Assembly: GCA_016936505.1 (NCBI GenBank)
Contig: JAFGXS010000024.1
Coordinates: 1 to 64,000 of the forward strand
Direction: 5' to 3'
Length of the DNA stretch: 64,000 bases
Source of the DNA: Bacteroidales bacterium
Lineage (GTDB): Bacteria > Bacteroidota > Bacteroidia > Bacteroidales > F082
In this document: positions 1 to 64,000 of the stretch, one piece after another
Position numbering within the stretch: the stretch's first letter is position 1
Layout: the number at the start of each line of letters is the position of its first letter
Made by a program: the position numbers and the translations under genes
The notes under the pieces: generated by a model
What the model was told of the DNA's origin: nothing
The model's database searches: none
Seen by the model: only the letters and a program-made list of their open reading frames with translations

Positions 1-27
1 AAAACTCTTTTTGTGTCTCATCGTTCT

Positions 28-1020
28 TTAATCCTTATCTAATTTATACTTTGCTATATTCATACCAAATTCAAGATTCTTTGAGCTAACGAGTTGTTCA
101 AGCTCGTTCAAAGACTTTTTCCCAAAGTTTCTGAATTTTAACAAATCATTCTTGTTGTAAGATACCAACTCACCTAAAGTTTCAACATCAGCAGCTTTCA
201 AACAGTTCAGAGCACGTACTGATAAATCCATATCAACCAGTTTGGTTTTCAATAACTGACGTACATGTAATGTGCCTTCATCAAATTCTTCTGAAGCTGA
301 TTTATCTTCAGACTCAAGAGAAATCTTTTCGTCGGAAAACAGCATAAAATGGTGAATCAAAATCTTGGCAGCTTCTTTCAAGGCATCTTTTGGATGAATG
401 GAGCCATCTGTATCAATTTCAACAACCAGTTTTTCGTAGTCGGTTTTTTGTTCTACACGGTAATTCTCAATCTGGTATTTCACATTCTTAATTGGTGTAT
501 GGATAGAATCCAAAGCAATGGTTCCGATAGGAGCATCAACATCTTTGTTTTCTTCAGCTGGAACATATCCTCTACCCTTTTTGATAGTAATTTCCATGCT
601 CAATTTTACTGAAGGATCCAGATTACAAATCACTTCTTCTGTATTCAAAACCTGAAAAACAGAAAGAAATTTATTAATGTCACCGGCTTTGAAAACTTTC
701 TGATCGCCAATAACGATATTTACTTTTTCAGTGTTTTCGTTAGGAATCTGTTGTTTGAAACGAACTTTTTTCAGGTTCAGGATAATTTCGGTAACATCCT
801 CTATTACACCGTCAATGGCAGAAAATTCGTGTACAACACCATCAATTTTTACATTGGTGATGGCAAAACCTTCCAGTGATGAAAGGAGAATTCTGCGCAG
901 CGCGTTACCAATTGTAATGCCAAAGCCAGGCTCCAAAGGACGGAATTCGAAAATTCCGCTGAAGTCGTTTGCCTCGTTCATTATCACTTTGTCGGGCTTT
1001 TGAAATGCTAATATCGCCAT
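28..1020 (-). CDS. rpoA: DNA-directed RNA polymerase subunit alpha
   Basis: 330 aa ORF; alpha NTD ([28 protein letters not shown]) and CTD ([19 protein letters not shown]) motifs; r-protein operon context. Confidence 0.98.
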
Positions 1021-1067
1021 AGTATCAGTTTAGTTTTATTAAAAACTTGCAAAATAAAATTGAGCTA

Positions 1068-1673
1068 TTATTTAGAGTACAACTCAACAATCAGGTTTTC
1101 CTTAATGTTTTCAGGGATTTCTTCACGTGCAGGGTAGTTCAATACTTTTCCTTCCAAGTTGCTCTTATTCCATTCTAACCAAGAAAATGATTTGTTATTT
1201 GAAGCCACTGAGTCAGTAATTACTTCAAGGCTTTTTGATTTTTCACGAACACTTACAACATCGCCAGGTACCAATGTATAAGATGGAATATTTACGATCT
1301 CACCATTTACAGTAATATGGCGGTGTGAAACTAACTGACGAGCAGCAGCACGTGAAGGAGCAATTCCCAAGCGGAAAATGGTGTTATCCAAACGAGCTTC
1401 AATCAACTGAAGCAGGTTCTCACCAGTAATCCCTTTTCTACGTGAAGCTTTTTCAAAGATATTACGGAATTGTTTTTCAAGAATTCCATAAGTATATTTT
1501 GCTTTTTGTTTTTCTTGAAGCTGCATTCCGTATTCCGACTGTTTTTTTCTTCTACGGTTCATACCATGCTGTCCGGGAGGATAGTTTCTTTTTTCCAGGT
1601 TTTTATCAGCGCCGTAAATAGGGTCACCAAACTTACGGGCTATTTTGGTTCTTGGGCCAATATATCTTGCCAT
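1068..1673 (-). CDS. rpsD: 30S ribosomal protein S4
   Basis: [21 protein letters not shown]..., S4 domain [32 protein letters not shown]. Confidence 0.98.
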
Positions 1674-1706
1674 AACGATTTATTTTGTCTTGTTTAGTAA
1701 ATCAAA

Positions 1707-2096
1707 TTATATTCTTCTTCTCTTAGGAGGACGGCAACCATTGTGAGGAACGGGTGTTACGTCAACAATTTCAGTAACTTCAATTCCTGATGAATGGATG
1801 GTACGGATAGCCGATTCGCGACCTGCACCCGGTCCTTTAACATACACTTTTACTTTACGCAGACCTAAATCATAAGCCACTTTGGAACAATCCTGAGCAG
1901 CCATCTGAGCAGCATAAGGAGTGTTTTTCTTTGAACCTTTGAAACCCATCTTTCCAGATGAAGACCATGAAATTACCTGGCCTGAATCATTGGTTAATGA
2001 AATAATAATATTGTTGAAAGTTGCCTGGATGAAAGCCTTACCAACCGGGTCAATCTTAACAACTCTTTTTTTTGTACTTCTGGTCCTTTTTGCCAT
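1707..2096 (-). CDS. rpsK: 30S ribosomal protein S11
   Basis: [42 protein letters not shown]. Confidence 0.98.
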
Positions 2097-2134
2097 TGTC
2101 GTTCTATTTCCTGAAATCTATAATATGTTATTTC

Positions 2135-2512
2135 TTATTTAGTAGCCTTTTTCTTATTGGCAACCGTTTTCTTGCGTCCTTTTCGGGTACGTGCATTATT
2201 TTTGGTTTTCTGTCCACGAAGAGGAAGTCCAAGACGGTGACGAATACCACGATATGTTCCAATATCCATCAAACGTTTAATATTCATCTGAACTTCTGAG
2301 CGCAAAACACCTTCCACTTTGTAATTGTCACCAATTACAGTACGAACTGCATTTTGTTCATCATCAGTCCAGTCTTTTACTTGCTTATCCCAGTCAATAC
2401 CGGCTTCGGTTAAAATCTTTTGAGCAGTGCTTCTACCAATTCCATAAATATAGGTCAAAGCAATTTCACCTCTTTTGTTTTGGGGTATGTCAACTCCAGC
2501 AATTCTTGCCAT
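2135..2512 (-). CDS. rpsM: 30S ribosomal protein S13
   Basis: [58 protein letters not shown]. Confidence 0.98.
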
Positions 2513-2543
2513 AATTCTTCAATTTTAAATATACACCAGGTAA

Positions 2544-2660
2544 CTAACCTTGTCTTTGTTTGTACTTTGGATTCTTCTTGTTAATAATATACAACTTCCC
2601 TTTTCTGCGAACCAGTTTATCTTCGGGAGTTCTTTTCTTAATAGATGCACGTAATTTCAT
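2544..2660 (-). CDS. rpmJ: 50S ribosomal protein L36 (38 aa; absent from the supplied ORF track)
   Basis: Hand translation of the minus strand: [38 protein letters not shown]; located between rpsM and infA. Confidence 0.95.
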
Positions 2661-2670
2661 GTCTTTAAAT

Positions 2671-2889
2671 CTATTTGTATCTAAATGTTATTCTTCCTTT
2701 TGTCAAATCGTAGGGTGACATAGCTAATTTTACTCTGTCGCCCGGTAAAATCTTAATATAATGCATACGCATCTTTCCAGAAATATGCGCTGTAATAATG
2801 TGTCCGTTTTCAAGTTCAACACGAAACATCGCATTTCCCAGTGATTCAATTACTGTACCGTCTTGCTCTATTGACTGCTGTTTGGCCAT
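2671..2889 (-). CDS. infA: translation initiation factor IF-1
   Basis: 72 aa; [53 protein letters not shown]. Confidence 0.98.
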
Positions 2890-2896
2890 AAAATGA

Positions 2897-3673
2897 CTAT
2901 TTTCTATTTAAAACTTTTTCAATTTCTTCAAAACTTGACAAAATGTCGACTTTTCCATCTCTGATGGCCACATCGTGCTCAAAATGAGCCGAGGGTTTTC
3001 CATCAGCTGTACGAATAGTCCAGCCATCTTTGTCCTGGTACACTTCTTTCACACCCAGGTTGATCATCGGTTCAATAGCAATGCACATGTTCTTCTTCAA
3101 TTTGATCCCTGTTCCTCTTCTACCGTAATTAGGAACCTCAGGTTCTTCGTGCATATTTCTTCCCACACCGTGTCCAACCAAATCTCTCACAACACCGTAG
3201 CCAAATTGCTCAACATAGGTTTGAATAGCATATCCGATATCGCGAACCCGCTTACCGGCCACTGCCTGCTCAACTCCGAGATAAAGTGACTCTTTAGTGC
3301 GTTGCAAAAGTAATAACAACTCTTCACTTACATCACCTACCGGAAAAGTATAGGCTGAATCGCCATAAAAACCGTTCATGTATGTACCGCAATCCACAGA
3401 AACGATGTCACCATCTTTTAGTTCGGTTTCATCAGGAATCCCATGAACCACAGCATCATTCACTGAGATACAAAGAGAAGCAGGAAAACCGCCATAACCT
3501 TTGAACCCCGGTTCAGCACCATGATCGCGAATGAATTCTTCAGCAATACGATCCAGCTCAATAGTTTTTACGCCAGGCTTAATATTCTTCGCAACTTCGG
3601 CTAATGTTGCTCCAACAAGTAAAGAACTTTGTCTTTGTAATTCTATTTCTTCGTCTGTCTTAATATAGATCAT
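2897..3673 (-). CDS. map: type I methionyl aminopeptidase
   Basis: 258 aa; [37 protein letters not shown] metal-site motifs. Confidence 0.97.
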
Positions 3674-3681
3674 ACGATATA

Positions 3682-5043
3682 TTACATTCCGCCAAATGCA
3701 GAAGGTCTTCCCTTAATCCTACCGGATTTGGTAAGGCCATCGTAATGACGCATTAACAGATAACTTTCAATTTGCTGTAAGGTGTCCAAAACAACACCTA
3801 CCAAAATCAACAGTGATGTGCCGCCATAGAAAGAAGCAAATCCGCTATTAACTCCAATTAATCTGGCAAACAAAGGCAGAATAGCAATCAGACCCAGAAA
3901 AATTGATCCGGGCAATGTTATTCTCGATAAAATATTATCCAGATATTCAGCTGTTTTCTTACCAGGTTTTACACCGGGAATGAATCCACCGTTTTTCTTC
4001 AAATCATCTGCCATCTGATTTGGGTTAATCGTAATAGCAGTGTAGAAGTATGTGAAGAGGATGATCAACACGAAAAATGTGATGTTGTACCAGAAGCCAT
4101 TAAAGTCGGTAAAAGATGCTGCAATACCACGCATGCTATCGCTGCTTGCATAACCTGCTAAGGTCAAAGGCAGGAACATAATAGCCTGGGCAAAAATGAT
4201 AGGCATAACACCGGCAGCATTCACTTTCAACGGCAAATACTGACGAACACCACCATATTGTTTGTTACCCACAATACGTTTTGCATACTGAACCGGTACT
4301 TTACGGGTTCCCTGCACCAAAAGAATAGTAAACAAAATCACAAATACAAGAATGATCAATTCAACAAGGAAATATACCATTCCACCATTTACTTCAACGA
4401 TACGTGAAACGAATTCCTGAAATAATGCTGCAGGAAGACGGGCAATGATACCAATCATAATGATTAATGAAATACCATTGCCAATACCTTTATCGGTAAT
4501 TTTTTCACCCAACCACATTACAAATAGGGTTCCTGATACCAAAATAATAACAGATGTAACCCAGAAGAACAAGGGGGGATGTGTTACAGCAGCACTGAAA
4601 GGAGTGATAGCTTCTGCAGGTACCTGATGAACCAGGTTTGCAATATAAGCAGGAGCCTGGAAGATAACAATCACAACCGTCAGATAACGGGTAATTTGAT
4701 TGATTTTTCTTCTTCCACTTTCACCTTCGCGTTGGAGACGTTGAAAATAAGGAATAGCCATTCCCAACAACTGAATTACAATCGATGCGGAAATATAAGG
4801 CATGATTCCCAATGCAAAAATTGAGGCGTTCGAAAAAGCACCACCTGAAAACATGTTTAGCAGTCCCATCAATCCAGAACTACCCTGGTTTTGCAAGTTG
4901 GCAAGCATATTTGGATCAACACCGGGTAATACAACGTATGATCCTAAACGATAGATCAGGATGATACCCAGTGTATAGAGGATCCTGTTTCTTAGCTCCT
5001 CAATTTTATATATATTCCGTATGGTTTCAATCAGTTTTTTCAT
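3682..5043 (-). CDS. secY: preprotein translocase subunit SecY
   Basis: 453 aa multi-TM; LGIMPYISASIVIQLL, GIGNGISLIIMIGI, C-terminal QIESYLLMRHYDGL. Confidence 0.98.
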   Translation of the reverse strand: MKKLIETIRNIYKIEELRNRILYTLGIILIYRLGSYVVLPGVDPNMLANLQNQGSSGLMGLLNMFSGGAFSNASIFALGIMPYISASIVIQLLGMAIPYFQRLQREGESGRRKINQITRYLTVVIVIFQAPAYIANLVHQVPAEAITPFSAAVTHPPLFFWVTSVIILVSGTLFVMWLGEKITDKGIGNGISLIIMIGIIARLPAALFQEFVSRIVEVNGGMVYFLVELIILVFVILFTILLVQGTRKVPVQYAKRIVGNKQYGGVRQYLPLKVNAAGVMPIIFAQAIMFLPLTLAGYASSDSMRGIAASFTDFNGFWYNITFFVLIILFTYFYTAITINPNQMADDLKKNGGFIPGVKPGKKTAEYLDNILSRITLPGSIFLGLIAILPLFARLIGVNSGFASFYGGTSLLILVGVVLDTLQQIESYLLMRHYDGLTKSGRIKGRPSAFGGM

Positions 5044-5050
5044 CTGCTGC

Positions 5051-5497
5051 TTAAATTATTGTGGCAGACCCACCGTTGGCTTCAATTGCTTCTTTAGCTG
5101 ATTTTGTAAATGCATTAGCAGTTACTTCAAGCTTGGCTTTCAGTTCGCCTCTACCCAGAATTTTTACCAGGTCGTTTTTAGATACAAGACCGGCTTCAAT
5201 TAAAACTGCCTGATCAATAGCAGTAAGTTTTTTCTCGTCAGCCAATAACTGTAATGTATCCAGGTTCACACCCTGATAAGCTTTACGGTTAATATTTTTA
5301 AACCCAAATTTGGGTACACGACGGAACAAAGGCATCTGTCCTCCTTCAAAACCACTTTTCTGTTTGTTTCCAGAACGTGACTGAGCTCCTTTGTGGCCTC
5401 TTGTAGATGTACCACCCCTTCCGGAGCCCTGACCTCTACCAATTCTTTTTTTATTCTTTACAGAACCTTCTGCCGGTTTCAGATTGCTTAAATCCAT
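5051..5497 (-). CDS. rplO: 50S ribosomal protein L15 (start moved to MDLSNLKPAEGS)
   Basis: IGRGQGSGRGGTSTRGHKGAQSRSG; the longer ORF-track start at 5524 overlaps rpmD. Confidence 0.96.
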   Translation of the reverse strand: MDLSNLKPAEGSVKNKKRIGRGQGSGRGGTSTRGHKGAQSRSGNKQKSGFEGGQMPLFRRVPKFGFKNINRKAYQGVNLDTLQLLADEKKLTAIDQAVLIEAGLVSKNDLVKILGRGELKAKLEVTANAFTKSAKEAIEANGGSATII

Positions 5498-5510
5498 TGT
5501 CTTTTCTATT

Positions 5511-5690
5511 TTAAAGTTCTTCAACTTTCAATAAATGTTTCACTTTATCGATCATTCCCAGAATCTGAGGAGTTCCTTCCATTTCTCTGGTTTGATTCAG
5601 CTTTTTAAATCCAAGTGCTTCCAAAGTCCTTTTCTGACGTGCAGGACGATTAATGGCACTTCTTACCTGGGTAACTTTGTATTTCTTCAT
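5511..5690 (-). CDS. rpmD: 50S ribosomal protein L30 (start moved to MKKYKVTQVRS)
   Basis: MKKYKVTQVRSAINRPARQKRTLEALGFKKLNQTREMEGTPQILGMIDKVKHLLKVEEL. Confidence 0.95.
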   Translation of the reverse strand: MKKYKVTQVRSAINRPARQKRTLEALGFKKLNQTREMEGTPQILGMIDKVKHLLKVEEL

Positions 5691-5703
5691 GACAAATTTC
5701 TCC

Positions 5704-6222
5704 TTATCCGTTAAATACTTTATCCAGTTCAACACCACGAACCTGAGCTACTGTGTAAGGATCACGCATTTTGCCCAAGGCGTCAATGGTTGCTTTTACT
5801 ACAGAGTGAGGATTGGAAGAACCTTTTGATTTGGCCAACACATCGGTAACACCAACACTTTCGAGTACAGCACGCATAGCACCACCGGCAATAACACCAG
5901 TACCAGGAGCTGCAGGTTGAATGTATACTTTAGCGCCGCTATATTTACCAATTTGTTCGTGAGGCAGGGTACCTTTTCTTACCGGAACCTTGATCAGATG
6001 TTTCTTGGCATCATCAATTCCTTTAGCAATAGCAGCAGTTACCTCTTTAGCTTTTCCTAAACCGTATCCTACAACACCTTGCTCGTTTCCAACAACTACA
6101 ATGGCTGAGAAGCTAAAAGTTCTACCACCTTTAGTAACTTTGGTTACCCTTTGAATGCTTACCAGGCGATCTTTAAATTCGATTTCGCTGGATTTGATTT
6201 TGTTTACATTTCCGTTTGACAT
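5704..6222 (-). CDS. rpsE: 30S ribosomal protein S5
   Basis: [46 protein letters not shown]. Confidence 0.98.
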
Positions 6223-6228
6223 AATCTC

Positions 6229-6591
6229 TTAAAATTTAAGTCCACCTTCTCTGGCAGCTTCAGCAAGTGATTTAACTCTTCCGTGATACAAATAACCGTT
6301 TCTGTCGAATACTACAGTATTAATACCTGCAGCCAGGGCACGTTCTGCAACCAGTTTTCCAACCAGTTTAGCTTGTTCAGTTTTGGTAACTTTATCGGCT
6401 TCAAAACTTTTATCGCTGGATGATGCAGCAACCAGTGTTTTTTGTGCCAGGTCGTCAATCAGTTGAACATAAATTTGCTTGTTGCTTCTGAACACACTCA
6501 TGCGAGGACGATCAGCAGTGCCATTAACACCCTTACGGATACGCATTTTAATTCTGTTCCTACGAAACACCTTTTTATTCTTTACTCCCAT
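6229..6591 (-). CDS. rplR: 50S ribosomal protein L18
   Basis: [20 protein letters not shown]...[26 protein letters not shown]. Confidence 0.97.
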
Positions 6592-6623
6592 TTTCTAATG
6601 GCTTTATCGTTTACGAATATTTA

Positions 6624-7181
6624 TTATTTCTTATCTGCTGACTTACCAGCTTTCTTTCTCAGAACTTCACCCTGGAATTTAATACCTTTACCCTTGTAAG
6701 GTTCTGGTTTTCTTAGTGAACGGATTTTTGCAGCAACCTGACCCAGCAACTGTTTATCATAAGAACTCATTTTAATAAGTGGGTTCTTACCTCTTTCAGT
6801 TACAGTTTCCAGCTTAATTTCTTCAGGAATCTGCATGTAAACGTGGTGTGAGTAACCCAAAGCCAGTTCTAATACCTGACCTTTGGCTTCTGCTTTATAA
6901 CCAACACCAACCAGTTCCTGAACGGTTGAAAAACCTTCGCTTACACCGGTAATCATGTTACTTATCAAAGCACGATACAAACCATGTTTAGATTTGTGAT
7001 CTTTACTTTCACTTCTACGTTTTACAATAACATTATTTTCTTCAACGGCAACGCTAATACCAGGATCAACAGTTTGAGTCATTTCTCCCAATTTACCTTT
7101 TACAGTAACAATATTGTTGTCGCTTACTTTAACTTCAACTCCCTGTGGGATGCTAATGGGTTTGTTTCCTATTCTTGACAT
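6624..7181 (-). CDS. rplF: 50S ribosomal protein L6 (start moved to MSRIGNKPIS)
   Basis: MSRIGNKPISIPQGVEV...KPEPYKGKGIKFQGEVLRKKAGKS. Confidence 0.97.
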   Translation of the reverse strand: MSRIGNKPISIPQGVEVKVSDNNIVTVKGKLGEMTQTVDPGISVAVEENNVIVKRRSESKDHKSKHGLYRALISNMITGVSEGFSTVQELVGVGYKAEAKGQVLELALGYSHHVYMQIPEEIKLETVTERGKNPLIKMSSYDKQLLGQVAAKIRSLRKPEPYKGKGIKFQGEVLRKKAGKSADKK

Positions 7182-7198
7182 GGCTCTCTCTCCTGTTA

Positions 7199-7597
7199 TT
7201 AACTTACGTAACAAATAACTTCACCACCAACACCCAAAGTACGGGCTTCCTTATCTGTAATAACACCTTTAGACGTAGATAAAACAGCGATTCCCAAACC
7301 GTTCATTACACGTGGTAAATCACTTGCTCCAACATACTTTCTCAATCCTGGTGTTGATACCCTTTTAATTTCGTTAATGGCGGGCATTTTTGTAACGGGA
7401 TGATATTTTAAAGCGATTTTGATAGTACCAAAATCTTTTTCATCATCAAACTTATAATTCAAAATATATCCTTTTTCAAAAAGGATTTTAGTAATATCCT
7501 TTTTCAGGCTTGATGCCGGAATCTCAACCATACGATGTTTGGCTGCTACGGCATTCCTGATGCGTGTCAAATAGTCTGCGATTGGATCAGTATTCAT
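7199..7597 (-). CDS. rpsH: 30S ribosomal protein S8
   Basis: [16 protein letters not shown]...[27 protein letters not shown]. Confidence 0.98.
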
Positions 7598-7624
7598 CTC
7601 TTGTATCTATTATTTACTTACTAA

Positions 7625-7894
7625 TTACCAACTGGTTTTTTTAATACCTGGAATCAAACCTTGCACAGCCATTTCTCTAAAGTTGATACGTGAGATACCA
7701 AACTGTCTCATGTAACCTTTAGGACGGCCTGTAAGCTGACAACGGTTGTGGATACGTACGGGGGAAGCATTTTTAGGTAATTTCTGCAGCCCGATAAAAT
7801 CTCCATCAGCTTTTAACTGGGCACGTTTTTCAGCATATTTGTCAACAAGCTGTTTTCTTTTGCGTTCCCGCGCTTTCATCGACTCTTTTGCCAT
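7625..7894 (-). CDS. rpsN: 30S ribosomal protein S14 (form without Zn-binding cysteines)
   Basis: 89 aa; [24 protein letters not shown]...[26 protein letters not shown]. Confidence 0.97.
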
Positions 7895-7900
7895 GATACT

Positions 7901-8458
7901 TTATTTTTTTTGATTTTTAAACGGTAATCCAAATTCTTTCAGCAAAGCCAGAGCTTCTTCATCGGTATTTGCTGAAGTTACAAAAGTAACATCCATACCG
8001 TTGATACGGCTTACTTTATCAATATCAATTTCAGGAAAAATTAACTGTTCAGGAATACCAAATGAATAGTTTCCACGACCGTCGAATCCTTTATCGTTGA
8101 TACCTTTGAAATCACGTACACGAGGTAAAGCAACAGAAACCAAGCGATCGATAAATTCGTACATTTTCTCTCCACGTAGGGTTACACGAACACCAATAGC
8201 ATTTCCTTTTCTCAGTTTGAAGTTAGAAACATCACGCTTTGAAATGGTAGGTACAGCTTTCTGACCAGTGATAGCAGTCATTTCTGAAAGACCAGCTTCA
8301 ATGAGTTTTTTATCGGCCAAAGCAGCTCCAATACCCTGATTAAGGGTAATTTTTGTTAGCTTTGGAACCTGCATTTTACTTTTATAACCAAATTGTTCGG
8401 CTAAGGCAGGAATAATTTCCTCGTAATATTTTTGTCTTAATCTAGGTTGATATTCCAT
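7901..8458 (-). CDS. rplE: 50S ribosomal protein L5
   Basis: [15 protein letters not shown]...[30 protein letters not shown]. Confidence 0.98.
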
Positions 8459-8778
8459 TACTTAATAACCTCCCCTGATTTTTTTGAATAACGTACTGAT
8501 TTTCCATCCTTTTCGTCGCGTTTTCTACCAACGCGTGTAGGGTTTCCTGAACCATCAATCAATTTCAGGTTAGAAATGTGAACGGGAGCCTCTTTTTTAA
8601 CAATACCGCCGTTTGGATGGGTTGCATTAGGTTTGGTATGTTTCGATACCAAGTTTACACCTTCTACAATAGCCCTGCTTTTTTCGGCAATAACTTCGAG
8701 AACTCTACCAGAACGGCCTTTGTCGTTACCGGCAATCACCATCACATTGTCTCCTTTTTTTATATGCAACTTTGCCAT
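8458..8778 (-). CDS. rplX: 50S ribosomal protein L24
   Basis: [27 protein letters not shown] (KOW motif). Confidence 0.97.
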
Positions 8779-8796
8779 AGTTCTTTATTTTCAATA

Positions 8797-9165
8797 TTAG
8801 AGCACCTCGGGTGCAAGTGAAACAATTTTCATATATTGTTTTTCACGCAACTCACGGGCTACGGGGCCGAAAATACGGGTTCCCATCATTTCACCGGAAT
8901 TGTTTAACAAAACACAGGCATTGTCGTCAAAGCGAATGTAACTACCGTCACTTCTTCTAACTTCTTTTTTGGTTCTAACCACAACTGCTTTGGCAACAGC
9001 ACCCTTTTTCACATTACCTGAAGGAAGTGCATTTTTAACTGCAACAACAATTTGATCACCAATAGAGGCGTAACGTTTTCCGGTTCCACCCAGCACTCTG
9101 ATTACCAGTACCTCTCTGGCACCGCTATTATCAGCAACCGCAAGTCTTGATTCTTGTTGTACCAT
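8797..9165 (-). CDS. rplN: 50S ribosomal protein L14
   Basis: [37 protein letters not shown]. Confidence 0.98.
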
Positions 9166-9167
9166 GA

Positions 9168-9425
9168 TTATTTAGCTCTTTCAATGATTTCTACTAATCT
9201 CCAATTCTTATTCTTGCTCATAGGACGAATTTCCATAATACGCACGGTATCTCCGATATTGCATTCATTGTTCTCGTCGTGAGCCATGAATTTACGTGAC
9301 TTTTTTACAAACTTCCCGTAAATAGGATGTTTAAATTGGCGCTCTACCAGTACTATAATAGACTTGTCCATTTTGTTGCTGACAACCAAGCCAATTCTCT
9401 CTTTTCTAAGATTTCTCTTTTCCAT
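9168..9425 (-). CDS. rpsQ: 30S ribosomal protein S17
   Basis: [42 protein letters not shown]. Confidence 0.98.
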
Positions 9426-9433
9426 TTTACAGA

Positions 9434-9640
9434 TTACTTATTGTTTTGTTCTGCTAATTCTCTTTTCCTTAGTTCTGTTTTCATCCGGGCAATTGTTTTT
9501 TTGCTTTCAACAATTTTAGTCGGATTTTCCAGTGGAGAAACAGCGTGATTCATTTTCAGCTTAGTAAGGTGAGTCTTTTCTTCCACCAAACGATCTTTGA
9601 GATCAGCTGTGCTCATTTCTATAATAACTTCCTGTTTCAT
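9434..9640 (-). CDS. rpmC: 50S ribosomal protein L29
   Basis: 68 aa L29-like helical protein in conserved rpsQ-rpmC-rplP order. Confidence 0.95.
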
Positions 9641-9646
9641 TGTTTT

Positions 9647-10069
9647 CTATTTTTCTACGTAGTCACGTCTTACAACAAACTTAGTTTTAACGGGTAGTTT
9701 TTGTGCAGCTAGGCGAAGAGCTTCTTTGGCAATATGCAAAGGCACGCCTTCGGCTTCAAAAATCATTCGGCCCGGGGTAATACGTGCTACAAAATATTCA
9801 GGTGCACCTTTACCTTTACCCATACGAACTTCGGCGGGTTTCTTAGTTACGGGTTTATCAGGAAATACGCGAATCCAGATTTGACCTTCACGTTTCATAT
9901 GACGGGTCACGGCCTGACGGGCAGCTTCAATCTGACGACCTGTTAACCAAGCCTGCTCAAGTGTTTTGATACCAAAAGATCCAAAAGACAACTCGGCGCC
10001 ACGATGTGCATTGCCTTTCATCTTGCCTTTTTGCTGTTTCCTGTATTTAGTCTTTTTTGGCTGTAACAT
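9647..10069 (-). CDS. rplP: 50S ribosomal protein L16
   Basis: [38 protein letters not shown]...[23 protein letters not shown]. Confidence 0.98.
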
Positions 10070-10101
10070 TTCTCTGTTCTTTAATCGATTAATTCTTCAA
10101 A

Positions 10102-10827
10102 TTATCTTCTGTTTCTTTCACGGCGAGGTCCTCCTGTGCGAGCAGGTCCCTTACGTGAATTTGCCTGTTGCTGTGGTGCACCAGTACTTACTAATTCTGG
10201 TTTACCGTATACTTCTCCTTTGAAGATCCAGACTTTAATACCCAAACGTCCGTAAGTAGTATGTGCTTCAACCAATGAGTAATCAATGTCGGCGCGCAAT
10301 GTATGCAAAGGAATACGCCCTTCTTTGTACATTTCGCTGCGAGCCATTTCAGCACCACCGACGCGACCTGAAATAATGACTTTAATACCTTCGGCGCCTA
10401 AGCGCATGCTGGAAGCAATAGCAGTTTTGATGGCGCGACGGAAAGAAACACGTCCTTCAATCTGACGGGCAATATTTGTAGCTACAAGCTGTGCATCCAA
10501 TTCAGGACGTCTTACTTCAGAAATATTAATTTGTACTTCTTTTTTTGTAAGCTTTTTCAACTCTTCTTTCAGCTTATCAACTTCTGCACCACCTTTACCG
10601 ATGATGATACCAGGGCGAGCAGTAAAAATAGTTACAGTAACCATTTTCAAAGTACGCTGAATCATAATCTTGGCAATACCGGCTTTTGACAGCCTAACTT
10701 CCAAATATCTGCGTATGGCGTCATCTTCTACCAGTTTGCTGGAAAAATCTTTTCCACCATACCAATATGAATCCCATCCTTTGATGATTCCTAACCTAAG
10801 TCCTATTGGGTTGCTTTTCTGTCCCAT
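10102..10827 (-). CDS. rpsC: 30S ribosomal protein S3
   Basis: [26 protein letters not shown] motif [23 protein letters not shown]. Confidence 0.98.
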
Positions 10828-10850
10828 TAATCTTTATTATTAAGGTTTAT

Positions 10851-11300
10851 TTATTCTTTATTACTGGCAACTTCTTCTACAACTTCATTCAAAGCCTTAA
10901 CTTCTTCTACCCTGTTTCCCAAAATCAGTGTCACATGATTCGATCTTTTGCGAATACGGTGGGCACGACCCTGAGGTGCCGGTTGAACTCTTTTCAGGCT
11001 TCTACCCGAATCAACCATAATCTTGGAAATGTATAATTCGTTGTCTTCAATGCGAGCGCCTTCATTTTTAACTTCCCAGTTTGCAATAGCTGATCGCAAC
11101 AATTTATATACTTTTTCAGCTGCCTCTTTTTGAGTATGTTGTAACACATGTAAGGCTTTATCAGCATCCATGCCACGTACTAGGTCGGCAACCAATCTCA
11201 TCTTACGAGGTGAAGTAGGCACGTTTCTCAACTGCGCCATATACATACTCTTTTTTTCTGCTTTACGCTTTTCAGCACTTATGTTTTTTCTAGATCCCAT
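10851..11300 (-). CDS. rplV: 50S ribosomal protein L22
   Basis: [26 protein letters not shown]...[24 protein letters not shown]. Confidence 0.97.
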
Positions 11301-11311
11301 TGGTTTGTGCT

Positions 11312-11590
11312 TTATTTTTTACCTTTATCTTTTTTACCAGCATGACCCCTAAAGATACGAGTTGGGGCAAACTCACCGAGTTTATGTCCTACCATGTTTT
11401 CCGTAACGTAAACCGGAATGAATTTATTTCCATTATGAACGGCAATGGTTTGTCCTACAAAATCCGGAGAAATCATAGAAGCACGTGACCAAGTTTTAAT
11501 CACAGTTTTCTTACCAGACTCAACATTAGCCAGTACTTTCTTTTCCAGTTTAAAGTGGATATAGGGTCCTTTTTTTAATGAACGGCTCAT
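11312..11590 (-). CDS. rpsS: 30S ribosomal protein S19
   Basis: [19 protein letters not shown]...[25 protein letters not shown]. Confidence 0.98.
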
Positions 11591-11617
11591 ATTAGTATCA
11601 ATTTATTACGGCTACTA

Positions 11618-12439
11618 TTACTTTCTTCTTTCAATAATGTATCTGTTCGAATCCTTCTTAGGAGTACGTGTTTTGTAACCCTTTGCAGGAATACCTTTAC
11701 GTGAACGTGGGTGTCCACCTGATGCACGACCTTCACCACCACCCATTGGGTGATCAACGGGGTTCATAGCAACACCACGAACTCTGGGACGACGGCCTAG
11801 CCATCTGCTACGACCTGCTTTACCAGATTTTTCAAGGCTGTGTTCTCCATTTGAAACCATACCAACAGTTGCACGACATGATTGCAAAATCATACGGGTT
11901 TCACCTGAAGGCATTTTGATAATCGCAAATTTGCCTTCACGTGTAAGCAACTGGGCATATGATCCTGCACTACGTGCCAATTTTGCTCCCTGTCCAGGAC
12001 GAAGTTCAATATTATGAATTACTGTACCAAAAGGAACCTCACTTAAATAAAGTGTATTACCTACTTCTGGGGCTACACCTTTTCCTGAAGCTACTTCTTG
12101 CCCAACTTTCAATCCCTGTGGTGCAATAATATACCTCTTTTCGCCATCAGCATAACTTACCAAGGCAATACGGGCTGTACGATTTGGATCGTACTCAATA
12201 GTCTTGACTACAGCAGGAACACCTTCTTTATCGCGCTTGAAATCGATAATTCTGTACCGTTGTTTATGACCGCCACCTATATTGCGAACTGTCATTTTAC
12301 CTTCACCGTTACGGCCGCCGGTACTATTCTTTTTTGCCAATAAACTTTTTTCAGGTTTACTGGTTGTAATCTCATCGAACGCGCTGATTACTTTGAAGCG
12401 CTGTCCTGGTGTCGTCGGTTTATATTTTTTCAGAGCCAT
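11618..12439 (-). CDS. rplB: 50S ribosomal protein L2
   Basis: [62 protein letters not shown]. Confidence 0.98.
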
Positions 12440-12444
12440 GTCTT

Positions 12445-12735
12445 CTAGATATTGCTAAAAAAATCAATCGTTTCTCCATCGGCCAGAGTTACTACAGCTT
12501 TTTTGAAAGCTTTAGTTCTGCCGGATAAAATTCCTGCTTTAGTATAGCGCATTTTGCTTTTGCCGGAATAATTCATGGTATTTACAGAAACCACCTGTAC
12601 ATTGTACAAATCCTCAATCGCTGATTTAATCTGGATTTTATTTGCTTTTTTATCCACAATAAATCCATATTGATTGAGCTTGTCGCCTTTGGCGGTCATC
12701 TTCTCTGTAATTACCGGTTTTAATAATACACTCAT
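12445..12735 (-). CDS. rplW: 50S ribosomal protein L23
   Basis: [11 protein letters not shown]...[34 protein letters not shown]. Confidence 0.97.
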
Positions 12736-12746
12736 CTTATTCAGAT

Positions 12747-13379
12747 TTATTTTTTAGATAACAATTCTTCTGTACTTTTTACAGCACTTTCCATAAAAAT
12801 GACTGTCTTTGCATCCAAAATATCATAAGTGTTGAGGCTTTCTGCTCTCTGTACTTTAGTACCCTGAATGTTACGGGAAGCGAAATAAAGGTTTCTATCC
12901 ATTTCATTCACTACCAGCAAAGTTTTCTGGTTATCCAGTTTCAGATCAGTCAATACTTGTCTGAATTGTTTTGTCTTAAAAGTTTCAAATTTGAAATCTT
13001 CCACAATCACCACTTGATTTCCGGTTACTTTGTAACTCAAAGCAGACTGACGGGCCAAACGTTTCAGTTTTTTATTCACTTTTGACCTGTAATCGCGGGG
13101 ATGAGGTCCAAAAACACGGCCACCGCCTCGGAAAAGAGGGTTCTTGATATCACCGAAACGTGCAGTACCGGTTCCTTTTTGCTTTTTCAGTTTCCTTGTA
13201 CTTCCAGCAACATCACTACGTTCTCTTGAATCGTGAGTACCCTGGCGTTTGTTTGCCTGAATGTATTTCACATCAAGATAAATAGCGTGGTCGTTAGGCT
13301 CGATGGCAAAAAGCGCATCATCGAGGTTTACCTTGCGGCCGGTATCTTGTCCGTTAATGTTTACTACTACTAACTCCAT
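12747..13379 (-). CDS. rplD: 50S ribosomal protein L4
   Basis: [32 protein letters not shown]. Confidence 0.97.
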
Positions 13380-13993
13380 CTTTCCAGAATTACATATGAA
13401 TTATTTGGTCCAGGTACCGAACCTTTTACTACAATTACATTCTTTTCAGGGATGATTCTCATAACCTGAAGGTTAATCATCTTCACACGGTTTCCACCAG
13501 TTCTACCTGCCATGCGTAATCCTTTAAATACACGTGAAGGATATGAAGATGCACCCAGTGAACCAGGGGCACGCAAACGGTTATGCTGACCGTGAGTTGC
13601 ATCATTTACACCACGGAAACCATGACGTTTAACAACACCCTGAAAACCTTTACCCTTGCTGGTACCAACAACATCCACAAATTCACCTTCCTGAAAAACC
13701 TCGACGGTTACCAATTCACCAAATTCTTTCTTTTCTTCAAAGCGGGTGAACTCAGCAACGTATTTTTTAGGTGTCGTATTTGCTTTAGCAAAGTGACCTT
13801 TTTCTGCGCTGGTAGTATGCTTTTCTTTTTTCTCGTCAAAGGCAAGCTGAACAGCTGAGTAACCGTCTTTATCCATTGTGCGGATTTGTGTTACCACACA
13901 TGGACCGGCTTCAATTACGGTGCAAGGTACATTTTTACCATTTGCATCGAAAATACTGGTCATGCCTATTTTTTTTCCAATTATTCCTGACAT
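13370..13993 (-). CDS. rplC: 50S ribosomal protein L3
   Basis: [51 protein letters not shown]...[23 protein letters not shown]. Confidence 0.98.
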
Positions 13994-14022
13994 TGCTTTA
14001 TTCTTTAAGCCTTAAACGTTTA

Positions 14023-14328
14023 TCAAACTTTAATCTCAACTTCAACTCCACTTGGCAATTCGAGCTTCATCAATGCATCGATGGTTTTTGATGTAGAGTT
14101 AAATACATCCATCAATCTTTTGTAAGTGCTCAGCTCAAACTGTTCCCTTGATTTTTTGTTAACAAAGGTAGAGCGGTTTACGGTAAACACCTTTTTATGA
14201 GTTGGTAATGGAATAGGACCATTAACAATAGCTCCGGTGGATTTTACCGTCTTTACGATCTTCTCAGCAGACTTATCTACCAAATTATGATCGTATGATT
14301 TCAGCTTTATTCTAATTCTTTGGTTCAC
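14023..14328 (-). CDS. rpsJ: 30S ribosomal protein S10
   Basis: [23 protein letters not shown]...[20 protein letters not shown]. Confidence 0.98.
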
Positions 14329-14343
14329 TTTATATAAAGTTTA

Positions 14344-16458
14344 TTAACTAACAATTCCTTTTACTTTATTGATCACTCCTTCAGCAATTGATTCAGGAGC
14401 TTGCTGATAGTTGTAGAATTCCATAGTTGAAGTTGCACGACCTGAAGTCAGTGTACGTAGTGAAGTAACGTATCCAAACATTTCTGACAATGGAACCTTG
14501 GCTTTAACAACCTGGAAACCGATTTTAGCAGAAATATCTTCCAAAATAGCTCTTCTACGTGTTAAGTCGCCAGTTACATCACCTAAATAATCATCCGGAG
14601 TAACAACTTCCAGTTTCATAATAGGTTCCAACATTACTGACTTAGCTTTTTTGGCAGCAGTTTTGAACCCTAATTTTGCAGCCATTTCAAAAGACAGCTG
14701 GTCTGAATCTACAGGGTGAAAACTACCGTCAAACAATCGTACACGCATTCTTTCCAGAGGGAAACCTGCGAGAACACCATTCTGCATAGCAGCTTCAAAA
14801 CCTTTTTTAACTGAAGGAATAAATTCTTTAGGAATATTACCACCTTTAACTTCATCAACAAATTCCAAACCTTCTTCATTGGTTGTAGCAGGTCCGAGTT
14901 CAAACTGAATATCGGCAAACTTACCACGACCACCGGTTTGTTTTTTGTAAACTTCACGGTGTGTAATATCTGAAACGATGGCTTCTTTATAGGCAACCTG
15001 AGGCTGACCAATATTGCACTCCACTTTAAACTCGCGTTTCAAACGGTCGATCAAAATATCAAGGTGCAACTCACCCATTCCTGAAATAATTGTCTGTCCT
15101 GAATCCGGGTCAGTACTTACTTTAAAAGTAGGGTCTTCTTCAGCCAATTTTGCCAAAGCCATACCCATACGATCCATATCTCCCTGAGTTTTAGGCTCAA
15201 TAGAAATACTAATCACCGGTTCGGGGAACGACATAGATTCAAGTACAATAGGATGCTTTTCATCTGTCAAAGTATCACCTGTACGGATGGTTTTAAAACC
15301 AACAGCTGCACCAATATCACCAGCTTCAATTTTTTCCAAAGGATTTTGCTGGTTAGCATGCATCTGCATGATACGACTGATACGTTCCTTTTTACCTGTA
15401 TTTACATTCAAAACATATGAACCAGCTGTTAAAGTACCTGAATAAACACGGAAGAAACACAGCCTGCCTACATAAGGATCAGTAGCAATTTTAAAGGCCA
15501 ACGCAGAGAAATTATCGTCTGGGTCAGGACTTCTGTATTCTTCTTTTTCAGTATCAGGATTCATACCCTTTACAGAATCAATATCAAGTGGACTGGGTAA
15601 AAATTCGATAACGGCATTCAACAACATCTGAACACCTTTATTTTTGAACGCTGAACCACACATTACAGGAGTAATCCGCATATCCAGAGTAGCTTTTCTA
15701 ATCACATCGATCATTTCCTGTTCAGTGATTGAATGAGGATCATCCATGAATTTTTCAAGCAACTCGTCACGTTCTTCTGCTACTCCTTCAATCAACTTCA
15801 TTCTGTAGTTGTATGCAGTTTCCTGCAAATCTTCAGGAATAGGAATTTCTACAATCTTGGTTCCCTGTGATGTATCATCCCAAACAAAAGCTTTATCTTT
15901 AACCAAGTCAACAACACCACGGAAGTTTTCTTCAGAACCAATCGGAATCTGAATAGGAACAGGGTTTGATCCTAAACGTTCTCTGATTTGTTCAACAACT
16001 GAATAAAAATCAGCTCCTGAACGGTCCATTTTATTGATAAAGCTAATACGCGGAACTTTATATTTGTCTGCCTGACGCCATACTGTTTCTGACTGGGGCT
16101 CAACACCACCAACAGCACAGAATAACGCAACAGCACCATCAAGAACACGCAAAGAACGTTCTACCTCAACGGTAAAATCAACGTGTCCAGGAGTATCAAT
16201 AATATTGATCTTATGCCGTTTATTGAATAAATCCCAAAATACAGTAGTCGCAGCAGATGTAATGGTAATACCTCTTTCTTGTTCCTGTACCATCCAGTCC
16301 ATGGTAGCTGCTCCCTCGTGTACCTCACCAATTTTATAATTTTTACCTGTATAAAAAAGTATGCGTTCGGTAGTTGTTGTTTTACCGGCGTCAATGTGAG
16401 CCATAATCCCGATATTTCGGGTCAATTGCAATTTGCTATTTGTTTTATCTGTTGCCAT
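14344..16458 (-). CDS. fusA: elongation factor G (start MATDKTNSK)
   Basis: G1 [16 protein letters not shown]3 DTPGHVDF, G4 NKMDRSGAD; full-length EF-G. Confidence 0.98.
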
Positions 16459-16481
16459 TGTATTTTCTCGCAAATGCTATT

Positions 16482-16955
16482 TTAGAATCTAAAGTGTGAG
16501 AATGCTTTGTTAGCTTCTGCCATACGGTGTGTATCTTCCTTTTTCTTGAAAGCAGCACCTTCTTCTTTATAAGCAGCAATAATTTCACCGGCAAGTTTCT
16601 GACCCATGCTTTTCTCATGGCGTTTACGGGCAAAATTGATCATATTCTTCATGCCAATGGATTGTTTCCTGTTTGCAGGAATTTCCGAAGGAATTTGGAA
16701 TGTTGCACCACCAATTCTACGGCTTCTAACCTCAACAGCAGGTGTAACATTGGCCAAAGCCCTTTTCCACACATCCAATGCATTTTCTTCTTCACCGATT
16801 TTTCCGGATACGATTTCCATCGCATCATAAAAAATATTATAAGCTACACTTTTCTTTCCGTGCATCATAATATTGTTCACAAATTTCGTCACCAAAACAT
16901 CATTAAATTTTGGATCGGGAAGAATGATTCTTTTTCTTGGTTTAGTCTTTCTCAT
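16482..16955 (-). CDS. rpsG: 30S ribosomal protein S7
   Basis: [45 protein letters not shown]. Confidence 0.98.
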
Positions 16956-16990
16956 TGTATCTTTGAGATTAAATAATCCTTTTTAATTCC

Positions 16991-17368
16991 TTATTTTTTC
17001 TTAGGACGTTTAGTTCCATATTTTGATCTACGCTGCGTACGACCATCTACACCTGATGTATCAAGCGCTCCTCTGATAATGTGGTAACGAACACCAGGTA
17101 AATCTTTCACACGACCACCACGAATCATTACGATTGAGTGCTCCTGCAAATTATGACCTTCGCCTGGAATGTAAGCATTCACTTCTTTACCATTAGTCAA
17201 ACGTACTCTGGCTACTTTACGCATAGCAGAGTTTGGTTTTTTAGGTGTAGTAGTATATACCCTTACACAAACTCCACGACGTTGAGGACAGGAGTCCAAT
17301 GCCGGGGATTTACTTTTATCCACCAGTTTTTTACGACCTTTTCTTACTAACTGTTGTATTGTCGGCAT
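16991..17368 (-). CDS. rpsL: 30S ribosomal protein S12
   Basis: [48 protein letters not shown]. Confidence 0.98.
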
Positions 17369-17411
17369 AACAATAATTTATTAATCTTTAAACCTCATTT
17401 TTTTGGAGGTG

Positions 17412-17419
17412 CAAAAGTA
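17412..17419 (-). promoter_or_regulatory. candidate Bacteroidota-type -7 box (TACTTTTG) ahead of the rpsL-led operon
   Basis: Minus strand TTTTGTACTTTTGCACC matches TAnnTTTG, about 45 nt upstream of rpsL; the -33 element is not clear. Confidence 0.5.
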
Positions 17420-17614
17420 CAAAATTATTTTGTAAGTACTTTACTTTCTGTTAAAAAAAATTCGAAAGGAAATTTGACAAGGAGGGTATCTTAAAACATC
17501 AACAAGAGTTTATATCTATTCCTGCTGCTGAAACCTATACCGTTTTACCTTATCAGGTTCCTTTAACTATGTCAGATTCAATAACTTTTTACAAATCGCT
17601 ATTAAATCGGGGTG

Positions 17615-17644
17615 CAAAGGTAAGAATATAATTTGAATTCGCAA
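17615..17644 (-). promoter_or_regulatory. candidate promoter, TTG-N19-TACCTTTG
   Basis: Plus-strand CAAAGGTA at 17615-17622 (= TACCTTTG on minus) and CAA at 17642-17644 (= TTG), 19 nt spacer; fits the Bacteroidota -33/-7 consensus. Confidence 0.45.
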
Positions 17645-17701
17645 GCGTTACTCTAAAAATATTAGTTTTTTTTTCGCAAGAATCTGAATTACTATTAAAA
17701 C

Positions 17702-17733
17702 AAATCCCGACAACAATCAAGTTATCGGGATTT
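17702..17733 (-). terminator. terminator-like hairpin downstream of the FecR-domain gene
   Basis: AAATCCCGA ... TCGGGATTT, 9-bp stem with 14-nt loop, followed on the minus strand by a T-rich run (TTTGTTTTAA). Confidence 0.65.
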
Positions 17734-17753
17734 TCAGATGACAGTTAAATTAG

Positions 17754-20700
17754 TTAATTTAGTTTGGACTGAATTTGTCCGATTAGAGCTTGCAAATTTT
17801 GTAGTAAAGTTTTTAGCTGTTCATCCTGACACTTTTCTAAAGACCTGTCCACATATCCTCTCGAAATGATTACCCACAATAAGGCCCGCTGTTTGTCCGA
17901 CTTACGCAAAGCAGCATCAGCTTGTCCCAAAGCATATACCGAACGGGTAGCGTGCATCACTGTGAAAATATCAGGCAAATTGGGGGCACTGTACAAAGCA
18001 GCTCTCAGTAATGGCATAGCCTCACTGCATAACTGGCCCGCCTGGGCAAAGTTCCCCTGTCCCAGAGTGGTAATGGACAAATCCAAAGCTCTGACAGTTT
18101 CCACATAAAATTCCTGAGCAGTTTTTGCATCAAGGCGTTTTGGAACTGTTATTTGTATGGTGTTTCTTCCTATAATCTTCCCTCCCATTACAAATTCTGC
18201 CCTATAGCTTCCCGGATTCAAAGGAGCATCATACGAAATGATAGCAGCATCAAAAAATGTAGCTTGCGGCACTATCTGATAATTCCCTACATTAATAGGT
18301 TGAGATTGATTGTTCAGATACCAGTTGACGGTTAGTGGCATATTACGGCTCACCTTCACAGGACAACGAGCCACCAACAAAGCATCACCGTATTCCACAG
18401 CAGATTTTGAAAGCAATTCATGGTACTGCCCGTCAGGACTCGGGCTGACATGCAACGGATAAACAGCTAAACTTGTATTTGATGTACGAGGTTTTACTGT
18501 TGCACGTGCCGTGGGTGTACCTGTTTTCTTTACTGCAGCAAGTTTTAGCTTTTCATGATTTCTTCTCTGACTTTCCACATCGCGCCAGTCTGAAGCTAAT
18601 CTTTTTTGAACGTTAAATTCTGTCTGTTCCAGTTTTGGAGCACCTTTTTTGGCCACCATTTTTTGTCCCGGAACCAGGTAACCAACATCACTTCCTGAAC
18701 GTGTTTCGACAACACCTTTATATAAGAAGGTCTCTGTTGTTTTGTCGGGAGACACTTTAACTTCAAATGTTGTTCCCCGAACGCCTACTGCGCAGGTGGG
18801 TGTAATAACCAGAAATTTGCTTCCTTTTTTGGTTACATCGACGTAAGCATCACCTCTTTTAATCAGTAATTTATTTTCACTGTAAAATTCTACCTCAGCA
18901 TCAGGTTTAATAGCCAGGTAAGCTTTGTCAGATGTATATGTGACAGAAACATCTTTGGCATCGCTACTCGTTTTGATTTTATCACCGGGAAAAATTAAAA
19001 TGTGACTATCGGTCACTTCCTCCCATTTTGAACTGCCCATCCGCATCATATAAACTTTTCCCGCCCCGGTATTTAAGGTCATTTCGGCTACTTCCAAAAA
19101 GTTACCCTTGGTTTGTGTTTCACTTTCGACAACCTCATCGTTCAGTTTTGCCACCAGGGTTTGTGCTTCGTTCCATGTTTCAGGCCTTATTTCCTCAAAC
19201 TTGGCAACTGCTTCAGGAACAGCCTTTTTTGGCGCTTTAAGCTGTTCCAGCATTTTTTTGGCCCTGGCGTTGTTGGGATCAATACTCAAAGCCCTTTCAT
19301 ATTGATGAATCACTTTTTTATCACACTCCATTTTATTATAAGCATGACTTCCCCATTGTGCTTTTCGTGTCATTTCACGCCATACCTCTGCTGTAGTACA
19401 ATACATATCCGAGAGTTCTTCCTTGGTTTTTAAGTTCTTGATTTGAGATACGAACTGGTCAGAGGTATTCACCAGTTGGGCCGCTAGCTGGAAAAAGTCC
19501 TCTTTAGCTTTGTTCGAAAAGACCCGGCCTGAATAGTTTAATAATTTATAGGCCAGCGAATAATTCATGAATATTCTGTTTTCAGAATATTTTGCCCTGC
19601 TGGCTATTTGCGCAGCCTGATGCATCAAATCCAAACTCTCCTGTTTGGGATTGCTTGCCTGTAATGTCGTTTGAGGTGCACTCTTATTTTCCCAGTAAGG
19701 CTTATCAAAGGCTTTATCAGCTTTCTCCATTTTTTCGCTCACTTGTTTGCCTAGCGTTTCCAGTTCCTCACGTTGCAACTTTTTGTAATCGGCTTCGTCC
19801 GTTACATTCGTATTATCCGGCTGGTCAATTCTAGTTGTAGAATTATTTTGCGGCTGATAAGCAATGTTAGTATTTGCGCCGGTTGTTATATTGTAATTAT
19901 TCCATACAGCCTTGAACAACTCGGTTTTTTCACTTTGTGGGATTTGAACAAGGCCCATATATCTTTTTAGTGAAGACAAATCATAATTATCAATGGAAGG
20001 AATATTATCAAAGTTGCTATACGCTTTTTGATTCAGCTTAATTCCTTTCTCATCTTCTTTTCCTCCAAATGAATGTATTACCTTACCGTCCTGATTCACA
20101 CGTAATCCCAATCCATAAGATTTAAGCTTGCCATTGATCCTTAAGCTCGTCAATTGACCGTCACGATTCCAGTAAGCAGAGTAAATTTCCTGACCTTCTG
20201 AATATAGCACTTTGTACCTTGGTAGTTTCATTTCACGATCATACCAACCCTTCATTCCAACTATATCGTGATCCACATAAAAGATCATCCTTATTGCAAA
20301 GTCATTATCATAATATACTCTCCACACAGCTGCATTTGATGGAATATTCAGTTTTGACAATTCAGAACCGGCCCATCCGGGATCAGGAACAGAGTTTGGA
20401 GCAATACCAGGTGCAACCCGAAGTCTATCAATGATATCTGACGGGGGCAATTCTGGGTATTGCCCTAACAATATCTGGTATGCATTCAATGTATAGGCCC
20501 GATCGTCCAGATTATAATAGTTAGTTTTTGACCCATTATTGACAAGCCGGGGTCCTACGATCTTTTTATCAGCATACTGTCCATTTTGTAATTTTCTGTA
20601 TTTTATATAGAAGTTATTGAGTTTGCCTGTCTCTCTGTCCCAAAACCTGTGAACCTCCTTATTCCCAAGCATTATACTTTCGCGTACCAGCACAGCTCTT

Positions 20701-22949
20701 CCTCCCTTGATATCCCATTCTCTCATCCCCACATTAAAATGAGGACTCTTTTTTGTATAATAATACTCTGTATATTCTAGTATATCACCAGAATCCAAAT
20801 ATCTAGCACTGATATACTTCACCACATCATCCGGAACTGTCAGTTTGTCAAAAGCCAGATTATCTGCATTAATTGATTTCACCGGATTAGGAATATTCTC
20901 ATAAGGGATTTTATGCCACTTTTCCTCATTATAAATGTCATAAGGAGGAAGGTTAGCCCCGGACTTTGCTTTTTGTATGTATTCGCTTTCCGATACATTT
21001 TTACCATCGATATAATAATTCACACTGACACTATGGTCTTTTAAATTAACCCTATAGTCGGGACCCGATGCAATATTTGCACAATAAAAAGCAAGACGGG
21101 TCAGTGATACTTTCTTTGTTTTACGATCAACCTCAAACCACCTGACAGCACCATGAGTCACCAACAGATTATCGAGCACCGCTTCATATGTAGGAATTCT
21201 GAAATTATCATCTTTGTAAGTTCTGTACCCCACAGTTCTTCCATTCACTGTAAAACGCACCTCGTATTTAATACCCTCTTTGATCCATTCTACCTGAGCA
21301 TTCTCAGGAATGGTATTTTCCCAGTATTTATCTGTTACTTTATAGGTTGATTTACCTGATGCAGTAGTTTTCTTTGCAGGTGTCTTCTCCGGGACAACTT
21401 CAACTTTGTTTTTTGCACTGGCACCACTAAACATATCAGCTGTTACGTTTGACTTGGTTGTTGAGGCGCTGGTTTCCTCTCCTACTTTAAAGTTGACTTG
21501 CCTCGGCGAACAGGATAGTGTGATACTTTTATTGATGATTTTCGGATCACGCTCCATCACAAGGCTTAGAGTATGCGAACCGTTTTCCAAAGATGACGGA
21601 AGTTGTATTGTTTTTGAAAAGTCGGTTCTAAATTTCCCCATGTTATCACGAAACTCTAACATCTCATCCACGATTTCAGAGTTATCAATCAGAATCTTCA
21701 TTTTGACGCGGTCCATCCACTTTCCATCCCAAATAGCTTTGAAGGAAACTTTCACTTCTGCTCTGGGTTCAAAATACAGTTTGACCATTCCGGAGGGACT
21801 TCCGAGTGTCAAATCTTTTATATATAATGATCTATTATTTCCATCTGTAGCGGTTGGAGTATTTTTTGTTTCTTCCGTTTTTGTAGCTAATGCACCGCAA
21901 TATTTATTGTACGTCTTTTCAAATATCGGTTTAACTACCCCTTCAAACTCGGTCCACTTGTCTTTGTGCTCTGTTAAAAATTTTGGTTTATTGTCCTTGT
22001 CGTCACTGTTATAAATATTATTATAAATTTCTTTCCAACTGTTTTTGGCTCCCGTTATTATTTCGTCATAGTTCTTCTGAAATTCAGGACACTTAATATC
22101 ATATTTTTCAAAGTCATCACAAGCTCCTTTCACCTTTTTCTGGAAAGGACCATAATCCCAGTTATATTTTCTATCGGCAAATGACATACCGGTAACAGGT
22201 TCATTGTCCACCTGATTTTTTATTTTTAAGATATTATTCATGTTTGCTTGAAACTGATTAATATCTTTTTTCCACAAATTGATTTTAAATATCAGATATT
22301 CATATTTCTTCTTTGATTTTTCAGCCCGGTCAACAACCATTTTCACACTCTCCTGAAAAGACTTAATATTTTTATCCTCCTGATATGTTTCATAAATCTG
22401 TTTTACTCCTTCATAGAGTTCTTTCGAATTATTATAAACATCATATATCGCTTTTGGAACATTCCCCGTAGTATAATCCTCCATCATATCTTTAGCAGCA
22501 TCATACGATTTCTTTGCCATTTGTAAATAAGCATAAAGTTTATCCATATTATTCAGGTCCTTCATCGCCTGAAGGCCTTCCTTTGTTTCTTCAGTAAGCT
22601 TCATGTGCTTTTCACACAAGCTGAGCTTATTTTCGTAAAGAGTCGTCGAAAATTGTTCTGGTAATTTGATATTAAGCGAGAAGGTAAAATTTGGATTCTC
22701 CTTTTTAGCTTTTTTTTGCATATCATAGCTAATGGATCCCCAAGATATTTCAGTATTTATAAATGAATTTAATTTATCTAGCAGATCAAGGCTCTCATCA
22801 ATTTTTCCTTGTTGCGCCAGGGAATTTATCTGTTGTACATCGGCATTAATTTTCTGGATGGCTTTTTTAACCTCTTCTTCAGAGGTCCCAGCAAAAGCCA
22901 TATTCAGGAAGCTGAGTAATACGATTAGTACTTGGAGAAAAGATTTCAT
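17754..22949 (-). CDS. large secreted protein with helical N-terminus, repeat-containing centre, TPR-like segment and FecR domain
   Basis: Start moved to MKSFLQVLIVLLSFLNMAFA (signal peptide); TPR-like YERALSIDPNNARAKKMLEQL; FecR-like IFPGDKIKTSSDAKDVSVTYTSD...CAVGVRGTTFEVKVSPDKTTETFLYKGVVETRS. Confidence 0.75.
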   Translation of the reverse strand: MKSFLQVLIVLLSFLNMAFAGTSEEEVKKAIQKINADVQQINSLAQQGKIDESLDLLDKLNSFINTEISWGSISYDMQKKAKKENPNFTFSLNIKLPEQFSTTLYENKLSLCEKHMKLTEETKEGLQAMKDLNNMDKLYAYLQMAKKSYDAAKDMMEDYTTGNVPKAIYDVYNNSKELYEGVKQIYETYQEDKNIKSFQESVKMVVDRAEKSKKKYEYLIFKINLWKKDINQFQANMNNILKIKNQVDNEPVTGMSFADRKYNWDYGPFQKKVKGACDDFEKYDIKCPEFQKNYDEIITGAKNSWKEIYNNIYNSDDKDNKPKFLTEHKDKWTEFEGVVKPIFEKTYNKYCGALATKTEETKNTPTATDGNNRSLYIKDLTLGSPSGMVKLYFEPRAEVKVSFKAIWDGKWMDRVKMKILIDNSEIVDEMLEFRDNMGKFRTDFSKTIQLPSSLENGSHTLSLVMERDPKIINKSITLSCSPRQVNFKVGEETSASTTKSNVTADMFSGASAKNKVEVVPEKTPAKKTTASGKSTYKVTDKYWENTIPENAQVEWIKEGIKYEVRFTVNGRTVGYRTYKDDNFRIPTYEAVLDNLLVTHGAVRWFEVDRKTKKVSLTRLAFYCANIASGPDYRVNLKDHSVSVNYYIDGKNVSESEYIQKAKSGANLPPYDIYNEEKWHKIPYENIPNPVKSINADNLAFDKLTVPDDVVKYISARYLDSGDILEYTEYYYTKKSPHFNVGMREWDIKGGRAVLVRESIMLGNKEVHRFWDRETGKLNNFYIKYRKLQNGQYADKKIVGPRLVNNGSKTNYYNLDDRAYTLNAYQILLGQYPELPPSDIIDRLRVAPGIAPNSVPDPGWAGSELSKLNIPSNAAVWRVYYDNDFAIRMIFYVDHDIVGMKGWYDREMKLPRYKVLYSEGQEIYSAYWNRDGQLTSLRINGKLKSYGLGLRVNQDGKVIHSFGGKEDEKGIKLNQKAYSNFDNIPSIDNYDLSSLKRYMGLVQIPQSEKTELFKAVWNNYNITTGANTNIAYQPQNNSTTRIDQPDNTNVTDEADYKKLQREELETLGKQVSEKMEKADKAFDKPYWENKSAPQTTLQASNPKQESLDLMHQAAQIASRAKYSENRIFMNYSLAYKLLNYSGRVFSNKAKEDFFQLAAQLVNTSDQFVSQIKNLKTKEELSDMYCTTAEVWREMTRKAQWGSHAYNKMECDKKVIHQYERALSIDPNNARAKKMLEQLKAPKKAVPEAVAKFEEIRPETWNEAQTLVAKLNDEVVESETQTKGNFLEVAEMTLNTGAGKVYMMRMGSSKWEEVTDSHILIFPGDKIKTSSDAKDVSVTYTSDKAYLAIKPDAEVEFYSENKLLIKRGDAYVDVTKKGSKFLVITPTCAVGVRGTTFEVKVSPDKTTETFLYKGVVETRSGSDVGYLVPGQKMVAKKGAPKLEQTEFNVQKRLASDWRDVESQRRNHEKLKLAAVKKTGTPTARATVKPRTSNTSLAVYPLHVSPSPDGQYHELLSKSAVEYGDALLVARCPVKVSRNMPLTVNWYLNNQSQPINVGNYQIVPQATFFDAAIISYDAPLNPGSYRAEFVMGGKIIGRNTIQITVPKRLDAKTAQEFYVETVRALDLSITTLGQGNFAQAGQLCSEAMPLLRAALYSAPNLPDIFTVMHATRSVYALGQADAALRKSDKQRALLWVIISRGYVDRSLEKCQDEQLKTLLQNLQALIGQIQSKLN

Positions 22950-22959
22950 GATGATAGAA

Positions 22960-23607
22960 TTATAGATTAATGTCACAGTCTGGATTCAATTCTTTAAATT
23001 TTTTAATTTCTTCCAAATCAATGGTTTTAGGAAATTGAACTATGCTAAGCCTTGAAAGTTTCATAATTGCTTCAATGGATTTAATTTTTGTATCGAAACA
23101 GACCAACACCTGCAAGTTAGTTTTATTAGAAAGCACTTCCAGATTGTCAACATCCGTCATTTGGATGTATAACTCTTCCAACATCTTATGTTTTCTTAGT
23201 GCTTCAATACTACTGATATGATTATCGGGTAGAATAACTGTTTTAAGGCTATCCAAATCGGCAAGTGCATCAATATTCTGAATAAAGTAGGATCCGGCAG
23301 AAACAGACTTCAGTTGTTTTAATTTTCGGAGAGGGTCCAAATTAGTTTCGCCTAAAGGAAAATGATCACAACTAACCTGCTCTAGGTTTAGTATTCTTTC
23401 TAAATCTTCATCAGTTGGTTTCTTTCCGATTTTATCAATCTCTCGTAAAAAAACTATCTGCCAGGTTTTATTTAACGAATTCCACCATAAACGAGCATCA
23501 CTAAGCTGTGTTTCCTTTTTCCTATTCTTTTTTTGAACCATTGTGCAAGACTGGAATGAAATCAAAAAAGAAAAATGAAATAAAATCCATAATAGTCTTA
23601 TTTTCAT
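22960..23607 (-). CDS. leucine-rich-repeat putative lipoprotein
   Basis: Lipobox-like FHFSFLISFQSC; repeats such as LDSLKTVILPDNHISSIEALRKHKMLEELYIQMTDVDNLEVLSNKTNLQVLVCFDTKIKSIEAI. Confidence 0.75.
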   Translation of the reverse strand: MKIRLLWILFHFSFLISFQSCTMVQKKNRKKETQLSDARLWWNSLNKTWQIVFLREIDKIGKKPTDEDLERILNLEQVSCDHFPLGETNLDPLRKLKQLKSVSAGSYFIQNIDALADLDSLKTVILPDNHISSIEALRKHKMLEELYIQMTDVDNLEVLSNKTNLQVLVCFDTKIKSIEAIMKLSRLSIVQFPKTIDLEEIKKFKELNPDCDINL

Positions 23608-23682
23608 TCTTAGAGTTATTGATCATTTACAGATTTAGCCTAAAAAAGCTTATTATGCATTTCCTTCTGTTGAAACCACTCT

Positions 23683-25923
23683 TCAACCTCCTTTAGATTC
23701 CATTTTACCCGATGAAGAAATTTTTGAGGTTGCATTTGCTTTAGTACTTTGTTCTCCCGGGTAAACTATTTTAAAAGTAATTTGCGGGATTTGTTCCCCA
23801 TTTTCATTAATCAGTTGATGTTTCAAAACCACCAACTTTGGTTGATCTTTAGCTCCAGGGGCATAACAAATATTTACTTTATTAAGCTGTACTGTGATAA
23901 ACTTATTTGACGACTGACGATATAGTGTAGCTAGATTGAAAGGGACATTTGCATAAATATCAGTATATTCTGTAGGCAGTAATCCTCCCATCACCAAAAT
24001 TTTATCAGTAGCCGGCAAAAGGTAAAATCCATAACCTGAAGATTCAGTCACCGGGACTACACTACGACTTGCAAAATCAAAACGCTCATACGCTTTCATT
24101 ACATAAATATTATCGGGAGGTACTGGTTGTATTTCCCACTTCTTATCTGGCTCTCTATACTTTCTACTGAAATCTCCATAAAATTTACCATAGGTATCAT
24201 CATATAGCTTGAAAATATTGTGCCTGCTCGAAACCCATCCCATGTATGGGCCATTAAACTCAAGACAGTACAAATCATAGTCGACCCCCAAGTCAACTTT
24301 GCGCCAACGCTTACCTCCATTTTCGGTATGGAGCAATGTTCCTTTTGAACCACAGGCCCAGCCTTCATCATGCGTTACCATATGAATGTCTTCCAGGTTA
24401 TAGTCTCCTCTGGCTGACTCTTGATATTCCCAGCTATCACCACCATCCTTGGACCTGAAAACCAAACCAAGTATACCACAAATCCATATTTCATCTTTAC
24501 CCATAAAGCTTAAGCTGCTCATCATAACAGAAGTTTGAAATTGGCTTGGAAATTCTTTCTTTACCCAGGAACGGCCGGCATCTGTAGATTTCAAAACAAA
24601 TCCTTTTAGATATTCTGTTTTCAAGGGCAAAATATAGGCTACGTTGGCATCCGTCATTTCAACACTTTTCAGATGCCCTGATACCGGAGAATTAACTTTA
24701 TTCCATTGTTGACCGCCATCATTTGTCACTAAAATAGTTCCATTATTGCCAACGGCAATTCCGTTTTTCGTATTTGCAAAACTGATACTGTTTAAGTTTT
24801 CTCTCGTGGGTGTGTTCATCGGGTACCATGTCGTACCGCCATTATTCGAAAACATAATCATTCCTTTTCTACCACACATCCAGGTATACTTGTTACTCAA
24901 ACTGAAAATATCATTGGCATCGTCTACGGCATAATACTTATTATCGAGCATATAACAAAAGCTATTCTTTTCTGCATAAGTATCATTATCACTCACTCCC
25001 ATCATATGAGCTGCATAAGCCGAACTTTTACGGGTACCTGCAGCATAGACTTTCCAATCCATTTTATTAGATGAGAGACTTCTTATAATCAAACTGCTTT
25101 TTAGCGGCAATTCTTTCCATTTAGCATCAGAAGCTTCTTCATCAGCCCAAAAGCGAACTTGTGCACCATAATCGTAGGGATTATCTACGTTTTTGTTGTA
25201 CTTTGAAGTCCTATACTTTGGTGCAGTTTCATTTTCCTTGTCTTGTTTAATTGAAGCAGGATCTATGCTGGATGCTGCTTTTGCCTTCATTCCTGCAAAT
25301 AGGTTTACCTGATCTTTTGATGAATTTGTATAGGCTGGTGGTTGTGTTCGTTTATCTTCAACATTATCCGATATTCCTACCGATTTGCTTGATTGTGAAG
25401 GTTGAGATTGCACTTTGCGCTGATATCCAGGTATAATAAATGATTTCAAAATCATTGCTATTTCTGCCTGCTTTTGCTGAAACATAGAAGTTGGAACAAT
25501 TCCCATCAAGGTATAGATCTGCCCTTTTTGAATGACATAAAAAACACTTACTGCTACTTGCTTCCCTTTAAATTGAGCGATATAGGATCCTTGTTTACCG
25601 GGAATTCCATTGGTAGATGTTATGTTTTCCAGACTTTGCCTTTGATTACCAGCAAGCAGGAAGTTTTTTTCAAACACCTGAACTAAAATATCCATCGAGA
25701 CACTCGATCCTGCCTGAAAAGAGCGAAGCTGAATAAACGCATTTTCATCAGAACTGGTGAAGTCATACACTTTATCCGTTCCATCCATATACACTTTTGC
25801 CTTCCAACTATCCGGGACATCAATGCTAAACTTGTATTGTTTATCAATATAGTCTTTTGAAAATAAAGGGGTTACTATAAGTACTATTAATGCAAACGAA
25901 AAGAATATTTTATTTGTTCTCAT
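23683..25923 (-). CDS. secreted protein: N-terminal domain shared with the neighbouring gene, plus BNR/Ycf48-like repeats
   Basis: Start moved to MRTNKIFFSFALIVLIV; repeats FSNNGGTTWYPM, VTNDGGQQWNKV, KSTDAGRSWVKK, RSKDGGDSWEYQ, HTENGGKRWRKV. Confidence 0.75.
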   Translation of the reverse strand: MRTNKIFFSFALIVLIVTPLFSKDYIDKQYKFSIDVPDSWKAKVYMDGTDKVYDFTSSDENAFIQLRSFQAGSSVSMDILVQVFEKNFLLAGNQRQSLENITSTNGIPGKQGSYIAQFKGKQVAVSVFYVIQKGQIYTLMGIVPTSMFQQKQAEIAMILKSFIIPGYQRKVQSQPSQSSKSVGISDNVEDKRTQPPAYTNSSKDQVNLFAGMKAKAASSIDPASIKQDKENETAPKYRTSKYNKNVDNPYDYGAQVRFWADEEASDAKWKELPLKSSLIIRSLSSNKMDWKVYAAGTRKSSAYAAHMMGVSDNDTYAEKNSFCYMLDNKYYAVDDANDIFSLSNKYTWMCGRKGMIMFSNNGGTTWYPMNTPTRENLNSISFANTKNGIAVGNNGTILVTNDGGQQWNKVNSPVSGHLKSVEMTDANVAYILPLKTEYLKGFVLKSTDAGRSWVKKEFPSQFQTSVMMSSLSFMGKDEIWICGILGLVFRSKDGGDSWEYQESARGDYNLEDIHMVTHDEGWACGSKGTLLHTENGGKRWRKVDLGVDYDLYCLEFNGPYMGWVSSRHNIFKLYDDTYGKFYGDFSRKYREPDKKWEIQPVPPDNIYVMKAYERFDFASRSVVPVTESSGYGFYLLPATDKILVMGGLLPTEYTDIYANVPFNLATLYRQSSNKFITVQLNKVNICYAPGAKDQPKLVVLKHQLINENGEQIPQITFKIVYPGEQSTKANATSKISSSGKMESKGG

Positions 25924-26084
25924 CGGACAATTATTTGAAATTAAAAACATCCGTTATAAACAATGACTTTCAAATCATTTCTGAATTTATCATGCAAATC
26001 AATAATTCAAAAAACTCAGGCTTGCCATTTTACAGGTATGAAGTTGTTAGCACAGAAACATTAAAGTCTGGAGGAAGGGAATAA

Positions 26085-26160
26085 TCTATCTGGTTTGGAA
26101 CCAATTTCTTAAATTCTCATCCTTTCTGCCAATAAACACTCTGCTTCCGAACCAGATAGA
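26085..26160. repeat. inverted repeat, 16-bp arms with one mismatch, 44-nt loop
   Basis: TCTATCTGGTTTGGAA (26085-26100) / TTCCGAACCAGATAGA (26145-26160). Confidence 0.7.
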
Positions 26161-26181
26161 CAGCGGTGATTTAACCTGTCT

Positions 26182-27090
26182 TTACTGCTTTTTGAAATAA
26201 AAAACAGTACCACTTGAAGAGACTTGTTTCATCTGGCCATTTTCAATGGTATAAGTCGTATTAACAGCCGGATGATACTTGTTATATAATGTAACCTGCT
26301 TACCGCTAGCCTTCCATGTTCCTTCATCACCGGTAGTATAATTTCCCTCTTTCAACTGATGCCGGTCTATATAAGTACCGTCTTTGTTTAATATTATATA
26401 CCAGTAATTCAGAAGGTCTTTTCCATCCGACCGACTTACAAAATTGTAATGCCCTACCATACTGGGTTCATTGCCAATATCTGTCACAGCCGTCGTATTT
26501 GCTGTTTGTGATGCTTTATTGAGCAACGAATTTAACCCTGAGGGCTGTTGTGTTGTTTTCTGTTTAGCAACTGTCTGTTTTGGAAATCCGTCAATAACAA
26601 ATGACTGTGTTACACTTTTTACCTCCGGGCCTTTTTGGCTTATCATACTGGCCGGGATGATAGCAGTCAATACATAGCCTTTACTATTCTGCACAGTATA
26701 AAATGCCGCCATATTAACATCCACATTGTTATATTTCAAAACATACAAACCCATCATACCAGGAATGCCATTTGTAGTGGTATGGTTTACCAGACTTTGT
26801 TTCTGTGTTCCCTGCGGCAACATCTTTTGTTCATAAACCTGGGCCAGCATTGCTGTAGTTACACGTGAATCGGCATCAAAAACCCGCAATTGAACAGCCG
26901 CATTATTATCTGCACTCTGATAATCATATACTTTATCTGAACCATCCATGTGAGATTTCTGGGTCCAACCCTGAGGAAGTTTAATCTTAAACCCATATTT
27001 TGAATCCGTTTGCCATTGAGCACAGGCTTTACTAACGTTAAAGCCGATTGCAATCGTTAAGGCAAAAACAACGATAGTTATCCGTTTCAT
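26182..27090 (-). CDS. secreted uncharacterised protein (paralogous to the N-terminus of the 23683-25923 product)
   Basis: Signal peptide MKRITIVVFALTIAIGFNVSKACA; DGSDKVYDYQSADNNAAVQLRVFDADS and TTNGIPGMMGLYVLKY mirror the neighbour. Confidence 0.75.
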   Translation of the reverse strand: MKRITIVVFALTIAIGFNVSKACAQWQTDSKYGFKIKLPQGWTQKSHMDGSDKVYDYQSADNNAAVQLRVFDADSRVTTAMLAQVYEQKMLPQGTQKQSLVNHTTTNGIPGMMGLYVLKYNNVDVNMAAFYTVQNSKGYVLTAIIPASMISQKGPEVKSVTQSFVIDGFPKQTVAKQKTTQQPSGLNSLLNKASQTANTTAVTDIGNEPSMVGHYNFVSRSDGKDLLNYWYIILNKDGTYIDRHQLKEGNYTTGDEGTWKASGKQVTLYNKYHPAVNTTYTIENGQMKQVSSSGTVFYFKKQ

Positions 27091-27110
27091 GGTTTTAATC
27101 GTTTATAGTC

Positions 27111-27530
27111 TTATTGAACGGTAAACTTTTTCACTACCGGCTCTTTTTTCGTGTCAACAATGGTGATGACAACTTCATACTCACCCTTAGGCCACCCATT
27201 AGTAGGTTTTGACAGGCTTGAATGCAAATTAAGTGTTCCAAACCGATTGCCCGTATCAACAGTTACTGCATCTATTAAAATCTTTTTCTGTCCGATATAA
27301 TACCAGGCGAACTGTACTTTAGTATTTTCTGGCGAATTCTTTAACTCACAACTGAGCAAAATTCCTGGTGTAGTATTTGAAAAGTTTGGGTTATCAGCAT
27401 TGCACTTGTTACTGTTCCCCTGAACGCAAACTTTTACATTTTCCACATGAGCCGAAGTGGCAGAAAATTCGCAACCCGAAAGCATTATAAATGCTGTGGA
27501 CACAATAAAACTCAAGATTATTCTTTTCAT
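27111..27530 (-). CDS. putative lipoprotein of unknown function
   Basis: Lipobox-like TAFIMLSGC; 139 aa; small beta-rich domain. Confidence 0.7.
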   Translation of the reverse strand: MKRIILSFIVSTAFIMLSGCEFSATSAHVENVKVCVQGNSNKCNADNPNFSNTTPGILLSCELKNSPENTKVQFAWYYIGQKKILIDAVTVDTGNRFGTLNLHSSLSKPTNGWPKGEYEVVITIVDTKKEPVVKKFTVQ

Positions 27531-27695
27531 GGCTAATAATTTTATAAAACATTTATTCTAAATAATTGTCTTATAAAATTAACGTCGAAAGTCGCTTTCA
27601 AAAAAATTTACTGATCAGCGAAGGGGAATAATTATTATCTGATAGCTATTGATGATTATTAGATCATTTTACAGGCCACAAAATAAAGATGCAAC

Positions 27696-28457
27696 TTATG
27701 TTAGGGTCTTTAATATTTGCAAAAATGTTTGTTTTTTCCTTTGTGATATTGGAATTCGATCGCCAGTAGATAAAATCACATAACCGCTTCCCTTTTTATC
27801 TACCGATTCAATATAGCTCATGTTAATTAAGTGTGATTGATGCACCCTATAAAAACCAAAGCCTCCGAGCATTTCTTCAACCTCTTTTAAAGGCTTCGAG
27901 ATAACAATCCTATCCTTTCCGGTTACATATATATTGCAATAGTTTTCGTCGGCTTCGCAATGAACCAGTTTTTTTATCTCTACTACATAAACATTGTCAT
28001 TTGTATTTAAGATTATTTTCTTGTCCTGATTCATTTGACTAAAATTATGAATACAGGTATCAATTTGCAGGTTAAGTTGTTCATCATTCTCCAAAGCCTG
28101 TTTTACCTTATCAATAGCAATCCTTAATTCCTTTGGTTGAATTGGTTTTAGAAGGTAATCCAGCGCACTTAGTTTAAGTGCTTTTAATGCATACTGGTCA
28201 TAAGCGGTTGTAAAAACAAATTTAAAATCCTTTTTCTTTAATTTTTTTAGTAAATCAAAACCTGTACCATCCATTAAATGAATGTCAAGTAAAAGAAGGT
28301 CGGGTTGCTCATCGTGCAGCAACTTTAATCCATCAGTTACTGAAGATGCCATTCCTTTGACCTCAACTTCCTGACAATAGAAAGACAGCATATTACTCAG
28401 AGCTTTCCTTGCATTTATTTCATCTTCAATAATTACTGTGCTTATTTTCATAACCAT
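27696..28457 (-). CDS. LytTR-family response regulator
   Basis: REC (VIIEDEINARKALSNML...LLLDIHLMDGTGFDLL...LLKPIQPKEL) and LytTR (VHCEADENYCNIYVTGKDRIVISKPLKEVEEML...FYRVHQSHLINMSYIESVD). Confidence 0.92.
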   Translation of the reverse strand: MVMKISTVIIEDEINARKALSNMLSFYCQEVEVKGMASSVTDGLKLLHDEQPDLLLLDIHLMDGTGFDLLKKLKKKDFKFVFTTAYDQYALKALKLSALDYLLKPIQPKELRIAIDKVKQALENDEQLNLQIDTCIHNFSQMNQDKKIILNTNDNVYVVEIKKLVHCEADENYCNIYVTGKDRIVISKPLKEVEEMLGGFGFYRVHQSHLINMSYIESVDKKGSGYVILSTGDRIPISQRKKQTFLQILKTLT

Positions 28458-28467
28458 TTATGTTTAG

Positions 28468-31400
28468 CTACTGGTAAATCGGGATATCAAAAATTACTAT
28501 AGTTCCCTTAATGTTTCCGGCAAAATCTTTAATCTCTTCCACAGAGAACGTAACCGGAACTTTTTGCTTTTTACTTAATATTTCCAAACGTGTTTTTACA
28601 ATTGATAATGCAACAGATTCGTGATTTGTACCCTTGGCTTCATTAAGCTGCTTACTTGCTGTTATTCCAATCCCATTATCCTTAACAACACATCTGATCA
28701 CATTTCTTCTAAGTTGATAATCTATTGATATCTCCCCTAGGTATTGTATATTTTTAATACCATGTTCAATGGCGTTTTCTAAAAATGGTTGCAAAATCAT
28801 AGGAGGTACAGAATAGTTTTCATCAAGTAACTTCGGATCAACAATAATTCTGTAAACAAATTGCTCATTAAAACGTAATTGCTGCAACTTCATATACAAT
28901 TCTACGGTTTCAAGTTCCTCCGAAATGGAAATTGAATCCTTTCTGCTGTTTTTTAGAATCCGACGAAACAAATGGGCAAAATCAGAAAGGTACTCACCGG
29001 CTTTATGAGGTTCGCTTGAGTATATGTAACTTTGAATAGCTGATAAAGCATTAAAGAAAAAATGCGGGTTCATCTGTGCCCGAAGAAGCTTTTGGTTCAG
29101 ATCCAGATTAAAAAGTGAAAGCTTCAGATTTTTCATCCTGTTCCACCACATGAAATACAATACTAAAAATATCGCCATAAAAAACAAAACAATAAACCAC
29201 AACCTTTTCCAGAAAGGGGGAGTAATCACAATGCTACATTCAACAAGATTAGGATATTTATTACCCTGCACATCTTCAGCCCTAATATGAAAATTATATT
29301 CACCAGGTGGAACATTTGTAAATCTTGCTTCCATATCTGATGAGGAAATCTCCACCCAAGCTTTATTAAAACCCTCAAGTTTATAATAAAACCTGAACGG
29401 AATATGTTGTCCCCAAAGATTTGAACCAATTTGTATCCTAAAGAAATTTTCATTGTGCGACAACTGTATTTTATCTGTTCCCGACAAATTTGGGGTTTTC
29501 AGTTTGTCAAAAACAAGCAATGAAGACAGAAAAATCTTAGGCACATCATATCCTAACTTTATTTCTGATGGATCTATCAGAACCAAGCCATTATCGCCGC
29601 CAAACATCATCCTTCCATCATTAAGTTTTGCTGCTGAAGCATTATTTTCTTTGAAAATTAAGTGTACCGCTGGAGAATAGTTTATTATGCTTTGCTCTTT
29701 ACGATGAAACTTTAAAAGTCCAAGATCTGTCATCAGCCAAACCGATAAAGTATCTTCAGGAAACAATCCATAAATCTGAATATTCTTATATTTTGAACCC
29801 AAGTCTACAGGGTTTATACTCAGAAGATCAGAATTGCCAAAATAAAGACCCTTTGCACCAACCCATACGTTGCCTTCAACATCTGTTTCAATATCATATA
29901 TCATACTTTCTTCTATTCCACTTGGATTTAGCTCTTTTAAAAAACAGACTGATGTATCCTCTTCAGGCAAAAACAAGTGCAATCCGGCTGTGGTAGTTCC
30001 CATCCACAAATGATTATTCTTATCCTTTGCAAGAGAAGTAATCAACCTTGACTCATATGGCTTGAAGAATTTATTCTGAAAACTCTCCTGCATCGATTTT
30101 GTTTTCAGATTAAATTTAGTAAGACCATGTGCCCCCCAAAAACCCAGATAAATATCTCCTTTCTTATCGAAAACCATATCATTATACCAATCGTACTGTG
30201 TACTTTTTGGGTCGTAACTAAATAAACTAAACAATCTGTTTTTAGGATGTAACATACCAAAGCCAACTCCGGCCCAAAGACTAAGAAAAATCTTTCCGTC
30301 AGGGCTTACATGAAGATTTCTGACATGATCTGACGGTAGCCCTTTCGTATTTTTATGATTATAATGAATAAACTCTTCCTTATAAGGATCAAATCTATCC
30401 ACTCCACTTGACGTTGTACCGATCCAAACAACGCCGCTTTGATCTTTTACCATAGCACTCACTGAAGAAGATATCAGGGTTTGATCAATACCTGGTATAT
30501 GAAAATAATATTTAATCCCTTCTGAACCTTGTTTTAGAACAGAAACCCCTTTGGCCGATGAGATCCAGATCTGATGATAATCATCTTCAAAAATTTCATA
30601 AATGTAATTACCAGACAGAGACTGTTTATCTTCCTCATTTGGTTCATAAAACACCATCAACTGGTTATCGATATTGTATTTTACCAGGCCACCTGAAACT
30701 CCAAACCACAAATTACCCTGAGAATCTTCCAACATTGTCCAGGATGAGGTTTGATAAAACAAATGGAAATAACCTCTGTCTGTATCCAACACATAAATTC
30801 CGTCGGTAGAACCAATCCAGAAATTTCCTTTTTTATCGATATGATAATAGGAAACATCATTTCCTCTTTTCTTTCCCGGAACAGACTTGTAGTTACTGCT
30901 TCCAAAATATTCAAACGTGCCCGTTTTTAAATTAAGTTTATGTGGTCCGTTACCTCTGCCTCCCAGCCATAATACATCGGAGCCAACTTTATAAAGTGCA
31001 TGATAATAATAATACGGCTGATTACCCTTTGAATGTTTATAAAAGTTTTTGATTTCAAGGCTTCCTAAATCTATCTTATATAAATAACCCTGATGAGTAT
31101 CCACCCACAGAATACTGTCACCATCATTGAGCAATTTTCTAACAAAAAGGCTGTCCGATAAGTTTGAACCCGGATTGGTAACCAATACTTTTACAAATTC
31201 ATCCATTTTATAATCGTAATAACACAATCCGTTTCGTGTTCCTGCCCATAGCCTTCCGTAAGCATCATTGCAAAGTGCATAAACCATGGTAGAAGGCAGA
31301 GCACCGGGAGTCCAGTCATTAATAAAGTGCCGGATTTTATTTCCATCAAAACGATACAGTCCGTCGGTTCCGGCCAGCCATATATAACCGTATCGATCCT

Positions 31401-31599
31401 GTTCAATATCGACGATAATAGTTGAAGGATGAGCAAACTTAGGGTTAAAATCTAAGAAGCGGGCATAAACATCATTCTTTATACCCTTGATCTCAGGAAA
31501 GGTTTTTGCATCAACAGAAAAAGAAACCACCAACATCCAAAACAAAAACACCATCTTTCCTGAAAATGAAAAGGAGATATTTTGTAATTGAACTTTCAA
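28468..31599 (-). CDS. sensor histidine kinase with periplasmic two-component-regulator beta-propeller, Y_Y_Y domain and LytS-type kinase domain
   Basis: reg_prop motifs (IEQDRYGYIWLAGTDGLYRFDG); Y_Y_Y (RFYYKLEGFNKAWVEI...RFTNVPPGEYNFHIRAED); LytS-type phosphoacceptor motif LRAQMNPHFFFNALSAIQSYI. Confidence 0.9.
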   Translation of the reverse strand: MKVQLQNISFSFSGKMVFLFWMLVVSFSVDAKTFPEIKGIKNDVYARFLDFNPKFAHPSTIIVDIEQDRYGYIWLAGTDGLYRFDGNKIRHFINDWTPGALPSTMVYALCNDAYGRLWAGTRNGLCYYDYKMDEFVKVLVTNPGSNLSDSLFVRKLLNDGDSILWVDTHQGYLYKIDLGSLEIKNFYKHSKGNQPYYYYHALYKVGSDVLWLGGRGNGPHKLNLKTGTFEYFGSSNYKSVPGKKRGNDVSYYHIDKKGNFWIGSTDGIYVLDTDRGYFHLFYQTSSWTMLEDSQGNLWFGVSGGLVKYNIDNQLMVFYEPNEEDKQSLSGNYIYEIFEDDYHQIWISSAKGVSVLKQGSEGIKYYFHIPGIDQTLISSSVSAMVKDQSGVVWIGTTSSGVDRFDPYKEEFIHYNHKNTKGLPSDHVRNLHVSPDGKIFLSLWAGVGFGMLHPKNRLFSLFSYDPKSTQYDWYNDMVFDKKGDIYLGFWGAHGLTKFNLKTKSMQESFQNKFFKPYESRLITSLAKDKNNHLWMGTTTAGLHLFLPEEDTSVCFLKELNPSGIEESMIYDIETDVEGNVWVGAKGLYFGNSDLLSINPVDLGSKYKNIQIYGLFPEDTLSVWLMTDLGLLKFHRKEQSIINYSPAVHLIFKENNASAAKLNDGRMMFGGDNGLVLIDPSEIKLGYDVPKIFLSSLLVFDKLKTPNLSGTDKIQLSHNENFFRIQIGSNLWGQHIPFRFYYKLEGFNKAWVEISSSDMEARFTNVPPGEYNFHIRAEDVQGNKYPNLVECSIVITPPFWKRLWFIVLFFMAIFLVLYFMWWNRMKNLKLSLFNLDLNQKLLRAQMNPHFFFNALSAIQSYIYSSEPHKAGEYLSDFAHLFRRILKNSRKDSISISEELETVELYMKLQQLRFNEQFVYRIIVDPKLLDENYSVPPMILQPFLENAIEHGIKNIQYLGEISIDYQLRRNVIRCVVKDNGIGITASKQLNEAKGTNHESVALSIVKTRLEILSKKQKVPVTFSVEEIKDFAGNIKGTIVIFDIPIYQ

Positions 31600-31719
31600 T
31601 TAGCAAATAATTTTTACTTGCTATAAATTTAAGTCTTTTTCTGAATATGAGTGTTATAATATTAAGAATATCATTGAATTGCATCAAAAAAAATAACAAA
31701 CCCTCTATTTACAAACAAG

Positions 31720-34700
31720 CTATTGTTCATCCGGAATTAATACTGCCGGAAGTTTAGCTACAGCAGCCTTTTTATTCAATTCACTAATTTGATCTGTTAG
31801 AATTGGATTCAATTTATTCAGTTGTTCATCAGTTTGTTTTGATAGTTCTTCATAAACCTCATAATCCTGTTGAGTTGGTTTATGATAAGCTGAACCTATA
31901 ACACTTGACAGATACACGAGCTTGCTGGATAATTTTACAGGATAATTCAACGGGTCTTCAGAAGCATGAGACTTTGTTTGCAAAAGAGCCTGTTCGATGG
32001 TATCCAGTTCATTTATTATCTTTTTTGTTTCTGTCTTTAAACTATCGCCTGATGTAAAGTTATTGAGCTTAGCAAGAACCTGATTCAGTTCTGATTTTGC
32101 AGAACGAATCTTTAAAATTGCTTTTCCCACTTCGTTTATCTTGTTGTAAACCTTCATCTGCAACTGGAATTGAGCCTCGAGATCAGACTGAGAGGATGTA
32201 TAACGTGGATCTTTTGTAACTACAAAAGGCACCTCTTTGCTATTATCTCCAACCTTAAGTTCCATTTGATAAGTTCCCGGCACAATTTTTGGACCTGCTA
32301 AACTCCCACCCCACAACACAGCACCGGGCACACTGGTAGCTGAAGGATATCTTAAGTTCCAAACAAAACGGTTCAAACCATGATGAACAGAAAGCACGCC
32401 TCCCTTCAACTTTTTCTTGTCGGGATTAAAGCGTTTATCATTGTGCAACACTTTACCTGTAGAAGTTTTATTACTGTAATAATTTACTATTTCATTTCCG
32501 GCCTGATCTGAAATTGAAAGTTCAATATTTTCCCCAACTGCACTCTCAGGCAAATAATAATAAATCACCAATCCATTTGGAGGATTCTCTCCCGCAGTCA
32601 TTTGAGGGCTATAATATCCATTCCCGTGTGTTAAATAAGTTGTGTCCGGTTCAAATAACCGAACATCCGCAGTGTCTGAACCAGAACTCAACTGTCTCAA
32701 AACACCCAGATTATCCAATATCCAGAATGCACGACCATGGGTAGCCAAAACCATCTCATCTGCCTGCTTCTGAATGGCTATGTCACGTACAGCAACATGC
32801 GGAAGATTTAAACGAAGTGGTTGCCAAAGTTTCCCTGAGTTAAATGAAACATAAACACCTCCCATAGTACCTGCATACAAAAGATTAGATTCGTAAGGAT
32901 CTTCCCGAATAACAAACGAAGACTCATCAACAGGTAAACCATTGGTTATTTTTATCCAATGGTTTCCAAAATCAGTGGTTTTAAAAATGTAAGGCTCAAA
33001 GTCGTCCTGACGGTAACGCCGGGCAGCCAGATATGCTGTTCCAGGGTCAAAATGAGAAGGTTCAATGATACTAATTGTGGCTTCCTGTGTTAAATCTTTT
33101 GGTGTAACATCCGTCCATGTTTTACCATTATCGGTTGATAAATGTACCAATCCATCATCTGAACCAGCCCAAAAAATACCGGCCTTTACCGGAGATTCGG
33201 CAAAAGCAAAAACTGTATTATAATATTCTACAGCTGAATTATCCTTGGTTATCGGACCACCCGAAGGCTCTTGTTTTGACAATTCATTTCTTGTTAAATC
33301 AGGACTAATTCTTTTCCAACTCATACCCTGATTTGTTGTTCTGTAAACATACTGCGATGCGGTATAAATCTGCTTCGGGTTATGAACCGATTGATAAATA
33401 GGAAAAGTCCATTGAAATCTATCCCGCAAATCTTTAGCACCGTGCCCCATAGCTAAGTCTGGCCATACATCAATAAATTGTTTCTGACCTGAAAGCCTGT
33501 TGTATCTTATCAATAGTCCGTCGTAACTACCCCCATAACTAACATTCGGATTTAATAAATCAGGAATAACAAAGCCACTCTCACCACCTGCAGAGGGCCA
33601 CCAGTCCTTATCAGTTATTGCCCAACCTGATGAACGACTCAGAATCTCAACAGTTGAATTATCCTGCTGTGCCCCAAAAATATGATATGGAAACTGATTA
33701 TCCACCGCAGCATGATAAAACTGAGCCGTAGGTTGATTGCCCTGCGTGGACCATGATTTTCCTCCATCGTAAGAAATTGATGCTCCTCCATCATTTCCGC
33801 CAATCATTATTTCAGGATGATCTGGATTAATCCACATTACATGATTATCAGCATGAGGTGTCCTCATTGGTTTGAAATGATCTCCCCCGTCATTTGATTT
33901 AAAAATACCATCAACCTGAGGCATATAGATTATATTTTTATTTTGCGGATCAACATAGATACGCCCAAAATACCATGAACGCTGCGTTAATTCGGCCTCA
34001 TTATTTCTTCTCGACCATGTTTTACCTCCGTCGTCTGAACGAAAAATGCCACCATTTTTAGCTTCAATAAACGCATAAATGCGATTAGGATCAGAGGGAG
34101 CTATTGCTACAGAAACCTTACCCCATATTCCTTCAGGTAAACCGGGTGCCTTTGAAATATCTTTCCAGGTATCACCACCATCTGCAGACCGATACAAACC
34201 GCTTCCTTTTCCCCCGCTTGACATGGTCCATGGTTTACGAAAAGCCTGCCACATACCAGCAAATAGAATACGCGAATTTGATGGGTCAATAGCAATATCA
34301 GAAGCTCCGGTTTTATCATCCACATACAGCACCTTTTTCCATGTTTTGCCCCCATCAAGGGAACGGTAAATTCCGCGCTCAGGATTATCTCCAAACACAT
34401 GTCCCAAAGCAGCAACAAAAACCACATCTGCATTATTTTTATCAACAACAATCTTGCTAATTACATGTGTCGACTGTAACCCCACATTCTGCCATGTTTG
34501 ACCGGCATCCTCAGATTTATAAACACCATCACCCGTAGCCATATTCCCACGAATAAAAGATTCACCCATTCCTGCATAAATAACATTAGGATCAGACGGA
34601 GCAACTGTTAATGCACCGACAGCTGCTGTTTTAAAATATGCATCAGATATATTTTGCCAATTGATTCCTCCGTTTGTTGTTTTCCATACCCCTCCACCTG

Positions 34701-34962
34701 CTGCTCCAAAATAAAAAGTATGCAATTGTTTCACGTTTCCGGCAACAGCTACCGATCTTCCACCTCTGAATGGCCCAATCATCCGATAATGCATTTTATT
34801 AAAGAACATCTCATAAACCGCTGCCTTTGGAGCAGTTTCTTTTTTCTCTTTTTTTCCGGCAAAAGCTGCTGTTGAAAATACAAAAGTTAATATCAGAACA
34901 CCAAATACAGGGTTCATTACTTTCTTACTAAAAGCGATTCCAAGATTAAAAATATTTTTCAT
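31720..34962 (-). CDS. BNR-repeat / sortilin (VPS10)-like 'glycosyl hydrolase' family secreted protein
   Basis: Start moved to MKNIFNLGIAFS; YRMIGPFRGGRSVAVAGN; repeated Asp-box motifs (KTTNGGINWQ, KSEDAGQTWQ, RSLDGGKTWKK, RSDDGGKTWSR). Confidence 0.85.
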   Translation of the reverse strand: MKNIFNLGIAFSKKVMNPVFGVLILTFVFSTAAFAGKKEKKETAPKAAVYEMFFNKMHYRMIGPFRGGRSVAVAGNVKQLHTFYFGAAGGGVWKTTNGGINWQNISDAYFKTAAVGALTVAPSDPNVIYAGMGESFIRGNMATGDGVYKSEDAGQTWQNVGLQSTHVISKIVVDKNNADVVFVAALGHVFGDNPERGIYRSLDGGKTWKKVLYVDDKTGASDIAIDPSNSRILFAGMWQAFRKPWTMSSGGKGSGLYRSADGGDTWKDISKAPGLPEGIWGKVSVAIAPSDPNRIYAFIEAKNGGIFRSDDGGKTWSRRNNEAELTQRSWYFGRIYVDPQNKNIIYMPQVDGIFKSNDGGDHFKPMRTPHADNHVMWINPDHPEIMIGGNDGGASISYDGGKSWSTQGNQPTAQFYHAAVDNQFPYHIFGAQQDNSTVEILSRSSGWAITDKDWWPSAGGESGFVIPDLLNPNVSYGGSYDGLLIRYNRLSGQKQFIDVWPDLAMGHGAKDLRDRFQWTFPIYQSVHNPKQIYTASQYVYRTTNQGMSWKRISPDLTRNELSKQEPSGGPITKDNSAVEYYNTVFAFAESPVKAGIFWAGSDDGLVHLSTDNGKTWTDVTPKDLTQEATISIIEPSHFDPGTAYLAARRYRQDDFEPYIFKTTDFGNHWIKITNGLPVDESSFVIREDPYESNLLYAGTMGGVYVSFNSGKLWQPLRLNLPHVAVRDIAIQKQADEMVLATHGRAFWILDNLGVLRQLSSGSDTADVRLFEPDTTYLTHGNGYYSPQMTAGENPPNGLVIYYYLPESAVGENIELSISDQAGNEIVNYYSNKTSTGKVLHNDKRFNPDKKKLKGGVLSVHHGLNRFVWNLRYPSATSVPGAVLWGGSLAGPKIVPGTYQMELKVGDNSKEVPFVVTKDPRYTSSQSDLEAQFQLQMKVYNKINEVGKAILKIRSAKSELNQVLAKLNNFTSGDSLKTETKKIINELDTIEQALLQTKSHASEDPLNYPVKLSSKLVYLSSVIGSAYHKPTQQDYEVYEELSKQTDEQLNKLNPILTDQISELNKKAAVAKLPAVLIPDEQ

Positions 34963-35077
34963 GCGGCAGAGATTAAGAAGATTTGAGAAAACTACTTTTG
35001 TTTGTAAATATAGAATTTTCCAATCATTTCTAACCAATCAGATATTTAAGTCAACTTATATTTTGAAATGAGCACAA

Positions 35078-35111
35078 AAAAAGCCCGGTTTTTGCAAAAA
35101 CCGGGCTTTTT
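35078..35111. terminator. bidirectional rho-independent terminator after secDF
   Basis: AAAAAGCCCGGTTTTTGCAAAAACCGGGCTTTTT near-perfect palindrome. Confidence 0.9.
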
Positions 35112-35126
35112 CATATTAAAGAAAAA

Positions 35127-38100
35127 TTATTTCTTTTTATTTCTCTTAGCTTCTTTTTCTTCCAGAACAGCATCTGATTTTTTTCCACGAAGGAAATCAT
35201 AAGCAATTGGACTTGCAGTAAATACTGAAGAATAAGTACCAATCATAATACCAATTAACAGTGCAAAAACAAATCCTCTAAGAACCTCACCACCAAAGAT
35301 AAAGATCACAAGCAGTACAACAATAGTAGTACCAGAAGTATTCATAGTACGAGCCAAAGTCTGGTTCAACCCTTCATTCATGTTACGTTTCAGGGCGTGT
35401 TTGGGGAAAAGGTTCACATTCTCGCGAATACGGTCAAAAATGATCACAGTATCGTTGATAGAGTAACCAATAATAGTAAGAATAGCAGCAATAAATGATT
35501 GCCCAACCTCCATACTGAACGGAAGCCTGCCATAAAGTATCGAGAACAAACCAATTGTAATCATCGTATCATGGAACAGAGCAATCACACCTCCAACACC
35601 ATATTGCCATTTTCTAAAGCGAATAGCGATGTAAATAAAGATAATAAGCAGTGCGAAGAAAATAGCAAAGTATGCTTTTTCGCGAATATCATAAGCAATG
35701 GTAGGTCCAAATTTTTGTGAACTCAAAATACCCAAAAGCTTATGCTCACCTTCTGTGTCAGATGTAAATGACTTGAAGCTAATCGGGTTTTTATAAAATT
35801 CTTTTAATCCGCTATACAATTTATTCTGGATGATTGAATCGGCATCCGCGCGATCATCATCAATCATATATTTGGTAACAATTTTGATCTGATTGTCAGA
35901 ACCAAAAGTTGTAACAGTTGGCGACTGGCCACCAAATACAGCAGTAAGTTCTTTACGAATTGGCTCGGTTTTAACATTCTGGTCAAAACGAACGACATAA
36001 GTACGACCACCGGTGAAATCAACACCGAAGTTCAGTCCCCTTGTAAAGAGTGAAACCAACCCAAGAAGAATCAAGGTACCGGAGAATATATATGCATAAC
36101 GACGCATACTAATAAAGTCGAAATGAGTATTTGACAGTGTATTTGCCGACCAGTTGAATGAGAAAGTAATTTTCTTATTTCTTCTGATAAGGTTCTCAAA
36201 GATCAAACGTGAGATGAAAATAGCAGTAAACAATGAAGATACCAGACCGATGATCAATGTAGTAGCAAAACCCTGAATTGGACCAGTACCAAAAATATAA
36301 AGTACAACACCTGTTAACAAGGTAGTTACGTTACCGTCGATAATAGCAGAATATGCATTATTGTAACCATCTTTCAGAGCCAGCTGCAACCCTTTACCTG
36401 CACGCATCTCTTCTTTAATACGCTCGTAAATAATAACGTTCGCATCAACTGCCATACCCAGGGTCAAAACAATACCGGCAATACCAGGCAAAGTCAAAAC
36501 AGCACCCAGCGAAGCCAGAATACCAAACAGGAAGAATACGTTTACGATCAGTGCCAAACTGGCTACGAAACCAGATTTATTGTAGTAAACAATCATGTAA
36601 GCCAAAACCAGAATAAAAGCCAGAATAAAACTGTTCATTCCATCTTTTACAGCCTCTCGGCCCAATGAAGGACCAACCACAGCTTCTTCAACAATTTTAG
36701 CTGGTGCCGGAAGTTTACCAGCTTTCAAAATATTTGCAAGGTCCTTTGCTTCTTCTACAGACATGCCACCACCCGAAATAGACGAACGTCCGTTAGGAAT
36801 CTCATCATTAACATTTGGTGCAGAATAAACATAACCGTCCAAAACAATAGCAATCTGTTTTCCAACATTATCACCGGTAAGACGTTTCCATACTTTAGCT
36901 CCCTGACTGTTCATTTGCAGGTCAACAGTAACTTTACCATTCTGATCATAGTCCTGACGTGCATCTGAAATCACATCACCACCCAAAGCGGCACTACCGT
37001 CACGTGAACTGGCTTTTAATGCATATAATGCCAGCATATTCGGCATCTTTGGATCAGGTTTTACTTCCCATGCCAGTTTCAAATCTCTTGGAAAGAGATC
37101 TTTTACCTCAGCCAACATATGATTTACTCTTGCAGTATCTTTAATAGCTGCATAACCTACAGTTGCAGAATTGCCGGCAACCATACCTCCGTTATTTCCT
37201 CTATAATACTGTGGGTTCAGATAAGCATACAAAGGGTTTTGTTTGGAATAAGCAGCAAAAGATTTATCCTGTTGAGCTGTGGAATCTTTCTGAATCTGGT
37301 TAATCAGTTTATTTGCACTTGCTGAATCAGACACAGGGTTTGTAGCTTTAGCTGTTCCTGTTTTTGTAGTAGTTGTAGAAGTAGTATTATCTGTAAGATC
37401 TTCTTCTGAACGCAACCTGTTGTTTGCTTCATCAAAATACTGATGAATCTGAGAAAACTGATAGGTTTCCCAGAACTGCAATTTTGCAGTTCCCTGCAAA
37501 AGTTTTCTTACACGGGCTGGATCTTTAATACCGGGTAATTCCACCAAAATACGACCCTGTGTTGCTAATTTTTGGATATTAGGCTGAGCCACACCAAAAC
37601 GGTCAATACGGGTACGAAGAATTTGGAAAGTACGATCAACGGCACCGTTGGTTTCTTCTTCAAGAACATTCAATACCTGATCGTTGGTTGAATTAATGGT
37701 AATACCCTTGTCTTTAAATTCATACAAGAAGATTGAGGCCAACCGTGCGTTGGGATCAATATTATGAAATGCTTCTCCAAACAAAGTAACATAGTCCTTA
37801 TTGCTATGTTTTTGCATTTCGTTGGCTTCCTGGAGAGCCTTAACAAAAACAGGATTATTTTTCTGACTACCAGCCAAAGCGCGGATAATATCCTCCACTT
37901 TAACTTCGAGAACAACATTCATACCCCCTTTAAGGTCAAGTCCGAGGTTCAACTCACGGTCTTTTACCTGTTTATAGGTATATTGTGTAATCAGTAAATT
38001 ATAAACCGGTTTGTTTTCAACACTATCCAGGTAATAACTTTCACGAGCTTTGGAAAGCGAGTCAAGGTAAAAAGTTTCCAAAGCGTGGTTCCCATTTGCC

Positions 38101-38252
38101 ATATGTTTGGCTTCTGCCAGTGCTACCCCATTAGTTGCATACTCTTTTGCATCTTTTTTTACACGAGATGCAACATAAGTAAAGCTAAGCTGGTAGAGGC
38201 AAACCAATGCAAAGGCAATGGCAATGAACTTAATAGCTCCTTTGTTTTGCAT
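35127..38252 (-). CDS. secDF: protein translocase subunit SecDF (fused)
   Basis: 1041 aa; SecD (LGLDLKGGMNVVLEV) and SecF (GLNFGVDFTGGRTYVVRF) motifs in one ORF. Confidence 0.96.
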   Translation of the reverse strand: MQNKGAIKFIAIAFALVCLYQLSFTYVASRVKKDAKEYATNGVALAEAKHMANGNHALETFYLDSLSKARESYYLDSVENKPVYNLLITQYTYKQVKDRELNLGLDLKGGMNVVLEVKVEDIIRALAGSQKNNPVFVKALQEANEMQKHSNKDYVTLFGEAFHNIDPNARLASIFLYEFKDKGITINSTNDQVLNVLEEETNGAVDRTFQILRTRIDRFGVAQPNIQKLATQGRILVELPGIKDPARVRKLLQGTAKLQFWETYQFSQIHQYFDEANNRLRSEEDLTDNTTSTTTTKTGTAKATNPVSDSASANKLINQIQKDSTAQQDKSFAAYSKQNPLYAYLNPQYYRGNNGGMVAGNSATVGYAAIKDTARVNHMLAEVKDLFPRDLKLAWEVKPDPKMPNMLALYALKASSRDGSAALGGDVISDARQDYDQNGKVTVDLQMNSQGAKVWKRLTGDNVGKQIAIVLDGYVYSAPNVNDEIPNGRSSISGGGMSVEEAKDLANILKAGKLPAPAKIVEEAVVGPSLGREAVKDGMNSFILAFILVLAYMIVYYNKSGFVASLALIVNVFFLFGILASLGAVLTLPGIAGIVLTLGMAVDANVIIYERIKEEMRAGKGLQLALKDGYNNAYSAIIDGNVTTLLTGVVLYIFGTGPIQGFATTLIIGLVSSLFTAIFISRLIFENLIRRNKKITFSFNWSANTLSNTHFDFISMRRYAYIFSGTLILLGLVSLFTRGLNFGVDFTGGRTYVVRFDQNVKTEPIRKELTAVFGGQSPTVTTFGSDNQIKIVTKYMIDDDRADADSIIQNKLYSGLKEFYKNPISFKSFTSDTEGEHKLLGILSSQKFGPTIAYDIREKAYFAIFFALLIIFIYIAIRFRKWQYGVGGVIALFHDTMITIGLFSILYGRLPFSMEVGQSFIAAILTIIGYSINDTVIIFDRIRENVNLFPKHALKRNMNEGLNQTLARTMNTSGTTIVVLLVIFIFGGEVLRGFVFALLIGIMIGTYSSVFTASPIAYDFLRGKKSDAVLEEKEAKRNKKK

Positions 38253-38295
38253 TTGTAATTAACAATTTATGTTTTAACTTTCTTTTTTGAGGGTG

Positions 38296-38326
38296 CAAAA
38301 ATAGAATAATATTTGAAATATAACAA
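38296..38326 (-). promoter_or_regulatory. candidate promoter for secDF, TTG-N20-TATTTTTG
   Basis: Plus-strand CAAAAATA 38296-38303 and CAA 38324-38326; 20 nt spacer. Confidence 0.55.
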
Positions 38327-38435
38327 AATACTTACCTTACATAACCCTCTAATTATTTTCTTTCTAAAAAACTGATATTCTATTTTTATATACTTTGATC
38401 TTATGAAATCAACTCAAATCAAAAATCTGTCAGAT

Positions 38436-39746
38436 TTAATATCTCAGCCACTTCCACAACTGTCTGTATGTTATCTTCTTGCCGTAAACCAAGATTCCAA
38501 TTCTGTAGATTTTACCGGCAATAAATGTAGAAATAACAAAACTAATCACTAGTAAAAATGCAGAAAGTGCAATTTCCCAATAAGGAACACCAAACGGAAT
38601 CCTTATCATCATAACCACAGGCGAAGTAAGTGGAAACATTGAGAGCCAGAAAGCCAATTGCCCTGCAGGTTGAGCTGCAACTACACTACTTAATGCCACA
38701 GACAAAATCAACGGAGCTGATATTGGCAGCATAAATTGTTGCACGTCAGAATCATGATCAATTGCACCACCAATACCTGCAAACAAAGAAGCGTATATCA
38801 GATATCCAAACAGGAAGTAAAACAAAAAGCTTCCGATCATGACACTAAAATCTATTCCCGAAAGAAGATCTGAAACCTGCATAGAAAACAACTGTCCCTG
38901 GCCCGGAATACTATTTTCTAAATTTTGAACCGGTAAATGCCCTCCTGCGAAACTTTGTTGAAGATCATGAACACCAAAAAAGCCCTGAAAGGCCCCAATC
39001 AATAAAAGCGTAAACAATACCCAAAGCAAAAACTGGGTCAGACCGACTAAGGCTATTCCAACAATTTTTCCCATCATCAGTTGAAAAGGTTTTACCGAAG
39101 AAATGATCACTTCAACTATGCGGTTCGATTTTTCTTCCATCACCCCTCTCAACACCTGCGATCCGAACATAAAAATGAAAAAATAAATCAAAATCCCTGA
39201 AAAAACAGCTAATCCCACCTCCATATCAGTATTCACCTTTTCTTCTGAACCGTTTTTTTCAATTTTGATTGTTACAATATTTATATTAACCCTGGCAGAG
39301 TTAATATCTTCAGGATTAATTCCCTGAGCCATCAGTTTCTTTTCTTCCACTACCTGTTTCATCACCATTTTGATATACGCACGAACGGCAATGCTTGACT
39401 GATCAACAGAAAACATTTCGGCATTTACCGGAACATTTAAATGGGTAAGAGGAATATACAGCAACAGTTCATGATTCTTTATCGCCTGAACCTTTGCCTC
39501 GTTAAGCCCTTCATCAGTATAGATAAACTTAATATTATCCTGATCTTTAAATTTCTGGTAAAACCATCCTGTTTCATCAAGAACCAATACTTTTTGCTCT
39601 CTGTTTTCAGACAGATGAGAAAAATAGATCGGCAATAAAATCATGGCAGCCATTAGAATTGGCCCCAGAAAAGTCATAATCAAAAAAGAGCGCTTGCGCA
39701 CACGGGTCAAATATTCACGCTTTATTATAAGAAAAATTTTATTCAT
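38436..39746 (-). CDS. ABC transporter permease (ABC-2/NatB-like)
   Basis: 436 aa; MNKIFLIIKREYLTRVRKRSFLIMTFLGPILMA; VLRGVMEEKSNRIVEVIISSVKPFQLMMGKIVGIALVGLTQFLLW. Confidence 0.88.
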   Translation of the reverse strand: MNKIFLIIKREYLTRVRKRSFLIMTFLGPILMAAMILLPIYFSHLSENREQKVLVLDETGWFYQKFKDQDNIKFIYTDEGLNEAKVQAIKNHELLLYIPLTHLNVPVNAEMFSVDQSSIAVRAYIKMVMKQVVEEKKLMAQGINPEDINSARVNINIVTIKIEKNGSEEKVNTDMEVGLAVFSGILIYFFIFMFGSQVLRGVMEEKSNRIVEVIISSVKPFQLMMGKIVGIALVGLTQFLLWVLFTLLLIGAFQGFFGVHDLQQSFAGGHLPVQNLENSIPGQGQLFSMQVSDLLSGIDFSVMIGSFLFYFLFGYLIYASLFAGIGGAIDHDSDVQQFMLPISAPLILSVALSSVVAAQPAGQLAFWLSMFPLTSPVVMMIRIPFGVPYWEIALSAFLLVISFVISTFIAGKIYRIGILVYGKKITYRQLWKWLRY

Positions 39747-39893
39747 TCTGTTCCGGATTAAACGGGGCTATATCAAGAGCCACAAAGGTAATATTTTAAA
39801 CTTCAGAACCCTGATTATAAGCTCAAATCAAAAACTACACTACATGTTTTTCTTAAAAAACCCTGATCAACACTTTATTAAGAAAGCATTTTT

Positions 39894-39901
39894 TAATTTT
39901 G
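39894..39901 (+). promoter_or_regulatory. candidate -7 box (TAATTTTG) for pepT
   Basis: TAATTTTGCAC 17 nt upstream of the pepT ATG. Confidence 0.5.
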
Positions 39902-39917
39902 CACAAAAAATACAGCT

Positions 39918-41150
39918 ATGGAAAAATTAACAGAACGTTTTGTTCGCTACGCTAAAATTGATACACAATCTAATCCGGAAAGTGAAACATGCCCCAGCAC
40001 CGAAAAGCAATGGAAACTGGCCAACATGCTCTTTCAGGAATTAAAAGATATGGGAATGGAAGACGTTACCATTGATGATAATGCCTACGTAATGGCTACT
40101 CTGCCTTCCAATACCGATGCGGATGTTCCCGTAATAGGGTTCATTTCTCATTTCGATACATCTCCCGATTTTACCGCAGAAAAAGTTATCCCTCTGTTTC
40201 ACGAAAACTATGATGGTGGCGCTCTTATTTTAAATAAAGAGAAAAATATTGTGCTTTCGCCAAAAGACTTCAAAGAACTTAATTTATACAAAGGGCAAAC
40301 CCTTATCACTACCGACGGAACTACTTTGCTTGGTGCTGATGACAAAGCAGGTGTTACTGAAATTATGGGAGCCATGGAATATCTTCTGGAACATCCTGAA
40401 ATCAAACACGGAAAAATCAGAGTTGGCTTTAACCCTGATGAGGAAATCGGGCGTGGAGCACATTTGTTCGATGTGAAAAAATTTGGTGCCCAATGGGCTT
40501 ACACAATGGATGGCGGACAAATTGGAGAGCTGGAATACGAAAACTTTAATGCTGCAGGAGCCAAAGTAAATATTAAAGGCATTAGCGTTCACCCCGGCAC
40601 AGCTTACAAACAAATGATCAATTCAATGCTCGTTGCCAACAGGTTTATTTCTTTATTGCCAGCCGATCAGGTTCCTGAGAAAACACAAAAATATGAAGGC
40701 TTTTTTCATTTGAACCACATCAATGGTACTGTTGAAGACACCGAGTTGTATTATATAATCCGCGATCATGATAAAAAACTGTTTGAAGAAAAGAAAGCGA
40801 TATTCTTAAAAACAGCAGAAACTGTAAACAAGGAATATGGTCAGAATTTGGTTCATGTTGAAATGAAAGATCAGTATTTCAATATGAAAGAAAAAATTGA
40901 ACCTAATATGCACATCATAGAAATTGCTGAAAAAGCTATGAAAGATGTTGGTGTTGATCCCAATATTAAAGCTATAAGAGGTGGAACCGACGGGGCGCAA
41001 CTTTCATTTATGGGACTTCCCTGCCCAAACATATTCGCCGGTGGACATAACTTCCATGGAAAATTTGAATTTATTCCGGTTCCTTCCATGGAAAAAGCAA
41101 TGGAAGTCATTGTTAAAGTAGCTCAATTAACTGTAGAAAGATATTCATAG
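39918..41150 (+). CDS. pepT: peptidase T (tripeptide aminopeptidase)
   Basis: 410 aa; FISHFDTSPDFTAE, LLGADDKAGVTEIMGAMEYL, GFNPDEEIGRGAHLFDV, IRGGTDGAQLSFMGLPCPNIFAGGHNFHG. Confidence 0.95.
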   Translation: MEKLTERFVRYAKIDTQSNPESETCPSTEKQWKLANMLFQELKDMGMEDVTIDDNAYVMATLPSNTDADVPVIGFISHFDTSPDFTAEKVIPLFHENYDGGALILNKEKNIVLSPKDFKELNLYKGQTLITTDGTTLLGADDKAGVTEIMGAMEYLLEHPEIKHGKIRVGFNPDEEIGRGAHLFDVKKFGAQWAYTMDGGQIGELEYENFNAAGAKVNIKGISVHPGTAYKQMINSMLVANRFISLLPADQVPEKTQKYEGFFHLNHINGTVEDTELYYIIRDHDKKLFEEKKAIFLKTAETVNKEYGQNLVHVEMKDQYFNMKEKIEPNMHIIEIAEKAMKDVGVDPNIKAIRGGTDGAQLSFMGLPCPNIFAGGHNFHGKFEFIPVPSMEKAMEVIVKVAQLTVERYS

Positions 41151-41167
41151 TTACCCATTTAAATCAA

Positions 41168-41199
41168 AAAAAGCCGTTGAGTTTATTCAACGGCTTTTT
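41168..41199. terminator. bidirectional terminator between convergent pepT and cyoD
   Basis: AAAAAGCCGTTGA-GTTTAT-TCAACGGCTTTTT. Confidence 0.92.
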
Positions 41200-41219
41200 T
41201 TATATTTATACTTTAATAG

Positions 41220-41549
41220 CTACATCATACGGGAATTCAATGTATACATTACCCACATGGTTCCTGCCACAAAAATAAACAACAACAAGGCCGTAAATGC
41301 TAAAGCAATAACATTCCAGCGCTGTTCGGAAGATCTGTCGAGATGCAAAAAGTAATGCAGGTGAACCAGCATCTGCAAAACAGCTGCAACAAACAACCCT
41401 ATAACTGCTACCTGTTTCGAAACAACATCAGTCATTACAAATCCAAACGATACGACAGTTAACAAAACGGCAAGTACGAACCCAACAATATAATGTTTGG
41501 TTGAGATGTGACCTGCGCCCATATTTTCATTGTGTGCTTCTTGACTCAT
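41220..41549 (-). CDS. cyoD: cytochrome o ubiquinol oxidase subunit IV
   Basis: 109 aa, three TM; HYIVGFVLAVLLTVVSFG...QMLVHLHYFLHLDRSSEQRWN. Confidence 0.93.
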   Translation of the reverse strand: MSQEAHNENMGAGHISTKHYIVGFVLAVLLTVVSFGFVMTDVVSKQVAVIGLFVAAVLQMLVHLHYFLHLDRSSEQRWNVIALAFTALLLFIFVAGTMWVMYTLNSRMM

Positions 41550-41585
41550 TTTATTTACTCCTATTTTAGTTAATCAACGATAAGA

Positions 41586-42209
41586 TTAGGACACGCCCAT
41601 CCAACCCAGTAAATACACAACTGTAAACACTCCAACCCAAACAATGTCGAGGAAGTGCCAGAATAAACTCAATCGCATCAGTCGTGAACGTACTTCAGCT
41701 GTAAAACCTCTTTTTACTACCTGATACATCATAATACCCATCCACAAAAGGCCAAACGACACGTGTGTTCCGTGGGTTCCTACCAGAGTAAAAAAGGAAG
41801 AAAGATAACCGCTTCTGTCAGGACCTGCATTGGACATAATCATTCCGTAGAACTCATGTATTTCCATTGAAACGAATCCTAACCCAAGTAGGAAAGTAAT
41901 AACTAAACCTACCAATACCATTTTTTTGTTGTTGTGTTGCATGGCCACCATACTCAGACCATAGGTAACACTACTTACCAGAAGAAACATGGTTTCAACA
42001 AATAAATAAGGTATATCGTACAGTTGTTGTGGTGTTGGACCACCGGCATAGTTTTTGCCATGTACAGCAAAAGTTGCAAACAACACAGAGAAAATTACAA
42101 GGTCACTCATCAAATAGATCCAGAAACCAAAGGTCTTCATTTCCAAATGATGAGCATGCTCTAACTCTCTCGCTTTTGCAGCATCTAAGTTTGTAATATC
42201 AGTATTCAT
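41586..42209 (-). CDS. cyoC: cytochrome o ubiquinol oxidase subunit III
   Basis: KTFGFWIYLMSDLVIFSVLFATFAVHG...LVGTHGTHVSFGLLWM...FWHFLDIVWVGVFTVVYLLG. Confidence 0.95.
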   Translation of the reverse strand: MNTDITNLDAAKARELEHAHHLEMKTFGFWIYLMSDLVIFSVLFATFAVHGKNYAGGPTPQQLYDIPYLFVETMFLLVSSVTYGLSMVAMQHNNKKMVLVGLVITFLLGLGFVSMEIHEFYGMIMSNAGPDRSGYLSSFFTLVGTHGTHVSFGLLWMGIMMYQVVKRGFTAEVRSRLMRLSLFWHFLDIVWVGVFTVVYLLGWMGVS

Positions 42210-42212
42210 TAA

Positions 42213-44219
42213 TTAACCCTCCGTTTCGTTTTTATTAACATTTGCCTGAGCCAAGGCTACTTTTGCAAAATGCTCATTCTCTATTCTTTCAACTTCGTCA
42301 GCAGGAATAATGTATTCCATATCATCATTGGCACCAATCATAATAACGGTAACAATCATACCTACCAAACTTGCAATTGCCAGCCACCAGATGTACCAAA
42401 CCATTGCAAAAGCAAAGGCTGTTGCCAAGACTCCAATTACAACTCCGTGAGGCTGATTCTTTGGCATTACAATATCAAAATACTTTTTCGGTTTCTTGTA
42501 AGCAACACCTTTTTCTTTCATTGCCCAGAATTCATCCAGTTCATCAACCTTGGGAATAATGGCAAAATTGTAATCGGGCGGAGGTGAAGACGTCATCCAT
42601 TCCAATGTACGTCCATCCCAGGGGTCACCGGTAACATCCATATTCTTTTTGCGGTCTTTTATACTCAAGAACAACTGAACTAACTGTGCAAAAATTCCGA
42701 AAGCAATAATTAAAGCTCCGACAGCAGCAACTATTAACCAGGGCTGCCAGGCCATATTATCATAATGAGCCAGTCTTCTGGGCATACCCATAAATCCTAA
42801 AACGTATAATGGAGCAAATGCTACTATAAAGCCAACCGTCCAACCCCAGAAAGATAATTTACCCCAAGTTTCATTCAGTTTAAAGCCAAATGATTTTGGG
42901 AACCAGTAGTTCAAACCAGCTAAATACCCAAACAGCGCACCAGGTATCAACATGTTATGAAAGTGAGCAATCAAAAACAAACTGTTGTGAACCACGAAAT
43001 CAGCAGGTGGAATTGCCATAAGAACACCTGTCATACCACCAATAACAAAAATGGTAAGAAAACCCATTGTCCAGTACATTGGTGTGGTAAATGTAATCTT
43101 ACCTCTGTACATGGTAAACAACCAGTCGTAGACTTTTACGCCGGTAGGTATAGCAATCATCATGGTCGTAATACCAAAGAAAATATTTACATCAGGAGTA
43201 TTGCCCATTGTAAAGAAGTGGTGCAACCAAACTGTAAACGACAAAAACATGATTACGGCAGTGGCATAAACCAAAGATGTGTATCCAAATAATTTCTTTT
43301 TAGAAAATGTGGCAACCACCTCAGAAAAAACACCAAATGCAGGAAGAATAACAATATAAACTTCAGGGTGTCCCCACATCCAGAACAGGTTGTTCCACAT
43401 CATCATATTTCCACCCAAAGCATTAGTAAAGAAATGCATTCCCAAATAACGGTCAAATGTCAAAAGGAAAAGCGCAACTGTAATAACGGGGAACGATAAA
43501 ATCATCAATACGTTTGTTGTCAAAGCTGTCCAGGTAAACAAAGGCATTTTCATAAACTTCATACCGGGAGCACGCATTTTAACAATTGTAACAAAAAAGT
43601 TAATCCCCGTCAACGTTGACCCGATACCAGCGAGCTGAAACGCCCACATCCAATAGTCGACCCCTACGCCGGGATTATATGTTTTTTCAAACAACGGGGC
43701 AATACCAGTCCAACCGGTATTACTGAATTCACCAACACCAAGAGATATCATCATAATCATACCACCGGCAACAGTCAGCCATAAGCTGATTGAGTTCATC
43801 ACCGGAAATGCAACATCACGAGCCCCAATCTGCAATGGAACAACAAGGTTCATTAAACCAACAATAAAAGGCATTGCAACAAAAATGATCATAATGGTTC
43901 CATGCGAACCAAAAATCTGATCATAATGGTGAGGTGTTAAATACCCATGATCTGCACCGGCTGCCATAGCCTGCTGGGCACGCATCATAATACCATCAGC
44001 AAATCCGCGCAGCAGCATTACCAAAGCAAAGATAATGTACATAACACCTATCTTTTTGTGGTCTACACTGGTAAACCATTCAGTCCATAAATATCCCCAC
44101 TTTTTGTAATAGGTGATCAGCGCAATAATGACCAACGCCAGAACTGTTGAACTGACAACCGCACCCATTATGATGGGGTCATTATATGGTATATCAGAAA
44201 GTTGTAATTTTCCAAACAT
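42213..44219 (-). CDS. cyoB: cytochrome o ubiquinol oxidase subunit I (heme-copper)
   Basis: 668 aa; [43 protein letters not shown]. Confidence 0.97.
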
Positions 44220-44220
44220 A

Positions 44221-45171
44221 TTACTTATCCTCCATTGTTTTGTGATTCATATGCATTTTATGATCGCTGCTGTGATCCTTAGGCATATGCATATCCATTT
44301 TCATATTTTCGTGGCTGCCCATCCAACCCATATATTTACTCATAATATGATCAAACAATCCGGGAACAACAAATGAGTAAACCGTGACAGGATAATTTGT
44401 ACTGGGTTCGCTTAACTTCATATAATTAGGCATTGTCAGACTATCGGGACTTTGCTGAGCCTGTTTAACCCATTCCTGAAACTCTTCAGGGTTCTTAGCA
44501 AGAACATCAAAATGCATTGTATTGTACCCTTTACCACTAAATTCAAGATTATGTCCTTCATAAGTACCCGGTTCGTCAGCAAGCAAATTCAAACGGGTTC
44601 GCATACCCGCCATTGCATACATTTGACTTCCCAACTGGGGAATAAAGAACGAAGTCATAACCGAAGCTGAAGTAAGTTTAAAACTTAATGGTGTTTTTGT
44701 TGGTACTACCAACTCATTTACTGTGGCAAGATTGTAATCAGGATAAATGAACAACCAGTTCCAATCCATTGAAACTACCTCAACATGCAAAGGTTTTACC
44801 TCTGACTGAATAGGCTTGTAAGGATCCAACTGGTAAGTTCTTGTCCAGGTTAAATAAGACAAAGCCACGATGATAGCAATAGGAACCATCCAAATAACCC
44901 ATTCAATTTTTGTAGAATGAGCCCAATTTGGCTGGTAATCTGCTTTTTTGTTAGAAGCCCTGTATTTTATGGCAAACCAAAACGCCATAACAAAAACAGG
45001 AATAACAACAATAAGCATGAGAGCAAATGCCATATAGATCAGAAAGGTTTCTTCCTGTCCTATAGGCCCTTTTGAATCAAGTACAATTAGGTTGCTGCAG
45101 CTGCTTAAAAAAACAACCATACTCAACAACCCTCCAAACTTGAACAAATTGTAAAGACTTCTTTTCCTCAT
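44221..45171 (-). CDS. cyoA: cytochrome o ubiquinol oxidase subunit II (lipoprotein, no CuA cysteines)
   Basis: Lipobox-like [59 protein letters not shown]. Confidence 0.94.
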
Positions 45172-45217
45172 TATACTTCTCTAACTTAATTAATATTTAT
45201 TCAAACACTTAATAAAA

Positions 45218-45234
45218 TGAACTACCAAAGTTCA
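45218..45234. promoter_or_regulatory. perfect 6-5-6 inverted repeat upstream of cyoA (candidate operator)
   Basis: TGAACT-ACCAA-AGTTCA, about 47 nt upstream of the cyoA start. Confidence 0.35.
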
Positions 45235-45783
45235 AATCAATAATGAACTAAAATAACAAACTTTTTGAAACAATATCTAGTTTACATAAACTGTATTCAG
45301 GTTGTATTAATAGAAACAAACTTTCTTTACATGAAACTAAACCACAACAAAAATGGAAATTTGAGTGTGTAAGGGAATTTATAAGCTGATTATTTTCTGA
45401 AATACAGTACAAACTACTGATATGATTAATTTTAAATTACCAAAACTTCGTTTTTTAATCAGTGGACAATATTACAACAATTTTTGAAACGTTTGCACGA
45501 CTATTTATACACGGTTTAAATAAGTTTTCAACTATTTATAAAACTATAAAATTCTTCATCATAATTCTGAAAAAATTGTTCAAAAGAAACTGGGGGAAAT
45601 CAACAGAAGAGTGCTCTTTTAAAATCCCATTCATCTTTGCAATAAAAGACAAACAATTAAAGATTGATTTCTTTCGACCTATTTTATTTAAGGTTTCAAT
45701 ATTTTTTTAAACATTTTTTCACTTAAAGTGTTAAAAATTTGTAACTTATAAAACATCTCGATATAACTACCAATTAATTCTTC

Positions 45784-45791
45784 TATCTTTG
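45784..45791 (+). promoter_or_regulatory. candidate -7 box (TATCTTTG) for the poxB-like gene
   Basis: TATCTTTGTG, 43 nt upstream of the ATG. Confidence 0.45.
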
Positions 45792-45833
45792 TGAAAGAAT
45801 CAATAATCTATCATTTATCAAACACACCTACTT

Positions 45834-47573
45834 ATGAATGTATCTGAACAACTACTTCAAATTTTAACCCAGGAAGGAGTAAAACATATTTTTGGGGTAG
45901 CAGGCGATGCCTTAAATCCATTAATTTCTGCTATTGGAAAGCAGGAAACTATCAAATGGGTACGTTTTAAGCACGAAGGAAATGCTTCATACGCAGCTTT
46001 TGCACAAGGCGAACTAAATGGAAATATTGGTGTTTGTGCCAGCACAGTTGGACCAGGGGCACTTCATCTGATCAACGGATTATATAACGCAAAAAAAGAA
46101 CGTTCTCCTGTTTTGGCAATTACCGGACAAGTTCCTGTTCGTTATATCGGAACCAATTACCATCAGGAAGCTGATTTGCAGAAAATTTTTGATGACGTTT
46201 GTGAATATCAGGCGATTATTCGTTCTCCAGAAGAAGCACCCCGTGTGGTTCTCAGAGCACTGCGAATTGCCATAAATAAAAAGGCTGTGTGCCGGATTGA
46301 ACTACCTTCCGATGTGGCTATGATGAAGGCTCAAAGCGAAGGTTTTGTATCAAAAGTGTTCCGCTCCAAATCAGAAATAATCCCTCCCAAATCGAGTATT
46401 GAAAAAGCAGCAGATATGATTAATAGTGCTCAAAAAGTAGCCATTTTCGGTGGAGCCGGTTGTAGAAGTGCCAAGGAAGAAGTTCTGGAATTCGCAAGAA
46501 AAATTAAAGCACCAATAACCCATACACTGCGTGCATCAGATATTTTTGACCATGATACTGATCCTGTTGTAGGCTTAACCGGACTTATTGGAAACCCATC
46601 GGGCTACAAAGCAGTAATGGAGTCAGATTTATTATTAATGCTGGGAACCGACTTCCCATACGATAAATTCCTTCCCAAATCAACAGAAATTATTCAATTG
46701 GATATCAGGGAAGAAAACATAGGCAACAGAACCCCTGTAACATTGGGCTTACATGGAGACATCAAATCAACTCTTGAACTATTGGAACCGTTTTGCCATG
46801 AAAAAACCGATGATGGTTTTATGAAAGATCGGAGGAAAGAATTTTTGAACTGGAAAGATACCATTAAAAAGCAGGCAAATCCTGAACGTGCAATGGAGCC
46901 TATACATCCGCAGATTTTCACAGGAAAAGCAAGTGAATTAGCTTCTGACGAAGCCATATTTACCATTGATACCGGAACATCTGCAATCTGGGCTTCTAAT
47001 TATATGAGTTTTTACAAAAATCGTAGAATTATAGGTTCTTTCAATCATGGATCCATGGCAGTTGGCCTTCCCGCTTCCATTGGTGCACAACTGCAATTTC
47101 CTGACCGGGAAGTCTGGGCTTTAATCGGCGACGGGGCTTTCAATATGACACTCCATGATTTTTCTACAGCAGTAGAATATAATTTACCGATAAAGTTCAT
47201 TGTTTTTAATAACTCTCAATTAGGATTTGTAAAAATTGAAATGGAAGAAGCCGGTCTGGCTCCCAATCTGGATGCGCTCACAGTAAAGAACTTCAACTTT
47301 GCAGAATATGCAAAACTATTAGGCGGTGACGGGATCAGAGTTGAACATTCGAAGGACGTTGAATCTGCTATTAAGATGGCCAAACAATCAAAAAAGCCAT
47401 TCATTATCGATGCAATTGTAAATAGTGGGGAATTATCAATGCCTCCTCATATTGGTTTTAACGAGGCCCGTGGTTTTGGCATCTCAAAAGCAAAAGAAAT
47501 ATTCGAAGCCATTCAGGGTGACAAGAAACAGTGGGACAACGTAAAAAAAGAAATTGAAGGACTTTTCGATTAA
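45834..47573 (+). CDS. poxB: thiamine-pyrophosphate-dependent enzyme, pyruvate:quinone oxidoreductase (PoxB)-like
   Basis: 579 aa; VKHIFGVAGDALNPLI...RFKHEGNASYAAFAQGEL...ASTVGPGALHLINGLYNA; ThDP motif GDGAFNMTLHDFSTAVEYNLPIKFIVFNN. Confidence 0.8.
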   Translation: MNVSEQLLQILTQEGVKHIFGVAGDALNPLISAIGKQETIKWVRFKHEGNASYAAFAQGELNGNIGVCASTVGPGALHLINGLYNAKKERSPVLAITGQVPVRYIGTNYHQEADLQKIFDDVCEYQAIIRSPEEAPRVVLRALRIAINKKAVCRIELPSDVAMMKAQSEGFVSKVFRSKSEIIPPKSSIEKAADMINSAQKVAIFGGAGCRSAKEEVLEFARKIKAPITHTLRASDIFDHDTDPVVGLTGLIGNPSGYKAVMESDLLLMLGTDFPYDKFLPKSTEIIQLDIREENIGNRTPVTLGLHGDIKSTLELLEPFCHEKTDDGFMKDRRKEFLNWKDTIKKQANPERAMEPIHPQIFTGKASELASDEAIFTIDTGTSAIWASNYMSFYKNRRIIGSFNHGSMAVGLPASIGAQLQFPDREVWALIGDGAFNMTLHDFSTAVEYNLPIKFIVFNNSQLGFVKIEMEEAGLAPNLDALTVKNFNFAEYAKLLGGDGIRVEHSKDVESAIKMAKQSKKPFIIDAIVNSGELSMPPHIGFNEARGFGISKAKEIFEAIQGDKKQWDNVKKEIEGLFD

Positions 47574-47591
47574 CACTAAATACTGTAGATA

Positions 47592-49112
47592 ATGAAAGCA
47601 AAAAAAATATTTATCGCCACATCAATTATAATTCTTGCCGCAATTGCAGTGATCTACTTTTTTCTATGGAAACCTGTTTTATGGTTCATGATTTTATTCG
47701 GCCCTATAATTTTACTCGGGCTATACGATATGATCCAAAAAGAACATGCCATCAAAAGAAATTTCCCTGTTGTTGGCCATTTAAGATACATTCTTGAATC
47801 TTTTAGACCTGAAATCATGCAATATTTTGTGGAAACCGATACCGAAGGTCGTCCCATCAACAGAATAATGCGCTCTCTGGTTTATGAAAGAGCGAAAAAG
47901 GTAAACGACACCACTCCTTTTGGTACCGAGATGGATGTTTATGCTGAAGGTTACGAGTGGATGCCACATTCCATTTATGCCAAAAACTTTGGAACCATCG
48001 ATCAAAACCCAAGAATTATTGTTGGGGGACCCGACTGTAAAAAACCTTACAATGCGAGCATTCTAAACATTTCTGCAATGAGTTTTGGTGCTTTAAGTAA
48101 AAATGCAGTTATGGCCATGAATAAAGGTGCAAAAATTGGCGGATTTGCTCAAAATACAGGAGAAGGTGGATTAAGTCCTTATCATTTGAAACACGGTGGT
48201 GACATTATTTGGCAAATTGGAACAGGATATTTTGGATGCCGAACTAAAGACGGTAAGTTTTCGCCTGAATTATTCAAAGAAAAAGCTACACTTGATCAGG
48301 TTAAGATGATTGAAATTAAAATATCTCAAGGGGCAAAACCAGGTCATGGAGGAGTATTGCCGGCAAGTAAAAACACAGATGAGATTGCCAAAATCAGGTT
48401 GGTTGAACCGCATAAAGATGTTCTCTCACCGCCAATGCATTCCACCTTCAGTAATGCAAAAGAACTGACCCTGTTCATTAAACAATTACGCGATTTGTCG
48501 GAAGGAAAACCTGTAGGGTTCAAATTATGCATTGGTCAACCCGACGAATTTACCGATATCTGTGAAGCTATGCGTGAAACCGGAATTAAACCCGACTTTA
48601 TCACAGTTGACGGTGGTGAAGGAGGAACAGGTGCAGCACCTGTTGAATTTTCAAATTCTTTGGGAATGCCCCTGCGTGAAGGACTTTCTTTTGTTTATGA
48701 CACACTTATTAAATACGACTTAAAGAAAGACATCAAGCTTATTGCTTCGGGCAAAGTAATTTCTGCATTTGACATGGTAAGAACCATGGCTCTTGGAGCC
48801 GATATGTGCAACAGTGCCCGCGCTATGATGATGGCTACCGGATGTATTCAGGCACTAGAATGCAATAAAAACACCTGCCCTACAGGAGTTGCCACACAAA
48901 ACAAATCGCTAATGAAAGGACTTGTTGTTGAAGACAAAGCAGTTAGGGTAGCCAATTTCCATGAAGTCACAATTAAAAGTTTTGTGGAACTACTTGGTGC
49001 AGCTGGCATCTCAGAACACGAAGAACTTAATCGTTCACATATCTACCGCAGAATTAACGGTGGAAAAGTAAAGCGCTACGATCAAATATATCCGTATCAT
49101 CTAGCTCAGTAA
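47592..49112 (+). CDS. membrane-anchored FMN-binding glutamate synthase (GltS-domain) family protein
   Basis: N-terminal TM segments; ISAMSFGALSKNAVMAMNKGAKIGGFAQNTGEGGLSPYHL; DFITVDGGEGGTGAAP; CNKNTCPTGVATQ. Confidence 0.88.
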   Translation: MKAKKIFIATSIIILAAIAVIYFFLWKPVLWFMILFGPIILLGLYDMIQKEHAIKRNFPVVGHLRYILESFRPEIMQYFVETDTEGRPINRIMRSLVYERAKKVNDTTPFGTEMDVYAEGYEWMPHSIYAKNFGTIDQNPRIIVGGPDCKKPYNASILNISAMSFGALSKNAVMAMNKGAKIGGFAQNTGEGGLSPYHLKHGGDIIWQIGTGYFGCRTKDGKFSPELFKEKATLDQVKMIEIKISQGAKPGHGGVLPASKNTDEIAKIRLVEPHKDVLSPPMHSTFSNAKELTLFIKQLRDLSEGKPVGFKLCIGQPDEFTDICEAMRETGIKPDFITVDGGEGGTGAAPVEFSNSLGMPLREGLSFVYDTLIKYDLKKDIKLIASGKVISAFDMVRTMALGADMCNSARAMMMATGCIQALECNKNTCPTGVATQNKSLMKGLVVEDKAVRVANFHEVTIKSFVELLGAAGISEHEELNRSHIYRRINGGKVKRYDQIYPYHLAQ

Positions 49113-49127
49113 TATAATTTGTGTAAA

Positions 49128-49218
49128 AATTCGTTTCATCAAAAAAAATCCTGATTTTTGCATGCTCATCAGAAACGAATTATCTTTCAACAACTAAGTA
49201 CCTATACTTAGTTGTTGA
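49128..49218. repeat. two consecutive inverted repeats in the intergenic region before cyoE
   Basis: AATTCGTTTC (49128-49137)/GAAACGAATT (49172-49181); TCAACAACTAAGTA-CCTA-TACTTAGTTGTTGA (49187-49218), 14-bp perfect stem. Confidence 0.85.
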
Positions 49219-49231
49219 TTGCACAATTTAT

Positions 49232-50098
49232 ATGAAAAAAATATCTACACTTCTTAGTCTTCTGGCTGAACTCAACAAAGTTAGAATTACCATTGCCGTT
49301 ACTTTAACTACCTTGGCAGGTTATACTTTAGCCGCTAAAACAATCGATAGCCATATTATTTTACCCCTGATTGGTATTTTCATTACAGCCTGTGGTTCTG
49401 CTGCCTTCAATCAATTTCAGGAAAAAGACAAAGACATTCTCATGCAGAGGACAAAAAACCGTCCGCTTCCTTCAGGCAGAATTAAACCAATCTGGGTACT
49501 CATTATTGCTTTTACTGAGATTATCCTGGGAACATGGATTGTCTATATAGGCAGTAATTTTGAAGCTGCATTTTTGGCCTTTCTGGCATTTGTATGGTAC
49601 AATATTATATATACACCTTTAAAACGTGTTACTGCTTTTGCCGTGATCCCAGGTAGTGTGATTGGAGCCATTCCTCCTGTTGTAGGATGGGCAGCCGGTG
49701 GCGGTTCGCTAACTGATCCCGGATTATTTATCATTGCTTTTTTCTTTTTCATCTCACAGGTCCCCCATTTTTGGTTGCTTATGCTTAAGTACGGACAGGA
49801 ATATGTTGATGCCGGATTCCCTTCCATCACAACTACTCTAAACACGATTCAGATTAAACGGGTAACCTTTGTATGGACCATTGCCACTGCCATCAATGCT
49901 GTTTTATTGGTTGAAGCTGGTCTTTTCCAAACTTTATTTTTCAAAATGCTTGTAATTATAGGTGCACTATGGCTTGTTTTTATATTTTCAAGGCTCTTAA
50001 AAAAAGAAGAAGAACTCAAGCCTTTTCATTATTTCATGCGTCTAAATTACTTTGTATTAATTGTGATCCTATCTATGATTATAGACCCGCTGCTATAA
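49232..50098 (+). CDS. cyoE: protoheme IX farnesyltransferase (heme O synthase)
   Basis: 288 aa UbiA family; FNQFQEKDKDILMQRTKNRPLPSGRI; YTPLKRVTAFAVIPGSVIGAIPPVVGW. Confidence 0.9.
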   Translation: MKKISTLLSLLAELNKVRITIAVTLTTLAGYTLAAKTIDSHIILPLIGIFITACGSAAFNQFQEKDKDILMQRTKNRPLPSGRIKPIWVLIIAFTEIILGTWIVYIGSNFEAAFLAFLAFVWYNIIYTPLKRVTAFAVIPGSVIGAIPPVVGWAAGGGSLTDPGLFIIAFFFFISQVPHFWLLMLKYGQEYVDAGFPSITTTLNTIQIKRVTFVWTIATAINAVLLVEAGLFQTLFFKMLVIIGALWLVFIFSRLLKKEEELKPFHYFMRLNYFVLIVILSMIIDPLL

Positions 50099-50273
50099 AT
50101 TAGTTTTCAACACCTGTATAGTTGACAAGTATTAAACAGCAATTATAACACTGTATATCTGCACCGTAACCATCAAAAAATAGCCTTATTTAGAATAAAA
50201 TCAAATTAGTAGCATATGTGTGAAAATATAAATTATGTCATAAATTTGTATTCTTCACATATTTAAGTACTCA

Positions 50274-50498
50274 ATGACTAAATTATTTCGCAAAGTTTTT
50301 TTCTTTTATTACGAAGGTTTTCGAAATATGACAGTTGGTAAACGTTTATGGTTAATTATCGCCATCAAGTTGTTTATCATGTTTGCCATTTTTAAAGTCT
50401 TTTTCTTTCCTAACTTCTTAAAAACCCGCTTCCATAATGATCATCAGCGAAGCGAATATGTTTTGGAACAATTAACAACACCTAATCATAAAAATTAA
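50274..50498 (+). CDS. DUF4492-like small membrane protein adjacent to cydA
   Basis: 74 aa; FFYYEGFRNMTVGKRLWLIIAIKLFIMFAIFKVFFFPNFLKTRF; abuts cydA. Confidence 0.7.
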   Translation: MTKLFRKVFFFYYEGFRNMTVGKRLWLIIAIKLFIMFAIFKVFFFPNFLKTRFHNDHQRSEYVLEQLTTPNHKN

Positions 50499-50504
50499 TT
50501 GCAT

Positions 50505-52043
50505 ATGGAAATTTTAAACGCGGCACTTGTTGACTGGTCCCGGGCGCAATTTGCACTAACTGCAATGTTTCACTGGTTATTTGTCCCTCTAACGCTGGGA
50601 ACCAGTTTTATCATTGCAATTATGGAGACCATCTACGTTAAAACAGGAAAAGAAATCTGGAAAAGAATCACAAAGTTCTGGATGACTCTTTTTGCCATTA
50701 ACTTTGCCATTGGCGTAGCCACAGGAATTATCCTCGAATTTGAGTTTGGAACCAACTGGTCCAACTACTCATGGTTTGTTGGTGACATTTTCGGTGCTCC
50801 CCTTGCAGTTGAAGGCATTATGGCCTTTTTCATGGAGTCTACTTTTTTTGCAGTAATGTTTTTTGGCTGGAATAAAGTAAGCAAAAAATTCCACCTTATT
50901 TCAACCTGGATGGTTGCAATCGGTTCAAACCTTTCGGCTCTGTGGATATTGGTTGCCAATGCATGGATGCAGAACCCGGTAGGAATGAAGTTCAATCCGG
51001 TAACTGCCAGAAACGAAATGGTTGACTTTTGGGAAGTTTTATTCTCTCCCACAGCCATCAATAAATTCTTGCATACCGTAACATCATCTTATGTTTTATC
51101 AGCAGTATTTGTTTTAGGAGTAAGCGCATGGTTCTTATTGAAGAAAAGAAACATTGCTCTGGCTAAAAGAAGTATTGTCGTATCGTCAACCTTTGGTTTA
51201 ATAATGATTATTGTTACCATATTTAATGGCGACGAATCTGCAAGAGAGGTATACCGTACACAACCCATGAAATTTGCCTCGCTCGAGGGTTTATATTATG
51301 GTGCTCAGGCAGCTCCTCTAGTTACTTTCGGTATTTTTGATATTCACAAACCAACTATGGAAAATCAAAATCCCAAAGTATTTACCAATAAATTTGAGGT
51401 TCCTAAGCTACTCTCTTTAATGGCTACCCTCAAGCCGAATTCATACATTCCCGGAATCAATGATTTCATCAAAGGAAATGAACAATACGGCATAGTTTCC
51501 TATTTCGACCGCATTAAAATGGGCAAAGAAGCTATTGGAGCTCTTAAAGTATACCAGAAAGAAAGAGGCAAAAACGATAGTATTGCTAATGCAGCTCTGA
51601 CCACTTTTAAAGAAAATTACAAATACTTTGGTTATGGGTATTATAATGATCCATACGATCTTATTCCAAATGTTCCCTTAGTATTTTATTCATTCCATGT
51701 TATGGTCGGTTTGGGCTTCTGGTTCCTGATTCTTTTCATTCTTGGATTAGTTTTTGTTTTGAAAGACAAAGTTCAGGATAAACGATGGTTCTTACTGACA
51801 GCATTATGGACAATCCCATTAGCATGGCTGGCTTCAGAGGCCGGATGGCTTGTTAATGAAATGGGAAGACAACCATGGGTTATTCAGGATTTGATGCCAA
51901 CAACAACTGCTATTTCAAACATCAACACGACATCAGTAATGATTACTTTCTTCCTGTTTGCAGTAACATTTACAGTTCTGTTTATTGCAGAGGTTCGTAT
52001 TATGTTGAAACAAATTAAACAACTTAAAGATGGAGGACACTAA
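50505..52043 (+). CDS. cydA: cytochrome bd ubiquinol oxidase subunit I
   Basis: SRAQFALTAMFHWLFVPLTLG; GDESAREVYRTQPMKFASLEGLY (Q-loop); AGWLVNEMGRQPWVIQ. Confidence 0.96.
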   Translation: MEILNAALVDWSRAQFALTAMFHWLFVPLTLGTSFIIAIMETIYVKTGKEIWKRITKFWMTLFAINFAIGVATGIILEFEFGTNWSNYSWFVGDIFGAPLAVEGIMAFFMESTFFAVMFFGWNKVSKKFHLISTWMVAIGSNLSALWILVANAWMQNPVGMKFNPVTARNEMVDFWEVLFSPTAINKFLHTVTSSYVLSAVFVLGVSAWFLLKKRNIALAKRSIVVSSTFGLIMIIVTIFNGDESAREVYRTQPMKFASLEGLYYGAQAAPLVTFGIFDIHKPTMENQNPKVFTNKFEVPKLLSLMATLKPNSYIPGINDFIKGNEQYGIVSYFDRIKMGKEAIGALKVYQKERGKNDSIANAALTTFKENYKYFGYGYYNDPYDLIPNVPLVFYSFHVMVGLGFWFLILFILGLVFVLKDKVQDKRWFLLTALWTIPLAWLASEAGWLVNEMGRQPWVIQDLMPTTTAISNINTTSVMITFFLFAVTFTVLFIAEVRIMLKQIKQLKDGGH

Positions 52044-52045
52044 TC

Positions 52046-53203
52046 ATGTTTGAAAACTTATCATATCTTACATTACAACATTATTGGTGGGCTATTGTTG
52101 CTCTGCTAGGTGGTATTCTTGTCTTCTTACTCTTTATTCAGGGTGGACAAACATTGTTATATAAACTTGGTAAAACTGATAACGAAGTAAAAATGCTCGT
52201 TAATGCGCTGGGAAGAAAGTGGGATTTGACTTTCACAACTCTTGTTACTTTTGGTGGTGCTGCTTTTGCATCATTCCCCCTCTTTTACTCTACCAGTTTT
52301 GGTGGCGCTTACTGGGTTTGGATTATCATTCTGTTTGCTTTTATCCTTCAGGCTGTATCTTATGAATATCGTTCAAAAGCTGGAAACTTTTTAGGCAAAA
52401 AAACCTACGATGTTTTTCTTTTTATCAATGGCTTAATTGGAACCGTATTTTTGGGAACCGCTGTTGCAACTTTCTTTACAGGATCATTTTTCCATGTAAA
52501 TGAGATGCATAGCTCGTTTTGGGATACCGATTTTGGAGGACTACTTTTGGCTCTTGATTTTGGCAGATATGCTACTTACATCAACCTATCGTTAGGGTTA
52601 GCAGTATTTTTCCTTGCCAGAGTTTTAGCCAGCATGTATTTCATCAACAGCATTGATGATAAAGTAATTAATGAAAGAAGCAAGAAAGCTATTTTTGGTA
52701 ATGCCATTCCCTTCTTATTCTTCTTCCTTTTCTTCTTAATCAATGTATTGGTTATGAAAGGATTTAATTATGATCCGCAAACCGGAGTTGTTAACATGGA
52801 AGCTTATAAATACCTCCATAACTTACTGGCAATGCCTGTAGTATTGATTATTCTTTTATTGGGTGTCGTAGCAGTACTTTGGGGAATAATCAGAGGTTAT
52901 TTCTTCTATGAAAAATGCGGTTCAAAAGCCATCTGGTTCTCGGGCATTGGCACAGTTTTGACCGTTTTTGCGCTATTTCTTACAGTCGGTTACAACCATA
53001 CACCATTTTATCCTTCAGTTACTGATCTGCAAAGTTCATTAACCATTGAAAACGCTTCATCCAGTATGTACACTTTAACAGCAATGTCATACGTTTCATT
53101 ACTAGTTCCTTTTGTTTTGGCTTATATCTGGTATGCATGGTCATCCATGAACAAACAGGATATAACAGCCAAAGAAATGGAAGAAGATACACATGCGTAT
53201 TAA
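52046..53203 (+). CDS. cydB: cytochrome bd ubiquinol oxidase subunit II
   Basis: 385 aa multi-TM directly after cydA; LVNALGRKWDLTFTTLVTFGGAAFASFPLFYSTSFGGAYWVWIIILF. Confidence 0.94.
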   Translation: MFENLSYLTLQHYWWAIVALLGGILVFLLFIQGGQTLLYKLGKTDNEVKMLVNALGRKWDLTFTTLVTFGGAAFASFPLFYSTSFGGAYWVWIIILFAFILQAVSYEYRSKAGNFLGKKTYDVFLFINGLIGTVFLGTAVATFFTGSFFHVNEMHSSFWDTDFGGLLLALDFGRYATYINLSLGLAVFFLARVLASMYFINSIDDKVINERSKKAIFGNAIPFLFFFLFFLINVLVMKGFNYDPQTGVVNMEAYKYLHNLLAMPVVLIILLLGVVAVLWGIIRGYFFYEKCGSKAIWFSGIGTVLTVFALFLTVGYNHTPFYPSVTDLQSSLTIENASSSMYTLTAMSYVSLLVPFVLAYIWYAWSSMNKQDITAKEMEEDTHAY

Positions 53204-53227
53204 TTTAGAACTTAAAAAAGTATTACT

Positions 53228-53344
53228 ATGCTGAAAGAAATAATTATGTTTTTTACATGGCCCGTGATTATTTGGTTTTCATACAAAATGACCCGGGTAG
53301 CATTAAAAAAGTTTGAGAAAGTTGAAGAAGCTTCTCAAGAATAA
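53228..53344 (+). CDS. 38-aa single-TM protein downstream of cydB (CydX-like position; absent from ORF track)
   Basis: MLKEIIMFFTWPVIIWFSYKMTRVALKKFEKVEEASQE*; 25 nt after cydB stop, before the terminator. Confidence 0.65.
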   Translation: MLKEIIMFFTWPVIIWFSYKMTRVALKKFEKVEEASQE

Positions 53345-53358
53345 AAACGAAAGACTAC

Positions 53359-53390
53359 AAAAAGCCGCTGATAAATATCAGCGGCTTTTT
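53359..53390. terminator. bidirectional terminator between convergent cyd and hydrogenase operons
   Basis: AAAAAGCCGCTGAT-AAAT-ATCAGCGGCTTTTT. Confidence 0.92.
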
Positions 53391-53425
53391 TTACAAACTA
53401 CATTTATGATAAATCAAAATGCTTT

Positions 53426-54499
53426 TTAATTCCTCTTTGTAAAATGTCTCGAATTACCCTGTTCGTTATAAGCAACCTTTCCTCCTGCTCTTTGTACGAT
53501 ATTTTCAATGGACAGTTTACTATCACTAGCTTCTTCATTAATTCCGGGTTTGTTTTCGTACAAAGAATAAAGTTCCCTGTAAATTCCCGGTGTAATGTTT
53601 GGCATCAATACATTAGCACCGGCATGCAGCGCCATTTCACGTCCACCATTCACCAAAGATTGCATGGCCGTTGTGGAAGCTATATTGATGTCTTTCATCA
53701 TTATTCTTAAGATAGCAATCATCTTTAAGGTCCAGTCCAGACGCTGTTTTTTGGATGGGAGGCTTTCATGATATTGATAAAACAGAGTATCGACATGTTC
53801 AATATAAGGCCCCATGCCACACATATCAATATCCAAATCACGCATAAAAAGTAAATCATCAGCAAGGTTTTCCAAAGTTTGAAAGGGAGCACCAATCATG
53901 ACACCTGTGCCCGTTTGATAGCCACATTGTTTTAAATCATGAAGTGCTTGTAACCTTTTTTCATAACTATGCTTTGAATTGTTGGGATGTAGCTTTTGGT
54001 ACAGATTTTTGCCCGATGCTTCAATCCTGAGCAAATAGCGGATGGCACCGGCATCTTTCCATTGCTGATATACTTCTTTGGTTTGTTCTCCGCACGATAA
54101 GGTAACCCCTAGTGTTCCTTCACCGATATGCTCAATTCTTTGTAAAACATGGGAAATACCTTCTGTAAATTCTTCACTTTGCAGCTCACCACTTTGAATC
54201 ACAATAGAACCTAAATTATTTGCAACAGCAAAGCGAATAGCCCGATCGACTTCTTCGTCACTCAGCATAAAACGCTTCACATTTTTATTGGCTGCCCGAA
54301 TGCCACAGTAATAGCAATTTTTATTACATCTATTGGAAAGCTCTATTAGTCCGCGCAAATGAACTTTATTCCCAATATATTTTGCTTTTATTTGAGCCGC
54401 TTTGTTCAGAATCAAATCCGTTTGTTTACTATTTAATAATTCTACAAGTGACTCTTTATCTAAACGTTCTTCTTTCAATATTAATGCTACAGAAGACAT
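53426..54499 (-). CDS. hydE: [FeFe] hydrogenase H-cluster radical SAM maturase HydE
   Basis: IELSNRCNKNCYYCGIRAANKNVKRFMLSDEEV radical SAM motif; next to hydF and hydG. Confidence 0.95.
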   Translation of the reverse strand: MSSVALILKEERLDKESLVELLNSKQTDLILNKAAQIKAKYIGNKVHLRGLIELSNRCNKNCYYCGIRAANKNVKRFMLSDEEVDRAIRFAVANNLGSIVIQSGELQSEEFTEGISHVLQRIEHIGEGTLGVTLSCGEQTKEVYQQWKDAGAIRYLLRIEASGKNLYQKLHPNNSKHSYEKRLQALHDLKQCGYQTGTGVMIGAPFQTLENLADDLLFMRDLDIDMCGMGPYIEHVDTLFYQYHESLPSKKQRLDWTLKMIAILRIMMKDINIASTTAMQSLVNGGREMALHAGANVLMPNITPGIYRELYSLYENKPGINEEASDSKLSIENIVQRAGGKVAYNEQGNSRHFTKRN

Positions 54500-54500
54500 A

Positions 54501-55715
54501 CTATTTTACGCTGTTTAAATTGATAAATGGGCGAATCGCTCTTTCAAAAATGCCATTCATGTAAGCAATAGCCATACCATAATTTGAAACAGGAACGCCA
54601 GAATCTATTGCTGGTTTCAAACGGTTTTTTAACTGTTTTTGCGTAACAACACAACCTCCACATTGAATAACCATGGCATAATCGGTTACTGGCCTTTTCA
54701 GCTGATCTAAACCTGCTACAACATCAAACTCAATTTCTTTTCCTGAAAAGGATTGAATCCAACTTGGTAGCTTGTATCTTCCAATATCCTCACAACTTAC
54801 ATGATGAGTACAGGATTCAAGTAACAATACCCGATCACCATTTTGAAGTTCGGAAAGTTTAGGTGTTCCTTCAATATATTTATCGAAATTGGCACGCATT
54901 CGTGCAAATACGATACTAAATCCTGTCAAGGGAATTTCATTAGGAATTAATTTGGAAACAAGACCAAAAGCCTGACTGTCAGTTACAGCCAGGGCCGGCT
55001 TCAAGCCCAGCCCCATAAAATCCTTAAGTTCTGTTTCTCTAACAGTGACACAAACACAATGATGATCCAGGACATCGCGCCAAGCCATCACCTGAGGTAA
55101 AATCATCCGGCCTTCAGGGGCTTCAGAATCAATGGGCGTAATGAGCAATACTAAATCTTTAGGTTTTAATAAACCATCGAATAAAGCGGGTTTCATGTAA
55201 ACCGATTGAGGAATGGCCTTTTTAATTTTTTCAGTTACAAATTCAAGGCTTCCCGGTTCCAAAACGCTAATATCAAAAGTTTCTACCAGAGTTTCCCGGG
55301 CAATAACTTTTCGGGTTTCGTCCAACAGAGATTGCTGGTCTGCCTTGTTGTGAAAAATAACATACGGTACCTCAAGTCTATTGAATTCCGTTATAAGTTT
55401 TTGCTCAAAAGAACCAAAATTATTTTCCGAAAGGAGCAAAACAGCTAAATCGATATGATTGAGAACATCCATTGTTTTTTGGACTCGCTTGCTTCCCAAC
55501 TCTCCAACATCATCAACTCCAGCTGTATCTACGATAATTGCAGGACCAACGCCAAAAATTTCTACTGATTTCTTTACCGGATCGGTGGTGGTTCCGGCAA
55601 CTTCCGAAACAATAGCCACATCCTGACCTGTTATTCTGTTGATAAAGGAACTTTTCCCGTTGTTTCGACGTCCGAAAATACCAATATGGGGTTTTAAATC
55701 TTTTCCTTTTTGCAT
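54501..55715 (-). CDS. hydF: [FeFe] hydrogenase H-cluster maturation GTPase HydF
   Basis: HIGIFGRRNNGKSSFINRITGQDVAIVSEVAGTTTDPV; CTHHVSCEDIGRYKLPSWI; QCGGCVVTQKQL. Confidence 0.96.
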   Translation of the reverse strand: MQKGKDLKPHIGIFGRRNNGKSSFINRITGQDVAIVSEVAGTTTDPVKKSVEIFGVGPAIIVDTAGVDDVGELGSKRVQKTMDVLNHIDLAVLLLSENNFGSFEQKLITEFNRLEVPYVIFHNKADQQSLLDETRKVIARETLVETFDISVLEPGSLEFVTEKIKKAIPQSVYMKPALFDGLLKPKDLVLLITPIDSEAPEGRMILPQVMAWRDVLDHHCVCVTVRETELKDFMGLGLKPALAVTDSQAFGLVSKLIPNEIPLTGFSIVFARMRANFDKYIEGTPKLSELQNGDRVLLLESCTHHVSCEDIGRYKLPSWIQSFSGKEIEFDVVAGLDQLKRPVTDYAMVIQCGGCVVTQKQLKNRLKPAIDSGVPVSNYGMAIAYMNGIFERAIRPFINLNSVK

Positions 55716-55750
55716 CGCTTCAATTCATTTAAATGGTTCACAACATTGAA

Positions 55751-57178
55751 TCAAAAATACAAATCGCGCTCACCCTGTTTTATTCTTTCCACCCGCATCC
55801 GAACTGAGGATTCCAGTTTAGTTTCGTGAAGACTTTCTATATTTTTTTCTATGAGTTTCCAACCTTTGGCAGCTGTTTCCTCTCCGGCATAATCAATAAT
55901 ATACTCGGCAAGAGTAAGAATTGCATTAGGGGTACAAAAGCGTTTGATGAAACCGGGCACTGAAAACTCCATGAAATGCTCACCCGTCCTGCCTTTACGG
56001 TAGCATGCCGTACAAAATGAGGGCAAATAATCGTGCTCTAAAAGTTCATCTATAACTTCACCCAGCGATCGATCATCATTGATTAGGAATTGTTCTTTTT
56101 TTAAATCCTGATGGTTGTTTTCAACTTCAGAATACGCTCCCATTTCAATTTTTGTCCCAGCATCAATTTGCGAGCAACCATATTGCAAAACTTCCTGGCG
56201 GATGTGTGCCTTCTCACGAGCTGTTAAAATCATACCTGTATATGGAACTGCAAGCCGAAGAATAGCAACGATACGGGTAAAGTCATCATCACTGACCAGA
56301 TAATCGGGGTTCAGTTTAAATTCTGAAGCGTCCTGCAAGCGTGGAAATGATATGGTATGAGGGCCGACGTTATAACAGGCTTCAAGATGATTGGTATGCC
56401 TAACCAAACCCATTACTTCAAACCGCCAGTCGTACAAGCCAAAAAGAGCTCCAATGCCTACATCGTCTAAACCAGCTTCCTGTGCACGGTCGAGCGACAC
56501 TAATCGGTTATCGAAATTCATCTTTCGTCCCCCTTTATGGTAAATTTTGTAAGCCTCTGGATGATAGGTCTCCTGAAAAACCTGATATGTTCCGATGCCA
56601 GCTTCTTTCACGGTTCTAAAACCATCAATAGTCAAAGGAGCTGCATTTATGTTTACCCTTCTGATCTCTCCGTTCCCGGTTTTTACATCATAAACGGTTT
56701 TCACCGTTTCTGCAATATATTCAGGTGTATATTTAGGATGTTCACCATAAACCAAAATCAATCGTTTTTGACCATTCTGTTCCAGAGCTTTCACATTGCT
56801 AATAAGTTCCTTTTTTGAAAGTGTTTTTCTTATGGCTTCTTTGTTTGAGCTTTTAAAACCACAATACTCACAGTTATTGATGCAATAGTTTCCCACATAG
56901 AGAGGTGCAAATAAAACAATACGTTTACCATAAACCTTTTCTTTCAGCTTGCGGGCAGCGGCTTTAATTATTTCAATTTGTTCGGGGGTATTGGCTTGAA
57001 TAAGGTTCGCTACTTCCTCTAGATTTAATCGTTTTTTATTCAACGATTTGGCTATAATTTCATTGACCCTTTCATTGGTAGACTTGGCATTATTTAAGTA
57101 AGACCAAATTTCATCAGAATCAATAAATGGAACTTCACGTTGGTCCGGTATGCTGTATGTTTCAGGATTAAATTTCAT
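55751..57178 (-). CDS. hydG: [FeFe] hydrogenase H-cluster radical SAM maturase HydG
   Basis: NYCINNCEYCGFKSSN radical SAM CX3CX2C; C-terminal PSFCTACYRKGRTGEHFM. Confidence 0.96.
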   Translation of the reverse strand: MKFNPETYSIPDQREVPFIDSDEIWSYLNNAKSTNERVNEIIAKSLNKKRLNLEEVANLIQANTPEQIEIIKAAARKLKEKVYGKRIVLFAPLYVGNYCINNCEYCGFKSSNKEAIRKTLSKKELISNVKALEQNGQKRLILVYGEHPKYTPEYIAETVKTVYDVKTGNGEIRRVNINAAPLTIDGFRTVKEAGIGTYQVFQETYHPEAYKIYHKGGRKMNFDNRLVSLDRAQEAGLDDVGIGALFGLYDWRFEVMGLVRHTNHLEACYNVGPHTISFPRLQDASEFKLNPDYLVSDDDFTRIVAILRLAVPYTGMILTAREKAHIRQEVLQYGCSQIDAGTKIEMGAYSEVENNHQDLKKEQFLINDDRSLGEVIDELLEHDYLPSFCTACYRKGRTGEHFMEFSVPGFIKRFCTPNAILTLAEYIIDYAGEETAAKGWKLIEKNIESLHETKLESSVRMRVERIKQGERDLYF

Positions 57179-57189
57179 GGCCTGATGAT

Positions 57190-58311
57190 TTAAATTATAG
57201 GTAATGTTATTTTAAATGTGGTTCCCAATCTTGGCTGACTGCTTACGTCGATTGTTCCACGATACAAATCCACCATTTTCTTAACAATGGAAAGTCCCAG
57301 CCCGGAACCATTTATATTTTGTGTTTCGTTTGTTTTGATGCGAGAAAACTCAGCAAACAATTTCGGCAAATCTTCCTGATCAATACCAATGCCTGTATCA
57401 GAAACTCTAATCATCAGGTTGTTACCTTTTTGCTTCACTTCAAATTGAACCTCCCCGTTTTTTCGGTTATATTTTACTGCATTGGAAAGTAAATTATTAA
57501 ATATTATTTCCATTTCATCAGGATCTGCTGTTAACTGAACCTCATCTTCCAGGTTGGTAATGATTTCGATATTGCTTTGTATGGCCAACGGCATAACTGT
57601 ATCCACCGCCATTCTTGCTAAATAATTAAGGTTCACATTTTGAAGTTTTCTTGACTTTTTTCCGGATTCGAGTCTTGTTAAATCGAGCATATCCATAATC
57701 AGTCCACGCATGGCCTTGATACGAACCAGCGAACGATCAATCATGCTCATGTATTCGGTAATATTTTCACCTGCTTGCTTTTCTTTCATAATTTCAAGAT
57801 AACCTTCCACAGCATTCAATGGCGATTTTAGTTCGTGTGATAGAACCGACAAAAAACGAAACCGAATCTGCCGTCCTTCTTCCTTCATCTTGCGAGTCAT
57901 TCGCATGAGAAACAAGTGCTTACTAATGTTCTCAATTGCGGACTTAACTTCGTCAGGAGTAAAAGGTTTTGGAATGAAATTATAGGCACCGAGGGTTGTT
58001 GCCTTAACTGCAATTTCCAGCGAAGCATAAGATGTTATCATCATTACAGCAATATCAAGCGACATTTTGTTAATTTTCTCGAGCACTTCAATGCCTTGTA
58101 TCCCTGGAAGTTTATTGTCCAATAAAATAATATCAATTTCATGGTGTGTAATCATATTAAGTGCCGATTCTCCGGTTTCAGCATCCATCACTTCAAAAGA
58201 AAAATCTTCATCCATAAATGGAAAACCCACTGTATAATTTTTCAGAACACGTTGAACACCTGACCTTATTCCAGGCTCATCATCCACTACTAAAACCTTT
58301 AACTTTTCCAT
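57190..58311 (-). CDS. receiver-histidine kinase hybrid (REC-HisKA-HATPase)
   Basis: REC VLVVDDEPGIRSGVQRVL...IILLDNKLPGIQG...FIPKPFTPDEV; HisKA FLSVLSHELKSPLNAVEGYL; HATPase NLLSNAVKYNRKNG...GSGLGLSIVKKMV. Confidence 0.93.
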   Translation of the reverse strand: MEKLKVLVVDDEPGIRSGVQRVLKNYTVGFPFMDEDFSFEVMDAETGESALNMITHHEIDIILLDNKLPGIQGIEVLEKINKMSLDIAVMMITSYASLEIAVKATTLGAYNFIPKPFTPDEVKSAIENISKHLFLMRMTRKMKEEGRQIRFRFLSVLSHELKSPLNAVEGYLEIMKEKQAGENITEYMSMIDRSLVRIKAMRGLIMDMLDLTRLESGKKSRKLQNVNLNYLARMAVDTVMPLAIQSNIEIITNLEDEVQLTADPDEMEIIFNNLLSNAVKYNRKNGEVQFEVKQKGNNLMIRVSDTGIGIDQEDLPKLFAEFSRIKTNETQNINGSGLGLSIVKKMVDLYRGTIDVSSQPRLGTTFKITLPII

Positions 58312-58321
58312 AACAATGTGG

Positions 58322-58735
58322 TTATAATTTCAGGAGTCGCTTAATTTCTCTATGGAGCTGGTCGCTTCGAATTCCTTTTTCAATAAATAAATCCGCTTTG
58401 ATCCATTTTTTGTCTTCCTTTGTTTCTACTCTGAAGTTAATTCCTCTTTCGGCTGCTACTGCAGAAGCAATAATCACCGGAAGCCGGGGTTGTTGTTTCT
58501 TGATTTTGTAGGCCAGAACAAAGCCTGCATCCTGGGTTTCCATCATCAAATCAAGAATGGCCAAATCAGGCTTCTCTTCGAGTGCTTTCTCAGCTTCTTT
58601 CATATTCTCAGCAGTTATCACATCAAACCCGAAGTTTTCAATATGGTACTTCATTTGAAATAAATAATCTGGGTCATCATCGACAATCAATATCATTTTC
58701 TTTATTCTCGACATTGCTTCTGTTTTTGACATCAT
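58322..58735 (-). CDS. single-domain response regulator
   Basis: ILIVDDDPDYLFQMKYHIENFGFDV...LAILDLMMETQDAGFVLAYKIKK...PVIIASAV; no output domain. Confidence 0.9.
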   Translation of the reverse strand: MMSKTEAMSRIKKMILIVDDDPDYLFQMKYHIENFGFDVITAENMKEAEKALEEKPDLAILDLMMETQDAGFVLAYKIKKQQPRLPVIIASAVAAERGINFRVETKEDKKWIKADLFIEKGIRSDQLHREIKRLLKL

Positions 58736-60726
58736 CGAACTGTTTTTTTAGGTAATTGAATAATAAAACGGGTTCCTACAAACCCTTTTGTTCTGTCTGT
58801 GTTTGATTCTACATCTATTTTGCCTCTGTGCATTTTTACGATACCATAAACCAATGGAAGTCCCATACCAGTTCCTTTTCCAATAGGTTTTGTTGTATAA
58901 AAAGGCGTAAAAATTTTATCCATATTTTCTTTACTGATACCACATCCTTCATCGACTACAGTAATGGTGAAATCAGTCATTAAGTCATGAATTATCAGGC
59001 TTAACTTTCCCCCATCGGGCATGGCATCTATGGCATTTTTTTCAAGATTGGTAAGAACCTGTCCCATTTGGTCCTTATCAATTTCTACATTCAGCACTTC
59101 TTTATCGGAAAGCACTTCAAAGTTTACATTCTCCGGAACAATTACAGACTGAATACTGCGTTTGCAAAAAGCTACAATATTGGTTTCCTCAGGATTGATT
59201 TGATTTTTTCTGGCAAAATTCAACAATCCTCCCACGATATTTTTACATCTTTCTGCCTGTTCAGCAATAAGGTTTAGATCAGAATTAAGTGACTCATCAT
59301 GAGCCATTTCCTCTTTTAATATATTGCTATACATCAAAATAACACCCAGAGGATTATTTAATTCATGTGCAATTCCTGCAGATAATTGCCCCATAGTGGC
59401 CAGCTTTTCAGTTTGTTTCAGTGCCAGCCGGGCAGAGGCCAGTTTTTCACTGGAAATATTCAGGTTGATAATCGTCGTGTGCATTTGTTCAATTGTATAG
59501 GGAAGACACATCTCTGTTTCGGCATATCCATTCACAATTGCGATGGCATGTTCACGACAAGTATCATAGCCACAAGCACGGCAATTAAGCTGGTCTTTAA
59601 GCTCTTTTTTACCCATCCCTAGCAAAACACAGCTAATTTCTTCTTCACCGGGTTTTGATAAATCAAGTTCATTGGGTCTAAAACTGCGGGTTAAATCTAG
59701 ATCTGAGAATTCTTTTATGTTTTGATCCCATTGGGAGATTTCGAGCCTGATTAGTTTCTTTTCTGTGTATTCTGTTACTTTTTTCGCTCTTGAAAAACGA
59801 CTGCCGTTTTTTGACATCCCAGGCCCCATGATACAACCTTCACAACACAATAACTCAAGATCTTGTCCTTTCAGATTTCCTTTTTCAAACTCAGTAATCG
59901 CATCTATAAAATCCCTATGACCGTTGGCTACCAACACTTTACTATCAGTAATATCAACCTTATGCTCAATGTTACTAAGTAGGCCATGACTGATAGGGAA
60001 AATCGATCCTTTACCTGCAAACGGGGCATCAAAATCATCAGAATTTATTGATTCAGCTGTAATCTTCTCAATCTCAAAAAGAGAACGTAATTCACTAAAA
60101 GTAATGACGAATTCTAGTTCGCTAGCTTCACCCTTTTTGGCAATACAAGGGCCAATGAACACAATTTTATTTTTGTTTCCATATTTCTTTTTTATAACCC
60201 TTCCCATAGCCACCATAGGTGAAACAACCGGAGTTAAACAGGAAGTGAGATGCGCATGATGTTTTTCAATGCATGCTACTACTGCAGGACAATCAGAGGA
60301 GATATACGTTTTGCCATCCGGCTTATTTTTTAATTTTTTGTATTCACGAGCAACCAGATCAGCACCAAAAGCTACTTCAAATACTTTACTAAAACCAAGT
60401 GATTTGAGCATTCCGACAAAAGTTTGGTAATCGTCCAATTCCGTAAACTCGGCTGGAAAGCTAGGGGCGACAGCGGCAAATACCACCCCATCACCGGCAA
60501 GTAGTTTTCTGATTTCATTAATCTGATTATTAAACGTTTTAGCTCCCTGACTGCACACACGCACACAGTTTCCACAGGCAATACAACGTTCTGGCATTAC
60601 TTCTGCCTGTCCATTGATGATTTTAATGGCTTTAACAGGACATTCTCTCACACAGGTATAGCAAACACGGCAGCGATTTTTTACCGTGTAAACTAAGATT
60701 TCCTTATTTCCTGTTGTCGTCATCAT
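58732..60726 (-). CDS. putative H2-sensory [FeFe]-hydrogenase-like protein fused to a histidine kinase
   Basis: 2x[4Fe-4S] (CRVCYTCVRECP, CIACGNCVRVC); H-cluster-domain motifs SSDCPAVV, GPCIAKKGEASELE, LCCEGCIMGPG; Fe-S motif CRACGYDTCREHAIAIVNGYAETEMC; HisKA LSAGIAHELNNPLGVIL; HATPase NLEKNAIDAMPDGG...GTGMGLPLVYGIV. Confidence 0.9.
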   Translation of the reverse strand: MMTTTGNKEILVYTVKNRCRVCYTCVRECPVKAIKIINGQAEVMPERCIACGNCVRVCSQGAKTFNNQINEIRKLLAGDGVVFAAVAPSFPAEFTELDDYQTFVGMLKSLGFSKVFEVAFGADLVAREYKKLKNKPDGKTYISSDCPAVVACIEKHHAHLTSCLTPVVSPMVAMGRVIKKKYGNKNKIVFIGPCIAKKGEASELEFVITFSELRSLFEIEKITAESINSDDFDAPFAGKGSIFPISHGLLSNIEHKVDITDSKVLVANGHRDFIDAITEFEKGNLKGQDLELLCCEGCIMGPGMSKNGSRFSRAKKVTEYTEKKLIRLEISQWDQNIKEFSDLDLTRSFRPNELDLSKPGEEEISCVLLGMGKKELKDQLNCRACGYDTCREHAIAIVNGYAETEMCLPYTIEQMHTTIINLNISSEKLASARLALKQTEKLATMGQLSAGIAHELNNPLGVILMYSNILKEEMAHDESLNSDLNLIAEQAERCKNIVGGLLNFARKNQINPEETNIVAFCKRSIQSVIVPENVNFEVLSDKEVLNVEIDKDQMGQVLTNLEKNAIDAMPDGGKLSLIIHDLMTDFTITVVDEGCGISKENMDKIFTPFYTTKPIGKGTGMGLPLVYGIVKMHRGKIDVESNTDRTKGFVGTRFIIQLPKKTVR

Positions 60727-60788
60727 TGTTTTAGGGTTCGTGTCTGATAAAATGCTTATGAATCAATTCTTTTTCTTAATCATAAAAA

Positions 60789-62513
60789 TCAAATCATTAC
60801 ATCTCTTTTCTGATAATGGGTATGCAATAACTCATGACTTTTATGTCCAAGAGGTTCGCCTAAGAAATTCTGATAGAGCTCAATAATTTCCGGGTTTTTA
60901 TGCGACACTTTCAAGGTTTCTTTTTTGTCAATGTCATACAAGGTTTTCATCCGTTGGGCCAACTGTTTGTCATCAGTTCCAATGTGCTGCCCTCCACCAC
61001 CAATACAACCACCGGGACAAGCCATTATTTCAATAAATTGAATATCCTTACGTCCTGCACGAATTTCATCAAGCAAGACTTTGGCATTAGCCATTCCGTT
61101 GACAACAGCCACACCAAGTTCCAAATCACTTATTTTAATTTGAGTTTCTTTTCTTTTTTCAAAACCTCTGACTTGGGGAATAGTAAAATTCACTAATTCT
61201 TTACCCGTCAGTTTAAAATGCGCTGTGCGAATAGCTGCTTCCATAACACCACCTGAGGCACCAAACATTTTTCCGGCACTGCTACGAAATCCTAATGGGG
61301 AATCCGTAACTTCCGGGTCGATATTAAACATATCCACACCATAGAGTTTCAAAAATTTGGTCAACTCACGGGTAGTTAAAACGGCATCAACATCTGAGAT
61401 TCCTTTGTGGACCATTTCTTCACGTTGGGCCTCAAATTTCTTGGCTGTACAAGGCATGATAGCAACCATGTAAATATCTTCCGGATTGATACCTTGCTTT
61501 TCAGCAAAATACGTTTTTACAACGGCCCCCATCATTTGCTGTGGCGATTTACATGTTGACAAATTGGGAATCAAATCAGAATAAAATTCTTCTGCATATT
61601 TTACCCAACCCGGGCAGCAACTGGTAATCATTGGCAAAGTTTCTTCATTGGTTATCCGACGAATGAGCTCAGCTGATTCTTCCATAATGGTAAGATCTGC
61701 AGCAAATGAGGAATCAAAAATAAAATCAAATCCTACTTTGCGAAGAGCTGCATTTAAGATCCCATTATTATCCATACCAGGTTCTAAACCAATCTCTTCA
61801 GACATGGAAACGCTTATGGATGGAGCGTACTGAACTACCACTGTTTTATTTTGATCGTTGATGGCGGATTGAATTTCAGCAAAATGATTTTTTTCAGTTA
61901 ACGCTCCTGTCGGACAAACCATAATGCATTGCCCACAATTAATGCAACTTGAAGTATTGAGCCCCTGATTGAAAGAGGTTCCTATAAACGCTTTATTACC
62001 ACGGTTAATAAAATCAATGCATGATACTCCCATAACTTCTTCACAAATGGTAACGCAACGGCCACAAAGAATACACTTTTCAGGATCTCTTACAATAGAA
62101 GCACTTGATAAATCCAATTTTTCTTTATTCTTTTTCCCGCGAATTCGTCTTTCTCTGACATGATGTTCTTCGCTTAAGTTTTGAAGTTCGCAATTCTTAT
62201 CACGAACACAGTAAAGACAATCATCAGGATGGTTCGAAAGCAACAGTTCGATGATAGTTTTTCGGGCTTCAACCACTCGCTGACTATGCGTTTTAATTTC
62301 CATACCCGGAGCAGCAGGAAAAGAACAGGAAGTAATCAGCTTCCCGCTCTTCATGTCTTCCACAATACACATTCGGCAAGCTCCGGTAGGCATAGATTCT
62401 TTGAGATGACAAAGTGTTGGTACTTTAATTCCATTTCGCTTCAATACATCCAGAATAGTTTCTCCCTGTTCTGCAGAGCATTCTTTGTTGTTTATGTTGA
62501 TGGTATAATTCAT
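60789..62513 (-). CDS. hydA: [FeFe] hydrogenase catalytic subunit (NADH-linked / bifurcating-type HydA)
   Basis: 574 aa; [2Fe-2S] GIKVPTLCHLKESMPTGACRMCIVED; two [4Fe-4S]; H-cluster motifs MITSCCPGWVKY, MPCTAKKFEA, MACPGGCIGGGGQ. Confidence 0.95.
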   Translation of the reverse strand: MNYTININNKECSAEQGETILDVLKRNGIKVPTLCHLKESMPTGACRMCIVEDMKSGKLITSCSFPAAPGMEIKTHSQRVVEARKTIIELLLSNHPDDCLYCVRDKNCELQNLSEEHHVRERRIRGKKNKEKLDLSSASIVRDPEKCILCGRCVTICEEVMGVSCIDFINRGNKAFIGTSFNQGLNTSSCINCGQCIMVCPTGALTEKNHFAEIQSAINDQNKTVVVQYAPSISVSMSEEIGLEPGMDNNGILNAALRKVGFDFIFDSSFAADLTIMEESAELIRRITNEETLPMITSCCPGWVKYAEEFYSDLIPNLSTCKSPQQMMGAVVKTYFAEKQGINPEDIYMVAIMPCTAKKFEAQREEMVHKGISDVDAVLTTRELTKFLKLYGVDMFNIDPEVTDSPLGFRSSAGKMFGASGGVMEAAIRTAHFKLTGKELVNFTIPQVRGFEKRKETQIKISDLELGVAVVNGMANAKVLLDEIRAGRKDIQFIEIMACPGGCIGGGGQHIGTDDKQLAQRMKTLYDIDKKETLKVSHKNPEIIELYQNFLGEPLGHKSHELLHTHYQKRDVMI

Positions 62514-62527
62514 TTCAAAATACTTTT

Positions 62528-64000
62528 TCAGGAAATAACTATTGCATCAAATTTGCAGACATCATAACAAGAACCACAACTGATACATTTTTCGTTGACT
62601 ATAAAATGAGGTGATTTTCGGCTTCCGATAATGGCATTTGTAGGGCATTTTTTTGAGCATACAGTACATCCTGTACATTTATCCACATTGATGGTAAAGG
62701 TCCGTAAATCGGTGCACACATTGGCGCGACATTTTCTTTCAAAAATATGTTCTTCATATTCTTCGCGGAACCATTTAATGGTACTTAACACCGGATTTGG
62801 GGCTGTTTGTCCCAAGCCACAAAGAGAGGTTTCTTTAATGATTTTTCCCAATTTTTCTAATTGAGTAACTCCTTTAATACGTTCAAGAGCCTCATTTTCA
62901 TCTTCATGAACCGGTTTCTTAGTAATATTTTCCAAAATTTCGAGCATACGTCGGGTTCCTTCCCTACAGGGAATACATTTGCCGCAACTTTCGCGTTGAA
63001 TAAAGTCCATAAAAAATTTGGCCACATCCACCATACAGGTATCTTCATCCATAACAACCAGTCCACCGGACCCCATCATGGCTCCAATACTCAGAAGCGA
63101 ATCATAATCAACCTGAATATCTAGATTTTGTTCTGTAATACAACCACCAGAAGGACCACCAATTTGAACTGACTTGAATTTTTTATTGTTGGGAATTCCA
63201 CCACCAATGCCAAAAATCACCTCTCTGATTGTGGTTCCCATTGGCACTTCTACCAAACCGGTCAAATTAACTTTTCCCGAAAGGGCAAAAACTTTTGTCC
63301 CCTTACTGTTTTCGGTTCCCATCAAATTGAAATCCGTGATGTGGTCGGGCATAATTGCTGGCAAACAAGACAGTGTTTCCACATTGTTGATGATTGTGGG
63401 TTTTCCAAACAACCCTTTAACAGCCGGGAACGGAGGACGTGGAATAGGCATACCCCGTTTGCCTTCAATACTTTTAATAAGAGCGGTTTCTTCACCACAA
63501 ACAAAAGCCCCTGCTCCCATTTTCACCTTAATTTCAAAATCAATACCACTATTGAAGATATCTTTTCCGAGCAAACCATAATCTTTTGCCTGCTGAAGCG
63601 CTATCTTCAATCGCTTGATAGCCAAAGGATATTCAGCACGAATGTAAACGTAAGATTTTGTAGCACCTATACCATAAGCAGCAATCATCATCCCTTCGAT
63701 TAGTCTGTGTGGATCACCTTCAATTACAGCTCGATCCATAAAAGCACCAGGATCACCTTCGTCAGCATTACAAATCAGATATTTTTGATCTGATTCAGTG
63801 TTATGAGCAAATTTCCATTTTGTACCTGTACGGAAACCTCCGCCACCACGACCACGCAGACCACTTTCCTCAACCAAATCACAAACCTCTTCCGAAGTAT
63901 GCGAACCAATAGTTTTCAGATAAGAAACATAACCGCCATGTGCTATATATTCATCAATACTTACCGGATTTAACACGCCACAATTTTTCAACACAATACG
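62528..64000 (-). CDS. hydB: NuoF-like hydrogenase subunit HydB (5' end beyond window edge)
   Basis: GLRGRGGGGFRTGTKWKFA; NADH/FMN-site motifs CNADEGDPGAFMDR, GAGAFVCGEETALIKSIEGKRGMP; ESCGKCIPCREGTRRML; C-terminal 2x[4Fe-4S]. Frame stays open to 64000 (RIVLKNCGV), so the GTG at 63994 is probably internal. Confidence 0.93.
   Translation of the reverse strand, partial: RIVLKNCGVLNPVSIDEYIAHGGYVSYLKTIGSHTSEEVCDLVEESGLRGRGGGGFRTGTKWKFAHNTESDQKYLICNADEGDPGAFMDRAVIEGDPHRLIEGMMIAAYGIGATKSYVYIRAEYPLAIKRLKIALQQAKDYGLLGKDIFNSGIDFEIKVKMGAGAFVCGEETALIKSIEGKRGMPIPRPPFPAVKGLFGKPTIINNVETLSCLPAIMPDHITDFNLMGTENSKGTKVFALSGKVNLTGLVEVPMGTTIREVIFGIGGGIPNNKKFKSVQIGGPSGGCITEQNLDIQVDYDSLLSIGAMMGSGGLVVMDEDTCMVDVAKFFMDFIQRESCGKCIPCREGTRRMLEILENITKKPVHEDENEALERIKGVTQLEKLGKIIKETSLCGLGQTAPNPVLSTIKWFREEYEEHIFERKCRANVCTDLRTFTINVDKCTGCTVCSKKCPTNAIIGSRKSPHFIVNEKCISCGSCYDVCKFDAIVIS

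Follow-up and report, generated by a model that had tools for sequence, protein, structure and literature searches.

A hydrogenase-derived sensor histidine kinase encoded within the [FeFe] hydrogenase operon of a Bacteroidales bacterium

The stretch of DNA analysed here (the window; 64,000 nucleotides from a Bacteroidales bacterium) encodes on its minus strand an [FeFe] hydrogenase operon, within which lies hydS (58732..60726), the gene for a 664-residue hydrogenase-derived sensor histidine kinase identified by Pfam, homologues, phylogeny and a structural model. The original prediction, made from the sequence alone, had given the limits of this open reading frame exactly; a reading of 58732-60726 on the plus strand was ruled out, as that strand is not open and carries many stops throughout. 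The gene order on the shared strand is REC168, hydC, hydB, hydA, hydS, REC, REC-HK, hydG, hydF and hydE. Upstream of hydS are hydA (60789..62513), encoding the catalytic [FeFe] hydrogenase of NADH-linked type (NF040763 'group A6', 798 bits against a cut-off of 765), and hydB, a NuoF-like subunit by its profile matches (62528..64000, continuing past the window; full ORF of 644 aa at L003:2528-4462). Outside the window and on the same strand as the operon lie hydC, upstream of hydB (L003:4462-4923), and, directly upstream of hydC, a second stand-alone receiver, REC168 (L003:4944-5450), which has a long insertion ahead of the conserved Lys and keeps the phospho-Asp in the homologues of 34 loci. 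Downstream, and overlapping hydS by four bases, is a stand-alone receiver of 137 aa (REC; 58322..58735; Pfam Response_reg), followed by a REC-histidine kinase of 373 aa (REC-HK; 57190..58311; Response_reg, HisKA and HATPase_c) and the maturase genes hydG (55751..57178; TIGR03955, 504 bits), hydF (54501..55715; TIGR03918, 454 bits) and hydE (53426..54499; TIGR03956, 316 bits), all on the minus strand. A profile search of the genome found two PF02906 proteins, HydA and HydS. This operon context (hydCBA, REC, REC-HK and hydGFE), missing from the original prediction, is the best functional evidence available for HydS.

The protein begins with a 2x[4Fe-4S] ferredoxin-like domain (residues 12-62, 60541..60693; Pfam Fer4 family), whose cysteines are C19, C22, C25, C29 and C48, C51, C54, C58. 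The hydrogenase domain (H-domain; residues 82-302, 59821..60483; Fe_hyd_lg_C, E 2.6e-47) was recovered at the same coordinates by the genome search, and is followed by a C-terminal FeS domain (residues 379-409, 59500..59592; PF04060, E 8.2e-10) with the exact motif Cx2Cx4Cx16C (C382, C385, C390 and C407). The kinase comprises a HisKA/DHp domain (residues 445-508, 59203..59394; E 6.3e-14) with the phospho-acceptor H454, and a HATPase_c domain (residues 550-661, 58744..59079; E 2.3e-23); H454, N564, D592 and G618 cover the H, N, G1 and G2 boxes. All these segments are encoded on the minus strand. The domain order read from the sequence in the original prediction therefore matches Pfam, and the profile check that it proposed found all of Fe_hyd_lg_C, PF04060, HisKA and HATPase_c. 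In an AlphaFold2 model built from 59 aligned sequences (mean pLDDT 82; most sensor-half blocks score near 90), a single predicted signalling helix (residues 408-443, 59398..59505, minus strand) connects the last FeS cysteine with the DHp domain; pLDDT falls below 50 at 432-457, in and just before the presumptive dimer-forming part. Because this one helix joins the FeS domain to the kinase, the model leaves no room for a PAS domain; Pfam found none in HydS, in agreement with the original reading. In a Foldseek search, the sensor half matched the [FeFe] hydrogenases CbA5H, HydA1, TmHydA and CpI; ZraS was the match for the kinase half. No obvious hydrophobic segment is visible in HydS on inspection of the sequence.

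HydS is common and ordinary for its lineage. Of 198 genomes sampled from its order, 63 hold a full-length relative with at least 50% identity. Full-length copies with about 41-45% identity occur in 25 of 396 genomes from the phylum, and none of these 25 belongs to the class of the window. The best 80 of 281 relatives from a scan of public genomes are full length, 54-63% identical and nearly all labelled Bacteroidetes/Bacteroidales. The eight ferredoxin cysteines, the four cysteines of the C-terminal FeS motif and the four kinase-box residues are each present in 80/80; as these full-length relatives keep every cluster cysteine, a chance origin of HydS is excluded. Their loci contain hydA (78/80), hydB (74/80), hydC (71/80), REC-HK (72/80) and hydG (49/80), part of the missing genes being explained by contig ends, and most have the order hydS-REC-REC-HK. 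The phospho-acceptor Asp and acidic pocket of the stand-alone REC are invariant in 71/71 loci and the phospho-Asp and His of REC-HK in 72/72, such that the acidic pockets, phospho-Asp, Lys and His of the two proteins are invariant across 71-72 loci. In one locus (L110:857-2830) HydS is broken into two ORFs, probably through a frameshift or an assembly error.

Three motifs form the metal site of the H-domain, and their residues were mapped to CpI numbering by way of the motifs of the window's HydA. L1, SSDCPAVV (residues 143-150, 60277..60300), holds the ligand position C146, with D145 at the CpI C299 position. L2, FIGPCIAKKGE (residues 190-200, 60127..60159), holds the ligand position C194, with G192, K197 and E200 at M353, K358 and E361. 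L3, ELLCCEGCIMGPGM (residues 291-304, 59815..59856; all three on the minus strand), contains C295 and C298, which align with CpI C499 and C503 but stand one residue closer together, and an extra cysteine, C294. The four ligand cysteines (C146, C194, C295 and C298, equivalent to CpI C300, C355, C499 and C503) are present in all of the best 80 relatives, as are K197 and E200, and the same six positions are kept in 24/24 distant kinase-linked sequences. The proton-transfer position C299 is Asp in 80/80 relatives, M353 is replaced by Gly (80/80), M497 by Leu and Q325 by Met. Position 299 in sensory enzymes is mostly Ala, Cys, Pro or Ser, and Asp is the sole substitution said to keep activity in prototypical enzymes (PMC10055695). 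A natural Asp at this position also occurs in a catalytic-type HydA elsewhere (L082:1162 onward; SSDCPAW).

These features place HydS within a recognised class. A sensory set of 35 sequences that includes Ruminococcus albus HydS separates from groups A and B with 100/98 support, in a tree without group D sequences that does not cover the split between C and D. The non-Cys residue at 299 and small residue at 353 that mark group C (PMC10055695) are D145 and G192 in HydS, the Cx2Cx4Cx16C motif follows the H-domain, and the kinase linkage of C1, listed in HydDB as 'Histidine kinase-linked (putative)' (PMC5037454), is given by HisKA and HATPase_c as parts of one polypeptide. The PAS domain of the M2f layout was found by neither Pfam nor the model; since HydDB defines C1 by the kinase link, its absence excludes a layout like that of Thermotoga maritima HydS (TmHydS), not C1. 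Its sequence features make HydS a sensory hydrogenase of group C (HydDB C1-type), the class named originally, and no feature sets it apart from that class. Its closest described counterpart in setting is ING2E5A_0849 of Petrimonas mucosa, a C1 protein near hndABCD (PMC7768429); by description, both are kinase-linked H-domains of anaerobic Bacteroidales near an NADH-linked hydrogenase operon. With TmHydS (group C/M2f) HydS shares the two N-terminal [4Fe-4S] clusters, H-domain, C-terminal Cx2Cx4Cx16C, replaced C299 and Gly at M353 (PMC10055695, PMC8163306), whereas in TmHydS a PAS domain follows the FeS domain, which here leads straight into HisKA, and the C299 and M497 positions are Ala and Ser rather than Asp and Leu. 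Thermoanaerobacter mathranii HydS (TamHydS; group D/M2e) likewise has the ferredoxin, H-domain and C-terminal FeS domains, no PAS and Leu at M497, but lacks a fused kinase and has Ser rather than Gly at M353 (PMC8163306). R. albus HydS (RUMAL_RS17375; phosphatase-linked, C3-like) has the same sensor architecture and lies with HydS in the split supported at 100/98; in contrast to HydS, it has no kinase at its end, is adjoined by a SpoIIE-family phosphatase and retains CxxxC in L3. The regulatory [NiFe] hydrogenase HoxBC-HoxJ, in which a catalytically slow hydrogenase feeds a histidine kinase, follows a similar logic with a different metal centre and fold, and its sensor (HoxBC) and kinase (HoxJ) are separate proteins. 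To our knowledge, no HydS of the kinase-linked clade has been purified, and our literature search found no paper testing a kinase-fused member. The class to which HydS belongs is thus known but little tested. Regulatory evidence for R. albus HydS and HfsB is cited in passages of PMC8924675 and PMC11837493, and the former, a 2022 review, terms the sensory role of the class putative and direct physiological evidence wanting, which bears out the original remark that evidence for H2-gated kinase activity is thin.

L3 departs from a canonical H-cluster site. The CxxxC spacing (e.g. CPGGC) of the aligned cysteines is absent, with CxxC found in 80/80 relatives and 24/24 distant sequences, and also in phosphatase-linked paralogues wherever the cysteines are retained; CxxxC is kept in the HydS of R. 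albus, A. noterae and M. pectinilyticus and in groups A and B. When HydS was aligned by HMMER profile with solved structures, the one-residue gap fell at the same place, and the clade with the deletion has 97/92 support, consistent with a single event. The extra cysteine C294, invariant in the window's order, could restore CxxxC spacing in the window's clade only and is a possible cluster ligand. As the canonical L3 ligand it was rejected: the spacing fits, but the distant kinase-linked clade has Phe at this position and keeps the CxxC pair only, so that C295 is the homologous cysteine. The H-cluster that the original prediction took as given is therefore unsupported as an assumption; a complete H-cluster in HydS is likely rather than proven, because of the deviating spacing. 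C1 proteins of Hydrogenedentota, in which recognisable P1-P3 motifs were hardly found (PMC11406978), may present a related deviation, the two being set beside each other by description.

We propose that HydS is probably, though by no means certainly, a soluble sensor kinase responding to H2 (or to the H2/H+ and ferredoxin redox poise) by way of an H-cluster housed in an altered hydrogenase domain, and that it regulates the NADH-linked hydrogenase of its own operon. The HydEFG maturases of the operon would insert the [2Fe] subcluster into HydS, and binding or oxidation of H2 would shift the H-cluster to another redox or protonation state, upon which the H-domain would change shape. The C-terminal FeS domain, serving as a structural hinge and not as an electron relay, would pass this change on to helix 408-443 and the dimeric DHp domain, and autophosphorylation of H454 would be altered, whichever the direction of the response. 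Phosphate could then flow to the stand-alone REC and to REC-HK. Points against this proposal are CxxC in place of CxxxC in L3, the lack of a DNA-binding domain in the neighbouring receivers, the unresponsiveness of the TamHydS C-terminal cluster to H2 (PMC13104023) and the report on P1-P3 motifs in C1 proteins of Hydrogenedentota (PMC11406978).

The L3 deletion, common to the whole clade, also speaks for an alternative in which the domain would bind [4Fe-4S] clusters only, with L3 rearranged and no [2Fe] site, and the kinase would follow ferredoxin or cellular redox poise instead of H2. A paralogue bears on this alternative from both sides. Of the 80 loci, 32 have a second HydS that lies divergently upstream, is about 37% identical and lacks the kinase, and a SpoIIE-type phosphatase adjoins it in 31 of those 32 (an example is L013:3294-5156, with 31 similar loci). 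In this paralogue K358 is gone from nearly all copies and C499 from 17/32, the latter often replaced by Asp or Asn. That paralogues with decayed [2Fe] residues are still kept beside the operon indicates that this fold can remain useful when the H-cluster is no longer intact. However, the kinase-linked form in the same loci kept all of these residues, which argues that its metal site matters, and their retention looks selected. The invariance of the four ligand cysteines and of the K358 and E361 equivalents, in 80/80 kinase-linked and 24/24 distant sequences, speaks against a redox sensor devoid of the [2Fe] site, as does hydGFE in the same operon, although HydA alone would explain those maturases. 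We regard such a sensor as rather unlikely. In the window's genome itself, the search found no phosphatase-linked second HydS, no SpoIIE domain and only the two PF02906 proteins.

The original prediction had the redox state of the H-cluster transmitted through the C-terminal Fe-S motif, that is, by electron transfer to its [4Fe-4S] cluster, whose redox change would drive the helix. The geometry is suggestive, as the FeS domain stands directly ahead of the signalling helix in the model, C407 adjoins the first residue of that helix, and the four FeS cysteines are invariant. In TamHydS, the sole homologue tested, the equivalent cluster was not reduced under 1 atm H2, which according to its authors appears to refute its reduction as central to signalling, and loss of this cluster barely affects turnover (PMC13104023). 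TamHydS belongs to another group (D), so this contradiction is not decisive for HydS, but it makes an electron relay distinctly improbable, and the conformational route with the FeS domain as hinge is the one that we favour. That HydS is mainly a metabolic hydrogenase with an attached kinase, adding to H2 turnover, is very improbable: the ligands are conserved and Asp at 299 could transfer protons (PMC10055695), but Gly and Leu replace M353 and M497 as in low-activity sensory enzymes, and a dedicated catalytic HydA is encoded in the same operon.

For an H2-sensing HydS, the output could be a phosphorelay to an unlinked regulator or an action on another protein. Candidates nearby were rejected. 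The operon holds no DNA-binding partner, neither REC nor REC-HK having a DNA-binding domain. A NarL/LuxR-type regulator upstream of the operon (L003:5628-6278) was not assigned to HydS, because its own Cache-PAS-HisKA_3 kinase adjoins it (L003:6341-8431) and it was found in only 18/80 loci; this pair is a possible second control of the hyd operon. Rex lies downstream in 31/80 loci, but the two Rex genes of the window's genome lie elsewhere, which argues against Rex as a general output.

The sensor half of this kinase appears to have been exchanged during evolution. Kinases 51-57% identical to that of HydS carry a Cache_3-Cache_2 membrane sensor in place of the hydrogenase part (L120:4410-6224, L123:4103-5899 and L118:5278-7068), and such a kinase was found at E <= 1e-100 in 7 of 198 genomes. 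In L120 and L123 it takes the place of HydS, in the order hydB-hydA-[Cache-HK]-REC-REC-HK-Rex. Since the same operon in these two sampled genomes has the same kinase with a Cache sensor, the hydrogenase half is an input module that can be exchanged. In L118 a REC-Cache-HK-REC-HK cassette and a hoxEF-U-Y-H-like [NiFe] hydrogenase operon are divergently oriented, the putative HoxH being assigned by reading of the sequence rather than by Pfam. The kinase tree joins Cache kinases and HydS kinases of the window's order at 100/100 and leaves more distant HydS kinases outside; these are represented by 3 of 24, and the identity values of the full 24 (39-48%) fit this placement. The HydS clades of the window's order and of the distant sequences, by contrast, group together in the sensor tree. 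The simplest account of the two trees would be domain exchange between Cache and hydrogenase sensor halves. More tentatively, a possible picture is that of an H-cluster site re-shaped and tuned for sensing (L3 CxxC, a second invariant cysteine and Asp at the proton-transfer position), placed on a hydrogenase-associated kinase/REC/REC-HK cassette whose input has been swapped between hydrogenase and membrane Cache domains.

Sensory [FeFe] hydrogenases have been assigned mostly by gene neighbourhood and domain content. HydS offers a short path from sensor to output, since it lacks a PAS domain, its kinase belongs to the same chain, and the operon also encodes the maturases and two candidate REC partners. 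It thus lends itself well to the question of whether a histidine kinase can be gated by H2. Concrete mutants are suggested by the L3 deletion and by the decayed phosphatase-linked paralogues. Elsewhere in the window, two genes that resemble cytochrome bd oxidase subunits on reading of their sequence (50499-53203) are convergent with the oxygen-sensitive hyd operon.
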